64,000 nucleotides of DNA from Butyricicoccus faecihominis (lineage in GTDB: Bacteria; Bacillota; Clostridia; Oscillospirales; Butyricicoccaceae), in assembly GCF_024462775.1 (NCBI RefSeq), contig NZ_JANGCE010000008.1, positions 1 through 64,000 on the forward strand, read 5' to 3'. Within the stretch, counting starts at the first letter, position 1; each line of letters begins with the position of its first letter. The translations under genes were made by a program, and so were the position numbers. Under the pieces are notes generated by a model. The model saw only the letters and a program-made list of their open reading frames with translations. It did not search any database and had not been told where the DNA came from. Positions 1 through 64,000 of the stretch are shown here, in pieces.

Positions 1-112
1 GGGTAAAGCAGCCCGCCGTCAGCACCGCCAGATCGTCCATCAGCGCCCCGTGGCGATGCACATCCCCGATGAAGCCCCCGCCTCCGCCTACCATGCCCAG
101 CTTTAATTTCAT
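1..112 (-). CDS. Gfo/Idh/MocA-family oxidoreductase, N-terminal fragment cut by the window edge
   Basis: Only the first 37 residues are in the window. They start with a beta strand and a glycine-rich turn (GMVGGGGGFIGDVHRHG, from about residue 6) typical of the NAD(P)-binding Rossmann fold of the Gfo/Idh/MocA family. These enzymes oxidise or reduce sugars and cyclitols. The gene lies just downstream of the CUT2 transporter genes on the same strand, 136 bases after the binding-protein stop, so it probably acts on the imported sugar or on an early intermediate. The catalytic domain is outside the window, so the substrate cannot be judged. Confidence 0.7.
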   Translation of the reverse strand, partial: MKLKLGMVGGGGGFIGDVHRHGALMDDLAVLTAGCFT

Positions 113-248
113 ACTGTTGCACCTCGTTTCATTTCATCAACTTATTTGTGTATAAAGCGACAGCCCGATGCCCCATGTTTTTGAAGCACCGGACTGTCCA
201 TCAGAAGGAAGAAGAATAGAAGAACGCGATCTAGTGATGAAAAGAGAT

Positions 249-1241
249 TTAAAAGGTTTTGCCGTATACCATCTGACTATACTCGTCCACATTGTCGGCG
301 GTGACGAGTTCAAACGGCGAGATGATGCGCTTTTCCTTGATTTCATCTCCATTAAAGATTTTTTCAAGCATAAGGATGGCGTTTTCCGCTTGCACAATGC
401 CGTTATACAGCATCGAGCCGGTCATTTCGCCGTCCTTGATGGCCTGCATACCGTCCTCGGTGGCGTCGACGCCGCATATGACGACGCCTTCCAAACGGTT
501 TGCGGCTTTCATGGCCTGAATCGCGCCCAGCGCCATCTGATCGTTCGCGGATACCACGCCGTCGATTTGCGGATATGCCTGCAGCCAGTCCTGCATGATT
601 TTCATGCCTTCCTCACGCTCAAAATTGCCGCTTAGTTCAGCCAGTACCTCCACGTCGTCCCGGTCAAAGTTCTCGAAAAAACCTTGATGACGCAGCGTGG
701 AGTGATTCAGGCCGGGCGTGCCGGCGAGATAAACGATTTTTGCGTTTTCAGGCAGCGCTTCGTTGAAAAATTCCGCTTCCGCTTGACCGCATTGGTAGTT
801 GTCCGAGCCGATATAAATAAAATCGCCGCCCGCCGCATCGCAAATCAGGCAGATAACAGGAATGCCCGCCTCGTTTGCGGCTTCGATACCGGGGACAATG
901 GCTTCATAGTCCACTGCTTCGATCACAATCGCGTCTACTTCGGAGGCGATAAAGGTATCGACCTGCTGGATCTGCTTAAAGGTATCCAAGTTGGCGTCGG
1001 CCGTTGTGACGGACCAGCCCTTTTCGCCCGCTTGCTGGACAAATTGATCCATCGTATACTTGCAAAAAACATCGGTATCCGCCATATTGGTAAAGCCGAT
1101 GGTGTAGCCGCCGGTCTTTTCTTCGCCGCCTGCCGCGCCGTCGCTCTCGGCGGCGCTGTCGCCGCCGCAGCCGCTGACCATTGCCATCATGATGGCGCCT
1201 GCTAACAGTACTGCAATTCGCTTCCGCATGGTCTTTTTCAT
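249..1241 (-). CDS. CUT2 sugar ABC transporter substrate-binding lipoprotein (RbsB-like)
   Basis: A 330-residue lipoprotein that captures a sugar outside the cell for the adjacent permease and ATPase. The N-terminus is a type II signal peptide with a lipobox ending in VSGC (Cys25). It is followed by a periplasmic-binding-protein type I fold (Peripla_BP_4): TIGFTNMADTDVF at the start of the mature domain, and a hinge-region VDATEDGMQAIKDGEM segment near residue 240. A GGAGGAG site lies 6 bases before the ATG. It is third in the operon ATPase-permease-binding protein. Its relative at 59015-59974 has the same layout (TVGYANLADSDVN), so the two are paralogues with probably related but different ligands. 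The sugar is not predictable from what I can see. Confidence 0.9.
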   Translation of the reverse strand: MKKTMRKRIAVLLAGAIMMAMVSGCGGDSAAESDGAAGGEEKTGGYTIGFTNMADTDVFCKYTMDQFVQQAGEKGWSVTTADANLDTFKQIQQVDTFIASEVDAIVIEAVDYEAIVPGIEAANEAGIPVICLICDAAGGDFIYIGSDNYQCGQAEAEFFNEALPENAKIVYLAGTPGLNHSTLRHQGFFENFDRDDVEVLAELSGNFEREEGMKIMQDWLQAYPQIDGVVSANDQMALGAIQAMKAANRLEGVVICGVDATEDGMQAIKDGEMTGSMLYNGIVQAENAILMLEKIFNGDEIKEKRIISPFELVTADNVDEYSQMVYGKTF

Positions 1242-1278
1242 TTTTTCTCCTCCTCATGGATGAATCCGGTGCTTCTTT

Positions 1279-2259
1279 TTACTTCTTTTTACGCATGACC
1301 AGAGATTTGCTTTTGATATCCATAATAACCGCCAAAGCGATAATCAGGCCACGAACAATCTGCTGCCAGTAGGAAGAAACGGATTTGAGGTTCATAATGT
1401 TATCCAGCACGCCGACGATCAGACAGCCGACGAGCGTGCCTTGCACGCTGCCAAGCCCGCCCGTAAAGCTGGTCCCGCCCACGATGGCCGCCGTGATAGC
1501 GTCCATCTCGTAATTTAAAGCGCCTGCGGGCTGGCCGGAATTGATGTACGACATCAATACGATGCCGGCTGTCGCGGTCAGGATGCCCATGATAAAATAG
1601 GTAAGGGTGACCGTTTTGCGCACACTGATGCCGGAGGCGATCGCCGCTTGTTCATTGCCGCCGCAGGCATAAATGTGGCGGCCGAAACGCAGCCGGTTCA
1701 GCAGCAGCCAACAGCATGCAAACGCAAGAATCATGATAACGACCGGCATGGGGAGCGTGCCGAAGAGCGAGCCTTGGCCAATGAACCGAAAAGCGTCGCC
1801 CATACCGGATACCGGCACGGCGTTGGTCAGAAGCAGCACCGCGCCGCGCGCGACCTGCATGGTAGCAAGCGTGATAATGAACGCTGGGATTTGGAAATAC
1901 GAAATGACAAAGCCGTTGATAATGCCGCAAATACCGCCGATTAAAACGCCGGCGGCAATGCCGAAGAACAGGTTTCCGGTCTGGCTGACGACCATGCAGG
2001 CGATACAACCGCAAAGCGCCATCACAGAACCGACCGACAGATCGATTTTGCCGAGAATCAGCACCATGGTCTGGCCAAAGGCCACAAGCGCCACGATGGA
2101 CATGCTTTTAATGACGTTCGTGAGATTGCGCGGCGTTAAAAACGCGGGGCTGGCAACAGCGGAAATTACAACAAGCGCCAGTAAAATAAAAAACATACCG
2201 TATTTTAAGTATAGGGCTGCAAAAGAAAAACTGCTTTTTTCAGGTTTGTTTTTGCCCAT
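1279..2259 (-). CDS. CUT2 sugar ABC transporter permease (RbsC-like)
   Basis: A 326-residue integral membrane protein with about eight to ten hydrophobic segments, the usual size for RbsC/AraH-type permeases (BPD_transp_2). Diagnostic stretches include GKIDLSVGSVMALCG near residue 75 and YEMDAITAAIVGGTSFTGG near residue 250, the conserved cytoplasmic loop that contacts the ATPase. AGGGAGTGAG lies 6 bases ahead of the ATG. The gene follows the ATPase stop by 6 bases, so the two are translated as a unit. The CUT2 system normally uses one permease gene as a homodimer and one double ATPase, as seen here. Confidence 0.9.
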   Translation of the reverse strand: MGKNKPEKSSFSFAALYLKYGMFFILLALVVISAVASPAFLTPRNLTNVIKSMSIVALVAFGQTMVLILGKIDLSVGSVMALCGCIACMVVSQTGNLFFGIAAGVLIGGICGIINGFVISYFQIPAFIITLATMQVARGAVLLLTNAVPVSGMGDAFRFIGQGSLFGTLPMPVVIMILAFACCWLLLNRLRFGRHIYACGGNEQAAIASGISVRKTVTLTYFIMGILTATAGIVLMSYINSGQPAGALNYEMDAITAAIVGGTSFTGGLGSVQGTLVGCLIVGVLDNIMNLKSVSSYWQQIVRGLIIALAVIMDIKSKSLVMRKKK

Positions 2260-2265
2260 AGTTGC

Positions 2266-3780
2266 TCACTCCCTGTATCCTTCATTCATGACCGCGTATT
2301 TCATGATTTTTTCCTGCGTCGCTTCGCTGCGGCTGAGCTCGCCCGTGATCTTGCCCTCGTGCATGACCAGCACGCGGTCGCTCATGCCCAGAATTTCGGG
2401 CAGTTCGGAGGAAATCATCAAAATAGCAAGGCCCTTGCCGGCGAGCTCACACATCATCCGATGGATCTCCGCCTTGGCGCCGACATCGATGCCGCGCGTC
2501 GGCTCGTCCAGAATAAGCAGTTGCAAATCGCGCATCAGCCACTTGGCGAGCACCACCTTTTGCTGATTGCCGCCCGATAGGCTGGAAACGACGTTTTCGG
2601 CGGAAGAGATTTTGATCAGCAGACGCTCGACCATTTGGCGCACCCTGCTCTTTTCCTTTTCCAAATTCAAAAAGCCGCCGGACTCTATCTGCTCTAAGGC
2701 GGCCAAGGAGACATTTTCCCGGATCGGGCGGCAAAGCACCAAGCCTATCTCCTTGCGGTCTTCGGGCACGTAAGCGATACCCGCCGCGATCGCGTTTCGT
2801 GTATTGCGTATGACCAACGGTTTGCCGTTCATAAATATTTCGCCCGTATCAAATTTGTCCAGTCCAAAGATGGCGCGTGAGACCTCTGTGCGGCCCGCGC
2901 CGACCAGACCGGATAAACCAAGGATCTCGCCTTTTCGCAGAGAAAAGCTGATATTTTCAAATACACCCTTGCTGGTCAGTCCTCGCACCTCGAAAACGGT
3001 TTCGCCGATCGGCACCTCGAATTTTGGGAATACATCTTTAATCTCGCGGCCCACCATCTGATTGATCAGCGATTCCATGGTGAAGCTTTCCCGCGGCGCG
3101 CTTTCGATCATCACACCGTCTCGCAGCACGGTGATATCGTCCGCGAGCGCAAAAATCTCGTCCATTTTATGCGTGATATAGATCACCGCGACATTTTTTG
3201 CTTTTAAATCTTCGATTTGGCGGAAAAGGATGGCTACCTCGTCGTCGGTCAATGCGGAAGTGGGTTCGTCCATGATAACGACCGAAGCGTTTCTAGAGAT
3301 CGCTTTCGCGATCTCGATCAGTTGTTTGCCGGCTAGGCTGAGCTCGCCCATCGTCGTATGCGGGTCGTAAGCGATATCCATTTTAGTTAAGATGTTTTGC
3401 GTATCCTGATACATCTTTTTAAAATGAACAAATTTTCCGCCCGGTCCGACGCATGGCTCGCGGCCAAGAAAAATATTTTCGGCAATGGTCATGTATGGCT
3501 CCGGGTTTAGCTCTTGATGGATCATGGAGATGCCGAGTTCCAGACTCTTTTGCGGCGTCAGATCGGATATTTCCGCGCCTTTGTACCAAATTCGGCCTGC
3601 ATCCGGCGCGTGCAGACCTGAAATGATCTTCATGAGCGTCGACTTGCCGGCGCCATTTTCGCCCACCAAAGCATGAACGGTACCGGTGTGCAGTTCAATA
3701 TTGACTCCTTCGAGGACAGGCACGCCGGAAAAGCTTTTTTTAATATTTTCTAATTTGAGTATGCAGCTGTGGTCTCCCAT
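2266..3780 (-). CDS. CUT2 sugar ABC transporter double ATPase (RbsA-like)
   Basis: A 504-residue protein with two ABC cassettes in tandem, as in RbsA/MglA. Cassette 1 has Walker A GENGAGKS near residue 40 and Walker B VVIMDEPTSAL. Cassette 2 has a degenerate Walker A (GLVGAGRTE), a good signature LSGGNQQKV and Walker B LLILDEPTRGID. One degenerate site is normal for this family. The ATG at 3780 is chosen because GGAGGTGG sits 5 bases upstream; the open frame extends further upstream without a better site. It is first in the operon and is read from the consensus promoter at 3909-3937. Confidence 0.92.
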   Translation of the reverse strand: MGDHSCILKLENIKKSFSGVPVLEGVNIELHTGTVHALVGENGAGKSTLMKIISGLHAPDAGRIWYKGAEISDLTPQKSLELGISMIHQELNPEPYMTIAENIFLGREPCVGPGGKFVHFKKMYQDTQNILTKMDIAYDPHTTMGELSLAGKQLIEIAKAISRNASVVIMDEPTSALTDDEVAILFRQIEDLKAKNVAVIYITHKMDEIFALADDITVLRDGVMIESAPRESFTMESLINQMVGREIKDVFPKFEVPIGETVFEVRGLTSKGVFENISFSLRKGEILGLSGLVGAGRTEVSRAIFGLDKFDTGEIFMNGKPLVIRNTRNAIAAGIAYVPEDRKEIGLVLCRPIRENVSLAALEQIESGGFLNLEKEKSRVRQMVERLLIKISSAENVVSSLSGGNQQKVVLAKWLMRDLQLLILDEPTRGIDVGAKAEIHRMMCELAGKGLAILMISSELPEILGMSDRVLVMHEGKITGELSRSEATQEKIMKYAVMNEGYRE

Positions 3781-3908
3781 TTTACCACCTCCGGTTTCAT
3801 ACAACTTTTTGCGTCGCTTTGCTGGAAGGAGCGCGGGTTGTCGCAAAAACAAATACAAATTTTCAAAAACAAGTGGGCGCTTATTTAACCTAGCTTTGAG
3901 TTGTTCAA

Positions 3909-3937
3909 ATTATATATCCAAACTACACATATGTCAA
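3909..3937 (-). promoter_or_regulatory. Consensus sigma-A promoter for the first CUT2 operon
   Basis: Read on the minus strand the boxes are TTGACA (3937-3932) and TATAAT (3914-3909) with exactly 17 bases between them, a perfect consensus match. Transcription should start near 3902, about 120 bases before the ATPase gene. Such a strong promoter is expected to need a repressor, and the AraR-like gene next door is the obvious candidate. Confidence 0.85.
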
Positions 3938-4016
3938 CGAATATTTACGTATAATTTGTTTATTTTATCTTAATTACAATGATGCATATAGAGTTTTGTC
4001 TAAATTATATATATTT

Positions 4017-4029
4017 TTGTACCATACAA
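4017..4029. promoter_or_regulatory. Candidate operator palindrome (AraR-like)
   Basis: TTGTA-CCA-TACAA is a perfect 5-base inverted repeat with a 3-base centre. It resembles AraR-type operators, which use ATTTGT/ACAAAT arms. It lies between the two divergent promoters. The short length makes chance occurrence in AT-rich DNA possible. Confidence 0.4.
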
Positions 4030-4089
4030 CTTTGAAGAACAAAGAAAAAGGGAGACGAAAACAGTTCTTGTTGAAAATGCGAAAAACTA

Positions 4090-4118
4090 TTGCTGAATCC
4101 TTAAGATTGGTGTATGAT
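4090..4118 (+). promoter_or_regulatory. Sigma-A promoter of the AraR-like regulator
   Basis: TTGCTG (4090-4095) and TATGAT (4113-4118) are separated by 17 bases. Transcription would begin near 4125. This places the first in-frame ATG (4130) almost at the transcript end and supports the GTG at 4148 as the real start. Confidence 0.65.
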
Positions 4119-4147
4119 ACCCATATAAAATGTGCGAGGTGATGGAT

Positions 4148-5227
4148 GTGTCCGCTGGTTTTAAGTACATACAACTTGCTGGGCAGCTGCGCGAAGAAAT
4201 CTATTCCGGGGCATTAAAACCCGGCATGCGTCTTTATTCTGAGCCAAAGCTCGCACAAATGTATTCGCTTAGCCGCCAAACCGTGCGTCAAGCCATTACG
4301 ATGCTGCAGGAGGAGGGATTGGTGACGCGGTCCCGTGGCAGTGGAACCTATGTAACCGATCATTTTAGACCATCGCAGGCCCCCTCCAACAAGAATATCG
4401 GGATCATTATGACCTATGTGGATGATTATATTTTCCCCTCGATCTTAAATGGCATCAACAGCTACTTGTCCACACAAAACTATACAATTAATCTGCATAT
4501 CACCGCCAATAAGCGGATCGATGAAGAACGCATTTTGCGGTCGGTACTGGAATCGCCGCCGGATGGCTTGATCATAGAGCCGACCAAAAGCGGGCTGGTC
4601 AACACCAACCAGCGCCTATACGACAAGCTAATCCGGCAAATCCCCAGCGTGATGGTAAATTGCTATTACCCCACGGTGAGCTGCCCTGCCGTTATGCCGG
4701 ATAATATAGAGGGAATGAAGCTTGCGGTCGAGAATCTGATCGCTCATGGTCATACACGCATTGCCGGGGTATTCAAGCAGGACGATCTGCAGGGGCATCT
4801 TCGCTTTGCCGGATATGCCAACGCGCTGCAGGCGCACGAGCTTTCCGTGAACGATGATTGGCTCATGTGGTACGCCACGGAAGAGTTTGATTCTGTTTTT
4901 TCAGGGCCCGGGGAGCAAACGATTTTGCGCATTTTGCGGGAATGCACGGCGGTAGTGTGCTATAACGATCAATTAGCCCTGCTGTTTATCCGCTTTCTGC
5001 GCGCGCACGGTTTGTCGGTACCGAAAGACGTTTCCATTGTCAGTTTTGATGATTCTATGCTGTCCACTGTGGATGTACCTCTTACCTCTGTCGTGCATCC
5101 CAAGCAGCTGGTGGGGCAAAAAGCGGCGCAAAATCTTTTACAGCTCATTCGGGATCCGACTTTTAAGCCCGGCTATCAATTTCCGCCGATCCTTGTGGAA
5201 CGCGAATCGGTGCGGGACCTGACTTGA
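4148..5227 (+). CDS. GntR/LacI chimeric sugar-responsive repressor (AraR-like)
   Basis: A 359-residue regulator made of an N-terminal GntR winged helix (roughly residues 3-70; RLYSEPKLAQMYSLSRQTVRQAI, then the wing GSGTYV) and a C-terminal LacI/Peripla_BP_3 sugar-binding domain (from about residue 85, IGIIMTYVDDYIF, to VSFDDSMLSTVDVPLTSVVHP). This domain order is that of Bacillus AraR. The GTG at 4148 is preferred because GAGGTGAT lies 4 bases upstream; ATGs at 4130 and 4142 are badly placed. It is divergent from the CUT2 operon and probably represses it and itself. The inducer is inferred to be the transported sugar, not proven to be arabinose. Confidence 0.85.
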   Translation: MSAGFKYIQLAGQLREEIYSGALKPGMRLYSEPKLAQMYSLSRQTVRQAITMLQEEGLVTRSRGSGTYVTDHFRPSQAPSNKNIGIIMTYVDDYIFPSILNGINSYLSTQNYTINLHITANKRIDEERILRSVLESPPDGLIIEPTKSGLVNTNQRLYDKLIRQIPSVMVNCYYPTVSCPAVMPDNIEGMKLAVENLIAHGHTRIAGVFKQDDLQGHLRFAGYANALQAHELSVNDDWLMWYATEEFDSVFSGPGEQTILRILRECTAVVCYNDQLALLFIRFLRAHGLSVPKDVSIVSFDDSMLSTVDVPLTSVVHPKQLVGQKAAQNLLQLIRDPTFKPGYQFPPILVERESVRDLT

Positions 5228-5260
5228 CCGGTCGGGCGTACAAAGCGCCAAACATAAAAA

Positions 5261-5292
5261 GACCCCGTATCAACTTGTGTTGATACGGGGTC
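5261..5292 (+). terminator. Terminator hairpin, distal duplicate flanking repeat copy 1
   Basis: The arms GACCCCGTATCAA and TTGATACGGGGTC form a perfect 13-bp stem. It follows the regulator stop codon by 33 bases and has an A run before it, so on the minus strand it has the U tail of an intrinsic terminator. A near copy lies at 5509-5540 on the other side of the repeat element. Confidence 0.75.
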
Positions 5293-5508
5293 TCAGCGTG
5301 TCAAAGAATCCCTCGCGCCGCAGCGCATATAAAATAGGATTTTGCCGCAAGCGGCAAAATCCATAAAATCCGGGAGCATGTATCTCGGATTTTATACAAA
5401 CCGACTTCAAGTGTGCCTGTAAGGCGCGCGCAGAAGCCGGAATTCTCGATCGAAATGGGGCTTTGTTTCGATCGACAGGCTGTCAAAACTTGTATTTTGA
5501 CAGCCTGA
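5293..5508 (-). repeat. Terminator-flanked structured element, copy 1
   Basis: A 216-bp copy of the window's main repeat family, in minus orientation. Its ends are TCAGCGTGTCAAA and the complement of TCAGGCTGTCAAA, an 11/13 terminal inverted repeat. Read on the minus strand it contains a left hairpin with arms CAGGCTGTCAAAA/TTTTGACAGCCTG, a second with arms TCGATCGAAA/TTTCGATCGA, a third with arms ATAAAATCCG/CGGATTTTAT and a fourth around GCCGCTTGCGGC. It has no credible protein: the apparent 61-residue frame inside it is a by-product of the conserved DNA. Duplicate terminator hairpins flank it at 5261-5292 and 5509-5540. I do not recognise the family. Confidence 0.9.
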
Positions 5509-5540
5509 GATCCCGCATCAACTTGTGTTGATACGGGATC
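5509..5540 (-). terminator. Terminator hairpin of the cyclophilin gene, proximal duplicate
   Basis: Same 32-base hairpin as 5261-5292 with three changes. Two of them exchange a C-G pair for a T-A pair in the stem (arms GATCCC/GGGATC against GACCCC/GGGGTC), so pairing is kept. It lies 18 bases past the cyclophilin stop on that gene's strand. Confidence 0.75.
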
Positions 5541-5558
5541 TTTTTGTTTTGCTTACGG

Positions 5559-6173
5559 TCAGTCGATGATCTTTACGCTTTCGATAATGGGCTGGTTTTC
5601 CGGCAGAACGGTGCCGTTGTTGTCCTCAACGGGCGCGTCCTTGCAGATCTGGTCGACGATTTCCATGCCTTCGGTCACATGGCCGAAGCCGGCGTAGTCG
5701 CCGTCCAGAAAGTCGCTGTCCGACTGCACGATGAAAAACTGCGAGCTGGCGCTGTCCGGGTCGCCCGCACGCGCCATCGAGATCGTGCCGCGCACGTGCG
5801 AAATATCGTTTTGCACGCCGTTGTTTGCAAATTCGCCCTTGATGTTTTTATCCGAGCCGCCCGTGCCGTCGCCCTTGGGGTCGCCGCCTTGGATCATGAA
5901 GCCGTCCATGATGCGGTGGAAGGTCAAGCCGTCGTAAAAACCGGACTCGGCCAGATCGATAAAATTCTGCACCGTGATGGGCGCGGTGTCGCCATCCAGT
6001 TCGACCTTGATGGTGCCGTAGTCCTTTACCGCGATTTCCGCGTGGTGCGTACCAATGGGATCGGCAGACGGGTCTTCGGTTTCCGTTTTGTCTTCGGGCG
6101 CGGAACCGAATTCACAGCCGCCGAGCGCCAGAAGCGCCACAAGGCCAAGGGCGAGCAAATGTTTCTTTTTCAT
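5559..6173 (-). CDS. Peptidyl-prolyl cis-trans isomerase, cyclophilin-type lipoprotein
   Basis: A 204-residue surface lipoprotein that should speed proline isomerisation during folding of exported proteins. The signal peptide ends in the lipobox ALGGC (Cys20). An acidic linker of about 20 residues precedes the cyclophilin domain. Active-site hallmarks are FHRIMDGFMIQGGDP near residue 85 and the SSQFFIV segment near residue 145. The length matches single-domain bacterial cyclophilins with a linker. It is apparently monocistronic and ends in the terminator duplicated around repeat copy 1. Confidence 0.93.
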   Translation of the reverse strand: MKKKHLLALGLVALLALGGCEFGSAPEDKTETEDPSADPIGTHHAEIAVKDYGTIKVELDGDTAPITVQNFIDLAESGFYDGLTFHRIMDGFMIQGGDPKGDGTGGSDKNIKGEFANNGVQNDISHVRGTISMARAGDPDSASSQFFIVQSDSDFLDGDYAGFGHVTEGMEIVDQICKDAPVEDNNGTVLPENQPIIESVKIID

Positions 6174-6248
6174 GGGGTAATTCTCCTCTGTTTTTTACAC
6201 GTAAAAATTTCTGTAACTGAATATAGCATAAATATCCGGACAATACAA

Positions 6249-6284
6249 CCCGCGCTTTTGCCCGAACCCGCGCTTTTGCCCGAA
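6249..6284. repeat. Two perfect tandem copies of an 18-base unit
   Basis: The unit CCCGCGCTTTTGCCCGAA occurs twice back to back and is followed by CCCGCG, the start of a third. It lies upstream of the cyclophilin gene. Slippage would change copy number. No function is evident. Confidence 0.8.
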
Positions 6285-6424
6285 CCCGCGATTATCTATG
6301 CGACGCAAATGCGGAGCGGGCAAATCAAGCGCCATGCGCAACCGCAGCGGCGAAACTCTGCCGGAAACCATTGCGTAAGAGATAGGAAGCGGGACGAGGC
6401 AAAGCTTTGCTGCCCCTTACGAGT

Positions 6425-6453
6425 AACGCCCCGGTCGAAGAGACCGGAGCGTT
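6425..6453 (-). terminator. Hairpin downstream of mntP, possible terminator
   Basis: Arms AACGCCCCGGTC and GACCGGAGCGTT pair at 11 of 12 positions with a 5-base loop. It begins 20 bases beyond the mntP stop. There is no clear U run, so termination efficiency is uncertain. Confidence 0.45.
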
Positions 6454-6473
6454 GCTAGTAGATGCCGAATCGA

Positions 6474-7049
6474 TCAAGCGAAAACGCCAAGGTGCTCCAG
6501 CAGGATTTTAATGCCCATCAGGATCAGCACGATACCGCCGAAAAGCTCGGCCCGCGCCTGATATTTCGCGCCGAATACATGACCGGCCTTAACGCCGATT
6601 GCGGAAAGGACAAATGTGGTAAGTCCGATGAACAGAACCGCCGGTACGATATCGACCTTTAAAAACGCGAACGTGACGCCGACGGCGAGCGCGTCGATGC
6701 TGGTGGCGACGGCGAGAGGCAGCATAACGCCCGGTGAAAACGAATCGTTCGCGCACGTTTCTTCGGGCGAGCGGGCTTCGCGTACCATATTGCCGCCGAT
6801 CATCGCGAGCAGCACAAAGGCGATCCAGTGATCGACGCCCGCGATCAGCCCCTGAAAGCGCACGCCCACAAGAAAGCCGATCAGCGGCATCAGCGCCTGA
6901 AAGCCGCCGAAATACGCGCCCGCGCAAAACGCATGCCGCAGCGATAGCTTTTGCACCGAAAGTCCCTTACAGATCGACACGGCAAACGCATCCATCGACA
7001 GGCCGACGGCGATCACAAACAGTTCCCACAGTCCCATGTTAGCCCCCAT
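6474..7049 (-). CDS. mntP: Manganese efflux pump MntP
   Basis: A 191-residue membrane protein with six hydrophobic segments, arranged as two similar three-helix halves. Each half carries the family motif with paired acidic residues: [14 protein letters not shown] near residue 16 and [15 protein letters not shown] near residue 115. MntP exports Mn2+ across the plasma membrane. Two starts are possible: ATG 7049 (GAGG 7 bases upstream) and ATG 7037 (GGGGG about 5 bases upstream); the second gives a protein beginning MGLWELF. It has its own promoter at 7085-7113 and no recognisable Mn2+ riboswitch, unlike the CaCA antiporter at 19471. Confidence 0.9.
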
Positions 7050-7084
7050 GACAACGCCTCGCGGGCGTTATTTCAATGCGGTCT

Positions 7085-7113
7085 ACTATATCACCTCGCG
7101 CGTGCAAAGTCAA
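7085..7113 (-). promoter_or_regulatory. Sigma-A promoter of mntP
   Basis: On the minus strand TTGACT (7113-7108) and TATAGT (7090-7085) are spaced by 17 bases. The transcript would start near 7078, leaving a leader of only about 30 bases, too short for a metal riboswitch. Confidence 0.75.
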
Positions 7114-8018
7114 GATGCGGGGCGGTCGTTTTCGTCGGAGCCGTCGTTCTTCGATTTTTTGCGGCGGCGCAGATGCACCGTCACGGCCAGCGCGATCGCG
7201 GCGATCAGAAGCAGCGGCCATATCGTGACCGCAAACAGCACCGTGCCGCGCAGGAAAGAGCCAAAGCCGCCAAGGCCGCTCGCGGCGGCGCGCTTCAACT
7301 GCGCGCCAAAGCCCGCGCCCTCGCTCACGGCGGTAAGCGACTGCACCTCACGCAGACGCAGCGTGATCGTGGAATAATCCACAAGGCTGTCATAGGCGCG
7401 CTTTTGGCCGGTCAGGCTGTCGATCTCGTATTCGGTTTCGGCCAAGGCGTTTTCAAGCGCAATGATGTCCTCCATCTTACCGGCTTGATCGAGCAGGGCA
7501 AGCAGGCGCTCGTGCTTGGTGTTCTGGGTGGCGAGGCGCGTTTCCAGATCGGCGTATTGCTCGGCGATGTCGTCGGCATATTGCTGCGAATCGACCACGT
7601 GGCACTGTTCACCGACAGAGGCGAGGAAGCTTTCAAATTTTTCCTGCGGCACGCGCACCACATAGTCGGCATAGCGCGAACCGGTCTCGCCGCCGGTGCC
7701 GCTGGATTCGTAGTAACCGCCGGCTTCGTTCGTCAATTTGTCGATCGCCGCGGCGGACGCGGAAAAGTCCTCTGTTTCGAGCGAAAGCTCGGCGCGCAGG
7801 ATCAGCTTGGCATTTTCGCGGCGCGCGGCAAAGGAGCCGGCGGAGCTGCTGTCCATCTGCGCGCCCGCTTCGGGGGATTGTTCACTCCAGCCGTCGTCCA
7901 TGGCCGTGCTGTCCATGGTCACGCCTTCGCCCGGACTCGAAGAGGCGGCACCGCCGCAACCGGCCGCCGTCAGCAGCAAAGCGGCGGTCAGGCCGATCAA
8001 TGCCAATCTCTTTTTCAT
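7110..8018 (-). CDS. DUF4349 domain lipoprotein
   Basis: A 302-residue protein with a lipobox (TAAGC, Cys21), a low-complexity acidic/serine linker, then a DUF4349 domain (about residues 65-270). The domain includes RVPQEKFESFLASV, a long helical segment rich in Glu and Leu (about residues 140-200) that looks like a coiled coil, and a C-terminal membrane helix (FAVTIWPLLLIAAIALAVTV) followed by a basic tail. With both ends membrane-associated the body should face outside. The biochemical role of this family is not established. AAAGGGTG precedes the chosen ATG. Its C-terminus overlaps the mntP promoter. Confidence 0.8.
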   Translation of the reverse strand: MKKRLALIGLTAALLLTAAGCGGAASSSPGEGVTMDSTAMDDGWSEQSPEAGAQMDSSSAGSFAARRENAKLILRAELSLETEDFSASAAAIDKLTNEAGGYYESSGTGGETGSRYADYVVRVPQEKFESFLASVGEQCHVVDSQQYADDIAEQYADLETRLATQNTKHERLLALLDQAGKMEDIIALENALAETEYEIDSLTGQKRAYDSLVDYSTITLRLREVQSLTAVSEGAGFGAQLKRAAASGLGGFGSFLRGTVLFAVTIWPLLLIAAIALAVTVHLRRRKKSKNDGSDENDRPAS

Positions 8019-8062
8019 CTCAAACACCCTTTCTATCCTAATGGATGTTTGTTAGACGAGGA

Positions 8063-8443
8063 TCATTCTGGCGGTGTTCCCGACTTTTTCCGTTTTGTAA
8101 ACAATTCTTTGCAGCCGACATACAGCAGAAAAACGCCGAATAAGCGCCGCAGCCATCGCACATCGATCATGGCGGCGCCGAACGCCGCGAGAATGGAGGC
8201 CGGCACGCCCGCGATCACGCCCCATTTGACCGCCTGCCACTCGACCAGCTTGTTTTTGATGTGCGAAACAAGGGCGGCGGGCGCGCACGCGACAAAGTAC
8301 AAAAGGTTTATCCCGCCCGCGCGGTACTGGGATACCCCGGCAAATAGGGTCAGGTAAAGCAGCAGCAGCGATCCGCCGCCGATGCCGAAGCCCGACAGCA
8401 CGCCGGTTGCCAGACCGATTAGGATAGCAAGAAAAATCGTCAC
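8063..8443 (-). CDS. Half-size TSUP (TauE/SafE) family membrane protein, second of a pair
   Basis: A 126-residue protein with four hydrophobic segments and the family motif GFGIGGGSLLLLYL near residue 20. Full TSUP proteins have two such halves in about 250 residues; here each half is a separate gene. The start is the GTG at 8443, which overlaps the stop of the first half (GTGA), so translation is coupled and equal amounts are likely. TSUP proteins move sulfite, sulfonates or other organic anions, often outward. With YeiH upstream in the same direction, a sulfur-oxyanion export role is a reasonable inference. Confidence 0.8.
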   Translation of the reverse strand: MTIFLAILIGLATGVLSGFGIGGGSLLLLYLTLFAGVSQYRAGGINLLYFVACAPAALVSHIKNKLVEWQAVKWGVIAGVPASILAAFGAAMIDVRWLRRLFGVFLLYVGCKELFTKRKKSGTPPE

Positions 8444-8799
8444 AGCAGCAGCACCGCCCGTACGCCGCCGTACAGAATAAGCAGGCCGAACACCCGGCGC
8501 AGCCACACCATATCGACTTTTTGAAAAATCCTGCCTGCGATGACGCCGCCGATCGCGCCGCCGATCAGATAGGGCCAGGCGGTGGCAAAATCAAGGCCGC
8601 CGCGTATCCAATAAATCACGGCTGAAACGATCGAAAGCGGCAGGATGACCGCGACCGAGGTCGCAAACGCGCGCCGCTGCTCCAGCTTCGTCCACCCGGC
8701 CAGCAGCGGGACAAGGAACAGGCCGCCGCCCGCGCCGAAAAAGCCGTTGGCCGCGCCGGCAAGCGCGCCGGTAACAGCGTATTTTGCGGTATTTTTCAT
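8440..8799 (-). CDS. Half-size TSUP (TauE/SafE) family membrane protein, first of a pair
   Basis: A 119-residue membrane protein with four hydrophobic segments and the motif GAANGFFGAGGGLFLVPLL near residue 15, homologous to the partner at 8063-8443. The ATG at 8799 is chosen because GGAGGGG lies 6 bases upstream. It starts 54 bases after the yeiH-like stop and overlaps its partner by 4 bases. The two halves probably assemble into a heterodimer with the fold of a full TSUP carrier. Confidence 0.8.
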   Translation of the reverse strand: MKNTAKYAVTGALAGAANGFFGAGGGLFLVPLLAGWTKLEQRRAFATSVAVILPLSIVSAVIYWIRGGLDFATAWPYLIGGAIGGVIAGRIFQKVDMVWLRRVFGLLILYGGVRAVLLL

Positions 8800-8852
8800 A
8801 AAAAACCCCTCCGGCGGTAGCATGCGCCGGAAGGGTTTTGATTATGCGGTAT

Positions 8853-9944
8853 TTACCAAATGTGCAAGAACTGCTGCATGCCGAGGCTGACGCACGCAAT
8901 GCCGATCCAGCAGACCAGCCCCATAAAGATGGGCTTGCCGCCGGTACGGATCAGTTTTTTCAAATCGGTGTTCAGGCCGATCGCCGCCATGGCCATGACG
9001 ATAAAGAATTTGGACAGCGTTTTAAAAGGAGCAAATACCGCCGCGCTGACGCCTGCCGTCACGCTAACGGTCGTAATGACCGAGGCAAGCACGAAAAACA
9101 GGATAAAGAACGGGAAAATCTTCTTCAGGTCGAAGCTGCCGCTCGTCGTCCCGTCTATCTTTTTCGCCTTTGCCGTGCGCCAAAAAGCGAGAAACAGCGT
9201 GATCGGAATGATGGCGAGCGTACGCGTCAGCTTGACGATGGTCGCGCCATCCAGCGCGTTCGCGCCGGGATGCAAGCCGTCCCACGCGGCGGCCGCCGCC
9301 GTGACGGAGGACGTATCATTCACCGCGGTGCCCGCGAACAGCGCAAAGCCGTGGTTCGTCAGGCCAAGCGCACCGCCCAGCGTCGGGAAGATCAGCGCCG
9401 CGATCACGTTAAACAGGAAAATAACCGAAATAGCCTGCGCGATCTCTTCGTCATCCGCGCCGATAACGGGCGCGGTGGCCGCGATAGCCGAGCCGCCGCA
9501 GATCGACGAGCCCACGCCGACCAGCGTAGAGATATTACCGGGCATTTTTAACGCCTTGCATAGAATAAAGGATAGGATAAGCGAGGTCGAGATGGTCGAT
9601 ACAATAATGGGGAGCGACTGCGCGCCGACCTTGGCGATTTCCGATAGATTGAGGCCAAAGCCGAGCAGTACAACCGCGTATTGCAGGATTTTTTTCGAGG
9701 TGTATGTAACGCCCGGCCGCACCTGCTCGCTCTGCTGCCAAACAAGCGACAGCCCCATGCCGATCAGGATGGCGAACACCGGCCCGCCGATCACGGGCGC
9801 CAGCTTACCCAAAAACCATGCAGGCAACGCGATGATGAAGCAAAGCAGCAGCCCCATGCCGTTTTTTTGGAGAAAGCCGACGCGCTCCGGCTGCAACATA
9901 AGCTCTTCTTCCTGCGCCGCTTCCCCCTGCTGAACTGTTTCCAT
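8853..9944 (-). CDS. YeiH-family putative sulfate/anion exporter
   Basis: A 363-residue membrane protein (Cons_hypoth698 / YeiH family, usual size about 340-350) with roughly ten membrane segments. Recognisable stretches are [18 protein letters not shown] near residue 50 and [20 protein letters not shown] near residue 140, followed by [16 protein letters not shown]. The N-terminal 28 residues are hydrophilic. It is divergent from a LysR regulator, the same arrangement as yeiE/yeiH in enterobacteria, where YeiE responds to sulfite. Direct transport data for the family are thin. Confidence 0.85.
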
Positions 9945-9983
9945 TGGTGGGTACCCCCTTCAATACTTTTTGTTTCCATCCTC

Positions 9984-10018
9984 AGTATAGTACGATCAAT
10001 CGATAATGTAAAATTATC
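9984..10018 (-). promoter_or_regulatory. yeiH-like promoter overlapped by a LysR-type palindrome
   Basis: On the minus strand TTTACA (10012-10007) and TATACT (9989-9984) are 17 bases apart. The -35 box is inside a perfect palindrome, GATAAT-GTAAA-ATTATC (10002-10018), which fits the T-N11-A style of LysR sites. Binding there would control yeiH and, from the other side, the regulator itself. Confidence 0.65.
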
Positions 10019-10071
10019 AATCTTTATAAATGGATAAATTTATGTTATGATTAAACGAGGAGGATGGAGCT

Positions 10072-10950
10072 ATGCTGGATTTTCGTGTCGATACATTTTT
10101 GGCGGTATGCCGCTGCCAGAGCTTTACCAAAGCGGCGGAGGAGCTGCACATCACGCAACCCGCGGTCTCGCAGCATATCCATTGGCTGGAGAGCGCGTAC
10201 GGCGCGCGCTTTTTTGCGTGGCAGGGCAAACGGATGGAGCTGACCGAGGCCGGCCGCCTATTCCTGCGCGCCGCGACCACCATGCGGGACGACGCGCTGC
10301 ACCTGAAGATGGAGCTTGGATCGCTCGCGGACCGGGGGCGGCGGCTAACGTTCGGCGCGACGCTGACGGTGGGCGAATATGTGATGCCCCGCGCGCTGGC
10401 CCGCCTGCTTGAGCGGGAACCCGGCGCGGAAGTGCGTATGCAAGTCGCCAACACAGCGGAGCTGCTGCAAAAGCTGGACAATGGCGAGATCGACTTTGCC
10501 ATTGTCGAAGGCTTTTTTGAAAAAAACGAGTACGATCATCTGCCCTACCGCACCGAGCGCTTTGTACCGGTCGCGTCGCCGGGGTTTGTCTTTCAAAAGC
10601 CGGTGCGCGAGCTGGGCGATCTGCTCGGCGAGCGCCTGCTCACGCGCGAGCTGGGCTCGGGCACGCGTGAAACGCTGGAGCGCCGCCTGCGTGAAAGCAA
10701 CTTGACCGTGGCGGATTTTCGCCGTGTGGCGGAGATCGGCAGTTTAAACGCGATCAAAACATTGGTTCGCGCGGGCTGCGGCGTTTCCTTCCTGTATGAG
10801 CCGACCGTACACGGCGAACTACAAACGGGCGAGATATGCGAAATACCGCTTGCGGATTTTTCGGTCACACACGATTTTACCTTTCTGTGGCGCAAAAACA
10901 GCGCGTTTGCGGACGAGCACCGCGCGGCGTACGCGCTGCTTCAGGAATAA
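10072..10950 (+). CDS. LysR-family transcriptional regulator of the yeiH-like operon
   Basis: A 292-residue regulator of normal family length. The N-terminal helix-turn-helix covers about residues 3-60 (FLAVCRCQSFTKAAEELHIT, QPAVSQHIHWLE). The effector domain (PBP2 fold) follows from about residue 90 (LTFGATLTVGEYVMP) to the C-terminus. GAGGAGGATGGAG precedes the ATG. It is divergent from yeiH; the shared region holds a LysR-type palindrome. By context it is YeiE-like and may sense sulfite or a related anion. It ends directly at the first of two duplicated terminator hairpins. Confidence 0.88.
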   Translation: MLDFRVDTFLAVCRCQSFTKAAEELHITQPAVSQHIHWLESAYGARFFAWQGKRMELTEAGRLFLRAATTMRDDALHLKMELGSLADRGRRLTFGATLTVGEYVMPRALARLLEREPGAEVRMQVANTAELLQKLDNGEIDFAIVEGFFEKNEYDHLPYRTERFVPVASPGFVFQKPVRELGDLLGERLLTRELGSGTRETLERRLRESNLTVADFRRVAEIGSLNAIKTLVRAGCGVSFLYEPTVHGELQTGEICEIPLADFSVTHDFTFLWRKNSAFADEHRAAYALLQE

Positions 10951-10954
10951 AAAA

Positions 10955-10982
10955 GCAGCGGCCGGTAAAAACCGGCCGCCGC
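10955..10982 (+). terminator. LysR-gene terminator hairpin, proximal duplicate
   Basis: A hairpin with arms GCAGCGGCCGG and CCGGCCGCCGC starts 4 bases past the LysR stop codon. An almost identical hairpin is repeated at 11200-11229 after the inserted element. Confidence 0.75.
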
Positions 10983-11199
10983 ACAGACTGTCAAAAAAGT
11001 ATTTTTGACAGTCTGTCGATCGAAACAAAGCCCCATTTCGATCGAGAATTCCGGCTTCTGCGCGCGCCTTACAGGCACACTTGAAGTCGGTTTGTATAAA
11101 AACCGAGATACATGCTCCCGGTTTTTATGAATTTTGCCGCAAGCGGCAAAATCCTATTTTATGCGCGCTGCGGCGCGAGAGGGTTCTTTGACAAGCTGA
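10983..11199 (+). repeat. Terminator-flanked structured element, copy 2
   Basis: A 217-bp copy in plus orientation. The left end has a hairpin with arms CAGACTGTCAAAA/TTTTGACAGTCTG, next comes TCGATCGAAA/TTTCGATCGA, then a central stretch to GTCGGTTTGTATAAAA identical in all three copies. A stem ATAAAAACCG/CGGTTTTTAT and the hairpin ATTTTGCCGC-AA-GCGGCAAAAT follow. The right end is GGTTCTTTGACAAGCTGA, inversely related to the left end. Compared with copy 1 the third stem changes on both arms (TCCG/CGGA to ACCG/CGGT), keeping pairing. No protein is credible. Confidence 0.92.
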
Positions 11200-11229
11200 G
11201 CAGCGGCCGGTAAAAAAAACGGCCGCCGC
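11200..11229 (+). terminator. LysR-gene terminator hairpin, distal duplicate
   Basis: Arms GCAGCGGCCG and CGGCCGCCGC with an A-rich loop, 3 bases longer in the loop than the proximal copy at 10955-10982. It abuts the right end of repeat copy 2. Confidence 0.7.
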
Positions 11230-11289
11230 AGAGTTTGTAAAAATGCTTTTTTCTTTATTCTATCGAAAAAAGGCCTCATCTCAATCGAG
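11230..11289 (+). repeat. Degenerate left-end remnant of the same element family
   Basis: The 60 bases after the distal hairpin align along their length with the left end of the element, including CAGA near the start, an A/T stem region, TATCGAAAAAAGGCC for TCGATCGAAACAAAGCC, and CTCAATCGAG for TTTCGATCGAG. I judge about 70% identity by eye. It stops where the invariant core should continue, so it is an old truncated copy placed after copy 2. Confidence 0.65.
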
Positions 11290-11317
11290 TGCGCCGGGGC
11301 GGCGCGCGGCTTTTTTA

Positions 11318-12298
11318 TCAGGCGGTCGGCTCGCCGGTCTCCGCGCGGTAGACGGCAATAGCGATGGCTAGATCCAGCACACAGGAGCCCACGCTCTCGT
11401 ACATGGTGATCTCAGCATGGTCAGAGCGGCCGGGGAGCTTGCCTGCCAGCAGATCCCCCACGCTGCCGCGCACCTTGTCGCGGGTGATCAGGCCCTTTTC
11501 AAAGGGGATCAGGATATCGCCCGCGGCGGCCCACAGGCCGTCCACATGCTCGGTGACGACGAAGCTCGCCTTTTGGACCGCTTCCTCCGCAATCTCCTGC
11601 ATGAAGGGCGTAAAGGAGCCGATGGCGTTGAGATGCGTTCCGGGTTGAAGCGCGTCCGCGTCAAAGACCGGCTTGCGGGAAGGGGTCACGGTGCTGACGA
11701 TGTCGGAGCCGGCCACGCACTCGTTGCCGCTGCCGCATGGGATGATTTGGTAGGGGCGGTTCTGCACCGCGGCGATTCGCGAAGCGAAGGCGTCCATCCG
11801 GTCCGCGGCCATGTCGAATACGCGGAGTTCCTCCAGCTCCCGAACTTCCTGAATGGCCAGCACTTGGGTAAACGCCTGCGTCCCTGTGCCGACGATCCCC
11901 AAATGGCGGGCATCCTTTCTGGCCAGCAGATCGGTGGCCACGCCAGCGCCAGCGCCCGTCTTCAGAGCGGTGAGGTGGTTTGCGCCGATGAGCGCCAGCT
12001 GCTCGCCGTTGATTGCGGAGAAGAGGCTGATGGTGGACTGGTCGGTGGGCATCCCGTGCTTGGGATTGTCCGGAAAGACAGCGGAGAACTTGAAGCCGAA
12101 GAAGGGCTGCTCCGTGCAGACGGCCGTCAGCCATTGGCCGGAGCTCTCCCCCCGGCCAAGGGGCATGGCGATGCGGCCGCCGGGGTACATCTCGCCCTTG
12201 CCGCAGGCAAGGTGGGCATCCCGCACGGTGGCTAGCGCCGTCTTCATATCAATGGCAGCCGCCGCTTTTTCTTCCGGGATGACAATCATATGCTTCAT
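11318..12298 (-). CDS. Ornithine cyclodeaminase/mu-crystallin family reductase, probable delta1-pyrroline-2-carboxylate reductase
   Basis: A 326-residue soluble enzyme of the OCD/mu-crystallin family. It has the Rossmann NAD(P) site LGIVGTGTQAFTQVLAI near residue 130 and the family stretch LTALKTGAGAGVATDLLA before it. The aconitase-X genes just upstream give the likely pathway: dehydration of cis-3-hydroxy-L-proline yields delta1-pyrroline-2-carboxylate, which this enzyme would reduce to L-proline. That pairing is known for AcnX-type proline systems. Cyclodeaminase activity on ornithine is the alternative. AGAAAGGA lies 9 bases before the ATG. It is last in the operon. Confidence 0.85.
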   Translation of the reverse strand: MKHMIVIPEEKAAAAIDMKTALATVRDAHLACGKGEMYPGGRIAMPLGRGESSGQWLTAVCTEQPFFGFKFSAVFPDNPKHGMPTDQSTISLFSAINGEQLALIGANHLTALKTGAGAGVATDLLARKDARHLGIVGTGTQAFTQVLAIQEVRELEELRVFDMAADRMDAFASRIAAVQNRPYQIIPCGSGNECVAGSDIVSTVTPSRKPVFDADALQPGTHLNAIGSFTPFMQEIAEEAVQKASFVVTEHVDGLWAAAGDILIPFEKGLITRDKVRGSVGDLLAGKLPGRSDHAEITMYESVGSCVLDLAIAIAVYRAETGEPTA

Positions 12299-12378
12299 GG
12301 TATTTCGGTCCTTTCTGACGCTTGCTCGCGCCAGCCGGAGAGCGCGCCGGCCGACGGAGAAAAACGTTTGACGGGTGG

Positions 12379-12740
12379 TTAAGGTTCATTGGCCCGGTCG
12401 GCAGCAATGCAATCCTTGTTGAGGTCCATCCAGACGTCGCAGTTGTTGCTCCCCAGCTTCTGGGGGTTAAAATAGGGATCCTCAACGCCGGCCTTGCGCT
12501 GGTCCATATAGTCGACGTAAACCTTCTTGACGGTGGGTAGAAGAACGCGGCGCCAAGCATGCCGCCGAAGGCTGCACGGGGGCCAAAGGAACTGCTGAAA
12601 ATCAGGGCGATGGTGGAGGGAATGTTACTGGCGTTGCCGATCAGGACGATAATGGTGACGATTAGATAGCCGATGGTACAAAAGAGCGCGAAGATCACGG
12701 CCATTACTTTGCTAAGCCCCTTGGGCATGCCGTGCCCCAT
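12379..12740 (-). pseudogene. Remnant of an AGCS-type sodium/amino-acid symporter
   Basis: From ATG 12740 about 65 residues read as membrane protein (MAVIFALFCTIGYLIVTII, then SSSFGPRAAFGGMLGAAF), which matches the middle of alanine/sodium symporters. The normal continuation (GvkRG, SNEAG) is missing. At about 12550 the frame is lost and a different frame gives a hydrophilic tail (VYVDYMDQRKAGVEDPYF, then KLGSNNCDVWMDLNKD) that resembles the C-terminus of these carriers, ending at 12379. So both the first half and a large internal part are deleted. It sits between the enzyme genes, where the substrate uptake gene would belong. Family assignment is by motif memory only. Confidence 0.6.
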
Positions 12741-12757
12741 GGGTCTCCGTTTTGGGA

Positions 12758-13183
12758 CTACCGGTAAAGAATCATCTCCTCTCTGTCCTGAAAGATCTCG
12801 ATCTCCTTTGCTCCGGCGAGCTTTGCGAAGTCCGTTTCCGATACGTTGAGCACAGGGATAACCTGATTGTAAAAGTGTCGGCAGATCATGGGGCCGGTCA
12901 GGATCACGGGATCGGTATAGACGTTGATGATCGCGCCGGGAGCGGTGCCGATGCGAAGCATCTCCATCAGCACCAGTCCCGCGCCGCTGCTGCCCCGCCC
13001 GAAGGGAAACGCAAACGCCTTGCCGGTGATGTTCTCCCGGTAATTGGGATGGCGGTAATCGGAGATCGTACCGCTTTGGATATCGACACCGCCGACAAAG
13101 CTGAAGGATTCCCCGGAGGAGACCAGCGGCAGCCGGGCGGACGCGGCAATGACGTTTCTGCATTTCAAAGTGATTTGTTCCAT
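12758..13183 (-). CDS. Aconitase X small (swivel) subunit, DUF126
   Basis: A 141-residue protein matching the swivelling domain that is a separate subunit in bacterial type II aconitase X. Characteristic stretches are GKAFAFPFGRGSSGAG near residue 55 and INVYTDPVILTGPMICRH near residue 85. The ATG at 13183 has GGGGAGG 6 bases upstream and overlaps the end of the large subunit gene by 19 bases, so the two are coupled. With the large subunit it should form a hydro-lyase, most likely cis-3-hydroxy-L-proline dehydratase. Confidence 0.88.
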   Translation of the reverse strand: MEQITLKCRNVIAASARLPLVSSGESFSFVGGVDIQSGTISDYRHPNYRENITGKAFAFPFGRGSSGAGLVLMEMLRIGTAPGAIINVYTDPVILTGPMICRHFYNQVIPVLNVSETDFAKLAGAKEIEIFQDREEMILYR

Positions 13184-14439
13184 AGCTGCCCTCCCCGAAC
13201 GACGCTTCCCGAAACCGCTGTTTCGACGCAATCCCTCAGGTTGCCGAACACCGGGTGGATTCCAACTTTATTGAAGCAATAGGTTCCGAACTTGCCGGAG
13301 TTCGTCATGATGGATTTTGTGCCCCAGACCGCAGTGGGATATTCCATTGTGCATCCGTCCACAAACACCTGCACGCCAAGCGCTTTGATGCGGTCCAGCA
13401 GGCCGCTGGCCTCGGTCGTACCATAGTTCGAGCGGCTGGTGAATACCCACATCGCCGTCTTGGGATAGATGTGCCGTCCGGCCAGCAGCCGTTCCAGATC
13501 CTGAAATTCCGCGCAGGAGAAGTGGGGGCAGCCCAGAGACACCAGATCGATAGGGCCCTGCTGGTCGGCGTTGCACAGCGCGGCCTCGGCCTCCTGAAGC
13601 TCCTTGAGCCCGATGGTGACCACCTGCCGGGGCGCTTTGCCGTTGAAAGCCTGTTCCAGAGTCTGCGCCTCGGGCGTAATGCCGATCAGATGAACTAGCG
13701 TGATGCCGCCGGAGGACGCCGCCGTGGCGCAGAACTGCTTAAGGTTGTCCAGCGTCAGATTGCGCCTCGGTATGCCCTGCAGGGCCCATACGCGGCTTCC
13801 CACAATCTTTCCGTAGGCGAAGGCCACATAACTAAACATGCTGGGATCGTCGAACATCTCCTCGGTAATCTCGTCGCTCAGGACCACCAGTCCCTCCGCG
13901 TACCGGTTCTCTGTTTTGTGGAGCCCAAAATTCGGAGCCCGTCCGGCAATGCCGCACAAAAGCTCCAGCGGGCCGGCATAGCGGTTGGTGCGGGCGCCGA
14001 CGATGGAGTTCATAAAACAGATGACGTTGGATTCTGCGCACGCCACCTGCGCGCCGAACGCCGGGGAAAAACCCGTTTGATAGGGGGCACAGGTCCAGGT
14101 GGGGATGGCGCCCATGCGGAGGTGGGACGCCTCGATGCGGCGGGTAGCCGCCATGCAGGCCGCGTCCTGTTTTTGGAGATCCCAGCGCTGCATGTCCAGC
14201 GCGCAGGCATTGGTGGTCGTGGGAACGGCGAATTTTGCGCCGAGACCAGCCAGATGTTCTGCGAAGGCAACCTGCGCCTCGCCGAAATATACCGTGCTGT
14301 CGTCGTGACAAGCGGTGATTTCCACAAAATCCTCTGCGCCGTAATAGTCTCCCAGATCGCAGAGGACCCGCATTGCCATCCGGACGGCTTCCCCATGCTT
14401 GCCGTCCAGCAATTCCCGCTCATATTCGGTTAGCTTCAT
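13165..14439 (-). CDS. Aconitase X catalytic subunit (DUF521), probable cis-3-hydroxy-L-proline dehydratase
   Basis: A 424-residue large subunit of aconitase X (usual length about 400-430). Visible family features are TTTNACALDMQRW near residue 75, the cysteine-containing TWTCAPYQTGF near residue 115, the ESNVICFMNSIVGARTNRYAGP segment and the VSLGCPHFSCAEFQDL segment near residue 305, which carry the cluster-ligand and active-site residues of the fold. It dehydrates a 3-hydroxyproline-type substrate to delta1-pyrroline-2-carboxylate. AGGAAGGGG lies about 8 bases before the ATG. It is first in the operon, divergent from the GntR-UTRA regulator. Confidence 0.88.
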   Translation of the reverse strand: MKLTEYERELLDGKHGEAVRMAMRVLCDLGDYYGAEDFVEITACHDDSTVYFGEAQVAFAEHLAGLGAKFAVPTTTNACALDMQRWDLQKQDAACMAATRRIEASHLRMGAIPTWTCAPYQTGFSPAFGAQVACAESNVICFMNSIVGARTNRYAGPLELLCGIAGRAPNFGLHKTENRYAEGLVVLSDEITEEMFDDPSMFSYVAFAYGKIVGSRVWALQGIPRRNLTLDNLKQFCATAASSGGITLVHLIGITPEAQTLEQAFNGKAPRQVVTIGLKELQEAEAALCNADQQGPIDLVSLGCPHFSCAEFQDLERLLAGRHIYPKTAMWVFTSRSNYGTTEASGLLDRIKALGVQVFVDGCTMEYPTAVWGTKSIMTNSGKFGTYCFNKVGIHPVFGNLRDCVETAVSGSVVRGGQLWNKSL

Positions 14440-14712
14440 GTCGTGCCCCTTCCTGTGTCAAATGGCTGCTTTTGCTTCTATATGACGCATTATAAAGGAG
14501 GAAAATGCAAAAAAACACTCATGTTCTGCACAAGATATTGGGAATGAAATTGTGCAAATCAAGACAGGCATTTTAAAAGGGAGACCACTTGCGAAAGTGG
14601 TATGCGGATGTATGGAGCCACTTTGGCTGCGGCGTTCAAAAAATAACATGCAATGTTTGGTCAGCCGTATTATAATAGTTACGGTAGAACAAACGGGGGA
14701 GGGGAAAAGAAA
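14440..14712. promoter_or_regulatory. Divergent control region of the aconitase-X operon and its GntR regulator
   Basis: It contains a TATAAT box on the minus strand (14494-14489) that serves the aconitase-X operon, with no good -35 box, which suggests activation or tight control. A TATAAT box on the plus strand (14671-14676) serves the regulator. A hairpin with arms ACCACTT/AAGTGGT lies near 14583-14600 after a short possible leader frame at 14505-14576. Confidence 0.5.
14505..14576 (+). CDS. Possible 23-residue leader peptide upstream of the GntR regulator
   Basis: A tiny open frame (begins MQKNTHVLHK, ends at TAA 14574-14576) has a perfect AAAGGAGG site, though only 3 bases from the ATG. 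A hairpin follows directly and is followed by the regulator promoter region. It could be a leader peptide or chance, since the same AGGAGG is also the complement of part of the minus-strand promoter spacer. I cannot tell which. Confidence 0.22.
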   Translation: MQKNTHVLHKILGMKLCKSRQAF

Positions 14713-15462
14713 ATGGGCCTCAAGTATCAGGCGCTTGAGAACGCTCTGGAGGATATGATTTTCTCCGGGGAAGGCGTTTCGCCCAACGGGCGTTTTTTGA
14801 GCGAACGGCGGCTTTCGGAGCTGTTTCAGGTCAGCCGCGCCACCGTCCGCAAGGCTATCGACGTTCTGTGCAAGCAGGGGGAGCTCGTTCAGATTCACGG
14901 GAGCGGCACCTTTGTCAAGGACATCCGCAAGACACAGCCGCTGGATTCCATCACCCGGTGTTCGCAAAATTACGCGGAGATGGGATTTTGCCCTCACAAC
15001 CGGGAGCTGGAGCGCTCCACGATCCCGGCCAGTAAACATATCGCGAAGTGTTTGCAGGTTGCCGCGGGCTCCCCGGTGCTCTGCGTCAGAAAGCTGTTTA
15101 TGGCGGACCGGATGATTTTTAACGAGTCGATCTCCTACATCTCGGCGGTCAACTTCCCGGGGATCGCGCAAATGGATTTTTCCGCGACGCCTATGTTGGA
15201 GATTTTTCGGGCGAACTACTGCGCTCATGCGAAAAGAACGGATCACGCCATGGAGGCGGTCCTTCCGCCACGCGAGGTCTCCGCGCATCTGCAGATTCCG
15301 CCGCAGACGCCGGTTCTGCTCTTCGAGTCCGTGTCCAGTGGAATCATGGACGGGCGCTTCATCCCGTTTGAATATTTTAAGACCTATTACCGGACGGATT
15401 TTATCCGCTTTGGCTACTCGCAGGAGCATGAGGCCATCGACTTTTCCGCGGAAGCGCCCTAG
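14713..15462 (+). CDS. GntR-family regulator with UTRA effector domain (HutC subfamily)
   Basis: A 249-residue regulator. The N-terminal winged helix covers about residues 5-72 (FLSERRLSELFQVSRATVRKAID and the wing GSGTFVKDI). The UTRA ligand domain follows from about residue 90 to the end, with LCVRKLFMADRMIFNESISYI in its middle. GGGGGAGGGG precedes the ATG at 14713; the open frame runs further upstream without a site. It is divergent from the aconitase-X/OCD operon and probably controls it in response to a hydroxyproline-related ligand. That ligand is inferred from context only. Confidence 0.88.
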   Translation: MGLKYQALENALEDMIFSGEGVSPNGRFLSERRLSELFQVSRATVRKAIDVLCKQGELVQIHGSGTFVKDIRKTQPLDSITRCSQNYAEMGFCPHNRELERSTIPASKHIAKCLQVAAGSPVLCVRKLFMADRMIFNESISYISAVNFPGIAQMDFSATPMLEIFRANYCAHAKRTDHAMEAVLPPREVSAHLQIPPQTPVLLFESVSSGIMDGRFIPFEYFKTYYRTDFIRFGYSQEHEAIDFSAEAP

Positions 15463-15486
15463 GCGCGAAGGTTCTTTGACAAGCTA
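15463..15486 (+). repeat. Right-end remnant of the terminator-flanked element
   Basis: The 24 bases after the regulator stop, GCGCGAAGGTTCTTTGACAAG then CTA, match the right end of copies 1-3 (GCGCGAGAGGGTTCTTTGACAAGCTGA in copy 2). The remainder of the element is absent. It directly abuts a terminator hairpin, as the right end always does. Confidence 0.75.
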
Positions 15487-15526
15487 AGGGCCCGTTGCAG
15501 AATAAAGCGATTCTGCAACGGGCCCT
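15487..15526 (+). terminator. Bidirectional intrinsic terminator between gntR and prfB
   Basis: Arms AGGGCCCGTTGCAGAA and TTCTGCAACGGGCCCT form a perfect 16-bp stem with an 8-base loop. It serves the convergent regulator and prfB genes and is the single terminator left beside the element remnant at 15463-15486. Confidence 0.8.
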
Positions 15527-15548
15527 GTCTTAGTGACGCAATGTGAAA

Positions 15549-16673
15549 TTATTTGGTCGCCCAGTTGCCGGTGGCGAGGGCGGAGAGGTACGCGTTGATG
15601 AACCCGTCGATATCGCCGTCCATGACAGCGGAGATATTGCCGTTTTCAAAGCCGGTGCGCGTGTCCTTGGCAAGGGTATAGGGCATGAACACATAGGAAC
15701 GGATCTGGCTGCCCCATTCGATCTTTTTCTGATCGCCCTTGATGTCGGAGATTTTATCGAGGTGCTCGCGCTCCTTGATCTCGACCAGCTTGGAACGAAG
15801 CATACGCAGACAGTTGTCCTTGTTCTGGAACTGGCTGCGCTCGGTCTGGCAGGATACGACGATGCCGGTGGCGTGATGGATCAGCCGCACGGCGGAAGAG
15901 GTTTTGTTGATGTGCTGGCCGCCCGCGCCGGAGGAGCGGAACACCTGCATTTCATAATCCTCGGGCTTAAGCTCGAAATCAGCCGAATCATCCTCGATAT
16001 CGGGCACGACCTCGATCGCGGAGAACGAGGTATGGCGGCGGCCCGAGGAATCGAACGGCGAAATGCGCACCAGACGGTGCACGCCGTTTTCTCCCTTGAG
16101 GTAGCCGTAGGCGTTTTCGCCCTCGATCAGAATATCGGCGGACTTCAGGCCGGCCTCGTCGCCGTCCTGATAGTCCATGATCTTGTAGGTGAAGCCGTGG
16201 CGCTCGGCCCAGCGGGTGTACATGCGGTAAAGCATTTCGCACCAGTCCTGCGCTTCGGTGCCGCCCGCGCCCGCATGGAAGGAAACGAGGGCGTTGTTGT
16301 GATCGTATTCGCCGGTCAGCAGGGTGGAGAGCTTTTGCTCGGCCATGCCCTTTTCCAGCTCGTCATAGCCGCTTTGCAGTTCTTCGAGCATGGATTCGTC
16401 GTTTTCTTCGATCGCCATCTCGCAGATGGTGAGCAGATCGTCGCGAAGCGTTCGCAAATGGTCGTACGCTTCGATCTTGCCCTTCAAAGCGCCCAGACGG
16501 GAAACGACCTTCTGGCTCTTTTCCGGGTCGTCCCAAAAGCCGGGCTGAGAGCTTTTCAGTTCAAGCTCTTCGACCTCGCGCGCGGCCTGTTCCAGACCGA
16601 GGTTGCCGCGCAGCTCTTCCAGCTGGGGGGCAAGGTTTACCAGCTTTACTTTGTATTCCTCAAATTGCAGCAT
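15549..16673 (-). CDS. prfB: Peptide chain release factor 2
   Basis: A 374-residue class I release factor that recognises UGA and UAA. It has the SPF tripeptide of RF2 (VRISPFDSSGRR near residue 215) and the catalytic GGQ in GAGGQHINKTSSAVRL near residue 255. The frame is continuous from the ATG at 16673, so the programmed +1 frameshift common in prfB genes is absent: no in-frame UGA or CTTTGAC site occurs near codon 25. The promoter at 16712-16740 is near-consensus. It ends at the shared terminator at 15487-15526. Confidence 0.96.
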   Translation of the reverse strand: MLQFEEYKVKLVNLAPQLEELRGNLGLEQAAREVEELELKSSQPGFWDDPEKSQKVVSRLGALKGKIEAYDHLRTLRDDLLTICEMAIEENDESMLEELQSGYDELEKGMAEQKLSTLLTGEYDHNNALVSFHAGAGGTEAQDWCEMLYRMYTRWAERHGFTYKIMDYQDGDEAGLKSADILIEGENAYGYLKGENGVHRLVRISPFDSSGRRHTSFSAIEVVPDIEDDSADFELKPEDYEMQVFRSSGAGGQHINKTSSAVRLIHHATGIVVSCQTERSQFQNKDNCLRMLRSKLVEIKEREHLDKISDIKGDQKKIEWGSQIRSYVFMPYTLAKDTRTGFENGNISAVMDGDIDGFINAYLSALATGNWATK

Positions 16674-16711
16674 GCGGATGCTCCTTACATTTAGAACTTT
16701 CGATTCCTTTT

Positions 16712-16740
16712 ATTATATCCGAAACACAGCGTATTGTCAA
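16712..16740 (-). promoter_or_regulatory. Consensus promoter of prfB
   Basis: On the minus strand TTGACA (16740-16735) and TATAAT (16717-16712) are separated by 17 bases, a perfect sigma-A match. Confidence 0.85.
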
Positions 16741-16754
16741 AGGAAAGGAAAAAA

Positions 16755-16783
16755 TTGAATTCATCGGCACGATATAGTATAAT
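16755..16783 (+). promoter_or_regulatory. Promoter of the MFS-like membrane gene
   Basis: TTGAAT (16755-16760) and TATAAT (16778-16783) are 17 bases apart. The start codon lies about 44 bases further on. Confidence 0.75.
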
Positions 16784-16826
16784 CATTGCATATTGACGCG
16801 GCGATTATACGACAGGGGGTGAGACG

Positions 16827-17894
16827 ATGGGGAAAACAGCGGCACGCCGCTTAGGGGCGTATGCGCTGCTGCACTTTTTTGTCGACTTTGCGTGTATCCT
16901 GCTGCTTTGCGGCCCTGTGCGGCAGGAACTGCAAACGCACGCGGAGTGGGCGCTTTGCATGCTGCTCTATAACGGCTGTGCGTTCGCGCTGCAAATGCCC
17001 TTCGGCGTGTTGGCGGACCATGTGCGAAACGACCGGCTCACCGCCGCTCTGGGCATGCTGCTGGCCGCGATCGCATGGCTTATGCCGGTTATACCGGGGG
17101 TGGAACGGTGCGCGATAGCGGGCATCGGCAACGCGCTGTTTCATGTCGGCGGCGGGCGGTATGCGCTTGCGTACGGTTCGGGCCGCGCCGCCGCGCCGGG
17201 TATTTTTGTTTCAACCGGCGCTGTCGGCGTGTGGCTGGGCGTGTGGGCTGCGCGCGGCGGGCTTTGGCCGTATGATTGGACGCGGCTCGCCGTCGGCTTG
17301 ACAATGCTTGCGGCTGCGTTTCTGGTATACTGGAAAGCCGATGCGGCGGAACCGTCCGTTGCCGCGCCGTCCGCGCCCGCGCGCTGGCCGCGCACCGGCG
17401 CGGCGGGGCTTTGCCTGCTATTGACCGTGCTGCTGCGTTCCTTTTTGGGCGGGCTGACCGCTTTCCCTTGGAAGACCGGCGCGCTGAGCTTTGCTTGCGT
17501 GCTGTGTGTGGCGGCCGGCAAGGCGGCTGGCGGTCTGCTGGGCGACCGGTGCGGCTTTGCGCGCACCTCGGCTCTGGCGCTGTGCGCGGCGGCGGCGCTG
17601 TTTTTGCCCGCGTTTTCTGTTCCGGCGGCCGGGCTGTTCGCGGTCCTGCTCTTTCAAACGTCCATGCCGCTCACGCTTTCGGCGCTCACTCGGTTGGTTG
17701 GTCTGCAAAACCGGGGATTTGCGTTCGGCATGGCGACGTTCGCCATCTTCCTCGGCACGCTGCCCGATCTGCTGGGCGTGGCGGATGCGTTTTGCACGCC
17801 GGCCGCGCTGGCCGCGGGCACGCTGCTTTCGCTCGCCCTGCTGCTGCCGGGTCTGGGTTTGGGGTTTGCGCGCCGCCGCGAGGAAACCGCATGA
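16827..17894 (+). CDS. MFS-like integral membrane protein
   Basis: A 355-residue very hydrophobic protein with about ten to eleven membrane segments. The motif ADHVRNDRLTAALGMLLA near residue 60 resembles the cytoplasmic loop A motif of the major facilitator superfamily, and GIGNALFHVGGGRYALAYG near residue 98 resembles the fosmidomycin-resistance (Fsr) branch. It is slightly shorter than usual for that family. AGGGGGTGAGACG precedes the ATG. It overlaps the next gene by 4 bases (ATGA), so the pair is coupled. Substrate unknown. Confidence 0.6.
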   Translation: MGKTAARRLGAYALLHFFVDFACILLLCGPVRQELQTHAEWALCMLLYNGCAFALQMPFGVLADHVRNDRLTAALGMLLAAIAWLMPVIPGVERCAIAGIGNALFHVGGGRYALAYGSGRAAAPGIFVSTGAVGVWLGVWAARGGLWPYDWTRLAVGLTMLAAAFLVYWKADAAEPSVAAPSAPARWPRTGAAGLCLLLTVLLRSFLGGLTAFPWKTGALSFACVLCVAAGKAAGGLLGDRCGFARTSALALCAAAALFLPAFSVPAAGLFAVLLFQTSMPLTLSALTRLVGLQNRGFAFGMATFAIFLGTLPDLLGVADAFCTPAALAAGTLLSLALLLPGLGLGFARRREETA

Positions 17895-18223
17895 CGGGAA
17901 TCCTGCTGCGTTCGCTCGCCGTTACGCTGCTCATTGAAACGCTCGCGGCGCTGCTGCTTGGCCTGCGCCGCCGGCACGCGTTGACCGTGGTTTGGCTGAT
18001 GAATCTGGTCACCAATCCGCCGGTGGTTTTTGCGGTCACGCTGTGCCGCAAGCTGTGGCCGGTCTACGCGCCGCCGGTCACGGCGCTATGCGAAGTGCTG
18101 GCCGTGGCTGCGGAATATGCATTGCTGCGGCGCTGTGTGCCACTTTCGCGCCGCCGCGCGGCGGTGGCAGCGGTGGCTTTGAATTTGGCGTCTTATTTGG
18201 CCGGATGCTTGCTGTCAGTCTAA
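17891..18223 (+). CDS. Small integral membrane protein of unknown function
   Basis: A 110-residue protein with three to four hydrophobic segments and little else (LLRSLAVTLLIETLAALLLG at the start, then RRHALTVVWLMNLVTNPPVV). Its ATG overlaps the stop of the MFS-like gene, so it is translated with it and may be a partner subunit. The strong hydrophobic pattern and correct coupling support a real gene. I do not recognise a family. Confidence 0.6.
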   Translation: MTGILLRSLAVTLLIETLAALLLGLRRRHALTVVWLMNLVTNPPVVFAVTLCRKLWPVYAPPVTALCEVLAVAAEYALLRRCVPLSRRRAAVAAVALNLASYLAGCLLSV

Positions 18224-18238
18224 TCTTCAGGGGGGAAT

Positions 18239-18364
18239 ATGAAAAAATGCAACAAACCCGCCGCTTTTGAGCTGGCGTTCTACCTACGCACCGATCATAT
18301 GCTTTCCTTTGTTGCGGTACTATGGTTATATAGGCACAGGCAAAGGCGGCTATTTGCAAAGTAA
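18239..18364 (+). CDS. Possible 41-residue membrane-associated small protein
   Basis: An open frame of 41 codons follows the preceding stop by 15 bases and has AGGGGGG about 3 bases before the ATG. The product starts MKKCNKPAAFELAFYLR and has one hydrophobic stretch (LSFVAVLWLY) before a basic tail. Good translation signals and position in the same operon argue for it; short length and no recognised family argue against. Confidence 0.35.
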   Translation: MKKCNKPAAFELAFYLRTDHMLSFVAVLWLYRHRQRRLFAK

Positions 18365-18391
18365 TCGATGATAAAATAGGGGGATTTGGAA

Positions 18392-19240
18392 ATGAGACAT
18401 CTGGGGAAAAGACTGCTGTTCGCGGCGTTGCTGCTGGTTATGGCCATCGTGCCCGCGCTGGCGGACGCGGCGGTAGACGAATTTTGGGAATATGCTTATC
18501 AAGTGGATTACGACTGCTATGTCGCTTCACCGGACGGCATCGGCTTAAATTTCCGCCATGGCGCGGGTTCGGAGTACGGCAAGGTGTTCGACAGCCCGAT
18601 CCCGATGGACACCAAACTGCATATTTCGCAGGAGACCGTTTCGAGCAAGGGCTCCAAATGGGGCTATACGACGTATAACGGCGAGTACGGCTGGGTATAT
18701 CTGGCTGAAACGACCACCACAAAGCCCGCGTCCGCCGCGGATGACTTTTGGTCGCGCGCGTACGAGGTGGACTATACCGCCTATGTCAACTCGCCGGACG
18801 GTATCGGCGTGAACTTTCGCTCCGGGCCGGACTCGTCCTACGGCAAGGTGCTGGACGACCCGATCCCAATGAAGACCGCCCTGCATATCGAGCAGGAAAC
18901 GACCTCGGTCAAAAACTCGAAATGGGGCTATACGGCGTATAACGGCCAGCATGGCTGGGTGTACTTAGCCGAATTGACGACCGAGAAGCCCGCCGGCGCG
19001 CCCGCGCAGACCCCGGCGGCGGAACCGGCTTCCACCGAACCTGCTGAACCCGCCGATCCCGCGCCCACGGCGGAGCCAGACGACGTCGCACCGGTCCATC
19101 CCATACCCGTCGCGGACGAGCAGCCTGCCCAGCAGCCCGACACGCCGCTCACTCTGGCGATCATCGCCATCGTGATCCTTGTGATCGCCGTCACGGCGCT
19201 GTTGCTTCTATTGCTGAGAAAAAATAAAACAAAGTCTTGA
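18392..19240 (+). CDS. Secreted, membrane-anchored protein with two SH3-like repeats
   Basis: A 282-residue protein with a cleavable-type signal peptide (about residues 1-26) and two homologous units of about 95 residues. Each starts with a VDEFW/DDFW segment, continues through SPDGIG(L/V)NFR and SPIPM/DPIPM, and ends SKWGYT-YNG-GWVYLAE, the pattern of bacterial SH3 domains that bind cell-wall peptides. A Pro/Ala/Glu-rich linker of about 50 residues follows, then a C-terminal membrane helix (LTLAIIAIVILVIAVTALLLLLL) and a basic tail. It should sit on the outer face of the membrane within the wall. The ATG at 18392 has AGGGGG 8 bases upstream. A role in wall sensing or binding is inferred. Confidence 0.8.
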   Translation: MRHLGKRLLFAALLLVMAIVPALADAAVDEFWEYAYQVDYDCYVASPDGIGLNFRHGAGSEYGKVFDSPIPMDTKLHISQETVSSKGSKWGYTTYNGEYGWVYLAETTTTKPASAADDFWSRAYEVDYTAYVNSPDGIGVNFRSGPDSSYGKVLDDPIPMKTALHIEQETTSVKNSKWGYTAYNGQHGWVYLAELTTEKPAGAPAQTPAAEPASTEPAEPADPAPTAEPDDVAPVHPIPVADEQPAQQPDTPLTLAIIAIVILVIAVTALLLLLLRKNKTKS

Positions 19241-19265
19241 CAAACCGGTATCTTTTGCATATAGT
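19237..19265 (+). promoter_or_regulatory. Strong promoter of the Mn2+ riboswitch transcript
   Basis: TTGACA (19237-19242) and TATAGT (19260-19265) with 17-base spacing. The -35 box overlaps the stop codon of the SH3 gene. Transcription should start near 19272, about 25 bases before the riboswitch. Confidence 0.85.
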
Positions 19266-19296
19266 AGGACAGGTAATCAAAATGATTTCCACGATA

Positions 19297-19436
19297 TAAA
19301 AGGGAGTAGCTCACGCGGCGGCGCCGCGTGGGGCGGTGTCGTCAATCTCGGCCGGAACTTTTTCGGCCCGTACCGTTCCGTAAGTAGCGAGACTTTTATT
19401 GCAGCCTGAAACTGCAATGAAAGTCTCGTTTTTTTT
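19297..19436 (+). promoter_or_regulatory. yybP-ykoY (Mn2+) riboswitch with terminator platform
   Basis: The leader begins with AAAAGGGAGTAGCTC, the conserved 5' block of this family, and returns with GTAAGTAGCGAGACTTTTA at the 3' side. The 3' block is reused as one arm of a terminator: CGAGACTTTTATTGCAG pairs with CTGCAATGAAAGTCTCG (19388-19428) and is followed by eight T. High Mn2+ should stabilise the aptamer, break the terminator and switch on the antiporter. The assignment is by motif pattern and by the gene it controls, both typical for the class. Confidence 0.85.
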
Positions 19437-19470
19437 GTTCTGGAAATACTTTTAAAGGGGTCGTATCATT

Positions 19471-20418
19471 ATGCTGTCTTTTGTTTTACTGATCGTAGGC
19501 TTCACGCTGCTCGTCTGGGGGGCGGACAAGTTCGTCGCGGGCGCGTCCGCGCTCGCGCGCCGGCTGGGGGTGCCCGCGCTGATCGTCGGCCTGACTGTCG
19601 TCGCCTTTGGCACGTCCGCGCCCGAACTGGCCGTCAGCGTGACCGCCGCCTTAAAGGGCGCGAACGAGATTGCGGTCGGCAACGTGCTGGGTTCCAACAT
19701 CTTTAACCTTTTGGTAGTGGCCGGTCTGTCTGCGGTGCTGTGCCCGCTGGTGGTCGACCGTGACATCCTGCGGCGCGATTGGCCGCTCTCCATCGCGGCG
19801 GCGGGGCTGCTTACCGTGATGCTGCTGTTCGGCGGCGGCATCACGCGCTGGGAAGGTCTGCTGCTGCTCGTGCTGTTCGTGTGGCTGATGATCGTGCAGG
19901 TGCGCCCGGCGCTCCGCAACCGCGCGGTATCCGCGCCAAGCGGGGCGGAAGAGCTGGCCGAAGCCATGCCGCCCGTGATGATCGGCGTCAACATCGTGCT
20001 GGGCCTGATCTGCATCGTTATGGGCGGCCAGCTTTCGGTAAACGGCGCGACCGGCATCGCCCGCATGTTCGGCCTTTCCGAAACGCTGATCGGCCTGACC
20101 ATCGTTGCCATCGGCACCAGCCTGCCCGAGCTCGTCACCTCGCTCGTCGCCGCGAAGAAGGGCGAGAACGATATCGCGATGGGCAACGTCATCGGCTCCA
20201 ACCTGTTCAATATTTTGCTCATTCTAGGCGCGTCCGCGTTGATCAGCCCGATCACCGTACTGCCCACCGCCGTGATCGACAGCGCGATCTTGACGATTTT
20301 GTCCATCGCGTTCCTGCTGCCCGCAATGAAGGGCAAAATGTCGCGCCCGGTAGGCGCCGTGATGGCGCTTTGCTATGTCGGCTTCACCGCGTACCTGATC
20401 ATGCGCTCCGCCATGTAA
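19471..20418 (+). CDS. CaCA-family cation antiporter (YrbG-like), probable Mn2+/Ca2+ exporter
   Basis: A 315-residue membrane protein with ten hydrophobic segments in two inverted halves. Each half carries the alpha-repeat motif: VVAFGTSAPELAVSVTAALKG near residue 48 with NVLGSNIFNLL, and VAIGTSLPELVTSLVAAKKG near residue 212 with NVIGSNLFNIL. These are the cation-binding repeats of sodium/calcium exchangers. The upstream yybP-ykoY riboswitch indicates that manganese is the relevant signal, so export of Mn2+ (or Ca2+) is likely. AAAGGGG lies 11 bases ahead of the ATG. Confidence 0.9.
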   Translation: MLSFVLLIVGFTLLVWGADKFVAGASALARRLGVPALIVGLTVVAFGTSAPELAVSVTAALKGANEIAVGNVLGSNIFNLLVVAGLSAVLCPLVVDRDILRRDWPLSIAAAGLLTVMLLFGGGITRWEGLLLLVLFVWLMIVQVRPALRNRAVSAPSGAEELAEAMPPVMIGVNIVLGLICIVMGGQLSVNGATGIARMFGLSETLIGLTIVAIGTSLPELVTSLVAAKKGENDIAMGNVIGSNLFNILLILGASALISPITVLPTAVIDSAILTILSIAFLLPAMKGKMSRPVGAVMALCYVGFTAYLIMRSAM

Positions 20419-20439
20419 CGCCGTTTACAAAAAATTTGT

Positions 20440-20467
20440 TTGTTCCGCTCGCGTTCTGTGATATAAT
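20440..20467 (+). promoter_or_regulatory. Probable secA promoter
   Basis: TTGTTC (20440-20445) and TATAAT (20462-20467) with 16-base spacing. The secA ATG is 51 bases further; its ribosome-binding site is weak (GAAAGG about 15 bases upstream). Confidence 0.65.
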
Positions 20468-20518
20468 AAGATGATTATATATGGAGTTATGCTCTTTTGA
20501 AAGGCTGATATTTGAACA

Positions 20519-23272
20519 ATGGCTAATATTTTCACAAAGCTATTTGGCACCCATTCGAGCCACGAGCTGAAAAAGATCTATCCGATCGCGGACAAGGTGG
20601 ACGCGCTGGAGGATCAATACCGTACCCTGACGGACGAACAGCTTCGCGGCAAGACCGCGGAATTTAGGACCCGCTTCCAGAACGGCGAAACGCTGGACGA
20701 TCTGCTGCCCGAGGCGTTTGCCACCGTGCGCGAGGCCGCGGACCGCGTGCTCGGTCTGCGCCATTACCGCGTGCAGGTCATCGGCGGCATTGTGCTGCAT
20801 CAGGGCCGAATCGCCGAGATGAAAACCGGCGAAGGCAAGACCCTCGTCGCGACCCTGCCCGCCTACTTGAACGCGCTGACCGGCAAGGGCGTGCACATCG
20901 TCACCGTGAACGATTACCTTGCCAAGCGCGACTCGGAATGGATGGGCAAGGTGTACCGCTATCTGGGGCTGACCGTCGGTCTTGTCATTCACGACATCCA
21001 GCCGAACGAGCGCAAAGCGATGTATGCCGCCGATATCACCTACGGCACCAACAACGAGTTTGGTTTTGATTACCTGCGCGATAATATGGCGATCTACATG
21101 CAGTCCATGGTGCAGCGCGGCCACGCCTTCGCCATTGTGGACGAGGTCGACTCTATTTTGATCGACGAAGCGAGAACGCCTCTGATCATTTCCGGTCAGG
21201 GCGAGCAATCCTCCGCCCTGTACCAAATGGCCGACCGCTTTGCCGCGGGCCTGAAGTGCCTGCGCGTCAAGGAAGTGGACGCCAAGGAAGAGCAGGAGGA
21301 TATCGAAGCCGATTATATCGTGGATGAAAAAGCCCGCACCGCCACGCTGACCCCCAAGGGCCAGAGCCGCGCCGAGGCTTACTTCAAGGTCGAAAACCTG
21401 TCCGATCCTGAAAATACCACGTTGCAGCACCATATTAACCAAGCGGTCAAGGCGCGCGGCGTCATGCAGCGCGATGTCGATTATGTCGTACGCGACGGTC
21501 AGGTCATCATCGTCGATGAATTCACCGGCCGTTTAATGTTCGGCCGCCGCTATAACGAAGGCCTGCATCAGGCGATCGAAGCCAAGGAAGGCGTAAAGGT
21601 AGAGCACGAAAGCAAAACGCTCGCCACCATCACCTTCCAGAATTACTTCCGCCTTTATGGCAAGCTGTCCGGTATGACCGGTACCGCGCTGACCGAGGAA
21701 GAGGAATTCCGCCACATCTATAAGCTGGACGTTATTGAAATTCCGACCAATAAGCAAATCGCCCGTCTGGACAATCCGGACGCGGTGTATAAGAACGAGC
21801 GCGGCAAGATCAATGCGACCATCGCGCGTATCGAGGAATGCCATGCGAAGGGCCAGCCGATCCTAGTTGGTACCGTGTCCATCGAAAAATCCGAAGAGTT
21901 TTCGGCTATTTTGAAGAAAAAGGGCATCAAGCACACGGTGCTGAACGCGAAGTACCACGAAAAGGAAGCGGATATCGTCGCGCAGGCCGGTAAATCCGGC
22001 GCGGTCACCATAGCGACCAACATGGCGGGCCGTGGTACCGATATCATGCTTGGCGGCAACGCCGAGACCATGGCGCTGGACGAGCTGCGCAAGGGCGATT
22101 ACACGCCGGAGTTGCTGGCGGAAGCCAACGGCCATGCGGAAACGGACGATCCGGCCATTCTGGATATCCGTAATCGTTTCAAAGAATTATACGAAAAGTA
22201 TAAACAGGAAACCGACGCGGACGCGGAAAAGGTGCGGGCGGCGGGCGGCCTGTATATTCTGGGCACCGAGCGGCACGAATCCCGCCGTATCGATAACCAG
22301 CTGCGCGGCCGCGCGGGCCGTCAGGGCGACCCGGGCGAATCCTCCTTCTATATCTCGCTGGAAGACGATCTGATGCGTCTGTTCGGTTCGGAAAAGATAC
22401 AGAACATGATGGATACGCTCGGCATCGAGGAAGACGAGCCGATCGACCAAAAAATCTTGTCCGGCGCGATCGAGAACGCGCAGAAGAAGATTGAAAGCCG
22501 CAACTTTGCTACCCGTAAGCACGTGCTGGAGTATGATGATGTGCTCAATACCCAGCGCCAGACCATTTATAGCCAGCGACTCAAGGTGCTGTCCGGCGAG
22601 GATATGAAGTCCAACATTCTTTCGATGGTGGATGATACAATCGCCCGCGCGGTGCACGCCGCGATTGGCGAAAACCACCTGCTTTCCGTAGAGATGGTGG
22701 AGCAGGCGCGCCGTCCGTTTATCGGCCTGTTCCTGCGCCCGGACGACTGCGTCTTTACGCCCGAGGAATGCGACGATCTGACCGCCGACCAGCTTAAAAA
22801 CGAGCTATGCGAAAAAGCGCACGCTGTTTATGAAGCCAAGGAGAGCCAGCTGACGCCCGCGATCATGCGCGAACTTGAGCGCGTGGTGCTGCTCAAGAAC
22901 GTCGATACCAAGTGGATGGACCATATCGACGCCATGACCGAGCTGCGAAACGGCATCGGCCTGCGCGCGTACGGCCAGCACGATCCCGTGGTTGAGTACA
23001 AGCGCGAAGGCTTTGACATGTTCGACGCGATGATTGATTCGATCCGCGAGGACACCGTCCGTATGATCTTCCTTGCGCAGGTGCGCACGCAGGAGGAGCC
23101 CAAGCGCGAACAGGTCGCCAAGGAGACCTCGGCCGCGGGCGCGGCGGACGGCACGGCCAAGAAGGAGCCTGTCCGCGTCGGCAAGAAGGTCGGCATGAAC
23201 GATCCCTGCCCGTGCGGCAGCGGCAAAAAGTACAAAAAGTGCTGCTATTTAAAGCAGGATAAGCCGCAGTAA
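20519..23272 (+). CDS. secA: Protein translocase ATPase SecA
   Basis: A 917-residue preprotein motor of usual length that drives secretion through SecYEG at the membrane. Nucleotide-binding domain 1 has Walker [12 protein letters not shown] near residue 102 and the [19 protein letters not shown] segment near residue 210. The preprotein cross-linking domain follows, then domain 2 with [11 protein letters not shown] near residue 505 and [11 protein letters not shown]. The C-terminus has a proline/alanine linker and the zinc-binding [15 protein letters not shown] motif. It is monocistronic, ending in the terminator at 23283-23322. Confidence 0.98.
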
Positions 23273-23282
23273 AAAAGTGAAG

Positions 23283-23322
23283 CAAGCGGGCGATCCTTAC
23301 CGGATCGCCCGCTTGTTTTTTT
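23283..23322 (+). terminator. secA terminator
   Basis: Arms CAAGCGGGCGATCC and GGATCGCCCGCTTG form a perfect 14-bp stem with a 5-base loop followed by seven T. An A run on the other side lets it also work for a minus-strand transcript. Confidence 0.9.
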
Positions 23323-23339
23323 CGGTGGTGCGCTGGCGC

Positions 23340-23700
23340 GCACAATTTTATGTGCGGCGTGGTGCGGTCTGTATAAGCCCACCCCGCCGCAAGCGAAGCG
23401 CCAACATACGTGGGCGTGCCAAATCAGGCCGGTCCGGCCGAGCGGAGGCACCTATCCACTGAATCCCTAGGAAACCGGTACGGCACTAAGGTGCCCCACA
23501 CCCAAAACAACAGGACGGCAAGCGCCGCCCCCAGTCAGGAGTAAGGGAAAGCGTGGAAGTTAAGTGGGAGAGGAAACCGCAGGTGTCCGCTCCCTCTTGC
23601 TCCCGCGCCGGGCGGCGCGACCGTCTCCCGCGGCTACCGCCGCGTATTTTATTGCGAACGTGAGCGAGGTTCCAAGAGGATGCCGCCGCACAGCTTTTAT
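23340..23700. ncRNA. Candidate structured non-coding RNA, unidentified; strand uncertain
   Basis: About 360 GC-rich bases between secA and the next gene have no credible protein on either strand yet are full of complementary segments. TGTGCGGCG (near 23353) can pair with CGCCGCACA (near 23692) to close the whole region. Internal stems include GCCCAC/GTGGGC (about 23381-23419), GGCAC/GTGCC around 23495-23507, GGCCGG/CCGGCC around 23430-23442 and CGCGGC/GCCGCG around 23624-23642. I looked for hallmarks of RNase P RNA, tmRNA, SRP RNA and 6S RNA and did not find them. A weak minus-strand promoter (TTGAAT, 18 bases, GATTAT, about 23755-23726) and the bidirectional secA terminator would suit a minus-strand RNA. 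Confidence 0.4.
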
Positions 23701-23758
23701 TGGAATGATACGGATATGCATCCATAATCTTAATTAACCTTATGCAAATTCAATTCCC

Positions 23759-23787
23759 TTGTTTTGTCTTTCCAGTATCCGTACAAT
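23759..23787 (+). promoter_or_regulatory. Promoter of the ribbon-helix-helix/Spo0A_C-like gene
   Basis: TTGTTT (23759-23764) and TACAAT (23782-23787) are 17 bases apart. Transcription should start near 23794, which excludes upstream in-frame start codons of the downstream gene. Confidence 0.7.
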
Positions 23788-23803
23788 AGTAATACAAAAG
23801 GGG

Positions 23804-24205
23804 GTGGGTGTCATATCGGAATATCCATTGGTCAATCGCAAGCAATTTACATCAACGTTACGAAATGACTTGATTTGCGCGTTTGAGCAGCTGCATTATG
23901 AAACCCGAATCCCAAAATCCAAGTTACATGATGAGGCAGTTGAGGATTTGCTGAAAAAATATAAAGGCAAAAAGGGCATTGATATGAACATGAAAAAGAT
24001 CTACAAACACTTAGCCAAACAATACCATACCACGCCGCGAGAGATCGAGGAGGAAATACAGAAATCGATTTTGATGGCGTTTACTTCGCCGTCCGACGAA
24101 GAAACGGCCGCTTACCAGCAAAGCGTGCCGCGAAAAGGGGATATACCGACCCCGGAAGAGCTCATTCGCTTTATGACAGAACAAATAAAGGCGGAACAGG
24201 AATAA
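23804..24205 (+). CDS. Small DNA-binding protein: ribbon-helix-helix plus Spo0A_C-like domain
   Basis: About 133 residues in two parts. Residues about 8-45 (RKQFTSTLRNDLICAFEQLH, then TRIPKSKLHDEAVEDLLKKY) match the ribbon-helix-helix pattern. Residues about 65-130 resemble the DNA-binding C-terminal domain of sporulation regulator Spo0A: KIYKHLAKQYHTTPREIEEEI corresponds to the Yp.iAk.y.tt...vE.aIr stretch and PTPEELIRFMTEQI to its closing helix. There is no phospho-receiver domain. The start is unclear: GTG 23804 touches the AAGGGGG site, and ATA 23813 has ideal spacing but is a rare start. A gene regulator is likely; a sporulation link is inference. Confidence 0.65.
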   Translation: MGVISEYPLVNRKQFTSTLRNDLICAFEQLHYETRIPKSKLHDEAVEDLLKKYKGKKGIDMNMKKIYKHLAKQYHTTPREIEEEIQKSILMAFTSPSDEETAAYQQSVPRKGDIPTPEELIRFMTEQIKAEQE

Positions 24206-24227
24206 AGCGCGGCTCCGCTACAAAGCG

Positions 24228-24265
24228 AAAAGGAGAAGAAAACCATGCGGTTTTCTTCTCCTTTT
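24228..24265. terminator. Bidirectional terminator between the small regulator and the histidine kinase
   Basis: Arms AAAAGGAGAAGAAAACC and GGTTTTCTTCTCCTTTT form a perfect 17-bp stem with a 4-base loop, A- and T-rich at the outer ends so usable from both sides. Confidence 0.85.
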
Positions 24266-24269
24266 GATG

Positions 24270-25160
24270 TTATATCGGTACGAATAAGGAAAACGTGCTG
24301 CCGGAGCCGGGTTTGCTTGCCAGCTTGATATAGCCGCCCTGCGCGGCGGCGATCTCGCGGGCAAGGTACAGGCCTAGGCCCACGCCCTGCTCATCCCGCA
24401 CGGAGGGCGAGCGGTAAAACCGCTCGAATACCTGCGCCTGCTCCACTTCGGGGATGCCGGGCCCGTCGTCGGTTACGTCGATCCGGCAAAACAATTCGTA
24501 CGGCGTGGCGGAAAGTGATACCCGGCCGCCTGCGGGCGTATATTTTACCGCGTTATCCAGCAGGTTAAACAGCGCTTCCTGCGTCCATTTGGGGTCGAAA
24601 CGCGCGGTTTGCTCAAGCGGAAGGTACGAAAGCGCGATCCCCTTGTTCTCCGCCGCCGCCTGAATCTGAACCGCCGCCGCTTGCATCATAGGCGCGAGTG
24701 CTGCGCGGCGCGGCTGCACCGCGATCACGCCGGTTTCCAAGCGCCCGGATTTGACCAGCGCGTCGATCAGAAAACGCAGCTTTTCCGCCTGCGCACCGAG
24801 CGCGGCCACCAGATCGGGGCAGCCTTCCGGCAGCGGCTGTTCGCCGAGCAGGCCCGCGTAAAGTAAAATGTTGGCAATCGGTGTTTTGGTCTGGTGGGAA
24901 ATGTCCGCGATCATGGTTTGTATGCGGGCTTTTTCCTCCGAAAGGTTGGCTTCCGAGGAGGAGCACGCGCTCAAATAGCGGTATAGCTTGCTTTCCACCG
25001 CCGAAAAGCGGCTTTCGTCGAAGTTTGCTTCGGTGAACCGCCCGGCGATCGCGTCGTTCAGCATGCGATCGAGCCGGTTCATGGTGCGGCGAAGCAGAAG
25101 CCGGTCGCCCACGATGATTACCGCCGCCGCAAGCACGGTAAGCAGCGCAAAATAGTTCAT
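24270..25160 (-). CDS. Membrane histidine kinase with minimal input domain
   Basis: A 296-residue sensor kinase with a single N-terminal membrane helix (about residues 2-24, then basic RR) and no extracytoplasmic domain. The phospho-acceptor region has DISHQTKTPIANILLYAG near residue 95. The ATPase core has the N box (FNLLDNAVKYTP), G1 (DVTDDGPGIP) and G2 (GVGLGLYLAREI). With almost no loop outside, it must sense within the membrane or through a partner. Its ATG overlaps the response-regulator stop (ATGA). It is apparently controlled by the promoter shared with blaI. Confidence 0.88.
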   Translation of the reverse strand: MNYFALLTVLAAAVIIVGDRLLLRRTMNRLDRMLNDAIAGRFTEANFDESRFSAVESKLYRYLSACSSSEANLSEEKARIQTMIADISHQTKTPIANILLYAGLLGEQPLPEGCPDLVAALGAQAEKLRFLIDALVKSGRLETGVIAVQPRRAALAPMMQAAAVQIQAAAENKGIALSYLPLEQTARFDPKWTQEALFNLLDNAVKYTPAGGRVSLSATPYELFCRIDVTDDGPGIPEVEQAQVFERFYRSPSVRDEQGVGLGLYLAREIAAAQGGYIKLASKPGSGSTFSLFVPI

Positions 25161-25822
25161 GCCTCCACCGCCCAAGTGTAGCCGACTCCGTATACGGTCT
25201 TGATCGGCGCGTCGTCGCCCAGCTTGGAGCGCAGGCGGCGCACGGTAACGGAAAGCGCGTTTTCATCCACATAGGCCGCGCCGTCCGTCCATATGCGGTC
25301 GATCAGCGTGTCGCGCGGCAAGGTGCGCCCACGGTTTTCGACCAGCAGCTTTAATAGCTTTTGCTCGGTCTGCGATAGGGCGATCGGTTTGCCGCCGTGC
25401 GCAAAGGTCAGGCGGTCAAAGTCAAACTCGTATTCGCCCACGCGGCACACCGGCGCGCCGCTTTTGGCGCGGCGCAGCTGGGCCGCTACCCGCACGCGCA
25501 GCACGGCCAGCGAAAAGGGCTTTGTGATATAATCGTCCGCGCCGAGCGTGAACCCGGTCACGATATCGGTCTCCAAGTCGTTCGCGGTCAGCAGCAGCAC
25601 GGGGGTAACGCTTACCTGCCGCAGCTCGGTCAGCAGGTCTAGGCCCGAGCCGTCCGGCAGGCCCACGTCAAAAATACAAAGGTCAAACGCTTGCTCCGCA
25701 AGCAGGCGGCGCGCATCGGCGCAGCTCGCCGCAAGGGTGGGCGCGGTCTCGGCGTCGGTCAGGGCAATGACAAGCCCGCGGCCAAGCGAAGGGTCGTCCT
25801 CTACGATCAAGATTCGGTTCAT
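25157..25822 (-). CDS. OmpR/PhoB-family response regulator
   Basis: A 221-residue two-domain regulator. The receiver (residues 1-115) has the acidic pair EDDP near residue 8, the phospho-acceptor Asp in DLCIFDVGLPDG near residue 51, and Lys in the ITKPFSLAVL segment near residue 101. The winged helix follows (LTFAHGGKPIALSQTEQKLL, YVDENALSVTVRRLRSKLG). AGAGGTGAT lies 5 bases before ATG 25822. It overlaps the kinase gene by 4 bases. Its promoter overlaps the blaI promoter, so it may share control with that system. Targets are not visible. Confidence 0.92.
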   Translation of the reverse strand: MNRILIVEDDPSLGRGLVIALTDAETAPTLAASCADARRLLAEQAFDLCIFDVGLPDGSGLDLLTELRQVSVTPVLLLTANDLETDIVTGFTLGADDYITKPFSLAVLRVRVAAQLRRAKSGAPVCRVGEYEFDFDRLTFAHGGKPIALSQTEQKLLKLLVENRGRTLPRDTLIDRIWTDGAAYVDENALSVTVRRLRSKLGDDAPIKTVYGVGYTWAVEA

Positions 25823-25842
25823 GGCAATCACCTCTCTGCGCT

Positions 25843-25871
25843 ATTGTATCACATGACTTAGCGCTTGACAA
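25843..25871 (-). promoter_or_regulatory. Promoter of the two-component system
   Basis: On the minus strand TTGTCA (25871-25866) and TACAAT (25848-25843) are 17 bases apart. The -35 box occupies the same bases as the blaI -35 box on the opposite strand (25865-25870). Confidence 0.7.
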
Positions 25872-25916
25872 ACTGCAACTACAAGTGTAGTATAATCATA
25901 TAGACTACACTTGTAG
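25865..25916 (+). promoter_or_regulatory. blaI promoter with two BlaI/MecI-type operators
   Basis: TTGACA (25865-25870) pairs with TAGTAT (25888-25893, 17 bases) or TATAAT (25891-25896, 20 bases). Two inverted copies of one palindromic site, CTACAAGTGTAG (25879-25890) and CTACACTTGTAG (25905-25916), match the TACA-N2-TGTA core of BlaI/MecI operators. The first covers the spacer and -10 region; the second covers the transcript start. Binding by BlaI should shut its own operon. Confidence 0.85.
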
Positions 25917-25929
25917 TGAGGTGGACGGC

Positions 25930-26301
25930 ATGAAACAGAAAATATCAGAAGCCGAATGGCAGGTCATGGACGCGCTGTGGACGCTGGGCGGGGCAACGGC
26001 GGCGGAGTTGACCGCCGCGCTCGCCGACACAGGCTGGAACCGTAACACGGTGCACACCTTTTTAACCCGGCTGGCCGCCAAGGGCTTCGTTTGCGAGCAA
26101 GGCGGCAGCCCCAAGAAGTATGCCGCCGCCGTTCCGCGCGAGGATTCGGTGCGCGAACAGACGGAAAGCTTTGTATCCCGCGTGTTCCACGGCTCCGCCA
26201 GCCGGTTGGTGCGTACCTTTTTGCAGCAAAACGATCTTTCAGAGGATGAAATAGACGAGCTTCGGCGTCTGCTGGACGACGCCGAGGCGCGCGGCAAATA
26301 A
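25930..26301 (+). CDS. BlaI/MecI-family transcriptional repressor
   Basis: A 123-residue repressor of normal size: a winged helix in residues 1-75 (ISEAEWQVMDALWTLGGATAAELT, WNRNTVHTFLTRLAAKG) and a helical dimer domain after it. In this family the partner BlaR1 triggers cleavage in the linker near residue 100 when its ligand is sensed. GAGGTGG lies about 5 bases before ATG 25930. The promoter has two matching operators. It is first in the operon blaI-blaR1-membrane protein. No beta-lactamase gene is nearby, so the regulon is unknown. Confidence 0.92.
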   Translation: MKQKISEAEWQVMDALWTLGGATAAELTAALADTGWNRNTVHTFLTRLAAKGFVCEQGGSPKKYAAAVPREDSVREQTESFVSRVFHGSASRLVRTFLQQNDLSEDEIDELRRLLDDAEARGK

Positions 26302-26314
26302 GGGGGCGGAGAGA

Positions 26315-28465
26315 ATGGCTATGCGGTTTTCCGATATTCTGATCTGGTCGCTGACCGCGACCGTCACGGCGGGCCTGCTGTTTGCGGTAAAATGGCTGTT
26401 TCGCGAGCACTTAACAGCGAAGTGGCATTATCTGGTGTGGATGATTCTGCTTGCGCGGCTGGTGATCCCGCCCACCGGCGGCTTTTTGCCGAAAAATGAT
26501 TTCAGCCTTGGGGCCGCGGTCGATGTACCAACCATTGCCGGAGCCGTGACCCGGCAAGCCGCCGCGCTTTCTTCCGGTGAAACGCCGCTTACGCCGGTCG
26601 TCCAGCAGAGCGAGGGGCGGTTTATACGCCTTCATTTGCCCCAGCCGGGACTGCCCGACTGGGCGGATACCCTGAACCGGGGGCTGTTCTGGCTTTGGGC
26701 GGCGGGCGCGGCAGGATTGCTGGCGTATTATTTTACGGCCAGCCTGCTTCTTGGTGTCCGCACACGGCGTTTCCCCAAGGCAAATGAAGCTTTGCGGGCG
26801 CGCGCGGAACAAATGTACCGTCTGGCCGCACAGATGGAGCCGGAAGAGGAGGCGTACCGGGTACGGGTGCGCCTTTCGCCCGCCGGAGCGACGCCGTATG
26901 TTTGCGGCGTGTTTTGGCCCACGCTGGTCGTGCCAGCGCCGATGGCGGAGACTGTGGCCGACGAGGTGCTGCTGCATGAAATGGTGCATATGGTGCGGCA
27001 TGATATTGTTAAAAACTATATTTATATGGTGTTTCGGTGCCTGCACTGGTTCAATCCGCTGCTTTGGCGTACCTTTAACCGCATTTCGGACGACTGCGAG
27101 ACCGCTTGCGACGAGTGCGTGCTGGACCGGCTGGAACCGGAGGAGCACATCGGCTACGGGCGCCGCCTGCTTGAGATGGTGCAGCCCGGCTTTCGGTACC
27201 GGATGGGCACCTCGTGCATTGCCAGCGGAGAGCGGAACATCCGCCGCCGCATCGTGCGCGTCACACGGCACAAGGAGGTGTCCCGCCGTGCGCGCGGCAT
27301 GAGTTTTCTGTTGTTCTGCTTGCTCGCGTGGATGTGCCTGACCCCGCCGCTTGCGCGGGCCGCAAGCTGGCGCGATCCCGGCGTGCCGGGCGCGGATACG
27401 GCCAAATGGCTGCAAAAGGCCGAGCGCTACCGTGTGAGCGATATCAATGAAGCGTTTTATCTATACGGCAAGGGATACGCGCTGGATAACGGGTATTACC
27501 GCTATATCGTCGCGGATGCACGGACAAGGGAGCAACTCTCTGCGCAGTTTGCACAAAATGAAGCGCCACTGATATGGCACTTTGATGATTGGGCAATCAA
27601 AGAGATTGGCCGTGCCAATTTAGGCGACTTTTGGGACGAATCACAATACACAGATATGATGCTGAATCCCTCCTTCGGCCTCTATAATGTGCTGGAGGAT
27701 GAAAACGGCGGCACAGCCGTACTTGCGTGGCCGATCGTGAAAAATTGGATGGAGGAAGAGCAAGAGGAAGACCAGCAGCGCGTGGATACCTACCACTATG
27801 AAACGCTTCGCGCCGACAGGGAAAAGGGGCGCTGGGTTGTGCGACGGATAACAATGGGAGAAAAAACAATTCGCTATGATACATCAGGTCTAAATGTGCA
27901 GCCATTGGTCACCTATCGCGCGGAGGATTCCTATTTTGACTACGAACTACGCCTTTGCTATGGGCAGGCTTATACCTTTTATCAGTATAACACGGCCGAT
28001 GGCACTTGGGCTGACCAGCAGGACCCGATGATGGTCGCCTTTGGCTGGGGCGGTGACAATGGTCTGCCGTCAAACACGGCAGGTTGGTCGGCTGAGCTAT
28101 ATTTTCGTACCAAGGACCCGGCATGCGAACCGATCGGAATGGGGTATTATCTTTCCACAGTGCCGCCGGAGGAAGATCCTAACCTGCCCCGGGATGGAAA
28201 CGGATATACCGGCGGCGGTGGAGGCGGAAGCGATGAATTTGACATAAGCGGTTTTGTAGACTCCAAAGATGACTATCAGGTAGAAGCGGCGGACGGCTGG
28301 TGCCGAGCAACGGGCAATACGGTCTCTTGGGCTTTCTCACTGTGGGGACAGCCTGAACCGCCGGAACACCTGTATCTGCGCACCCGTTTTGCCGGCGAGG
28401 ATGAAGACTGCGTGGTAATGCTTGCCAAAATCGGAGAAACGGAGGTGGTCCGCAATGGAGGATAA
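26315..28465 (+). CDS. BlaR1-type M56 membrane metalloprotease with an unusual extracellular domain
   Basis: A 716-residue protein. The first 340 residues hold about four membrane helices and the M56 zinc protease site LHEMVHMVRHD (HExxH near residue 221), with a Glu-containing DDCETACDECVLD segment after it. In BlaR1 this domain inactivates BlaI. The remaining 370 residues should be outside the cell. They do not look like the penicillin-binding sensor of classical BlaR1: no SxxK / SxN / KTG triad is evident. They contain a glycine run (YTGGGGGGSDEFD) and beta-rich sequence instead. So the signal is probably not a beta-lactam. It overlaps the next gene by 11 bases. Confidence 0.85.
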   Translation: MAMRFSDILIWSLTATVTAGLLFAVKWLFREHLTAKWHYLVWMILLARLVIPPTGGFLPKNDFSLGAAVDVPTIAGAVTRQAAALSSGETPLTPVVQQSEGRFIRLHLPQPGLPDWADTLNRGLFWLWAAGAAGLLAYYFTASLLLGVRTRRFPKANEALRARAEQMYRLAAQMEPEEEAYRVRVRLSPAGATPYVCGVFWPTLVVPAPMAETVADEVLLHEMVHMVRHDIVKNYIYMVFRCLHWFNPLLWRTFNRISDDCETACDECVLDRLEPEEHIGYGRRLLEMVQPGFRYRMGTSCIASGERNIRRRIVRVTRHKEVSRRARGMSFLLFCLLAWMCLTPPLARAASWRDPGVPGADTAKWLQKAERYRVSDINEAFYLYGKGYALDNGYYRYIVADARTREQLSAQFAQNEAPLIWHFDDWAIKEIGRANLGDFWDESQYTDMMLNPSFGLYNVLEDENGGTAVLAWPIVKNWMEEEQEEDQQRVDTYHYETLRADREKGRWVVRRITMGEKTIRYDTSGLNVQPLVTYRAEDSYFDYELRLCYGQAYTFYQYNTADGTWADQQDPMMVAFGWGGDNGLPSNTAGWSAELYFRTKDPACEPIGMGYYLSTVPPEEDPNLPRDGNGYTGGGGGGSDEFDISGFVDSKDDYQVEAADGWCRATGNTVSWAFSLWGQPEPPEHLYLRTRFAGEDEDCVVMLAKIGETEVVRNGG

Positions 28466-29042
28466 ACGGATTGCGGATATAACCGAAGAAACTGGGGGAG
28501 CACCGGATATCCGCCCTCTGTTCTGGGCGCTGATCCGCATCGGTTTTTCAGTGAACATCGGCTTCACGGGCGTACTCATAATCGATATTCTGCCCGCGTT
28601 CTATGGATATTGGCAGGTATCGTGCGTGCTGGACAGCTTCCCGGACTATGACCGTCCGCGCGCGTTAAAGCCCGTGCTGTTTCTCGCGGCGCTGCTCAGC
28701 CTGATCGGCTGGTTTCCGGGGATTGCATCCGCGATTCCGGCCGCGGTAGATACCATGCTTTCGCTTGCCGCCATGGCTTGTAACACGCTGATCTATTATC
28801 ATGTGCTCGGCCTGTTGATCTTCCTGTCCGAGCGGGCGGGGCGGTACGATCTTGCGGAAAACGGCCGCCGGTTCCGCTATGTGTATCTCATTCCCTACGC
28901 GGTGCTCACGCTGGTGGGCATTTATCAGGGCGGCGTACAGAATTTCTGGTATATGCTGCTGCTGATCGCGGAAATGGGCCTGCCCATCTATGCCGCGAAC
29001 TGCGATAAGGCGCTGTTTGCCAATCAGTCGCAGGTTTCATAA
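28455..29042 (+). CDS. Membrane protein co-encoded with blaI-blaR1
   Basis: A 195-residue protein with about five hydrophobic segments after a polar N-terminus of about 25 residues. GGAGGTGG lies 6 bases before the ATG, inside the end of blaR1, so translation is coupled. It is presumably controlled by BlaI with the operon and could be the effector or an accessory of the sensor. I do not recognise a family. Confidence 0.65.
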   Translation: MEDKRIADITEETGGAPDIRPLFWALIRIGFSVNIGFTGVLIIDILPAFYGYWQVSCVLDSFPDYDRPRALKPVLFLAALLSLIGWFPGIASAIPAAVDTMLSLAAMACNTLIYYHVLGLLIFLSERAGRYDLAENGRRFRYVYLIPYAVLTLVGIYQGGVQNFWYMLLLIAEMGLPIYAANCDKALFANQSQVS

Positions 29043-29082
29043 AGCTGAGAGACGCCGCCCATGCGGGCGGCGTCTCTCAGCT
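29042..29082. terminator. Bidirectional terminator after the blaI operon
   Basis: Arms AAGCTGAGAGACGCCGCC and GGCGGCGTCTCTCAGCTT are a perfect 18-bp inverted repeat with a 5-base loop, between convergent genes. Confidence 0.8.
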
Positions 29083-29098
29083 TAGATATGCAATCGGC

Positions 29099-29686
29099 TT
29101 ATGGGTTATCGTTTTCGGATGAAACGTCCGTTTTGCGGATATGCCGGGCTGTTTCGTCGTCCAGAATTTTGCGCAGCTGAAGCAGAAGGGGCGCGCCGGA
29201 AAAATACTGTTTTCCGTAGTCCAGATTGAAGTCATAATCAAAATCAGGCGGGTTTGCCCCTTGGTTGTGCTGTAGGATCGTTTCCGCTTTATCCAGCGCC
29301 TTGATCAGCTTTGCTTCCGCTGTGGCGTTGTCGTTGTATTCGCGCCACAGGGCGAAGAGTTCTTGCTCCTGCTCCTTTGGCAGCAGCGAAAGCACTTGCC
29401 GCATATCTCTTTCCTCAGCCGCATGCTTTTCCGCTTCGTCCGGCTTGGATACCGCCGAAATATCGCCCGTGTATAGCTCGCCCAGATCATGAATCAAACA
29501 CATCATCAGCGCCTTGCCGGTATCCACTTCAAAAGAGGGAGCCAGCAGACCCGTCAGCAGGGCCAGCCGCCAAGAGTGTTCCGCCGTGCTTTCTCTCCGT
29601 CCCGTGGAGGTCCACGCTTCCCGTAAAACGGATTTTAGGCCTTCCGTCCGCTTGATAAAGGTCACCTGTTGTTCCAATGCGTCCAT
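29099..29686 (-). CDS. HD-domain phosphohydrolase (YfbR/HDDC2-like nucleotidase)
   Basis: A 195-residue metal-dependent HD-superfamily enzyme. The metal ligands are in ESTAEHSWRLALL near residue 35, LIHDLGELYTGDI near residue 67 and DKAETILQH near residue 130, the order seen in YfbR-type 5'-deoxynucleotidases and HDDC2 proteins. It probably removes phosphate from deoxynucleoside monophosphates. The ATG at 29686 follows GGGAGG; the frame is open further upstream. It appears monocistronic. Confidence 0.85.
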   Translation of the reverse strand: MDALEQQVTFIKRTEGLKSVLREAWTSTGRRESTAEHSWRLALLTGLLAPSFEVDTGKALMMCLIHDLGELYTGDISAVSKPDEAEKHAAEERDMRQVLSLLPKEQEQELFALWREYNDNATAEAKLIKALDKAETILQHNQGANPPDFDYDFNLDYGKQYFSGAPLLLQLRKILDDETARHIRKTDVSSENDNP

Positions 29687-29814
29687 TTTGCTTGAACCTC
29701 CCAGTCCAAACGCTTCGGTTTTGTCGTTTTCGCGTTTCTGCATCCATTTTATTATGCGCCTATGAAAATGTCAAATAGATTTGATGCGGCAACGCGGGGG
29801 AAACCGGGGCTGCG

Positions 29815-31041
29815 TTACAGGTCTTTCGCCAGCCGGTGCGCTTGCCGTGCGATCAGCAGGGCGGCGCAGGCCGCGCCGATCAAGATCCAGCCCTCGTTTC
29901 CGGTCAAGGCTTCAAAAAGTGTGCCGTACATGGCTTGCCCGACCGGCTGCGCGCACATGGAAAGCGCCATGAGGCAGGCGAGCACCTTGCCGGTCAGTAC
30001 TTGCGGCGTAACGCCCTGCGCAAAGGCAAGCACCTGTACCTGAAAAAGGGTGGCGCACGCCATCAAAACGGCGCTGACAAGCGTGACGACCGCATAGCTC
30101 ACGGGCGCGGGCAGACCGAACAGCAGCGCAAGGCCGATCGGCACCAGCCCCACCGCGCAAAGGTGCAGCAAAAGGCCGGTGTGCCGTATGTTGAGCCGCC
30201 GCGCAAGCACGCCCGCAAGCACGCCGCCGATCAGACCGCCCGCCGCCATGGCGGCCTGCTGGAAGCCGTACCACAGATCGTTCAGGCCGAGCGTCGTTTT
30301 GACGATCACAGGCAGGCCGATGATCAGCAGAGCGGAAAGAAATACGTTGAACGCGCAGATCAGTACGATATAGCGGCCTAAGACCGGCTTTTCGCGCCGG
30401 ATAAAGCGCAGGCTTTGCTTAAGATCGTCCCGCACGACGGCGAGCGCGCTTGCGCCCCCCGGCTGGGGCGTATGCGGAATACGGATGAACAGCTCCATCA
30501 CCGCGGAAGCGAAAAAGCAAATGGCGGCAACGATCAAAACCGGCGTCAGCCCAAAGGCGCTGTACAGCACGCTGCCGATGATCGGCCCGAGCAGACCGGA
30601 AAGCGCGCTGACCTGATTGATAACCGCATTACCCGCAAGCAGATGATCCCCGGCGCACAGAAGGGGCAGGCTGGCCTGCACCGCGGGCTGGTACGCGCCC
30701 GAAATACCGTAAAGCAGCATCAGCGTGCACACCAAAAGCGGTATCAGCGGGGCAAAGCCCATGAAAAACGTGAATCCGGTCACGAGCGCGCAGGTGAAAA
30801 AGTCCAAAACAACCATGATGCGCTGTTTGTTCACCCGGTCGGCCACCACGCCGCCCATGGGGGTAAGCACGATCATCGGCAAAAAGGACAGCGCCGAGCA
30901 CAGACCGAACAGCTTGGGCGAACCGGAAATATCCAGCAGATAAAGCGGCAGCGCAAAGCGAAGGATCGCATTGCCGAAAAGAGAAATGATTTGTCCGATC
31001 ACCACAAGGGTAAAATCGCGGGAAAAGAGCTTTTGTTTCAT
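29815..31041 (-). CDS. MFS transporter, probable drug/multidrug efflux
   Basis: A 408-residue membrane protein with twelve hydrophobic segments (MFS_1 / MFS_3 type). The loop-A motif is visible as PMGGVVADRVNKQRIMVVLD near residue 60. It follows the ABC permease stop with no gap, so it belongs to the TetR-ABC operon. Such family members often export drugs. Last gene of the operon. Confidence 0.85.
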   Translation of the reverse strand: MKQKLFSRDFTLVVIGQIISLFGNAILRFALPLYLLDISGSPKLFGLCSALSFLPMIVLTPMGGVVADRVNKQRIMVVLDFFTCALVTGFTFFMGFAPLIPLLVCTLMLLYGISGAYQPAVQASLPLLCAGDHLLAGNAVINQVSALSGLLGPIIGSVLYSAFGLTPVLIVAAICFFASAVMELFIRIPHTPQPGGASALAVVRDDLKQSLRFIRREKPVLGRYIVLICAFNVFLSALLIIGLPVIVKTTLGLNDLWYGFQQAAMAAGGLIGGVLAGVLARRLNIRHTGLLLHLCAVGLVPIGLALLFGLPAPVSYAVVTLVSAVLMACATLFQVQVLAFAQGVTPQVLTGKVLACLMALSMCAQPVGQAMYGTLFEALTGNEGWILIGAACAALLIARQAHRLAKDL

Positions 31042-31764
31042 TTACAGAACCTCCATGTTGGTTACCGCGCGGGCAAGGGAAAAATAGCAGACCGCCGCCA
31101 CGGCGGTTGCTAGCACGCTGAGCAAAAGCATAGCGGCCGGAGACGCGGCCAGCGCAAAAATGTTGGAACCAACGCTGGAAAGGATAACGGCGGCAACAAC
31201 AGCGGCCACTAAAGAGCGCTTTGCAAAGCCGATGCAGGTGCTAATCAGTCCGATGGCGGCGGAGAGAATACTCATGCATAGCGTCATAAATACGGCGGTT
31301 TGCAGTATCGCGCCGGTCGGCGCGTCCAACCAACCAAGCAGCAAAGCGACGGGCACAAACAGCGCGAGGGAAACTACGCAGGCGATCAGGCAGCAAAGCG
31401 CGGTCAAGCCGACGGTCAGCGTGCACTTAGCGCGCAGTACACGACGGCGCGGCACCGGGTAGGAAAGCAGCAGAACGGCCCGCCCGCCGGTATAGTCAGC
31501 AATGACGAAGCGCGCGCCAAGCACGGCGGAAAAAACCGAAAAGCATGCCATGGCAATAATGGATATCATATGGATCAGACCGGGCCATGCACCGAACATC
31601 GCCACATCGGCATCCGGCATGATTTCGCCCTGCGATGCCGACAGGCTCGGCATTGCGCCCATAAGCAGGTAAAAGCCTAAAATGGCGGCGGTCAGAATGG
31701 CGGCGCCCAAAAGATAGGGCCGCAGGCGCGTGCGGCGCAGTTCTAATTCAATTAATTTCGGCAT
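31042..31764 (-). CDS. ABC-2 type transporter permease
   Basis: A 240-residue membrane protein with about six hydrophobic segments, first near residues 17-35. The RAVLLLSYPVPRRRVLRAK segment near residue 95 is the amphipathic coupling-helix region common in ABC-2 permeases of the antibiotic/bacteriocin export type. It overlaps the end of the ATPase gene by 13 bases. With that ATPase it would form an exporter. Confidence 0.82.
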   Translation of the reverse strand: MPKLIELELRRTRLRPYLLGAAILTAAILGFYLLMGAMPSLSASQGEIMPDADVAMFGAWPGLIHMISIIAMACFSVFSAVLGARFVIADYTGGRAVLLLSYPVPRRRVLRAKCTLTVGLTALCCLIACVVSLALFVPVALLLGWLDAPTGAILQTAVFMTLCMSILSAAIGLISTCIGFAKRSLVAAVVAAVILSSVGSNIFALAASPAAMLLLSVLATAVAAVCYFSLARAVTNMEVL

Positions 31765-32483
31765 GACGAACCTCCGTTCATAAGTTTGATCAGATGATCT
31801 TCCAGATCGTGCGGGTGTGCGGCGCGCAGCGCGTCTATTTGGGCGGCCGCCGCCAGCTTGCCCTGCGAAAGCACGATCACGCGGTCGGCGGTCTGTTCCA
31901 CCTCGCCTAAAATATGGCTGGAAAGCATAACGGACATGCCGTCCGCGGCAAAGGAACGGAACAGCGTGCGCATATCGCGCACGGCAATGGGGTCAAGCCC
32001 GTTTAAGGGCTCATCCAGCAGCAATACAGCGGGGCGGTGTACTGTAGCGCGCGCCAGTGCCAGACGCTGCCGCATACCGAGAGAAAACTGGCCGACCGGT
32101 TGCTCGCCCACGTCGCTCAGACCGACGCGGGCCAGCGCATCGTCCACAACCCCGGCCGTGCCCATGTAGGCCAAGTGCAGCGCGAGGTTTTCCTGCGCGC
32201 AAAGGTGGTCATAGAACACCGGCGTTTCGATCAGCAGCCCCAGATGACGCAGCACATCATCCTGTTGCCGCACGCTGTCAAAGCCGCACACGCTGGCCCG
32301 GCCCGCGGTGGGGCGAAGCAGTCCGGCGATCAGCTTGAGCAGCGTTGTTTTGCCCGCGCCGTTTGGGCCGAGCACGCCGCAAACCTCACCCGCCGATAGG
32401 GAAAGCGTCAAATCGGAAAGCGCTTCCTTGCCGCCAAAGGCGCGGGTCAGTCCGGCGGTCCGTATGGTTTCTTGTGGTATCAT
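31752..32483 (-). CDS. ABC transporter ATP-binding protein (CcmA-like exporter subunit)
   Basis: A 243-residue ATPase with Walker A GPNGAGKTTLL near residue 40, signature FSLGMRQRLALARA near residue 135, Walker B VLLLDEPLNGLDP and the H-loop in MLSSHILGEVEQ. ATG 32483 is preferred because AAGGAGG sits 9 bases upstream. It drives the permease encoded next. A palindrome shared with the tetR promoter lies just upstream (32505-32525), so it is under the TetR repressor. Confidence 0.9.
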   Translation of the reverse strand: MIPQETIRTAGLTRAFGGKEALSDLTLSLSAGEVCGVLGPNGAGKTTLLKLIAGLLRPTAGRASVCGFDSVRQQDDVLRHLGLLIETPVFYDHLCAQENLALHLAYMGTAGVVDDALARVGLSDVGEQPVGQFSLGMRQRLALARATVHRPAVLLLDEPLNGLDPIAVRDMRTLFRSFAADGMSVMLSSHILGEVEQTADRVIVLSQGKLAAAAQIDALRAAHPHDLEDHLIKLMNGGSSCRN

Positions 32484-32504
32484 GATATAACAGCCTCCTT
32501 TTAG

Positions 32505-32525
32505 ATACATTCGGTTGGTATGTAT
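32505..32525. promoter_or_regulatory. TetR operator in front of the ABC exporter genes
   Basis: ATACAT and ATGTAT arms bracket a 9-base centre. Read on the minus strand it starts ATACATACCAA, the same 11 bases as the operator at the tetR promoter (33230-33250). The repeat of this rare motif at both promoters is good evidence for a common repressor. Confidence 0.75.
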
Positions 32526-32557
32526 AATGTTAAAAATAAGCTGCCCATAGGGGCAGT

Positions 32558-33217
32558 TTATTTTTTTCGGGATTGTGTGACCATCTCGCAATAGCGCTCC
32601 AAACGGGCGATCTCTTTTTCGCTAATCCAATCAGCCAACCCAAAGTGCGACAGTAAGACTTGAAATAATCGGCATTTTGAAGCGACCTGCGCGGCTTCCA
32701 TCTCAAAAACCAGCGGATTGAGCCAAAAGTTTGTAATCAGCAGAAGCAGCTCCGCCAGCTCGGCGGGTTGATCGGTCTGGATTGACCCGTCCGCCATGCC
32801 CTCGCGGATGATCGGCTCGATATATTGGCGGGAGGCTTGCTGCACCTGCATGATCTGCGCGCCCAGAAACCGGGCATTGGCTTGCATATTGGGCGCGATA
32901 ATAAAAAGCTGCTCCTGCGCGGGATCGCCAAAGCTTTCGCTGACCACTGCGCACAGCTTTTCGCGGCCGTTTAGCTGATTATCCCGCATAATAGCATGCA
33001 ATCTCGTGTCTTTGGATGCGAACATCGAGTTTAGGACGGCTTCAAATATTTCTTCCTTGCTTTTGAAATGGTGGTACACGGCGCCCTTGGTCAGTCCGCC
33101 GAGATGATCGACGATGTCCTGCACGGTCGTGTGGTCGTAACCCTTTTCAAGAAACAGGCGCAGTGAAACGTCGATGATCTTTTGGGTTGTTTGCTCGGGA
33201 TATTTGTTGCGCGCCAT
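32558..33217 (-). CDS. TetR/AcrR-family repressor of the ABC/MFS exporter set
   Basis: A 219-residue regulator. The helix-turn-helix is in residues about 10-55 (LRLFLEKGYDHTTVQDIVDHL, GAVYHHFKSKEEIFEAVL), and the rest is a helical ligand domain. GAGGTGAG lies 4 bases before ATG 33217. It is transcribed from its own promoter (33253-33281) toward the exporter genes; a small hairpin with arms CTGCCC/GGGCAG after its stop separates them. It probably represses itself and the exporter until a drug binds. Confidence 0.9.
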   Translation of the reverse strand: MARNKYPEQTTQKIIDVSLRLFLEKGYDHTTVQDIVDHLGGLTKGAVYHHFKSKEEIFEAVLNSMFASKDTRLHAIMRDNQLNGREKLCAVVSESFGDPAQEQLFIIAPNMQANARFLGAQIMQVQQASRQYIEPIIREGMADGSIQTDQPAELAELLLLITNFWLNPLVFEMEAAQVASKCRLFQVLLSHFGLADWISEKEIARLERYCEMVTQSRKK

Positions 33218-33229
33218 GTGCTCACCTCG

Positions 33230-33281
33230 ATACATACCAATAGTATGTTTGAAGTATAACAGCTGTGATTCTCTCTGTCAA
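33230..33281 (-). promoter_or_regulatory. tetR promoter with operator
   Basis: On the minus strand TTGACA (33281-33276) and TATACT (33258-33253) have 17-base spacing. The operator (ACATAC and GTATGT arms, 33230-33250) follows directly downstream of the -10 box. The -35 box overlaps the stop codon of the upstream permease gene. Confidence 0.85.
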
Positions 33282-35416
33282 GGCTTTTTAATATCCAGCG
33301 CGCGGCACACGCTGCGTTTGGTGATGCGGTATACGCCGTAGAACCCGGCGGAAAGAACGGCGATCAGCGCTAGGCAGCTGATCAGGCCCGCCGCCTCGTG
33401 AGAGGTAATGCCGATCGGGTCGCCGTTAAAATACATGATCATCATGTAAAACGCATAGATCAGCGCGGTGCCGACAATAGCGGGCACCAGAAAAACCCGG
33501 TTGATCTGTCCGCGCACAGACTGGTACAGGTAGGCGTTCGACGCGCCCAAATGGCGCAGATCGTCGTATACGCGGGCGTTGACGACCGCAATGGTCATGC
33601 AGCGGGTAAATGCGATGACGATGACCGCCGCGAAGCATACGATCGCGATAAAAATGAACAGCATCAGGAACACCGCCGTGGTTTTGACAAAATCGGCCTT
33701 GTCGAGCGCGCGGAATTCAGGCATGTACTTCCAGTGCAGGCGAAAGTTTGAGGAGTCGCGTTTGTTGTACTCGATGCGCTCATAGCCGTTCGCTTCCAGA
33801 TTTTTAGGGGCAAAGTAATACGGTTCCCCCTTCTGTGCGAACTGCATTGCCCGCACCTGATCGTATGCGTCGTATTGCTCCACCTCAGCACCGGAGCGAT
33901 CAACGATCGTATTGAACAGCGCCTTGGCGAAATCGTAGCTGTTCTCCGCGTCCGCGACATTGAAAAACACCTGTTTTTCAAACCATTCATCGGTAAGGCC
34001 CTCGGTGATTGCCGCGTAATCCCTATCATCCATCACATAGCGGCCGAACAGCATATCGTAAGCGAATTTGTCCTCGGTCGGTGCGACCTGCATCGTTTCA
34101 CCGGTCACCATATTGGTCAGCTTGGTCGCGTTGCCGCCGAATATGCCGTTGCCGCCGGTTTCCGCCATGAAAATGCCGGTGATCGTGCCGGGCAGTACAT
34201 CCACGCGCTTTCCGGTCAGCGCGTTGTAGGCGCTTTCGGAAAGGAACAGATCGCTTCCCGTCAGTTCGCGGTATTCATGGTGGTAGCTGATGCCTACCGC
34301 GTTTTTTGTTTCGATGGTTTCCTGACCATCCACGCCCAGCACGGCGGCGGGCTGCATTTCCCAGCCGGTCAGCTGCACGCCATATTCGTTTGCCAGCGCT
34401 TGCACTTCGTCCTGTTCGGGAATGTCCTGATCGGCGCGGAAGTGATAGGAAAAATCGATGGGGCGCTGGTCAAAGCCCAGCATTGCGCCCGTACCCAGCA
34501 TGGGCGTGTAGAACGAGCCGAAGTACGCGCCCGCGATCAAAAGCGTCATAACAAGCATGTTGCGCACGGTTTGCCGGCCCTGAAATTTCATCATGCTGGT
34601 GGTGATCAGGTGCTTGTAGCGGTTTTTGCCATGCCGCCAGCCGTTTACCACGGTGTGCAGCAAGATCATATACAGGCCGAGGAAGGCGGGCAGGTAGAAG
34701 ATCACGTCCAGCCCGTCGGGCGGATACCAGTGCAGGCCCAGAATGAACCAGCCCGGCACGCTGTAGCCCAGATAGCCGCCGAGCAGCATGAGCAGAATGC
34801 CGACCGGGCCGTACCAGCGGGGCACGTCGCGGATGGGTTCGGATTTGTGCGATTCCTGCACGATATCGATAATATTGGTGCGGCGGATAAAGCGCGCGCC
34901 CATGAAAAACAGCATCACGATCACGAAAGCCGAAAAAGCCAGCGCGATGAAATAAGCCTGCGGATCAAAGGTGAGCGGCATTTCGTCCGTATCGACCACG
35001 AACGCGCGGAAGACCTGCCAAAGGGCGAACGCGAGCGGCGTGCCCAGTACGGCGCCCGCGGCGCACGAGCCGAAGGAGATGAACGCCAGTTCTTTGCCCA
35101 GTTCCCGCCGCAGCTGGGCGCGCGACGCGCCCAGCGCGAGCAGCACGCCGGTCTCCCGCGATTTTTGCCGGAAGAACAGGCCGGAAGCATAGGTGGTAAA
35201 CACGCCGCAGCCGAGCACGGCTAGCACGAAGATCATCATCACCTGCTTGCGGCTGTCGCCGCCCTCCGGCAGCACGGCAAGAATGGTCGGCGAGCGCATC
35301 ATGCTCACATAGGCGGTGATGAGCAGAACGGAAAAGAAGCAGCAGCCGATCAGCAACGCATACTGCTTACGGTTTGCGCGGCGCAAGGCCGCGTATACTT
35401 CGGAAAAGGAACGCAT
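33278..35416 (-). CDS. BceB-like FtsX-domain ABC permease
   Basis: A 712-residue membrane protein with ten predicted helices arranged as in BceB/VraG permeases: an N-terminal FtsX unit, a large extracellular domain of about 220 residues (about residues 320-550), and a C-terminal FtsX unit. These systems remove peptide antibiotics or act as flux sensors for them. It is downstream of its ATPase by 3 bases. A dedicated BceRS pair is not adjacent; the closest kinases are at 24270 and 37883. Confidence 0.85.
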   Translation of the reverse strand: MRSFSEVYAALRRANRKQYALLIGCCFFSVLLITAYVSMMRSPTILAVLPEGGDSRKQVMMIFVLAVLGCGVFTTYASGLFFRQKSRETGVLLALGASRAQLRRELGKELAFISFGSCAAGAVLGTPLAFALWQVFRAFVVDTDEMPLTFDPQAYFIALAFSAFVIVMLFFMGARFIRRTNIIDIVQESHKSEPIRDVPRWYGPVGILLMLLGGYLGYSVPGWFILGLHWYPPDGLDVIFYLPAFLGLYMILLHTVVNGWRHGKNRYKHLITTSMMKFQGRQTVRNMLVMTLLIAGAYFGSFYTPMLGTGAMLGFDQRPIDFSYHFRADQDIPEQDEVQALANEYGVQLTGWEMQPAAVLGVDGQETIETKNAVGISYHHEYRELTGSDLFLSESAYNALTGKRVDVLPGTITGIFMAETGGNGIFGGNATKLTNMVTGETMQVAPTEDKFAYDMLFGRYVMDDRDYAAITEGLTDEWFEKQVFFNVADAENSYDFAKALFNTIVDRSGAEVEQYDAYDQVRAMQFAQKGEPYYFAPKNLEANGYERIEYNKRDSSNFRLHWKYMPEFRALDKADFVKTTAVFLMLFIFIAIVCFAAVIVIAFTRCMTIAVVNARVYDDLRHLGASNAYLYQSVRGQINRVFLVPAIVGTALIYAFYMMIMYFNGDPIGITSHEAAGLISCLALIAVLSAGFYGVYRITKRSVCRALDIKKP

Positions 35417-35419
35417 GGC

Positions 35420-36166
35420 TTACACCTCCGCCGACATTTCGCGTATGGAATCCAAAAGCTGGTCCTGAAATTCGCCGCGGGTTTCACTGCCGCGCGACAG
35501 CGTGCGCCATACCACGCCGTCCCGCAAAATGACGACGCGGTCGCAGTGCGAGGCAGCGAACGAATCGTGCGTGACCATAAATATGGTCGCGCCCAGATTT
35601 TCGCGCGCCTGCGTGAAGCTGCCGATGACCGCGCGGGCGGATTTGGAATCCAGATTGCCGGTCGGCTCGTCGGCCAAGATCAGCAGCGGGTGGTTGATCA
35701 GCGCGCGGGCGACCGCGGTGCGCTGCTTCTCGCCGCCCGATATTTCCGCCGGGTACTTATTCCCGATCGGCGAAATGCCGAATACCTCGCACAGGCGGTC
35801 TGCGTCGGCCTCCATATCGCCGCCGGATTGTCCGGCGATCACGCGCGGCAGCAAGATATTGTCGCGCACCGAAAGGCCGTCCAGCAGCAGGAAGTCCTGA
35901 AAGACAAAGCCGAGCTTTTGATTGCGCACTTCGGCCAGCGCGTCCTCCGGAAGGCGCGCGATTTCCTCGCCGCCAAGGGTGATGGAGCCGCTGTCCGCCG
36001 GGATGTAGCAGGAAATGCAGTTTAGAAGCGTCGTTTTGCCCGAGCCGGAGGGGCCCATAACGGCGACAAACTCGCCTTCCTCCACCGTGAGGGACACGCC
36101 CTTCAACACTTCGTAGGTCGTTTTGCCTACCTGATAGGATTTGTGCAGGTTTTGTACGTTAAGCAT
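35420..36166 (-). CDS. BceA/LolD-type ABC ATPase
   Basis: A 248-residue ATPase with Walker A MGPSGSGKTTLLN near residue 38, signature ISGGEKQRTAVARAL near residue 142, Walker B LLILADEPTGNLD and H-loop MVTHDSF. These are features of the MacB/LolD/BceA class that pairs with FtsX permeases. ATG 36166 is chosen: AAGGAAG lies about 8 bases before it. It precedes the permease by 3 bases. Confidence 0.9.
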   Translation of the reverse strand: MLNVQNLHKSYQVGKTTYEVLKGVSLTVEEGEFVAVMGPSGSGKTTLLNCISCYIPADSGSITLGGEEIARLPEDALAEVRNQKLGFVFQDFLLLDGLSVRDNILLPRVIAGQSGGDMEADADRLCEVFGISPIGNKYPAEISGGEKQRTAVARALINHPLLILADEPTGNLDSKSARAVIGSFTQARENLGATIFMVTHDSFAASHCDRVVILRDGVVWRTLSRGSETRGEFQDQLLDSIREMSAEV

Positions 36167-36189
36167 AAAGTAATCTTCCTTTCCTGAAA

Positions 36190-36954
36190 CTATCGGATGA
36201 ACTGAATCAGCGCGATCAGCGCCAAATGAGCGGGGTAGAACGCATAAAAGAACCACTTAGGGATCTTTAGGTCAAAGTGCGTCGGAATGTAGATGAACAG
36301 CACGGCGAAGATGGTGAAGAACGTCCAATCGATCGCGACGCTTCCGCAAACAAAATTCAGCGGGTCCTCGATATGCACATGGCCGAGCGTGGTCAAGTAA
36401 ATGAGCGAGTAGAGCGCGGCGCCGATCCCCGGATGGTTGCGGCAAAGGTAGAAGATCAGCATCAGCTCAATGCCCATGCCCGAATAATCGAAGTTCCACC
36501 ACGAAACAACGAACAGCGCCGCGAAAAACAGCCACCATTTGCGCTCCTTCAGGCCGTACATGGCAAGTAGGCTTAAAAATAACGTGCAGAAGATGTTCCA
36601 GTTGGTAAACTGGGCCAGAAAATCGTGCGGGTGAAACGCCAGCACGTAAAACGGCTGCGAAATGACCGCGAACAGGCCCAAACGGAACAAGTATTTTTTA
36701 ATATCCCTTGTGTACAGCAGGCCTACCGTCATGCAGTAGCAGAAGATCGGGAAGGCCAGCCGCCCCACCCAGCGGAACCAGCCGACTTCGGGAAAGAACG
36801 CGCCGCCTACATGGTCGATCAGCATGGATAGGATGGCGACCAGCTTTAAAAAGTTCGTGTCCATATTGGTTTTCAGCCGCGGCTGCCCCTCGGGGAAGGT
36901 GGGCGGCGTGAGCAGCACATCGCGGATACGCCGCAGCGTTAAAGTTTTCGTCAT
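36190..36954 (-). CDS. TraX-family membrane protein
   Basis: A 254-residue membrane protein with about seven to eight helices. It has the family's LKLVAILSMLIDHVGGAFFP near residue 35 and RLAFPIFCYCMTVG, and NWNIFCTLFLSLLAMYG. TraX of F plasmid acetylates pilin; chromosomal homologues in Firmicutes are of unknown function and resemble acyltransferase-type proteins. GAGGAGG lies 8 bases before ATG 36954. It ends 23 bases before the BceA-like start and is likely in the same operon. Confidence 0.82.
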   Translation of the reverse strand: MTKTLTLRRIRDVLLTPPTFPEGQPRLKTNMDTNFLKLVAILSMLIDHVGGAFFPEVGWFRWVGRLAFPIFCYCMTVGLLYTRDIKKYLFRLGLFAVISQPFYVLAFHPHDFLAQFTNWNIFCTLFLSLLAMYGLKERKWWLFFAALFVVSWWNFDYSGMGIELMLIFYLCRNHPGIGAALYSLIYLTTLGHVHIEDPLNFVCGSVAIDWTFFTIFAVLFIYIPTHFDLKIPKWFFYAFYPAHLALIALIQFIR

Positions 36955-37082
36955 TGTGTTAGCCTCCTCTTTATCTCTGGTTTCAGCATAGCGCACGGCG
37001 AAGGGCGGCGCAAACAAGCCTGTCATTTTCAGGCCGCGAAATGGAAAGTTTTGCGCGGGAAGCGTACGAGATGTAAAAATCA

Positions 37083-37134
37083 GCGCCCCTGCCGTCAAGT
37101 TTGGTTTGGCGGCAGGGGCGCAATATGGTAAAAT
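37083..37134 (+). promoter_or_regulatory. LytTR operon promoter overlapped by a perfect 12-bp inverted repeat
   Basis: TTGGCG (37106-37111) and TAAAAT (37129-37134) are 17 bases apart. Arms GCGCCCCTGCCG (37083-37094) and CGGCAGGGGCGC (37110-37121) enclose the region just upstream and cover part of the -35 box and spacer. It may be a repressor site or a hairpin ending minus-strand transcription. Confidence 0.5.
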
Positions 37135-37165
37135 GAAAAAGGAAAAATAAAGGGGAGGGATACAC

Positions 37166-37873
37166 ATGCTTCGCATTGGTATTTGCGACGATCAGGCGGA
37201 GGCGCGGCAGGCGCTGAAAAGCCTTGTCGAGCGTATTTTGGAAAAGCGGGCGGTTGAAAACACGATGTTTGAGTTTTCCTCCGGCGAGGGCCTGCTCGGC
37301 TGGATGGAAAAGCACGCGGGCGAACTCGATCTGGTCTTTCTCGATATAGAAATGAGCGGCCTGAACGGTATGGAAACGGCGAAAGCGCTGCGCGCGGCGG
37401 ACGACAGCCTGCTTCTGGCGTTTGTCACGGGCTTTACCGATTATGTGTTCGACGGGTACTCGGTCGGCGCGCTCGGCTATTTGATCAAGCCGCCGCAGAC
37501 AGAGCAGGTAAGCGAACTGCTTGACCGGGCGCTGGGCGCGCTTTTCAACGAAGCGGACAAGGTTTTTCTCTGCCGCAACGCGGAGGGGCTTTACCGCATC
37601 CCGAAAAAATCCATCCGTTACTTCTATTCGGACCGCCGCTTGGTCACCTGCGTCACGGACAACCGCAACTATACGTTTTATGCGCGGCTGGACGATGTGG
37701 CGGAATCCGTCGGCCCGTCCTTTGTTCGTTTGCACCAACGCTATTTGGTGCGCGCCGCGGCGGTAGACCGGGTAGAGGGCAGCAACGTGATCTTAGGGGA
37801 CGAGGTGCTGCCCATCAGCCGCGCGTATCAGAGCGCCGCGCTTGCCTCCATCGCGCGGGCGATGCTGGAATAG
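37166..37873 (+). CDS. LytTR-family response regulator
   Basis: A 235-residue regulator: receiver domain (residues 1-120, acidic CDDQ near residue 8, phospho-acceptor Asp in LDLVFLDIEMSGLNG near residue 58, Lys in IKPPQTEQV) and a LytTR DNA-binding domain (about 135-230, including YRIPKKSIRYFYSDRRLVTC). AgrA, VirR and NatR are of this kind. GGGAGGG precedes the ATG. The partner GHKL kinase follows after 9 bases. No peptide signal gene is evident next to it. Confidence 0.9.
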   Translation: MLRIGICDDQAEARQALKSLVERILEKRAVENTMFEFSSGEGLLGWMEKHAGELDLVFLDIEMSGLNGMETAKALRAADDSLLLAFVTGFTDYVFDGYSVGALGYLIKPPQTEQVSELLDRALGALFNEADKVFLCRNAEGLYRIPKKSIRYFYSDRRLVTCVTDNRNYTFYARLDDVAESVGPSFVRLHQRYLVRAAAVDRVEGSNVILGDEVLPISRAYQSAALASIARAMLE

Positions 37874-37882
37874 GGGGCGGCG

Positions 37883-39172
37883 ATGCAAATGAATGAAAAT
37901 GTGCATTCCTTACTCTTTTTTGCGATCATGCTGTCCGACGGTATTTTGATGACCTGTACCGTGCGGCGCGTGCTGCCGGTGGGGCGGGGGCCTATACGGC
38001 GGTTCGCGCCGCTCGCGCTGTTCACCATTGTGCCCACCATGCCCAGCTGGCTGGGCGATGAAAATCCGCTGCTGATGCTTCCGTTCTTTATGCTGGTGTT
38101 TTTTCTATGCTATGGCGGGCCGTGGTTTGCACGGGGCACGGTGGGCATCGTGTTTTATGAGCTGCTGATATCGCTCAACATGTTTTTTGATACCACATCC
38201 CGCTGGTACGAATTTCTTTGGTTTGAACGGCTTCCAAGCATGCTTTTAAAGCTCGTCCTGTGGCTGGTCATTTTTCTGTGTGTGCGCCGTCTGCTGCCGG
38301 GCGGCCAGCCGGTCACGCTGTCGCCACGGCTTTGGGCGCTGATCGGCGTGCTTTCGCTGTCGTCCTTATTCTCCATGCTGTCTTTTTCAATCTGGGGCAT
38401 TTTGGACTTTACGACAAATTCGTTTGATTTCGTCTTGGGCCGTGTGGCCAACACCTTTTTACCGTTCGTTTTTTTATCCTCCTTGGCGCTGCTGTTTGCG
38501 ATCGCGCTGCTTTCCCGCCACGAAGCGCTGGAAATAGAGCACAAGCTAGCCGATATGCGCGAGGTGTACTATCAAAGCCTCAAGCGCGAACAGCAGCAGG
38601 TGCGCACGCTACGGCATGATATGCGCAATCACCTGACCGCGCTGTCCGGCCTGCTTGCGCGGAACGATGCCCAAAAGGCGCGGGAATATGTGCAAAGCCT
38701 GTCCCAGTCGCCCGCGCTCGTCGGTGTAAAGCGCTTTTGCGAAAATGAAACGGTCAACGCGGTGCTGGCGTCCAAGGCGGGCGCCATTGAACACGAGGGG
38801 CTGACCGCCGATATCGGCGTGTCGCTGCCGGAAAACCTGCCTGTTTCCGATCCCGATCTGTGCGCGCTGTTCGGCAACGCGCTGGATAACGCGATCGAAG
38901 CCGCGAAGACCGCGCACGATAAGCGCATTACCGTGCGCGCCCGCACGGATAAAGGCCTGCTGATGCTGCGCGTGGCCAATGCCTACGCGGGCGAGCGGGA
39001 GCAACTGAATAAAGGGCTGTTTGGCACCACCAAAACGGATAAAGCGTCCCACGGCTTTGGCCTTGCGGGCATGCGTGAGATTGCCGTGCGCCACGGCGGC
39101 ACGCTGGAAGCGAACGCGGATAAAAACCGGTTCGAGCTGGTCGTGTGCATTCCTTTGGATGACGCGGAATAG
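37883..39172 (+). CDS. GHKL-domain sensor histidine kinase (AgrC/NatK-like)
   Basis: A 429-residue kinase with about six membrane helices in residues 10-215, then a cytoplasmic coiled segment, the phospho-acceptor His in TLRHDMRNHLTALSGLL near residue 245, and a GHKL ATPase domain (GNALDNAIEAAK, then GFGLAGMREIAVRHGG). This is the peptide- or membrane-sensing class that works with LytTR regulators. AGGGGGCGG precedes the ATG. Ends at the strong hairpin at 39190-39229. Confidence 0.9.
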   Translation: MQMNENVHSLLFFAIMLSDGILMTCTVRRVLPVGRGPIRRFAPLALFTIVPTMPSWLGDENPLLMLPFFMLVFFLCYGGPWFARGTVGIVFYELLISLNMFFDTTSRWYEFLWFERLPSMLLKLVLWLVIFLCVRRLLPGGQPVTLSPRLWALIGVLSLSSLFSMLSFSIWGILDFTTNSFDFVLGRVANTFLPFVFLSSLALLFAIALLSRHEALEIEHKLADMREVYYQSLKREQQQVRTLRHDMRNHLTALSGLLARNDAQKAREYVQSLSQSPALVGVKRFCENETVNAVLASKAGAIEHEGLTADIGVSLPENLPVSDPDLCALFGNALDNAIEAAKTAHDKRITVRARTDKGLLMLRVANAYAGEREQLNKGLFGTTKTDKASHGFGLAGMREIAVRHGGTLEANADKNRFELVVCIPLDDAE

Positions 39173-39189
39173 TGCGGTTTGGTTTTGAT

Positions 39190-39229
39190 AAAAGAATAAG
39201 CGGGGCGCGAAAGCCCCGCTTATTCTTTT
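39190..39229. terminator. Bidirectional terminator between the GHKL kinase and tetR2
   Basis: Arms AAAAGAATAAGCGGGGC and GCCCCGCTTATTCTTTT form a 17-bp stem with a 6-base loop. One arm overlaps the last codons of the convergent tetR gene. Confidence 0.85.
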
Positions 39230-39891
39230 ACCAAATACGCAGATATTAAATTGTCAAGACACACCGCCTTGGCGAGCGTCGGCGGTATAGGCCGCGCTTC
39301 AAACGAGATATACCGCTGATCCATTGCCCACCAAGTGAGCATTTCAACGATCAGGCTGGTGGAAAGCGCAAGGTGCTGCAAGGGACGGATCTCGCCTTTT
39401 TCAATAAAAAGGGCGAGATAGCGCGTCATGGTATCAAAAAAACGTTCGCGGTATGCGCGATAGCTTTGGGCAAGCTTGGGGAAATCAAACTGGTTCTTCT
39501 CAATGAATAGACAGCCCACCGCATAGCGGGAAAGCAGGTCGAACGTATCGCTGATCAGTTCCGGAAAGGTATAGTTCGCTGCGCCGTCCGCCAGATGCGC
39601 CGCAAAGGACGCGGCGCTCTCATCAAAAGCGGCCATGATCTCGCTGTCGAGCCCGTCAAACAGCTCGCCGCGGATCGGCCGGTCGAATTCCCGCTCCATA
39701 AACGCGGGGTCAATGGTACACTTCAAAACAAAGTTTAGAATTTCCCGCTTGCCGATAAAATCATGATAAATGGTGCCGACGGAAACGTTCACCGCCTTTG
39801 CAATATGGCTGATCTGTGTTTTGGAATACCCCTGCCGCAGAAACAGCAGGGCGGCGGCGTCATGTATGGCCTTCATACGCTGATTTACCAT
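39220..39891 (-). CDS. TetR-family transcriptional regulator
   Basis: A 223-residue regulator with helix-turn-helix in residues about 8-50 (AALLFLRQGYSKTQISHIAKAV, VGTIYHDFIGKREIL) and a divergent helical ligand domain. GGAGGG lies a few bases before ATG 39891. Its promoter (39936-39965) has a palindrome just downstream, so autoregulation is likely. It has no co-oriented partner gene in the window, so its target is elsewhere or unknown. Confidence 0.85.
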   Translation of the reverse strand: MVNQRMKAIHDAAALLFLRQGYSKTQISHIAKAVNVSVGTIYHDFIGKREILNFVLKCTIDPAFMEREFDRPIRGELFDGLDSEIMAAFDESAASFAAHLADGAANYTFPELISDTFDLLSRYAVGCLFIEKNQFDFPKLAQSYRAYRERFFDTMTRYLALFIEKGEIRPLQHLALSTSLIVEMLTWWAMDQRYISFEARPIPPTLAKAVCLDNLISAYLVKE

Positions 39892-39912
39892 AGACCCTCC
39901 TTGAAGAAAATG

Positions 39913-39965
39913 TGAATAAATCATTCATTCTTATCATTGTACATCACCCCATTGGGAGGTGTCAA
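39913..39965 (-). promoter_or_regulatory. Promoter and candidate operator of the second tetR gene
   Basis: On the minus strand TTGACA (39965-39960) and TACAAT (39941-39936) are 18 bases apart. TGAAT-AAATC-ATTCA (39913-39927), a perfect palindrome, lies between the transcript start and the ribosome-binding site. The promoter abuts the terminator hairpin that flanks repeat copy 3. Confidence 0.65.
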
Positions 39966-39970
39966 CAAAA

Positions 39971-39996
39971 AAGCAGGCGCCGTTTGGCGCCTGCTT
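39971..39996. terminator. Terminator hairpin, distal duplicate flanking repeat copy 3
   Basis: Arms AAGCAGGCGCC and GGCGCCTGCTT with a 4-base loop. It nearly repeats the rny terminator at 40206-40239 and marks the outer border of the inserted element. Confidence 0.75.
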
Positions 39997-40205
39997 CAGA
40001 CTGTCAAAAAACAAGTTTTGACAGTCTGTCGATCGAAACAAAGCCCCATTTCGATCGAGAATTCCGGCTTCTGCGCGCGCCTTACAGGCACACTTGAAGT
40101 CGGTTTGTATAAAAACCGAGATACGTGCTCCCGGTTTTTATGAATTTTGCCACTTGCGGCAAAATCCTATTTTATGCGCGCTGCGGCGCGATGGGTTCTT
40201 TGACA
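39997..40205 (+). repeat. Terminator-flanked structured element, copy 3
   Basis: A 209-bp copy, plus orientation. The left hairpin has arms CAGACTGTCAAAA/TTTTGACAGTCTG; the central stretch from TCGATCGAAAC to GTATAAAA is identical to copies 1 and 2. The stem ATAAAAACCG/CGGTTTTTAT is kept, while one arm of the following hairpin reads GCCAC instead of GCCGC. The right end stops at TTTGACA followed directly by the flanking hairpin. It separates the second tetR promoter from the rny terminator. Confidence 0.92.
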
Positions 40206-40239
40206 CGAAAAGCAGGCGCTGTTTGGCGCCTGCTTTTCG
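40206..40239 (-). terminator. rny terminator, proximal duplicate
   Basis: Arms CGAAAAGCAGGCGC and GCGCCTGCTTTTCG form a perfect 14-bp stem 3 bases past the rny stop. Its core is repeated at 39971-39996 with one base change in the loop-proximal stem. Confidence 0.8.
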
Positions 40240-40242
40240 TGG

Positions 40243-41787
40243 TTACTTTGCAAATTCGATCGCGCGGGTCTCGCGCACCATGTTTACCTTGATCTGGCCG
40301 GGGTAGTCGAGCTCGTCCTCTATTTTGTGGGCAAGATCGCGGGCCAAAAGCAGCATCGCATCGTCCGAAATCTTATCCGGGTTGACGATGATGCGGATCT
40401 CGCGTCCGGCCTGAATGGCGTAAGAGCTGGTAACGCCGGGTGTTTCGTTGGCGATGCCCTCCAGCTTTTCAAGACGCTTGATATAGTTTTCGAGATTTTC
40501 GCGGCGCGCGCCGGGGCGGGCGGCCGAAATAGCGTCCGCCGCCTGAACGAGGCAGGCGATCACGGTCTTGGCTTCCACGTCGCCGTGGTGCGCTTCGATC
40601 GCGTGGATGATGCCGGGCGCTTCCTTGTACTTCTTGGCGAGGTCTACACCGATCTGGACATGGCTGCCCTCGACCTCGTGGTCGATCGCCTTGCCGATAT
40701 CATGCAGCAGGCCGGCGCGGCGGGCGGGGATCGGATCGAGCCCAAGCTCGCTCGCCATCATGCCGGCGATATGCGCGACCTCGATCGAGTGCATCAGCAC
40801 GTTCTGACCATAGCTGGTACGGTAACGCAGACGGCCGAGAATCTTGATGAGTTCGGGGTGGATGCCATGTATGCCGGTTTCAAACGTGGCGCGTTCGCCT
40901 TCGGATTTGATGATTTGATCGACCTCGCGGCGGGCCTTTTCAACCATTTCCTCAATGCGGGCGGGATGGATCCGTCCATCCACGATCAGCTTTTCGAGCG
41001 CCAGACGCGCGACCTCGCGCCGTACCGGGTCGAAGGAGGAAAGGGTGATCGCTTCGGGGGTGTCGTCTATGATAAGGTCAACACCAGTCAGCGTTTCGAG
41101 GGTGCGGATGTTGCGGCCCTCTCGGCCAATGATGCGGCCCTTCATTTCGTCGTTGGGCAGCGGCACAACAGACACGGTCGCTTCTGCGACATGATCCGCG
41201 GCGCAGCGCTGGATCGCGGTGGAGATGATCTCGCGGGCGGTCTGCTCGCTTTCATCCTTAACGCGCTGGTTAATTTCGCGCAGCTTAACGGCTGCGTCGT
41301 GCTGGGCTTCGGCTTCAATGGATTGAACAAGCATTTCGCGGGCCTCGTCCCGCGTCATGCTGGCGATACGCTCCAAGGCGGCCAGTTGTTCGTCCTTTAA
41401 GCGGACGCACTCTTCTTTTTCCTGCACCGTAGCGGCAAGCTGCTGGGAAAGCTCCTCGCTTTTACGATCCAGCGTGTCGGACTTTTTGTCAAGCGCTTCT
41501 TCGCGCTGAATGAGGCGGCGTTCAAGCTGCTGGGTCTCGTTGCGGCGTTCCTTCAGCTCGCGGTCGGCTTCGGAGCGCTGCTTGTGGATCTCGTCCTTGG
41601 CCTCTAAAATGGCCTCTCTCTTCTTCGTCTCACCGGCTTTAATCGCTTCATTGATGATGCGGGTCGCTTCCTTTTCAGCGCTGCCTATTTCTTTTTCCGC
41701 AACGCTCTTTCGATACAGGAATCCAATGACCACGCCGACAATGAGGCATACAATCCCGGCGATGATGGGCGGAATTAAAGTGTTCAT
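40243..41787 (-). CDS. rny: Ribonuclease Y
   Basis: A 514-residue membrane-anchored endoribonuclease that starts mRNA decay. It has one N-terminal helix ([20 protein letters not shown]), a long charged coiled coil (about residues 30-185), a KH domain ([20 protein letters not shown] near residue 215) and an HD domain ([16 protein letters not shown] near residue 350). The length and order are those of the family. A consensus promoter lies 120 bases upstream and the leader contains a GC-rich hairpin. The 3' end is the terminator duplicated by repeat copy 3. Confidence 0.97.
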
Positions 41788-41914
41788 TGCTTCGGTTAAG
41801 TCCTCCTATTTATTTTTTTAGGTGCAATTTTGCTGGGGAAATGATTCGGTATAATGCCTTGAAACAGCCGCGCCGGTTGGCGCGGCAATATTACAGTAGG
41901 TATTATCTATAATA

Positions 41915-41943
41915 ATTGTAAAGCCTTTTGGTCAAACTGTCAA
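41915..41943 (-). promoter_or_regulatory. rny promoter
   Basis: On the minus strand TTGACA (41943-41938) and TACAAT (41920-41915) with 17-base spacing. The leader of about 120 bases includes a hairpin with arms GCCGCGCC/GGCGCGGC (near 41868-41886). Confidence 0.8.
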
Positions 41944-42004
41944 GAAAAACCCGGTGCACACGGGGCAAATTTTGGCGCTTTTTGAGAAGAACTTTTCTGC
42001 GCCC

Positions 42005-42033
42005 TTGTGACGGGCCGCCCGATTTGATATAAT
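42005..42033 (+). promoter_or_regulatory. Promoter of the pgeF-like gene
   Basis: TTGTGA (42005-42010) and TATAAT (42028-42033) are 17 bases apart, 28 bases before the ATG. Confidence 0.75.
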
Positions 42034-42060
42034 AATGGGACTGCGAACGGAGGAAATACC

Positions 42061-42861
42061 ATGGATCAAACGATGCGCCGCGTCCAAAAGGGCGCGCTGA
42101 CCTATTATGTCTGCACGCGCCTGCCGGTTCGCCACGCGTTTACGACAAAGTTCGGCGGCGTCTCCGCCGGGCCGTGCGAAAGCCTGAACCTTGGCTTCGG
42201 CCGGGGGGACACGGAGGAAAACGTGCGTAAAAACTACGCGCTGCTCGCGGACGCGCTCGGCGTGCCCGCCGCGCGCTTTACGCTCACCAAGCAGATACAC
42301 GAGGACGAGGTATCGGTCGTTTCCGAACAGGAAAGCGGCATGGGCCTGCAAAAGCCGATGGCGTGGCAGTCGGACGCGATCATCACGGCGCTTGGCGATA
42401 CGCCCCTTGTGGGCTTTGGCGCGGACTGCGTCGTAACGCTTCTGTATGATCCCGCGGCGCGGGTCTGCGGCGTGTGCCACGCGGGCTGGCGCGGCACGGC
42501 AAAGGGCATTCTCGGCAAAACCGTGGCGCAAATGGCGGAAAAGCTCGGCGCGCATCCCGAAACGATGGTGGCCGTCATGGGCCCGTCCATCCATCAGGAG
42601 TGCTTCGAGACCGATTCGGACGTGCCGGACGAGATGGAACGCCTGCTTGGCGCGATGATGCGTCCCTTTGTCATGGAAAAGGGCGAGAAATTCCACGTCG
42701 ACTTACAGGGCGTCAACGCCGCGCTTTTGGCGCGGGCGGGGCTCCGGCCGGAAAACATCGTGGACAGCGGGCTTTGCACCATGTGCGAGCACCAAACCTT
42801 TTGGTCGCACCGCCATACAAACGGCGTGCGCGGCGTGCAGGCGGGCGTGATCTGCCTGTAA
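42061..42861 (+). CDS. pgeF: Multicopper polyphenol oxidase/YlmD-type purine nucleoside phosphorylase (YfiH/PgeF family)
   Basis: A 266-residue enzyme of the YfiH/YlmD/LACC1 family. The metal- and substrate-binding residues are in LTKQIHEDEV near residue 78, GFGADCVVTLLYD near residue 119, VCHAGWRGTAKGI near residue 140 and the closing SHRHTNGVRG. Members cleave purine nucleosides with phosphate; E. coli PgeF also edits misincorporated serine in peptidoglycan precursors. It starts a likely operon with the peptide-binding lipoprotein, mnmA and an EamA gene. Confidence 0.9.
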   Translation: MDQTMRRVQKGALTYYVCTRLPVRHAFTTKFGGVSAGPCESLNLGFGRGDTEENVRKNYALLADALGVPAARFTLTKQIHEDEVSVVSEQESGMGLQKPMAWQSDAIITALGDTPLVGFGADCVVTLLYDPAARVCGVCHAGWRGTAKGILGKTVAQMAEKLGAHPETMVAVMGPSIHQECFETDSDVPDEMERLLGAMMRPFVMEKGEKFHVDLQGVNAALLARAGLRPENIVDSGLCTMCEHQTFWSHRHTNGVRGVQAGVICL

Positions 42862-42885
42862 GGACCGGGGAAGGATACGGGATAA

Positions 42886-44376
42886 ATGATAAGACAGAAA
42901 AAAAACGCGTTGGCGCTGCTGCTGGCCGCGCTCTGCCTGCTTGGCGGCTGCGGCGGCGGGGAAGAGGACGACACGCCGAAGGCCAAGGAGGATCATGTCA
43001 AGGTAAGCGACGCTTATTTTGGCCTAGCCTACTATGACACCGGCAAGCTCGACCCGGTGACGGACAACACGCGCATCAACCGCCTTGTGTGCGAGGCGAT
43101 GTACGAGGGACTTTTTGAGGTGGGCGATAATTTCACCGCCGTGCCGGTTTTATGTTCGGAATACACGGGCGACGGCACAAGCTTTGTTTTCACCCTGCGG
43201 GAGGACGCGACGTTTTGGTCGGGCGAGCGGGTGACGGCGAAGGATGTGGTGGACAGCCTGATGGCGGCGCAGGAAAACGAAAATTCACCCTACCGGGAGC
43301 GGATGCGGCAGGTTGTTTCGGTGGAAGCGCAGGGCGATAACAAGGTGTCGATCGAACTGGGCGCGCCGAACGTGAATTTCCCGCGCCTGCTCGATATCCC
43401 GGTGCGCCGCATAAGCGACGCGAATGAAAGCTTTGCCGAGGGCACCGGCCCGTTTTGCCCGGTCAAGGAAAACGGCAAATGGACGCTGACCGCGAATGAA
43501 AACTGGCACGACGGTTTCCTCGGCACGATCCGGCGCATCACGCTCGTCACCATGGTCCGGGCGGACGCCGCGGTATCGAGCTTCCAAACCGGCGATGTGT
43601 CGCTGATGCGCGAGCCGCGCATTTCGTCGAACTCCACCGCGATCAACGGCTCGGTCGACACGGTGCAAACGCCGAGCGCCAACCTGCATTATATCGGCGT
43701 GAATTTTGCCAATGAAACGCTGAAAAACAGCGCGGTACGCCGCGCGCTCAGCACGGCGATCGGCCGGAAGGGCCTGTGCGACACGCAGTTGCAGACCTTT
43801 GCCGATCCGGCGGTGCTGCCGGTCAATCCCCAGCCTTTGGGGGACGACACTTTAAAGCTGGACATGTCCGGCTCGTCCGACAGCGCGGCCGCGCTGCTGG
43901 CGGAAGCAAAGCTGGAATCCGCGCCAAGCTTTACGCTGCTGGTCAATTCGGATAACTCCTTTAAGGTCGCGGCCGCGGAACAGATCGCCGCTTCGTGGAA
44001 GGCGGCCGGCATCAGCGTCACGGTCGATAAGCGGCCCTATGACGAATATGTGGCGGCGCTGCAAGCGGGCTCGTTCGATCTGTATTACGGCACCGCGCGT
44101 TTGATGCCGGATTTCGATCTGCGGCCGCTCATTTCATCCGGCGGAGCGCTCAATTTCGGCGGATACAGCAGCGATACCATGATGCAGGCGCTTACCAACT
44201 TCCGCTCGGGGCAGGATCTGACCGGGCTGTACCAGCTTTTCGTACAGGAGATGCCGATCATACCGATCGCGTTTGAGCGCGATCAGGTGGTCATTCGCAA
44301 GGGATTGATCAAAAACTTTACGCCCGAGCCGTACAACGCCTTTGCAAACCTTGAGACTTGGGAAGAAGCGGAGTAG
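42886..44376 (+). CDS. Peptide/oligopeptide ABC transporter substrate-binding lipoprotein (SBP_bac_5)
   Basis: A 496-residue lipoprotein with signal peptide and lipobox LLGGC near Cys22, followed by a family 5 extracellular solute-binding fold. Recognisable regions are DNTRINRLVCEAMYEGLFEV near residue 65, FTLREDATFWSGERVTAKDV near residue 100 and NFANETLKNSAVRRALSTAIG near residue 275. It is slightly short for an oligopeptide-binding protein. No permease or ATPase gene is adjacent, so it must use a transporter encoded elsewhere or have another role. Confidence 0.88.
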   Translation: MIRQKKNALALLLAALCLLGGCGGGEEDDTPKAKEDHVKVSDAYFGLAYYDTGKLDPVTDNTRINRLVCEAMYEGLFEVGDNFTAVPVLCSEYTGDGTSFVFTLREDATFWSGERVTAKDVVDSLMAAQENENSPYRERMRQVVSVEAQGDNKVSIELGAPNVNFPRLLDIPVRRISDANESFAEGTGPFCPVKENGKWTLTANENWHDGFLGTIRRITLVTMVRADAAVSSFQTGDVSLMREPRISSNSTAINGSVDTVQTPSANLHYIGVNFANETLKNSAVRRALSTAIGRKGLCDTQLQTFADPAVLPVNPQPLGDDTLKLDMSGSSDSAAALLAEAKLESAPSFTLLVNSDNSFKVAAAEQIAASWKAAGISVTVDKRPYDEYVAALQAGSFDLYYGTARLMPDFDLRPLISSGGALNFGGYSSDTMMQALTNFRSGQDLTGLYQLFVQEMPIIPIAFERDQVVIRKGLIKNFTPEPYNAFANLETWEEAE

Positions 44377-44402
44377 TTTTGATTGTAAAGAAAGGAAAAC
44401 AC

Positions 44403-45434
44403 ATGGGAGAAAAGGTCGTTCTGGGCCTGTCCGGGGGGGTGGATTCGGCGGTTGCCGCCGCGCGCCTCCGGGATCAGGGCTATGAAGTGCACGGTATGTT
44501 TTTGGAGCTTGGCCTCGGCGGCGAGGAGGAAGCGAGGAAAGCCGCCGGAGAGCTGGGCGTCCCGTTTCATGTCGCCCACCGGGGGCAAGCGTTTGAACAA
44601 ACGGTATGCGCCTATTTCGCCGGGGCGTATCAAAACGCGCGCACGCCCAACCCGTGTATCGTGTGCAATCCCCTTGTCAAGTTCCGCGCGCTGACCGAGC
44701 TGGCGGACGAGCTGGGCGCGCCCTATCTCGCCACCGGCCACTATGCCCGCACCGGGCGGGACGGCGAGGGCCGCGCGCTTCTTCTGCGCGCGCGCGCAAA
44801 GAAGGATCAGACCTATATGCTCTACCGCCTGCCGCGCGAGACCGTGACGCGGTGCTTGTTCCCGCTGGGCGAGGAACCGGATAAGGACGCGGTGCGCACC
44901 GAAGCGCGCGGCCGCTCGCTCGGCGTTTCGGAAAAGCCGGACAGCATGGATATTTGCTTTATTCCCGACGGGGACGTGCCCGGCTGGCTGGCGCGGCGCG
45001 GCGCGGCCTTGCCGCCCGGCGATTTCGTCGATGAAAACGGCAAGGTGCTGGGCCGCCACAAGGGTCTGCACCGCTACACCGTGGGGCAGCGCAAGGGGCT
45101 GGGCGTCGCGGCGGAGGGGCGACTGTTCGTGCAGGCGCTCGATCCCGTGAAAAATCAGGTGGTGCTGTCGCTGCACGATGTGTACCGCAAGACCGTGCGG
45201 TTGACGGGTACGCACTATATCGCGCCCGAATTCGCGGCAAACGGCCCGTTTTCCTGCGAGGTGCGCGTGCGCTTTTCCGCAAAAAGCGACCGCGCGACCG
45301 TATATCCGGCGGGCGATACCGCCGTGATCGCGTTTGATGAGGCCGTGCGCGCCCCCGCGGCCGGGCAGTCCGCCGTGTTTTATGACGGCGATATCGTCAT
45401 CGGCGGAGGGTTTATTGAAGATGCGGCGGAATGA
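44403..45434 (+). CDS. mnmA: tRNA-specific 2-thiouridylase MnmA
   Basis: A 343-residue enzyme that puts sulfur on U34 of Lys, Glu and Gln tRNAs. The PP-loop LGLSGGVDSAV is at residue 6. The catalytic cysteines are in RTPNPCIVCN near residue 85 and in SMDICFIPDG near residue 183. The central HRYTVGQRKGLGVAA segment and a C-terminal beta domain are present. ATG 44403 fits the family start; the frame is open upstream. It overlaps the next gene by 14 bases. Confidence 0.95.
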   Translation: MGEKVVLGLSGGVDSAVAAARLRDQGYEVHGMFLELGLGGEEEARKAAGELGVPFHVAHRGQAFEQTVCAYFAGAYQNARTPNPCIVCNPLVKFRALTELADELGAPYLATGHYARTGRDGEGRALLLRARAKKDQTYMLYRLPRETVTRCLFPLGEEPDKDAVRTEARGRSLGVSEKPDSMDICFIPDGDVPGWLARRGAALPPGDFVDENGKVLGRHKGLHRYTVGQRKGLGVAAEGRLFVQALDPVKNQVVLSLHDVYRKTVRLTGTHYIAPEFAANGPFSCEVRVRFSAKSDRATVYPAGDTAVIAFDEAVRAPAAGQSAVFYDGDIVIGGGFIEDAAE

Positions 45435-46326
45435 TCAGGCTTTCGGCCACTTGATGGCGTTGTTTTCCGTGCTCGTCTGGGGCACGACGTTTGTGTTCAC
45501 CAAGGTGCTGCTGCGCACGTTTTCGCCGGTTGAGATCATGGTCACGCGGTTCGCGCTCGGCTTCGCGGCGCTGCTTCTCGTGGGGCGCGGTTGGCTGCGC
45601 GTCGCCGAACGGCGGCACGAGTGGTATTTCGCGCTCGCGGGGCTTACCGGCGTTACCCTGTATTTCTTGATGGAGAATATCGCGCTGACCTATGCCTCGG
45701 CTTCGCTGATCGGCGTGGTCGTGTCGGTCGCGCCGCTGTTCACCGCGGTCGCGGTGCGGCTGCTTAACGGCGGCGAACCGATGGGGCGGTTCTTTTTTCT
45801 GGGCTTTGCCTGCGCGCTGGCGGGGGTGGCGCTCGTGTCGTTTTCCGGCGTGCGCGAGCTGCATTTTAGTCCGCTCGGCGCGCTGCTCGGCGTGCTGGCG
45901 GCGGTCGTTTGGGGCGTTTACTCAGCGGTTATACGCAAAATCGGTGCGTTTGGCTACCAGACGGTGCCCGCGACCGCGCGCGTATTCTTTTATGGGCTGC
46001 TGTTTCTCGTGCCCGTCGCGGTGTGGGATGGTTTCCCGGCCGGTTTCGCGGCGTGGCTCCAGCCGGAGCATCTGGGCGGGCTGCTGTTTCTCGGTCTGTG
46101 CGCTTCGGCAATGTGCTTTGTCACGTGGAACCGCGCGGTACATATTCTGGGCGCGCTGAAAACGAGCGTGTATGTTTATATCGTGCCGGTGGTGACGATC
46201 GTGTTTTCCGCCATTATCCTGCACGAATCCATGACGCCGATGATGGCGGCCGGCACGGTTTTGTCGCTTGCCGGTCTGTTCCTTTCGGAAAAACGGGAAA
46301 AACAGACGCAGAACGAAACGAATTAA
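45421..46326 (+). CDS. EamA/DMT-family transporter
   Basis: A 301-residue protein with ten membrane helices in two EamA repeats. The first has FSVLVWGTTFVFTKVLLR near residue 15 and the second LGVLAAVVWGVYSAVIRK near residue 155. The family exports amino acids and metabolites. The start at 45421 lies inside the end of mnmA, with GGAGGG about 10 bases upstream. Substrate not predictable. Confidence 0.88.
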   Translation: MRRNDQAFGHLMALFSVLVWGTTFVFTKVLLRTFSPVEIMVTRFALGFAALLLVGRGWLRVAERRHEWYFALAGLTGVTLYFLMENIALTYASASLIGVVVSVAPLFTAVAVRLLNGGEPMGRFFFLGFACALAGVALVSFSGVRELHFSPLGALLGVLAAVVWGVYSAVIRKIGAFGYQTVPATARVFFYGLLFLVPVAVWDGFPAGFAAWLQPEHLGGLLFLGLCASAMCFVTWNRAVHILGALKTSVYVYIVPVVTIVFSAIILHESMTPMMAAGTVLSLAGLFLSEKREKQTQNETN

Positions 46327-46330
46327 AACT

Positions 46331-46363
46331 GCGGAACAACCATTCGGCTGTTCCGCGTTTTTT
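46331..46363 (+). terminator. Terminator of the pgeF-mnmA-eamA operon
   Basis: Arms GCGGAACA and TGTTCCGC with a 10-base loop, followed by G and a T run, 5 bases after the EamA stop. Confidence 0.75.
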
Positions 46364-47225
46364 ATTCCAGCTCTTTGAAGCCTTCGCCGTGCACGGCGTT
46401 GGTGTCGGTGGCGATGAGAAAGGCGTTCGGGTCCTCCTCATAGACGATTGCTTTCAAGCGGTGATATTCCTGCACGCGCACGACGCAAAGCAGCGCCTCG
46501 CCGCCCTGCCCGCTGTACGCGCCCCGGCTTTGTAAAAAGGTTGCGGTGCGGTACAATTCGCCGATGATGCGCGCGGCGATATTCGCGGTCTTTTCTGAAA
46601 GGATGAGCACCTGCTTGCCCCGGTCAAGGCCGTAAACGATGCCGTTTATCACCTTGCTTTGACAGAACAGCGCGATCAGGCCGAACAATCCGGCCTCAAG
46701 ATCTCGGAATACCAGCATGGACAGGCCGAGCACGATACAGTCCACGGCCATCAGCGCCGCGCCGAGCTGCACATGGGGATAGCGCCGCTCGATCAGGAAA
46801 GAAATAATATCCGTACCCGCCGTTGTGGAGCCGCGCAAAAAGATCAGCCCCAGCCCCGCGCCCACGAACAGCCCGCCGAAGATCGAGCCAAGCATGCGGT
46901 CCCCCGTGTATTGCGGAAAAAACGGCGTGACGATTAGATCGAGCACCGCGCTGCTAATCAGCAGCGTTTTGAGCGATTTCAGCGTAAACGCCCGGCCCAG
47001 CCGCGTAAACGCGGCCACCAGAATCGGCAGGTTGAGCGCCACGGTGGTCAGGCCGACCGGCAGCCCCCACAGGTGCCGCAGCAGCAGGGCAAGGCCGGAT
47101 ACCCCGCCCGGCGCGATCTGCGCGGGTTCGATAAAGCAATAAATGCCTGCCGCTAGCGCGAACGACCCCGCAAGGTCGTATACGGTATCGAGCAGCGTTT
47201 GATGGGCTGCCTGCCGCAAATGCAT
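46362..47225 (-). CDS. YitT-family membrane protein (DUF161 + DUF2179)
   Basis: A 287-residue protein with about five to six N-terminal helices (DUF161; LAAGIYCFIEPAQIAPGGVSG near residue 20 and RGSTTAGTDIISFLIERRYP near residue 135) and a soluble C-terminal DUF2179 domain (about residues 215-287, GKQVLILSEKTANIAARII). Function unknown; some relatives bind nucleotides or alter sugar phosphate transport. AAAGGGG lies 9 bases before ATG 47225. Confidence 0.88.
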   Translation of the reverse strand: MHLRQAAHQTLLDTVYDLAGSFALAAGIYCFIEPAQIAPGGVSGLALLLRHLWGLPVGLTTVALNLPILVAAFTRLGRAFTLKSLKTLLISSAVLDLIVTPFFPQYTGDRMLGSIFGGLFVGAGLGLIFLRGSTTAGTDIISFLIERRYPHVQLGAALMAVDCIVLGLSMLVFRDLEAGLFGLIALFCQSKVINGIVYGLDRGKQVLILSEKTANIAARIIGELYRTATFLQSRGAYSGQGGEALLCVVRVQEYHRLKAIVYEEDPNAFLIATDTNAVHGEGFKELE

Positions 47226-47254
47226 GGCGCGCGCCCCTTTCCAACGAAAATAAG

Positions 47255-47288
47255 AAGGGCGGCGCGGCTGACAAAGCCGCGCCGCCCT
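47255..47288 (-). terminator. Terminator after the GNAT gene
   Basis: Arms AAGGGCGGCGCGGC and GCCGCGCCGCCCTT form a perfect 14-bp stem with a 6-base loop, 30 bases past the GNAT stop on that strand. A long U tail is missing. Confidence 0.65.
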
Positions 47289-47317
47289 TGTGGTTAGGGT
47301 TTCGCATATTGCGCTTT

Positions 47318-47860
47318 TTATACGGAAAGCGCATTTTTTGCATCCTGCGGCGTGCAGAAAAAACACAGATGGTCCTTGATCTCGCCGTTATAAAGCTTTT
47401 CCGCGCGGTGCAGCATGCCCTCGTACTGGAAGCCGCACTTTTCCAGCACGCGGCGCGAGCGGGCGTTGTCCGGGTAACAGGTGGCGGAGATCAGCTCGAG
47501 CCCCATTTCAAAAAAACCGGCGCGCAGTACGGCGCCCACAGCCTCGGTCATGTAGCCGCAGCCCCAATAGTCCTCGCCCATTGCGTAGCCGAGCATGCGC
47601 GCGGCTTCGTTTTCGCGCTTGGGGTCGTGAATAATGCCGCACGAGCCCATCAGGCGGCCGTCCGCCCGGCGCACGATCGCCCACACGCTGGGCTGGTTCA
47701 AAAAAACAACGCGCAGGATATCCGCGGATTCGATCAAGCTTTCATGCGGCTTCCAGCCCGCGTTCGGCCCCACGTTCGGATCCTTGGAGTATTCGTACAG
47801 CGCCTCGGCGTCATCCTCCCGGAAGGGGCGAAGCAGCAGCCGCTTCGTATAAAGATCCAT
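47318..47860 (-). CDS. GNAT-family N-acetyltransferase (RimJ/RimL-like)
   Basis: A 180-residue acetyltransferase. It opens with TKRLLLRPFREDDAEALYEY, the start typical of Acetyltransf_3 (ribosomal-protein or small-molecule acetylases), and has the acetyl-CoA-binding region GYAMGEDYWGCGYMTEAVGAV near residue 92. The acceptor is unknown. It shares a short gap (11 bases) with the upstream DUF4180 gene and is probably in one operon with it. Confidence 0.88.
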   Translation of the reverse strand: MDLYTKRLLLRPFREDDAEALYEYSKDPNVGPNAGWKPHESLIESADILRVVFLNQPSVWAIVRRADGRLMGSCGIIHDPKRENEAARMLGYAMGEDYWGCGYMTEAVGAVLRAGFFEMGLELISATCYPDNARSRRVLEKCGFQYEGMLHRAEKLYNGEIKDHLCFFCTPQDAKNALSV

Positions 47861-47871
47861 ATGCGCTCCTT

Positions 47872-48237
47872 TCAGTGGGCCGCAAGCCGTTCCACGGCTT
47901 GCTCGGCCGTGTCGGTGAAAAAGATGTCGCCCCCCCGGTTGCTCTCCCGGATGAAATCACGCAAAGGCTTGCTGGTATAGCCGGAAAAGTCGCCGAAAAC
48001 CGCGAATTTAACTTGATAGTTGATAAAGTGCTGCAAAATCTCGCCCGCCAGACAGGTGCTGAGCGTGAAAAAATCTTCGCTCAGCGCCTGCTTGTTGACG
48101 GCGATGCGGTCGCAGTCCGCTGCGTACCGGATCGAAGCGATTAGGTCAAGCGCGCTCGATACGTCGCGGATAAGAGGGGCGTCGCTCTGGACGACCGCGA
48201 TCAGGCGGCCGTTTTGTTTGATGATTTGCTGTGTCAT
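47872..48237 (-). CDS. DUF4180 domain protein
   Basis: A 121-residue soluble protein matching DUF4180 in length and pattern: DVSSALDLIASIRYAADCDRI near residue 25, FTLSTCLAGEILQHFINY near residue 56 and a C-terminal FIRESNRGGDIFFTDT. The domain resembles STAS-like or accessory folds, but its function is not established. It lies between purA and the GNAT gene. Confidence 0.82.
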   Translation of the reverse strand: MTQQIIKQNGRLIAVVQSDAPLIRDVSSALDLIASIRYAADCDRIAVNKQALSEDFFTLSTCLAGEILQHFINYQVKFAVFGDFSGYTSKPLRDFIRESNRGGDIFFTDTAEQAVERLAAH

Positions 48238-48254
48238 AGAAATCCTTTCTGAAT

Positions 48255-48293
48255 GAAAAAAGACGCAGGGGGAGCGTGTTCACCCCACCCTGC
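48255..48293 (-). terminator. purA terminator
   Basis: On the minus strand a stem with arms GCAGGG and CCCTGC plus further G-C pairs is followed by GTCTTTTTT. It begins 17 bases past the purA stop. Confidence 0.7.
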
Positions 48294-48309
48294 ATCATTT
48301 GTTTTTGTG

Positions 48310-49581
48310 TTATTTGATTGTCATGACCTGATCGCGCGCGGGACCTACGCCCAGCATCGAGATCGGGCAATCGACGATACGTTCAAGCTCGCGGATATAA
48401 CTCTGTACAGACTGCGGCAGCTCGCTGAACGAACGGCAGGCGGTGATATCCTCGTCAAAGCCGTCGAATTCCTCATAGATCGGCTTGCAGTGCTCAAGAT
48501 CGGCAAAGTTCGCGGGGAACTCGGTCAGGCGCTGGCCCTTATAATCGTAAGCGACGCAAACCTTGAGCTTCGGCAGGCCGCGCAGCGGATCGATCTTGTT
48601 GATGACCAGTTCGGTCAGGCCGTTGACGCGCACGGCGTAGCGGGCGATGACGGCGTCGAACCAGCCCGTTCTGCGGGGACGGCCGGTCACGGTGCCGAAT
48701 TCGCCGCCGGCTTTCCGAATGTAATCGCCGGTCTCGTCGAACAGCTCGGTCGGGAAGGGGCCCTTGCCGACGCGGGTGGTATAGCTCTTGCAGATGCCCA
48801 TAATATCGCTGATGGCCGTCGGCCCGACGCCGGAGCCAATGCAGCAGCCGCCCGCGACCGGGTGGGACGAGGTGACATAGGGGTAGGTGCCCATGTCCAG
48901 ATCGAGCAGCGTGCCCTGCGCGCCCTCGAACAGCACCTGCTTGCCCGCCTTGACGGCTTCATAGGTCAGGACCGAGGTATCGCGCACATGCGCGCGCAGC
49001 CGGTCGGCATATTCCTTATATTCGCTGAGTACCGCCTCGATATCGAGCGGCTCGCCGCCGTAAACGCCGGTGATGACCTTGTTCTTGCGCGCGCAGGCTT
49101 CGCGCATCGCTTCTTCAAAGCGTTCGCCGGTGAAATCGTGCATACGTACGCCGATGCGTTCAGCCTTGTCCATGTAGGTGGGGCCGATGCCCTTCTTGGT
49201 GGTGCCGATATCGTCCCCGCCGCGCGCCTTTTCGGAAAGCGCGTCCAGTTCGAGGTGCCACGGCAGGATGCAGTGGCAGCGCGCGTCGATATAGAGCCGA
49301 TCGGTCGATACGCCCTTTTCGGCAAGGCCGTCGATCTCCTTGAGGATGGCGCGCGGATCGACCACCACGCCGGGGCCGATCACGTTTACGCAGTTCGGAT
49401 ACAGAATACCCGAGGGGATGAGCTGTAATTTATAGGTTTCGCCCTCCACCACGACGGTGTGGCCGGCGTTGTTGCCGCCTTGGCTGCGCACGACCAGATC
49501 GGCCTGCGCGGCAAAAATATCGATAAACTTGCCTTTGCCTTCATCGCCCCACTGGGCGCCTAATATCACTTTTCCGGGCAT
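48310..49581 (-). CDS. purA: Adenylosuccinate synthetase
   Basis: A 423-residue GTP-dependent enzyme that joins aspartate to IMP on the way to AMP. The P-loop GAQWGDEGKGKFIDIFA is at residue 6, the IMP-binding GGNNAGHT near residue 36, the SSHPVAGGCCIGSG segment near residue 235 and the C-terminal GVGPARDQ. Length is normal. ATG 49581 follows AGGAAAGGA. It has its own promoter (49635-49663) and terminator. Confidence 0.97.
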   Translation of the reverse strand: MPGKVILGAQWGDEGKGKFIDIFAAQADLVVRSQGGNNAGHTVVVEGETYKLQLIPSGILYPNCVNVIGPGVVVDPRAILKEIDGLAEKGVSTDRLYIDARCHCILPWHLELDALSEKARGGDDIGTTKKGIGPTYMDKAERIGVRMHDFTGERFEEAMREACARKNKVITGVYGGEPLDIEAVLSEYKEYADRLRAHVRDTSVLTYEAVKAGKQVLFEGAQGTLLDLDMGTYPYVTSSHPVAGGCCIGSGVGPTAISDIMGICKSYTTRVGKGPFPTELFDETGDYIRKAGGEFGTVTGRPRRTGWFDAVIARYAVRVNGLTELVINKIDPLRGLPKLKVCVAYDYKGQRLTEFPANFADLEHCKPIYEEFDGFDEDITACRSFSELPQSVQSYIRELERIVDCPISMLGVGPARDQVMTIK

Positions 49582-49634
49582 TGTATCCCATTCCTTTCCT
49601 ATGCAGTGCGCGCTTTGCCGCGCCATACAGTTAA

Positions 49635-49663
49635 AGTATAACATACCGGGCCGCTTTGTTCAA
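49635..49663 (-). promoter_or_regulatory. purA promoter
   Basis: On the minus strand TTGAAC (49663-49658) and TATACT (49640-49635) with 17-base spacing. Confidence 0.75.
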
Positions 49664-49737
49664 TGCCGTTTTGTGATGCTTTTGCAAACAAAACGAAAGA
49701 AAACAGAGAAGCGGTCCGGCAGGTGAAAAAATACGCG

Positions 49738-51789
49738 CTAGTTAAACGCTTCGTCCTCGCTCGCGGCGAACATGTGCTCGACACGGTCGCGCAGCAGGGG
49801 ATAGGCGGCAAGCGCTGGGTCTTCCGCAAGCAGGGCCTCGGCTTCCTCGCGCGCGTGCTGCATCAGCGTTAGATCGCCCGCGAGGTCGGCCACGTGCAGC
49901 GCGGGCAGGCCGTGCTGGCGGCGGCCGAAAAAGTCGCCCGGCCCGCGCAGCGCAAGGTCGGATCGGGCAATTTCAAACCCGTCGGCGGTTTGGCACAGAA
50001 TCTTCAGGCGCTCGCGCGCGGGTTGCCCCTTGTCCGCGCCGAAAAAGACGCAGTAGCTTTGCCGCGTGCCGCGTCCGACGCGGCCGCGCAGCTGGTGCAG
50101 CTGGGAAAGGCCGAAGCGGTCCGCGTCCTCCACCACCATCAGGTTGGCGTTCGGCACGTCCACGCCGACCTCGATCACCGTGGTGGCGACCAGAATATCG
50201 TATGCCCCGGCGGCAAAATCACGCATGGTTTGATCTTTGTCCGCGTTTTTCATGCGGCCGTGCAGCACGGCGACGCGGCGGTGGGGCAGGGCCTTTTGCA
50301 GGTCGCGCGCGTGCTGCTCCGCGCTTTTCAGGTTGGTCTCGCCTTCCTCTACAAGGGGGCACACCACATAGGCCTGCCCGCCCGCGGCGATTTGCTTATC
50401 GATAAATTTGGTGATGCGGGCGCGCATGTGCTCGCCCACGGCGTAGGTCTCAATAGGCGTGCGGCCGGGCGGCAGCTCGTCCAGCACGGAAACGTCCAGA
50501 TCGCCGTACATGATCAGGGCGAGCGTGCGCGGGATGGGCGTGGCCGACATGACCAGCGTGTGCGGCGTTTGCCCCTTGGCCGCGAGGGCCGCGCGCTGCG
50601 CCACGCCGAACCGGTGCTGTTCGTCCGCGACGACCGCGCCGAGCCTGTGGAAGGTGACGCTCTGCTGGATGAGGGCGTGCGTGCCGATCACGACCTGCGC
50701 CTGACCGCTTTCGATGCGGGATAGCGCCTGCCGCTTTTGCGCCGCGCCCATGGAACCGGTCAGCAGGGTAACCGTGATATTCAGTGGGGCAAGCATTTTA
50801 ACGAGCGTTTCCGCGTGCTGGGCGGCCAAGATCTCGGTCGGCGCCATAAAAGCGGCTTGATATCCGTTTGCGGCGGCCAGCGCGCACAGCGCGGCGGCTA
50901 CCAGCGTTTTGCCGGAGCCGACATCGCCCTGCAAGAGGCGGTTCATCGGGCGGCCGGAGGCGCAGTCCGCGGCGATCTCGTCGATCGCGCGGCGCTGCGC
51001 GCCGGTCGGCGCAAAGGGCAGGACGGAGAGGAACGCGCGCAGTCCGTCCGCTTCAAAGGGGATGCCGTTGTCCGCGCGGCGGCGTTCTTTTAGCTGCTGC
51101 AAGCCGCAGCAGAGCAAAAACAGCTCTTCAAAGATCATGCGGCGGCGCGCGTCCTCCACATCCTGCTGCGTTTTAGGGCGGTGGATAGCGGCGAGCGCGT
51201 CGGCCGAGTCGATCAGCCGGTACTTGGCGCGAAGCAGCTGGGGCAGTGGATCGGGCCAATCACCCGCGACGGCGGCGAGCGCCGCCTCGGTCACATGCAG
51301 CATATCGCGCTGGGATATGCCGGAGGAAAGCGGATAAATGGGCACGATACGGCCCGGCGATTCGCCCGAGGCAGGCACAGGATCGGCCGCGGGCGATACC
51401 ATGGTACGCGCGCGGCCAGTACCCGTCACCCGGCCGCAAAAGAGGTATTCCTGACCCTCCCGCAGCGTGGCGGCGGCATATTTATTGTTAAAATAGGTAA
51501 TGTTAAGCGTACCCGTTTCATCGAACACGGTCAGCTTGGTTAGGTCGAGCCCACGGCGAATGCGGCGAAACGCGGGCGCGGTGCCCACGACGGCGCGCAC
51601 ACAGTACTTGTCCTCCGCCGTGACGCCGGAAATCGGGGTGATTTTGGTGCGGTCCTCATAATCTCGCGGATAGGTCAGCAGCGCGTCGCGCAGCGTGCGG
51701 ATATGCAGTTTTTGAAACAGACCGGCCTTTTTGGGCCCAACGCCCTTGGCCGCTGTGATAAAATCGGAAAGTGCGGGCAATTTTCGCAC
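49738..51789 (-). CDS. recG: ATP-dependent DNA helicase RecG
   Basis: A 683-residue helicase that remodels stalled forks and branched DNA. The N-terminal wedge/OB region (residues 1-240) is followed by the helicase core with Walker A LLQGDVGSGKTLVA near residue 290, DEQH in VVADEQHRFG near residue 390 and motif VI LHQLRGRVGRGTRQSYC near residue 585. The start is GTG at 51789. Its AAGGGTGG site almost touches the start codon, so initiation may be weak. It lies downstream of lexA, separated by an AT-rich inverted repeat. Confidence 0.95.
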   Translation of the reverse strand: MRKLPALSDFITAAKGVGPKKAGLFQKLHIRTLRDALLTYPRDYEDRTKITPISGVTAEDKYCVRAVVGTAPAFRRIRRGLDLTKLTVFDETGTLNITYFNNKYAAATLREGQEYLFCGRVTGTGRARTMVSPAADPVPASGESPGRIVPIYPLSSGISQRDMLHVTEAALAAVAGDWPDPLPQLLRAKYRLIDSADALAAIHRPKTQQDVEDARRRMIFEELFLLCCGLQQLKERRRADNGIPFEADGLRAFLSVLPFAPTGAQRRAIDEIAADCASGRPMNRLLQGDVGSGKTLVAAALCALAAANGYQAAFMAPTEILAAQHAETLVKMLAPLNITVTLLTGSMGAAQKRQALSRIESGQAQVVIGTHALIQQSVTFHRLGAVVADEQHRFGVAQRAALAAKGQTPHTLVMSATPIPRTLALIMYGDLDVSVLDELPPGRTPIETYAVGEHMRARITKFIDKQIAAGGQAYVVCPLVEEGETNLKSAEQHARDLQKALPHRRVAVLHGRMKNADKDQTMRDFAAGAYDILVATTVIEVGVDVPNANLMVVEDADRFGLSQLHQLRGRVGRGTRQSYCVFFGADKGQPARERLKILCQTADGFEIARSDLALRGPGDFFGRRQHGLPALHVADLAGDLTLMQHAREEAEALLAEDPALAAYPLLRDRVEHMFAASEDEAFN

Positions 51790-51801
51790 ACCACCCTTCG
51801 G

Positions 51802-51905
51802 GGAATTAGTAGTTAGGAATTAGGAATTAATAATTAAGGCTGCGCGCTATGCGTGTGCAATACTGTAGCGGCCAATTACAAATTACTAACTACTAATTCC
51901 TAATT
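51802..51905. repeat. AT-rich inverted repeat between lexA and recG
   Basis: Perfect 15-bp arms GGAATTAGTAGTTAG (51802-51816) and CTAACTACTAATTCC (51886-51900) enclose a 69-base centre that also has AATTAGGAATTA-type repeats near each end and a GC-rich middle. Its composition differs sharply from the flanking genes. It looks like a small palindromic insertion element. Confidence 0.75.
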
Positions 51906-51909
51906 ATTC

Positions 51910-52503
51910 TTAGTATTCCCGGTAAACCGCCTTGACGACGCCAAGGATTTGGCAGCCGTTGCCGTCGATCGGCGAATAGGCGGGGTTTTCGGGCAGCAGC
52001 CATACGCCGTCCGGCGTGATGGAAAGCGTTTTACAGGTCGCTTCATCCTCCAACAGGGCGATGACGATGTCGCCGTTTCGCGCGACCGCGTCCTGACGGA
52101 CGATGACAAGGTCGCCGTCCAGAATACCCGCGCCAATCATGGATTCGCCGCGGATGCGCAGCGCGTAATATTGGCCGCCCGCCGCGGCGGGCTCGAACGG
52201 TACAAAGCCGATGTTTTCCTCCACGGCTAAAATTGGCGCGCCGGCGGTGACGCGGCCCAGAATGGGCACGCGCGGCACCATGGAAGGCCCGCCCGTGGGA
52301 GATAGCGCGCGGGATTTGCGGTCGTCGGATTCAAGGTAGCCCGCTTCGCGCAGCTTTTTTAAATGGGCGTGCACGGTGGAGGGCGAGCGCAGATCCATTT
52401 CAGAGCAGATTTCGCGCACCGAGGGCGGGTAGCCGTGCTCCAGCGAAAATTCGCTGATAAAATCAAGGATCCTTTGCTGTTTGGCGGATATTTTCTTCAT
52501 CAT
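51910..52503 (-). CDS. lexA: LexA repressor
   Basis: A 197-residue SOS repressor. The winged helix is in residues 1-68 (QQRILDFISEFSLEHGYPPS, SPSTVHAHLKKL). The self-cleavage site is the Ala-Gly bond in GRVTAGAPILAVEEN near residue 85. The catalytic dyad is Ser in RGESMIGAGILDGD near residue 122 and Lys in LLEDEATCKTL near residue 160. GGGGAGAG lies 6 bases before ATG 52503. An SOS box in its leader shows autoregulation. Confidence 0.96.
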   Translation of the reverse strand: MMKKISAKQQRILDFISEFSLEHGYPPSVREICSEMDLRSPSTVHAHLKKLREAGYLESDDRKSRALSPTGGPSMVPRVPILGRVTAGAPILAVEENIGFVPFEPAAAGGQYYALRIRGESMIGAGILDGDLVIVRQDAVARNGDIVIALLEDEATCKTLSITPDGVWLLPENPAYSPIDGNGCQILGVVKAVYREY

Positions 52504-52532
52504 ATCGTGCTCTCCCCAGTCATGGTTAAAAG

Positions 52533-52546
52533 GAAACATACGTTCG
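52533..52546 (-). promoter_or_regulatory. SOS (Cheo) box of lexA
   Basis: CGAACGTATGTTTC on the minus strand matches the Gram-positive LexA consensus CGAACRNRYGTTYC at every position. It lies just downstream of the -10 box. Confidence 0.92.
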
Positions 52547-52556
52547 GTTATTCTTT

Positions 52557-52585
52557 ATTATACCGCGCGTTTTACAAAAAAGCAA
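52557..52585 (-). promoter_or_regulatory. lexA promoter
   Basis: On the minus strand TTGCTT (52585-52580) and TATAAT (52562-52557) have 17-base spacing. Confidence 0.75.
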
Positions 52586-52666
52586 ACAAATGTTTGCGAT
52601 ATGCGTTTAAATCGCGGGAAACCTGCCGGATCTTTACGCTGCGGCGGGTTTCGAGCGAACTCTTCC

Positions 52667-52695
52667 TTGTATTTCCGGGCGTTTTGATATAAAAT
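52667..52695 (+). promoter_or_regulatory. Promoter of the yloU-fakA-pth operon
   Basis: TTGTAT (52667-52672) and TAAAAT (52690-52695) are 17 bases apart. An AGGAGGG site precedes the yloU-like ATG. Confidence 0.65.
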
Positions 52696-52749
52696 AGGAA
52701 ATAGTATAAGCATAGAGGTAGGATCCATCGCACGTAGGAGGGTTTGTTT

Positions 52750-53100
52750 ATGACCATTAAGACCGATCTCGGATATATCGAAATCACAAACGAGGTGCTG
52801 GCCGGCATCGCCGGCTTCGCGGCGTCCAGCTGCTTCGGCGTCAAGGGCATGACCATGCGCTCGGTGACCGATGGGCTGGCCCATCTGCTCCGGCTGGAAA
52901 ACCAGTCGCGCGGGGTGCGTGTCGCGGAAGCGCCGGACGGCGGCGTGGGTATCGATCTGCATATCGCGGTCGAACACGGCGTCAATATCGCTACGGTGTG
53001 CCGCTCTATCATCGGCGAGGTGCGCTATCATGTGGAACGCCTGACCGGCGTGGACGTAAAAAACGTCGATATCTATGTCGAAAGCATCAAAGCCGATTAA
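52750..53100 (+). CDS. Asp23/Gls24-family protein (YloU-like)
   Basis: A 116-residue member of the Asp23/Gls24 (DUF322) family, with the pattern GYIEITNEVLAGIAGFAASSC near residue 8, VKGMTM, and GVDVKNVDIYVESI at the end. Proteins of this group are linked to envelope homeostasis. The ATG at 52750 follows AGGAGGG. It is immediately upstream of the fakA-type gene, an order conserved in Firmicutes as yloU-yloV. Confidence 0.92.
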   Translation: MTIKTDLGYIEITNEVLAGIAGFAASSCFGVKGMTMRSVTDGLAHLLRLENQSRGVRVAEAPDGGVGIDLHIAVEHGVNIATVCRSIIGEVRYHVERLTGVDVKNVDIYVESIKAD

Positions 53101-53117
53101 AGGGAGAGAAGCCGATC

Positions 53118-54761
53118 ATGTCAGATAAAAAAATCACGGGCGAGCTATTTTGCAGCATGGTGACCGAAGGCGCGCTCGCAATCGCCGAAAAGAAGGAGCA
53201 GGTCAACGAGCTGAACGTGTTCCCCGTGCCGGACGGCGATACGGGCACCAACATGTCGCTGACCATGGCCTCCGCGATGGAGGCGGTGGCAAAGCTGTCC
53301 GCGCCCACGCTCGGTAAGGCGGCGGAAACGACCGCCTCCGCGCTGCTGCGCGGCGCGCGCGGCAATTCGGGCGTTATTCTTTCGCTTTTATTCCGCGGCG
53401 TGGCAAAGCGCCTGCACGACCTGAACGAGGCGGACGGCTGCGATTTTGCCCTTGCCCTGCGCGAGGGTGTGGAGGCCGCCTATAAAGCCGTGATGAAACC
53501 GGCGGAGGGCACCATCCTCACCGTGTCCCGCGTCGCGGCGCAGTTTGCGGTAGAGCAGTGTCAGGCCGAAGCCGACCTGCCAGCGGAAAAGGTGTTTGAG
53601 GCCGTACTCGAACGCGGCAAGACCGCGCTCGAAGAGACCGTGCACCAAAATCCCGTTCTCGAAAAGGCCGGCGTGGTGGACGCGGGCGGCTTTGGCCTGC
53701 TCACCATTTGGGAAGGCATGTTCGACGCGCTGCGCGGCATCCATAAGGAACGCCAGACCGCCGCGCCGACCAAGGCCGCCGCGGATTTCGGCGCGATTTC
53801 GGAACAGGATATCACGTTCACCTATTGCACCGAGTTTATCGCGGAGCGCCGCGACAAGGCGCGCAACGTTGGCCGCATGCGCTCCATCCTGAGCGAGCTG
53901 GGCGACAGTCTGGTCGTTGTGGAGGACGAGGAGATCGTCAAGGTGCACGTCCACACCGACCAGCCGAACAAGGCGCTGGAGGAAGGCCTCAAATTCGGCC
54001 CGCTCCTCACCGTGAAGATCGAAAACATGCGCGAGCAGCACACCGCCAAGGTGATTGAGGGCACGGCGGACGCGCCCAAGGAGCGCGTCATCGTGCCGCC
54101 TGAAAAGAAATACGGCTTTGTGGCCATCGCCGCGGGCGACGGGCTGAAGGCCGTATTCAGCGATCTTGGCGTGGACGTCGTCGTGCAGGGCGGACAAACC
54201 ATGAACCCCTCAACGGACGATATCATCCACGCGGTGGACGCGGTGCCGGCTGAGATCGTGTTCGTGCTGCCGAACAATAAAAACATCATCATGGCGGCCG
54301 AACAGGCCGTGCATCTGGCGGAGGGCAAAAAGATCGTCGTCGTGCCGACCAAGACCATCCCGCAGGGGATTTCGGCCATGCTCGCCGTCGATACCGAGGG
54401 CGAGGAGGGCGCGATCGTCGCCGCCATGCAGGAGGCCGCGCACCATGTGCACAGCGGTCAGGTCACCTATGCCGCGCGCGATTCCGAGTTTGACGGTAAA
54501 CGCATCAAGCAGGGCGAATACCTTTCTCTGTGCGAGGGCAAGCTGTGCGCTTCCGGCAAGGAAAGCTCGGTGGTGAAAAAGCTCGTGCGCGAGCTTGTCG
54601 AGGAAAGCAGCGCGTTTGCCACCGTTATATACGGCGAAGGCGTGAGCGAAGAGGCGGCGATGGAGGTGGAAGCCCTGCTCCGCAAGGAGAACAAGGGGCT
54701 GGAGATCTCGGTCATCAACGGCGGACAGCCGGTGTACTACTATATCCTTTCCGTGGAATAA
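53118..54761 (+). CDS. fakA: Fatty acid kinase catalytic subunit / DAK2-domain protein (FakA, YloV)
   Basis: A 547-residue protein. The N-terminal DhaL (DAK2) ATP-binding domain covers about residues 1-200, with the Asp ligands in NVFPVPDGDTGTNMSLTM near residue 33 and GARGNSGVILSLLFRG. A middle region and a C-terminal DegV-like portion (GEGVSEEAAMEVEALL, GGQPVYYYILSVE) complete it. FakA phosphorylates fatty acids carried by FakB for membrane lipid synthesis. AAAGGGAGAGAAG precedes ATG 53118, 17 bases after yloU. Confidence 0.92.
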   Translation: MSDKKITGELFCSMVTEGALAIAEKKEQVNELNVFPVPDGDTGTNMSLTMASAMEAVAKLSAPTLGKAAETTASALLRGARGNSGVILSLLFRGVAKRLHDLNEADGCDFALALREGVEAAYKAVMKPAEGTILTVSRVAAQFAVEQCQAEADLPAEKVFEAVLERGKTALEETVHQNPVLEKAGVVDAGGFGLLTIWEGMFDALRGIHKERQTAAPTKAAADFGAISEQDITFTYCTEFIAERRDKARNVGRMRSILSELGDSLVVVEDEEIVKVHVHTDQPNKALEEGLKFGPLLTVKIENMREQHTAKVIEGTADAPKERVIVPPEKKYGFVAIAAGDGLKAVFSDLGVDVVVQGGQTMNPSTDDIIHAVDAVPAEIVFVLPNNKNIIMAAEQAVHLAEGKKIVVVPTKTIPQGISAMLAVDTEGEEGAIVAAMQEAAHHVHSGQVTYAARDSEFDGKRIKQGEYLSLCEGKLCASGKESSVVKKLVRELVEESSAFATVIYGEGVSEEAAMEVEALLRKENKGLEISVINGGQPVYYYILSVE

Positions 54762-54785
54762 AAGACAAAGGGCAACGAAAACAAC

Positions 54786-55424
54786 ATGTCGATATTTGAT
54801 ATCTTTGCAAAAATAGAGCGCGACCGGGAAACGCAGCGGACGCAGCCGATCGAGTGGCTGGTCGTCGGTCTGGGCAATCCCGGCGCCAAGTACGAGGGCA
54901 CGCGGCACAACGCGGGCTTCCGCGCGCTCGACGGTTACAGCAAAAAGTCCGGCCAGAAGATCGACCGGATGAAGTTTAAGGCCCTCGTGGGCGAGGGCGC
55001 GCTCGGCGGCAAACGGGTGCTGTTCGTCAAGCCGCAGACCTTTATGAACCTTTCCGGCGAGGCCGTGCGGGACGCAGCCGCGTTTTATCAGGTGCCGCCC
55101 GAGCGCGTGATCGTCCTTTCGGATGATGTTTCGCTCGATGTGGGCACGCTGCGCATCCGGCCCAAGGGCTCCGCGGGCGGGCAAAACGGGCTGAAAAACA
55201 TCATTTACCACCTGAAAAGCGAGGAGTTTCCCCGCGTCAAGATCGGCGTGGGGCACAAGCCGCACCCGGAGTACGATCTGGCGGATTGGGTGCTGTCCCG
55301 CTTTGGCGCGGAGGAGCAAAAGGCCATTGATAAGGCCTGCGCGGACGCGGTGGAAGCCGCGGCCTGCATCATTGCAGAAGGCTGTCCCGCCGCCGCGCAA
55401 AAATTCAACGGCAAACGAATGTAG
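54786..55424 (+). CDS. pth: Peptidyl-tRNA hydrolase
   Basis: A 212-residue enzyme that frees tRNA from stalled peptidyl-tRNA. The core shows VVGLGNPGAKYEGTRHNAGF (catalytic His near residue 44), KPQTFMNLSGEAV near residue 80, SDDVSLDVGTLRIRPKGSAGG near residue 112 and HLKSEEFPRVKIGVG. An extra 22 residues (MSIFDIFAKIERDRETQRTQ and on) precede the usual start; no internal ATG gives a shorter form. It follows fakA by 24 bases and ends in a strong terminator. Confidence 0.95.
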   Translation: MSIFDIFAKIERDRETQRTQPIEWLVVGLGNPGAKYEGTRHNAGFRALDGYSKKSGQKIDRMKFKALVGEGALGGKRVLFVKPQTFMNLSGEAVRDAAAFYQVPPERVIVLSDDVSLDVGTLRIRPKGSAGGQNGLKNIIYHLKSEEFPRVKIGVGHKPHPEYDLADWVLSRFGAEEQKAIDKACADAVEAAACIIAEGCPAAAQKFNGKRM

Positions 55425-55432
55425 TAACAACC

Positions 55433-55482
55433 AAAAAGCGCCTCGGGCGAAAGCTAAAAAGCTTTTGCCCGAGGCGCTTTTT
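55433..55482. terminator. Bidirectional terminator between pth and the inositol-type operon
   Basis: Arms AAAAAGCGCCTCGGGC and GCCCGAGGCGCTTTTT pair perfectly, with a smaller AAAGCT/AGCTTT stem in the loop. Confidence 0.85.
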
Positions 55483-55514
55483 AAAAAGAAGAGAGAAAGA
55501 GAAGAAGAGCCGGA

Positions 55515-56417
55515 TTATACACCCGCGGTTTCGCGGATGTAATCGCGCGCTATTTTTGCAAAGTCAAGCGCGGTGGGCGTGGCCAGATATTGCTCGGCTT
55601 CGACCAGCATCCAGCCTGCAAAGCCGTGGCGGTCAAGAATATCGAACACGGTCTTAAAATCGATCGCGCCCTCGTCCCCGGGCACGGTGAAAATACCAAG
55701 CTTGACCGCGTTATTAAAATCGATGCCGAACGCGCGCACGACCTGCAATACGAGCGGGCGTATGTTTTTCAGGTGCACATACTGGATGCGATCGGCAAAA
55801 TGATCGTAGAACTTGGGGATGTCCACGCCGCAGAAGCACAGGTGTCCGGTATCCGCCAGCAGGTTGACATAGGCGGGATCGGTCATATCGCACAGCTTTT
55901 GCGTTTCCTCATGCGTTTCCACGCAGGTCCCGGTGTGCACGTGATAGACGAGGCGCAGCCCGTTGTCCTTGCAAAAGCGGCCCGCCTGATTCAGTCCGTC
56001 CGTAAAAAGCTTCCATTCCTCTTCGTTTAGCTTTTGCACGCCCTTGGCCGCGCGGTATTCGCGCGGGTCCCAGCAGGAGGAATTGGTGCCTTCCGCCGCA
56101 ATCACATATTGCGCGCCCATATCGAGGAAAAACTTCGCCTTTTCCTTGAGCGCTTCAAAGTATTCGTCGCGCAGCTCGCGGCAGGCGAACATCGTATCGC
56201 ACCAGCCGGAGGTGAGCTGTAGGCCGCGCTTGTCAAATTCGGGCCGCAGCGTCTTGGCGTCGCGGGGAAATTTGCGGCTGTTTTCAATACCGGCGTAGCC
56301 CGCGGCGGCCGCTTGATCGATAATATCGTAGAAAGAGTAGCCGTCGCCCAGCAGCGGATCGGTCATATCGTCGTTGCACCAGTTGATCGGATGCACGCCG
56401 ATCTGTACGTTTTTCAT
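55515..56417 (-). CDS. IolE-like inosose dehydratase (xylose isomerase-like TIM barrel)
   Basis: A 300-residue TIM-barrel protein. The start, IGVHPINWCNDDMTDPLLGDG, follows the iG..PI.W.NDD pattern of 2-keto-myo-inositol dehydratase (IolE), and metal-ligand regions include GLRLVYHVHTGTCVETHEET near residue 155, LLADTGHLCFCG near residue 190 and YVHLKNIRP. It should dehydrate or epimerise a keto-cyclitol or keto-sugar. Next to a Gfo/Idh dehydrogenase this recreates the first two steps of inositol breakdown. It is the last gene of the CUT2 operon. Confidence 0.82.
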   Translation of the reverse strand: MKNVQIGVHPINWCNDDMTDPLLGDGYSFYDIIDQAAAAGYAGIENSRKFPRDAKTLRPEFDKRGLQLTSGWCDTMFACRELRDEYFEALKEKAKFFLDMGAQYVIAAEGTNSSCWDPREYRAAKGVQKLNEEEWKLFTDGLNQAGRFCKDNGLRLVYHVHTGTCVETHEETQKLCDMTDPAYVNLLADTGHLCFCGVDIPKFYDHFADRIQYVHLKNIRPLVLQVVRAFGIDFNNAVKLGIFTVPGDEGAIDFKTVFDILDRHGFAGWMLVEAEQYLATPTALDFAKIARDYIRETAGV

Positions 56418-56433
56418 TATTTGTCCCGTCCTT

Positions 56434-57249
56434 TCACTTGCTCAAATACCGGCGCACATACTCGGTCACCTTTTTGATATAGATCTTTTCATCCTGTTCG
56501 CCCTCGTACTCGATGGACAGCGTGCCGTCGAATCCGGCGGCAGTCAGGATATCGAGGATCGCGGGCAGGTCGTACAGGGTGTCGTGGCCGTCCTCCGCCA
56601 CCTCGTTGATTTTCAGGTGGGCGTGCGCGGCGACGAGCTGTACGGTGGCGCGAATACCGTCCAAACCGTCCACGTAGTTACCGGTATCGAGCAGCAGGCT
56701 CAGGTTGTCGCGGTTTGTCTGTCCAAACAGCCGCAGCACATCCTTGGAAGCGGAAAGGAAGCCGCCGTGGTTATGGTTTTCAATGACGATGGACAAATCG
56801 AGCGTCTTGGCATAGTCGCAGAGCTCCTGTACACACGCGACCATTTCCGCCCAAGCGGTTTCGGGTTTCAGTAAGGCGGGCCCCTTTTTATGGATCTCGG
56901 GATCGGGACCGCCCATCCAGCCTGCGAACAGGCGAAAATGCGGGCTGCCGAGCGCCTTGCCGATAGGCATCCACGCCTTGGCGCGCTCCACCTGCGCGCG
57001 GTTCTGCTCGGGCGTCGGATAGCCGAAGCTGCAATCAAAGGCGATATTGCACACGCGCAGCCGCTTTTTGTCAAAATAGGCTTTCAGACTTTCGATATAC
57101 GCGGGATCGGTCGATGCAAAATGCTTATCCTCTACCTCAATGAAAGAAATGCCCAGCTCCTCGGCGCAGTAATCGGCAAAATCAAACAGCGTGCACTGGT
57201 TCTGCATAAAAAGGTGGTCGAGAGACTGGGAGCTGCAACTGATTTTCAT
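56434..57249 (-). CDS. Sugar phosphate isomerase/epimerase family protein
   Basis: A 271-residue xylose isomerase-like TIM-barrel (AP_endonuc_2 type). Conserved metal-site stretches are GISFIEVEDKHF near residue 32, LSIVIENHNHGGFL near residue 145, LLLDTGNYVDG near residue 180 and TLSIEYEGEQDE near residue 245. It is only distantly similar to the IolE-like neighbour. It lies 16 bases before it, so the two are co-translated. It may act as a keto-inositol or keto-sugar isomerase (IolI/IolH-like). Confidence 0.85.
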   Translation of the reverse strand: MKISCSSQSLDHLFMQNQCTLFDFADYCAEELGISFIEVEDKHFASTDPAYIESLKAYFDKKRLRVCNIAFDCSFGYPTPEQNRAQVERAKAWMPIGKALGSPHFRLFAGWMGGPDPEIHKKGPALLKPETAWAEMVACVQELCDYAKTLDLSIVIENHNHGGFLSASKDVLRLFGQTNRDNLSLLLDTGNYVDGLDGIRATVQLVAAHAHLKINEVAEDGHDTLYDLPAILDILTAAGFDGTLSIEYEGEQDEKIYIKKVTEYVRRYLSK

Positions 57250-57262
57250 ATTTATACTCCTA

Positions 57263-58243
57263 TCACGCGTCGAACCGGATGATCGAGCCGCCTGCCTTGG
57301 CGGATTCGTAGCAGGCTTCGATCAGTTCAACTACCTTGTATCCGTCGTCCACGCTGTTTTGGGGCGAAGCGCCGCCGAAAATGCATTCGTTAAACATATG
57401 GTCGTGCATTTGCGCGTAGCCCCATTTCACATTGTGCTCCAACGTGGCATACTGCTTGCCCTCCACCACCGCGCCGAGGCCGGAGGAATATCGGTAACTG
57501 TCCAGTTCCTCGGTGATCACGCTTTTGTGATCGCCGACGACCTGCACCCGCTCGAAGGGCGAGATCCACGAGGCGTGCCCGCAGGTGGAAATGACGCCGA
57601 ACGCGCCGCTTTTGAATTTCAGCTGCACGGCAAAGTTGTCCTCGATGGGGTAGAACGACGCTTCGCCGAGCGCGCGCAGCTCGGTGATATCGCCCAGCAG
57701 ATAGCGGGCCATATCCAGAAAGTGCACGGTGGTATCATACATGAAGCCGCCGGTCATGGCGATGTCGGTCAGCCACGCGGGATTTTGCATATCGCCGTCG
57801 TTTTGGATGATGTTGACGTTCGCAGGTTTGAAGTCCGGCTGGCTGACCGTGCGCTTCGCTTCCAGATAAACGGGCGCGAAACGCCTGTTGTAGCCGACGA
57901 ACACGTGCAGGCCGGTTTGGGCCTGCAAGGCGCGGATATGCTCCGCGTCCTTGAGCTCGGTCGCCAGCGGCTTTTCGACAAAAACATGCTTGCCGGCTTG
58001 CAGCGCCGCGACGCAAAGCGGACCGTGCGAGGTATTGGGCACGGTGATAAACACCATGTCCGCTTCGGAGGCAAGCAGCGCTTCGACCGAATCAAAGGCG
58101 GCGCAGCCAAAGGCGGCGGCGGCCTCTTTCGCGCGGGCAACGTTCATGTCGGTCATGCCATAGAGTTCTAGGCGTGGGTTGGATTGGATCAGGCCCGCGT
58201 GGAGCCGGCCCATGTTGCCTACGCCGATAATGCCAATTTTCAT
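57263..58243 (-). CDS. Gfo/Idh/MocA-family dehydrogenase, probable inositol 2-dehydrogenase type
   Basis: A 326-residue enzyme with the Rossmann motif IGIIGVGNMGRLHAGLI at residue 3 and the family EKPLA motif (HVFVEKPLATELKDAEHI near residue 92), whose Lys is catalytic. The C-terminal domain has FMYDTTVHFLDMARYLLG, with the His that completes the active site, near residue 170. IolG is of this type. In this operon it should oxidise the imported cyclitol or sugar to a ketone for the downstream IolE-like enzyme. Substrate inferred. Confidence 0.9.
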   Translation of the reverse strand: MKIGIIGVGNMGRLHAGLIQSNPRLELYGMTDMNVARAKEAAAAFGCAAFDSVEALLASEADMVFITVPNTSHGPLCVAALQAGKHVFVEKPLATELKDAEHIRALQAQTGLHVFVGYNRRFAPVYLEAKRTVSQPDFKPANVNIIQNDGDMQNPAWLTDIAMTGGFMYDTTVHFLDMARYLLGDITELRALGEASFYPIEDNFAVQLKFKSGAFGVISTCGHASWISPFERVQVVGDHKSVITEELDSYRYSSGLGAVVEGKQYATLEHNVKWGYAQMHDHMFNECIFGGASPQNSVDDGYKVVELIEACYESAKAGGSIIRFDA

Positions 58244-58297
58244 AATGTTACTACCTTCCTGAAATAAAATATCGTAATCGTGAAGCGTTCCATGCTT

Positions 58298-58987
58298 TTA
58301 CGGCAGCAGCTTATAATCCGGCATGGAATCAAACAGCTGAAAGCCTTTAAAGGCTTCCGCGTATCGGAAACCGGCCTGCATGCCGCGGAATTTTCCCTGC
58401 ACCTCAAGCATTTCCTCCCAAGAGGTTTCCGCCGTGAGCTGTGAGCGGTGACACAGCAAAGCTTGCCTTTTGGTTTCAAATTGGTCTGTGATATCTACGA
58501 AAGCGGTGGGCATCGGCCCGACGCCGGCATAGGTATCCATCAGAAAAACGGTGGGCTGCCGTTGGAGCGCCGGCGTTTGCACACGCACGTTTTCCAGCGG
58601 AAGATAGACGATGCTATCCTGTACGATTGCTCCGACCGTGTGGTGATCGACGTTTCCGTCGTAAGGATCATGCGTTAAAATCACATCGGGCTGCGCGCGG
58701 CGCATGGCGTCGATCATGAGGCGGCGGGTATCTCGGTCGTTGAACAGCTCCCCGTCGTCCAAACGCAAAAACTGTACCGCTGCGGGATACAGGCTTGCCG
58801 CCGCAAGCTGCTCTTTTTCACGGCGGGCGATCAATTCCTGATCGTCCACTTTACAGTGCGTCCCTGTCCGGCCGTTTGTGGCGACGAGGATGGACACGGT
58901 ATGGCCTTGCTCCGCATATTTTTTTAAGGTGCCGCCGCACCACAGGTCGGCGTCGTCCGGATGGGCCACAACTGCAAGCACATTCAT
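58298..58987 (-). CDS. PIG-L (LmbE) family N-deacetylase
   Basis: A 229-residue zinc deacetylase. Metal-binding motifs are VVAHPDDADLWCGG near residue 6 and HDPYDGNVDHHTVG near residue 110, with GRTGTHCK between. Known members remove acetyl from GlcNAc bound to inositol, phosphatidylinositol or malate, and from chitobiose-type sugars. Inside a CUT2 operon with inositol-type enzymes it suggests that the imported molecule is N-acetylated, for instance an acetamido sugar or aminocyclitol linked to inositol. That is inference. Confidence 0.88.
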   Translation of the reverse strand: MNVLAVVAHPDDADLWCGGTLKKYAEQGHTVSILVATNGRTGTHCKVDDQELIARREKEQLAAASLYPAAVQFLRLDDGELFNDRDTRRLMIDAMRRAQPDVILTHDPYDGNVDHHTVGAIVQDSIVYLPLENVRVQTPALQRQPTVFLMDTYAGVGPMPTAFVDITDQFETKRQALLCHRSQLTAETSWEEMLEVQGKFRGMQAGFRYAEAFKGFQLFDSMPDYKLLP

Positions 58988-59014
58988 GGGATTTCCCTCC
59001 TAATGCAGTGTTGT

Positions 59015-59974
59015 TTATTGCAAATAGTCCTTTACATTTTCCTTTGTAATGGGTTCAAATGGAATGTAGGTATCCTCTACGGACTCGCCTTTAGCCAGCT
59101 TGCTTGCCATTTCGGCGCAGGCCTTGGCCTGTGCGTTTGCGTTCTGGTAGGCGCTCATCACCATTTCGCCTGCGTCGATCGCCTGCAGCGCGTCGTCCAC
59201 TGCGTCAACGCCGAGCACCATGACGCCGTCCAGCCGCCGCGCGCCCTTGAGCGCTTCGACGGCGCCCAAAGCCATCTGATCGTTTGCGCATACAATGGCG
59301 TCGAACTGATCGAAGCTTTGGATCCAGTCCTCCGCGATCTGCATGCCCTTGGCGCGGTCGTAGTTGCCGTCCTGCTCGGATAGGATCGTCACATCGGGCC
59401 GCTTTTCTCCCAGTAGATTCTTAAAACCGTTCATGCGCAGCGTAGTGTGGTTCATACCGAGTGTGCCGGACATATACAGGATGTTGGCGTTTTCCGGCAA
59501 GTTTTCAATGCAGTATTCGGCTTGCAGCCGGCCGGCCTCCTCGTCGTTGGAGCCGCAGTATAGGTAGTCGCCATCCGCGATTTTTGCGCGGAAAGCAATG
59601 AATGGGATAGCCGCGTCATTCGCGGCCTTCACCGCGGGCACGAGCGCTTCGTAGTCCAGCGGCAGGGCGATCACGACGTTGACCTTTTGCGCGACAAAGT
59701 TCTCAATATCCGCAATCTGCTTTTCAATCTGATTCTGCGCGTCGGATGCGAGCACCTCCATGCCGTCGTACTCCTTGGCGTATTCAAGGAAAAACTCTTT
59801 TGTCAAACGGCAGTTGACATCGGAATCGGCCAAGTTTGCATAGCCGACGGTATAGCCGCCGGTGTTTTCTTTTGGGGTATCGTCCGGCGTGTCCGCCGCG
59901 GGCGGCGTGGATGAGCAGGCGCCCAGAGAGAGGATGAGCGATAGCGTGGCGGCGATAACGGTGAGTCGTTTCAT
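59015..59974 (-). CDS. CUT2 sugar ABC transporter substrate-binding lipoprotein
   Basis: A 319-residue lipoprotein with lipobox LSLGAC (Cys about 20) and an RbsB-type fold: YTVGYANLADSDVNCRL at the mature start, NVVIALPLDYEALVPAVKAAN near residue 110 and LGVDAVDDALQAIDAGEMVM near residue 250. ATG 59974 follows GGAGGAA. It is the third gene after ATPase and permease. It parallels the protein at 249-1241 along its length, so the two operons share ancestry. Confidence 0.9.
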   Translation of the reverse strand: MKRLTVIAATLSLILSLGACSSTPPAADTPDDTPKENTGGYTVGYANLADSDVNCRLTKEFFLEYAKEYDGMEVLASDAQNQIEKQIADIENFVAQKVNVVIALPLDYEALVPAVKAANDAAIPFIAFRAKIADGDYLYCGSNDEEAGRLQAEYCIENLPENANILYMSGTLGMNHTTLRMNGFKNLLGEKRPDVTILSEQDGNYDRAKGMQIAEDWIQSFDQFDAIVCANDQMALGAVEALKGARRLDGVMVLGVDAVDDALQAIDAGEMVMSAYQNANAQAKACAEMASKLAKGESVEDTYIPFEPITKENVKDYLQ

Positions 59975-60022
59975 GGTTGTTTCCTCCATTTTTTTATTTT
60001 TCGCGCTTGCCGGCGCGGTTTT

Positions 60023-60991
60023 TCAAAACGATTTGCTCGTTGATTTTTTGCTTTTCACGTCAATGATAACCGCGATCAGGATGACCAGCCCCTTGACGAT
60101 CTGTTGATAGTACGCGGAAACGTTCTGCAAATTGAGCATATTGTTAATGATGCCGACGATCAGGCCGCCCGCGATGGTGCCGATAATGCTGCCGGAGCCG
60201 CCGCTGAGGCTGATGCCGCCGACCACGCAGGCCGTAATGCCGTCGAATTCATAGCCTACGCCGATGGCCGGCTGGCCGGAGTTGACGCGGGCCATCAGAA
60301 TGATGCCTGCAAGGCCTACAAAGCAGCCGTTGGTGAGATAGGATAGCATTTTTACCTTTTTCACATTGATGCCGGAGGCGATCGCGGCGCTTTCGTTGCC
60401 GCCAATCGCATAAATGTAGCGCCCAAGCGGCCGTCTGCTCATAATAAACCACGTAATGAAAAGGACGATGGCCAAAATGATGACGGGGATGGGGATCAAA
60501 CCGATATAGCCCTGCCCCAATACGGTCAGCCGGTCGAGATTTGAAATAGGAACGCCATTGGTGAATACCAGAGCAAGCCCGCGCGCGCTGGTTTGCACCG
60601 CCAAGGTAACGATAAACGCGGGAATACCATAGCGCGTCAGTACAAAACCGCTGAACAAGCCGCATAGGCCGCCGATCAGGATCGAGGCGAAAATGGCCAG
60701 AAGGACGCTGTTCGTCGTTACGAAGACCGAAGTGCCGATGCAGCCCGCCAGCGCAACGACCGAGCCGGGAGAAAGGTCAATATCGCCGCCGGTAATGACG
60801 AGCTGTTCGCCGCAGGCGATCAGCATGATGACGACGATCTGCCGCATGATGTTGGTGATGTTGGCTGGGGTAAGGAATTTACTGTTCAAAAGTGATGAAA
60901 CCACGATCATCAATAGCAAAATCAGATAAATACCGAATTTACGGAATATTTCTGTAAGCTTTGTTTTGGTTATCGTTGATGCTGCGCTCAT
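60023..60991 (-). CDS. CUT2 sugar ABC transporter permease
   Basis: A 322-residue membrane protein of the RbsC type. It has GGDIDLSPGSVVALAGCIG near residue 68 and YEFDGITACVVGGISLSGGSG near residue 235. These are the same conserved regions as in the permease at 1279-2259. It follows the ATPase by 27 bases and uses AGGG before its ATG. Confidence 0.9.
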   Translation of the reverse strand: MSAASTITKTKLTEIFRKFGIYLILLLMIVVSSLLNSKFLTPANITNIMRQIVVIMLIACGEQLVITGGDIDLSPGSVVALAGCIGTSVFVTTNSVLLAIFASILIGGLCGLFSGFVLTRYGIPAFIVTLAVQTSARGLALVFTNGVPISNLDRLTVLGQGYIGLIPIPVIILAIVLFITWFIMSRRPLGRYIYAIGGNESAAIASGINVKKVKMLSYLTNGCFVGLAGIILMARVNSGQPAIGVGYEFDGITACVVGGISLSGGSGSIIGTIAGGLIVGIINNMLNLQNVSAYYQQIVKGLVILIAVIIDVKSKKSTSKSF

Positions 60992-61018
60992 TTTTTTATC
61001 CCTCCACCTTCGTTGATA

Positions 61019-62512
61019 TCAGTCCCCAAGCGCCATTGTCATGATTTTTTCCTGACTTGCCTCTTCGCGCTGCAATTCCCCCTTCAGCTTTCCTTCGTGC
61101 ATGACCAAGATCCGGTCGCTCATCCCAAGCACCTCCGGAAGCTCGGAGGATATCATGATGATCGCCATGCCTTTCTTTGCCAACTGGCACATAATCTTGT
61201 GAATCTCGGATTTTGCGCCGACGTCGACGCCGCGCGTGGGTTCGTCTAGGATCAACACGTTGATATCGGAGATCAGCCATTTTCCAAGTACGATCTTTTG
61301 CTGGTTGCCGCCGCTGAGGGAGTCCGCGCGATTGTTTGCGTCGTTCGTTTTGATGCGCAGCATATCGATGATTTCTTGCGAGCGTTTTGTTTCCTCGCGT
61401 TCGCTGAGCGCGATACCGCGGACAAACTCTTGTAAAAAAGCAAGCGTGATATTCTTCTTGATGGACATTCCAAGCACTAGGCCGGACAGCTTTCGGTCCT
61501 CGGGGACCATGGCGATGCCGTGCTGGAGCGCGTCCTGCGGCACATGCACGGATATTGCGCGGCCGTCTAGAAAAAGCTTTCCTTCGCTTGCTTGGTCTAG
61601 CCCGAATATACAGCGCATGATCTCCGTGCGCCCTGAGCCGATCAGCCCGGCCACGCCAAGGATCTCGCCGTGCCGTACGGAAAAGCTGATATCCCGAAAC
61701 ACGCCTTTTCTGGAAAGACGCTCTACCCGAAGCGCCTCGCCCTTGATCTCCGCAAATTCCTTGGGGAAAATATCGGTGAGTTCTCGGCCGATCATCATCG
61801 ATACCACTTGGTTTTTATCAAGTGCCGACGCGGGGCTGCTGCCAATCCATTGTCCATCGCGCAATACTGTGACTTCATCCGCAATGCGGAACAATTCGTC
61901 AAGCTTATGCGTGATGTATATAACAGCCGCGCCGTTTTGTTTGAGCTGTTCGATGCATGCAAAAAGGGTATCGACCTCGTTCTCGGTAATGGCCGAGGTG
62001 GGCTCGTCCATGACAATGATCTTGGCATTGCAGGAAAGCGCTTTGCAGATCTCCACCAACTGCATGATCGATACGCTGATGTCGCCCATTCGCGTAGTGG
62101 GAGGGTATTTGATATTCATGCGCTGCATGTATTCCGCCGCTTTTTCGTACATGGTTTTATAATCGATGCCGCGGCCGTAGGACAAAAGAGGTTCGCGCCC
62201 CAAAAATATGTTTTCGGCTATGGAGAGATTGAGGACTGAGCTCAATTCCTGATGAATCATGGCCACGCCATGCGCCGCGGCCTTTTTGGGCGTAAGCGGG
62301 CCGACGTTGACCCCGTCGATCCAAATTTCCCCCTCGTCCGGTTGCATCAGGCCGTCAAGGATCTTCATCAGCGTGGATTTTCCGGCCCCGTTTTCGCCCA
62401 TCAAAGCATGCACGGTGCCGGGGCGTACCGCAAGATCGACCGATTGCAGCGCCTGTACGCCCGGAAAACCTTTTGTGATATTCTTCATCTCAAGCAAATA
62501 ACGATCCGACAA
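61019..62512 (-). CDS. CUT2 sugar ABC transporter double ATPase
   Basis: A 497-residue double ATPase. Cassette 1 has Walker A GENGAGKST near residue 40 and Walker B IIVMDEPTSAI. Cassette 2 has the degenerate GLIGSGRTEIM, a full signature LSGGNQQKIVLGKWL and Walker B VLILDEPTRGVD. It is the first gene of a seven-gene operon reaching to 55515 and is read from a perfect consensus promoter at 62573-62601. Confidence 0.92.
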   Translation of the reverse strand: MSDRYLLEMKNITKGFPGVQALQSVDLAVRPGTVHALMGENGAGKSTLMKILDGLMQPDEGEIWIDGVNVGPLTPKKAAAHGVAMIHQELSSVLNLSIAENIFLGREPLLSYGRGIDYKTMYEKAAEYMQRMNIKYPPTTRMGDISVSIMQLVEICKALSCNAKIIVMDEPTSAITENEVDTLFACIEQLKQNGAAVIYITHKLDELFRIADEVTVLRDGQWIGSSPASALDKNQVVSMMIGRELTDIFPKEFAEIKGEALRVERLSRKGVFRDISFSVRHGEILGVAGLIGSGRTEIMRCIFGLDQASEGKLFLDGRAISVHVPQDALQHGIAMVPEDRKLSGLVLGMSIKKNITLAFLQEFVRGIALSEREETKRSQEIIDMLRIKTNDANNRADSLSGGNQQKIVLGKWLISDINVLILDEPTRGVDVGAKSEIHKIMCQLAKKGMAIIMISSELPEVLGMSDRILVMHEGKLKGELQREEASQEKIMTMALGD

Positions 62513-62572
62513 AACATTTCCTCCTATCTAAAATTAATGTTTTTAATTCTATATTTATTGTTTATAACCCGG

Positions 62573-62601
62573 ATTATACGCCTGCATTTCATGTATGTCA
62601 A
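62573..62601 (-). promoter_or_regulatory. Consensus promoter of the second CUT2 operon
   Basis: On the minus strand TTGACA (62601-62596) and TATAAT (62578-62573) with 17 bases between: a perfect sigma-A match. The first six spacer bases, TACATG, resemble those of the first CUT2 promoter (TATGTG). Confidence 0.88.
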
Positions 62602-62734
62602 GAATGAAATTCATATATATTATAAAATATTGTATAATTAATTTTATTAATTGTGCAATATGACATATAAAGCTTGGTGGGATTGTAATAACTGAATAAA
62701 TTAAAAAAATTATATATTTGTTGTTTAAAACGAT

Positions 62735-62772
62735 TTGTGTTTTTATTTAACAAGTGATATAATGCATTATAT
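62735..62772 (+). promoter_or_regulatory. LacI-gene promoter overlapped by a perfect palindrome
   Basis: TTGTGT (62735-62740) and TATAAT (62758-62763) are 17 bases apart. ATATAATG-CATTATAT (62757-62772) is a perfect 16-base palindrome with a CpG-free TGCA centre, covering the -10 box and the start site. It is a natural autoregulatory operator candidate. Confidence 0.7.
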
Positions 62773-62825
62773 TGAGAGTATTTGATAGAACAGGAATTTC
62801 TTATTCCTGCCAAGGATGTGATGCT

Positions 62826-63854
62826 ATGCCTAAACGAGTAACACTAAAAGACATTGCGGAAAAAATGGCGGTCTCGCAAAATACCGTCTCCGTGGCCTTG
62901 CGCGGAGAGGCCGGCGTAAGCGACCAGCTGCGCGATCAAATTCTCGCTGTCGCACGGGAATTGGGGTATGCGCCGAAGCATGTTTCGGCGCGGCCTTCAG
63001 TACTGATCTGCTCCACCGTAGAAAATTTTAGCGATACCTACTTTTTTTCCGACATGCACCGTTTGCTGCGTGAAAAGATAAAGGTGCGGGGTGGAAAAGC
63101 GGTATCGCTGAATCTGGATTCCTCATATTCGCGGATGGATATCAATCAAATCATACGGCAGAACAATACTTGCGCGGTTGTATTATTGGGCGATTCCAGC
63201 GAACAGATCGTATCGTATTTTGCGGAAACGGGGCTTCCGGTTTTATGTTGCAGTTTCTTTTGCCCAACGATTTTAACGGATGTGGTGATCGAGGATAATT
63301 TCTCCGGCATTTATCAGCTCGTCAAGCATTTGTATGAGCATAACTACCGGCAGTTGGGTTTTATCGGCAATCCGGATATGTATTTTGCCTTCTTTGAACG
63401 GCTAATGTGTTTTCGCAGCATATGCGAGCACTTTTCTCTGGTGTTTGATCCTTCTGTTTGCATCTGCGATTATCCGTTGGATGGACCGATGAGCATCCGC
63501 TATATGAAAAAACGGCTTGCGGAGCTTCCGTACATGCCGGAAGCCTTCCTCTGCGCGGACGACCGGACCGCGGTGCTGACCATAAAGGCACTGACGGAAT
63601 TGCATTATGCTGTGCCGCGCGATATCGCGGTCACTGGCTTTGATAATAGCGAGCTGTCCCGGCTAAGCACACCGACGGTGACGACCATCGATACCGAGAT
63701 CGAGCTGCAGGCTGAGGCTGCTGTCGCGCGATTGTGGGAAAAAATAAGAAGCCGCGAAACCGAAGATGGGAAATGCGAACGGTTGGTGTTGCCGGTCACC
63801 TTTATTTCGGGTGATTCGGTCGATCTTTCGCACAAGATCACGACGGATAGATAA
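62826..63854 (+). CDS. LacI-family transcriptional regulator of the second CUT2 operon
   Basis: A 342-residue regulator with a classical LacI headpiece (VTLKDIAEKMAVSQNTVSVALRG at residue 5) and hinge, then a Peripla_BP_3-type ligand domain (about residues 65-335, with LGFIGNPDMYFAFFERLMCF and the terminal VTGFDNSELSRLSTPTVTTI). ATG 62826 follows AAGGATGTGAT. It is divergent from the CUT2/inositol-type operon and most likely represses it in the absence of the sugar. A strong terminator follows. Confidence 0.9.
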   Translation: MPKRVTLKDIAEKMAVSQNTVSVALRGEAGVSDQLRDQILAVARELGYAPKHVSARPSVLICSTVENFSDTYFFSDMHRLLREKIKVRGGKAVSLNLDSSYSRMDINQIIRQNNTCAVVLLGDSSEQIVSYFAETGLPVLCCSFFCPTILTDVVIEDNFSGIYQLVKHLYEHNYRQLGFIGNPDMYFAFFERLMCFRSICEHFSLVFDPSVCICDYPLDGPMSIRYMKKRLAELPYMPEAFLCADDRTAVLTIKALTELHYAVPRDIAVTGFDNSELSRLSTPTVTTIDTEIELQAEAAVARLWEKIRSRETEDGKCERLVLPVTFISGDSVDLSHKITTDR

Positions 63855-63904
63855 AAAGGCAGCGCGAGCCACGCTTTGCGTAGCGCGGCTCTCGCTGCCT
63901 TTTC
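63854..63904 (+). terminator. Terminator of the LacI-family gene
   Basis: Arms AAAAGGCAGCGCGAGCC and GGCTCTCGCTGCCTTTT, one mismatch, with an inner CGC/GCG pair and loop, right after the stop codon. Confidence 0.85.
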
Positions 63905-63935
63905 ATTCCAGTGTATACTTTGCGGCAATATCCCT

Positions 63936-63964
63936 TTGACAGCGATTGTCTTTTACCTTATACT
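63936..63964 (+). promoter_or_regulatory. Promoter for a gene beyond the window
   Basis: TTGACA (63936-63941) and TATACT (63959-63964) with 17-base spacing point out of the window. The gene it serves is not included. Confidence 0.7.
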
Positions 63965-64000
63965 GAACGTGTTCAAAAAATGTTTCGCGGAGGCCGCGAT

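Follow-up and report, generated by a model that had tools for sequence, protein, structure and literature searches.

The closest described systems belong to the IS1182 family of insertion sequences. In Staphylococcus, the family members IS1272 and TnSha1 enter hairpins, often those of terminators, with little sequence preference, and the target hairpin is deleted or replaced with no target duplication, according to the available parts of the reports by Furi et al. (PMC4923244) and Wan et al. (PMC5678879). Siguier et al. 2015, as cited in the same two reports, noted that some IS1182 members target palindromes. Duplication of the whole stem-loop was drawn by Wan et al. as a hypothetical pathway b only (PMC5678879). 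Other family members, including ISPse1 (PMC3281130) and ISCaa15 (PMC3196728), are associated with 4-bp duplications, and the action of IS1182-type transposases is described as sometimes involving target duplication and sometimes not, and as guided by either sequence or structure (PMC12056078). Among nonautonomous elements, MITEPye1 of Paracoccus yeei is a MITE with IS1182-type ends, 4-bp direct repeats and one to three copies per chromosome (PMC11578231), while the SMR-A repeats of Haloquadratum enter palindromes that belong to other mobile elements and produce no target duplication (PMC3119063).

The window analyzed here, a stretch of 64,000 nucleotides from Butyricicoccus faecihominis (the source genome), carried three copies of a small element, 93 to 96% alike, each between two near-identical hairpins whose sequence was specific to the locus (Table 1). 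The preliminary description had recognized this plan at the first site and at two others; its element size of 217 bp was corrected to 215 bp by measurement. The element has the ends CAGnnTGTCAAA ... TTTGACAnnCTG, its longest stop-free stretch is 60 codons, and a search of the window against Rfam 15 at the gathering score returned no matches to a described RNA family. At site 1, a scan made on the empty allele placed the T-run of the hairpin on the minus strand. The flanking genes, LysR (10072-10950, plus strand) and an ornithine-cyclodeaminase-like gene (11318-12298, minus strand), are convergent, and given the strand of the T-run the hairpin reads as the terminator of the latter gene rather than of LysR, to which it had been assigned. 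At 15463-15526, elsewhere in the window, a hairpin is adjoined by a degraded right end of the element (GGTTCTTTGACAAGCTAAG), probably the remnant of an old insertion.

Table 1. Element copies and target hairpins in the window, with the corresponding state of strain G149
Feature	Coordinates	Strand	Remarks
MITE-like element, 215 bp (site 1)	10984..11198	+	ends CAGACTGTCAAAA / TTTGACAAGCTG; site in G149 without element
Left target-hairpin copy, site 1	10954..10983		terminator-like, T-run on minus strand; empty site has a single hairpin
Right target-hairpin copy, site 1	11199..11229
Probable remnant, decayed older left-end copy	11230..11289	+	empty allele has it too; 76.8% across 95 columns including the hairpin
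Element copy, site 2	5294..5507	-	G149 empty there, 34-bp overlap
Hairpin copy, site 2 (altered one)	5260..5293		compared with the G149 empty allele
Hairpin copy, site 2	5508..5541		same sequence as the empty allele
Element copy, site 3	39997..about 40207	+	right tip altered; G149 empty there
Left hairpin copy, site 3	39969..39996
Right hairpin copy, site 3	40208..40235		inner arm now matches outer flank

Short, devoid of a transposase gene, present in multiple copies, accompanied by a target duplication, polymorphic in its insertion, and sharing its ends with an autonomous-type IS1182 element (both the end consensus and the end on contig C9, below), the element has the features of a MITE. It has terminal inverted repeats and a target duplication, both absent from IS605-type PATEs and the IS200 group. 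REPs, unlike this hairpin-flanked element, are themselves the palindrome. A likeness to REP/BIME sequences and SMR-A is that all are short, noncoding, and palindrome-linked (PMC3119063). MITEPye1 shares with it the MITE character and IS1182-type ends, and its available description features no hairpin duplication (PMC11578231). IS1272 and TnSha1 are alike in targeting hairpins, but there the hairpin is deleted, whereas here it is duplicated whole; replacement of the IS1272 type does not describe our sites, where the hairpin was found twice in most occupied alleles and once in empty ones. The supposition that the family was undescribed holds only for this outcome, as the transposase family and its preference for hairpins are both described, in the available accounts with deletion and not duplication (PMC4923244, PMC5678879). 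What is new here is the duplication of the whole hairpin, whereas the IS1182 family and hairpin targeting were already known. No report of whole-hairpin duplication as an observed result was recognized in the literature searched, mostly titles and abstracts, with most subscription journals and the ISfinder pages outside the coverage. Because the IS1182 repeat lengths in ISfinder vary widely, the phenomenon may already have been noticed by some curators.

Across the source genome, at least 40 copies were found (the best 40 of 134 candidates scored), and addition of places from an end-pattern search brought the total to 50 loci at which one end or both could be resolved. Hairpins were counted at the 43 copies with both ends resolved, the seven further copies with one resolved end standing outside the count. 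The same locus-specific hairpin occurred on both sides of 31 of the 43, two of these with an inverted loop; the count becomes 30 of 42 if the mirror copies L009 and L010, which represent one locus, are counted once. The remaining 12 comprised six copies with the left hairpin only, three with the right only, two with different hairpins, and one with neither. At 3,000 random window positions, a palindrome scoring at least 7 adjoined one side in about 0.8% of cases and both sides in none, the element copies having been sorted with a cut of 6.5. Strain G149 held about 40 copies (the best 40 of 109 candidates scored), and 26 of the 30 fetched (30 loci of 44 matches) had the same hairpin on both sides. 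Element matches occurred in 22 of 149 genomes searched, namely the source genome, 20 of 23 other genus members, and one further member of the family, all counted by element match. Two loci, L039 (about 953-985) and L051 (about 943-974), bore minimal elements of about 33 bp, consisting of the two ends only, beside hairpins. A further family of short repeats, of the CTTCGTCACTACGTTCCTCAGAATGACA type, lay near or within the element copies at L037 and L060.

Empty alleles were provided by G149, a conspecific genome in one contig that was found by searching with the window region. All three window sites had one hairpin and no element in this strain. When these and 28 further source-genome sites were tried in G149, 20 of the 31 were empty, as were 13 of 21 G149 sites tried in the source genome; each empty site had one hairpin, and no empty allele with two was present among the 33 compared in both directions. 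The hairpin therefore belongs to the site and is duplicated around the element, as the preliminary description proposed when it asked for such orthologous sites. The overlap of the flanks at the empty site was 25 to 44 bp, equal to the length of the hairpin, in 28 of 31 alleles measured by script (those of L001 and L005 were read by eye); at the exceptions, L015 (6), L024 (-10), and L215 (11), part of a hairpin copy was gone from the occupied allele. Flank identity at the measured sites was 94.0 to 99.8% and both strains had private insertions, the high identity indicating that the insertions are recent. In a more distant congener, G012, the LysR gene was followed by a single, different hairpin, with no element in the 300 bases examined.

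The 28 further sites included two that were unmapped (L007, L016), four with a left-side match only (L027, L030, L052, L053), three occupied in both strains (L023, L028, L061), and two with another copy at the same hairpin (L004, L014). Nine sites already occupied in G149 were left out (L002, L008, L012, L021, L025, L029, L034, L035, L054), and L010, L033, L036, L037, L038, L039, L043, L045, L050, and L060 stood outside the empty-site test. In the reverse direction, five of the 21 G149 sites were unmapped (L192, L193, L203, L206, L217) and three held remnants in the source genome (L200, L204, L210); the remaining nine of the 30 G149 loci were those common to both strains. Copies without hairpin duplication, which had been named beforehand as a finding that would speak against the reading, do occur (12 of 43). 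In three of these one hairpin was lost later, as seen from the empty allele for L015 and L024 and from the sister copy L207, which has both hairpins, for L021; for the other nine, later change is the presumed explanation. At L014/L229 and L004/L224, one target hairpin carried an element in opposite orientation or another element variant between the strains, reflecting repeated hits or else inversion of the element between palindromic flanks.

The target duplication was the whole palindrome and measured 19 to 64 bp. The duplication itself had been anticipated, but its length proved greater and more variable than the 26 to 32 bases first given, and the alternative that the element copies itself by way of the hairpin is needless. 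Among 87 elements, made up of 43 small elements and 44 IS rows, 39 had an exact repeat reaching both tips. In all 28 rows with unambiguous tips (26 distinct loci), the duplication was centered on the palindrome with an offset of 0.0; the other 11 exact repeats had offsets of -2.0 to 1.5, the repeat being lengthened by chance matches at the tips. Of 115 rows, 36 combined an exact repeat with perfect CAG/CTG tips (L009 and L010 being counted separately); the first base of the repeat was A in 25 of them and the last was T in 31. By a simple rule, 24 of these 36 targets had a T-run on at least one side (13 with T to the right, 8 with A to the left, and 3 with both) and 12 had no clear T-run. A sequence-specific target was considered and rejected, the hairpins varying between sites.

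Hairpin loops were inverted between the two copies at the MITE loci L023, L054, and L217 and at the IS loci L063 (equal to L104) and L093. In the sister strain the loop was direct at L054 (compared with L221) and nearly direct at L023 (compared with L246), and at the empty sites L194/L262 and L211/L268 the loop was also inverted between strains, the inversions between strains being exact or almost so. That loop inversion marks the insertion step was rejected on both counts, and inversion of terminator loops looks like a general, recurrent habit of palindromes here. Hairpin copies adjoining elements in the window (40204-40241 and 5260-5293) also displayed arm corrections of the quasi-palindrome type, in the form of an inner arm matching the outer flank or of paired changes across both arms.

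A transposase with matching ends, which the preliminary description had suggested seeking, was found as a fragment. The source genome encodes a truncated IS1182-family transposase (G000 C9:3-371), contig C9 beginning inside the gene, and its product matches Pfam DDE_Tnp_1_6 and the IS1182 model NF033551. The match to NF033551 (91 bits over the last 95 positions) lies under the whole-protein cut-off because the fragment is truncated. The end of the C9 element, TGTGGTTCTTTGACAGTCTG, matches that of the small element and is directly followed by a hairpin (AAAGGCCGG...CCGGCCTTT); in G149, apparently the same site is occupied by the small element L217. No full-length IS1182 partner was seen in the source genome, where the sole transposase found is cut by the contig edge, and searches of the G149 genome found no IS1182 transposase. 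The copies in that strain, about 40, must accordingly have moved earlier or by another route.

In a scan of public genomes for relatives encoding such a transposase, the best 80 of 203 were mostly from Oscillospiraceae and other Clostridia; the related full-length ISs measured about 1.5 kb. Two full-length relatives scored above the NF033551 cut-off of 270 (371 bits for L088 and 389 bits for L080), placing them in the same family as ISPse1 and ISCaa15, which differ in the 4-bp duplications given in the available descriptions (PMC3281130, PMC3196728). D147, D276, and E403 were invariant in 23 aligned relatives and are, by our own assignment, the putative catalytic D, D, E. The ends of the small elements and ISs have a common asymmetry, with ...AAAAA on the left and ...AAnAACC on the right. 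A predicted fold of the transposase (AlphaFold2, mean pLDDT 75) had Tn5 transposase as its weak nearest match (TM about 0.32), which says little beyond its being a DDE enzyme, and a sequence search of PDB chains at E 0.01 gave no match.

Of 90 relative loci scanned (80 plus 10), 44 had both ends by end pattern, although for L076 and L082 (odd lengths of 1720 and 1406) the pattern may misplace the left end. Removal of duplicates (L104 = L063, L118 = L064, L127 = L066) and of short flanks (L066, L099, L125, L127) left 38 distinct insertions. The same palindrome lay on both sides of 25, two with an inverted loop, while nine had two different palindromes and four were one-sided. In CCNA10 (Clostridiales bacterium), the left hairpin of L078 differed from the right hairpin of L086 by a single base, and two different hairpins around one IS are best explained by recombination between copies. 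On plasmids, palindromic repeats were present in two of six ISs inspected (of 986 records): L249 of Enterococcus (43% protein identity, 22 bp) and L251 of Rhizobium (37%, 20 bp). None was seen in the other four, comprising the distant members L252 and L253 together with L250 and L254, the last two also having no matching right end in the stretch and therefore being of little weight.

Overall, these data are best explained by a MITE-like IS1182 element with structure-defined target duplication, a reading we hold with considerable confidence. The link to IS1182 is drawn because the ends match and a truncated partner gene is present in the source genome; judged from these sequences, an IS1182 DDE transposase would move the element in trans via the ends given above. 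Its target would be a palindrome of nearly any sequence, often a terminator-like hairpin. Since the duplication, although anywhere between 19 and 64 bp long, is centered on the palindrome, we infer that the transposase recognizes the extruded cruciform, in which the points of attack would be adjacent at the four-way junction for stems of any length. On each strand, joining would take place at the palindrome's 5' foot, and gap filling would then leave the hairpin complete on both sides of the element, the product and the empty sites being those observed. With the hairpin doubled, one terminator copy would stay intact, so the stop signal is probably kept after insertion, at what is likely to be little cost to the host. 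We also favor, with less assurance, a wider reading in which this IS1182 branch targets the extruded cruciform at its four-way junction so that DNA structure, rather than the enzyme, determines how long the duplication is. The hairpin would be duplicated by attack at its 5' feet, as here, and deleted by attack at its 3' feet, as for IS1272, with both outcomes in one family from Clostridia to Enterococcus and Rhizobium. Counting against the main reading, the same-hairpin plan is absent from 12 of 43 copies in the source genome, from 4 of the 30 G149 copies, and from 13 of the 38 distinct ISs, and the sister strain explains only three of the 12. To these are added the restriction of exact repeats to 39 of 87 elements, with off-center values among 11 of them, the searches of G149 that found no IS1182 transposase, the truncation of the one partner gene by a contig edge, and the four of six plasmid ISs in which no palindromic repeat was seen.

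The main rival is that the target is not a cruciform but a single-stranded hairpin, such as one in lagging-strand DNA, or one in the transcription bubble or R-loop of an active terminator. Group IIC introns use terminator hairpins as single-stranded-type targets and provide a parallel, and a T-run lies on at least one side of 24 of 36 exact targets. However, the product is a duplication of both strands, as from staggered cuts in a duplex, the elements occur in either orientation with respect to the T-run, and a third of the exact targets have no clear T-run, all of which leaves this explanation unlikely. Selection might also be thought to retain, from random insertions with long duplications, those at terminators, which are harmless places. 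It could not set the boundary to the base at both palindrome feet, as in the 28 centered rows, and some targets have no T-run, so we regard it as highly improbable.

Nor is the doubling readily ascribed to host repair, in which the hairpin, after an ordinary insertion next to it, would be copied through a template switch at the palindrome. The palindromes here do undergo template-switch-like loop inversions and arm corrections. Both strains, and ISs of other genera, nevertheless generally carry a complete hairpin on either side, and exact repeats are centered, a uniformity that chance products of repair would not show; we consider this repair route very unlikely, if slightly less so than retention by selection. 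That the element includes the hairpins, or that they were already doubled before insertion, would account for their presence at the ends of most copies. Their sequences are site-specific, however, and the single hairpin in every one of the 33 empty alleles rules out both versions with near certainty.

DDE transposons are expected to cut their target with a fixed spacing. The spacing here tracks the hairpin, which fits an enzyme that reads structure. The insertions supply many natural examples of a pathway that, in the available text of Wan et al., was drawn as a possibility only (PMC5678879). Doubling of the hairpin may explain the accumulation of such elements in gut Clostridia with terminators left unbroken. 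The insertions also serve as a record by which the extrusion of cruciforms in living cells becomes directly testable. Apart from the element, two stretches of the window of about 3 kb each (423-3351 and 59162-62089) were 65 to 82% similar piecewise and are probably paralogous gene sets.
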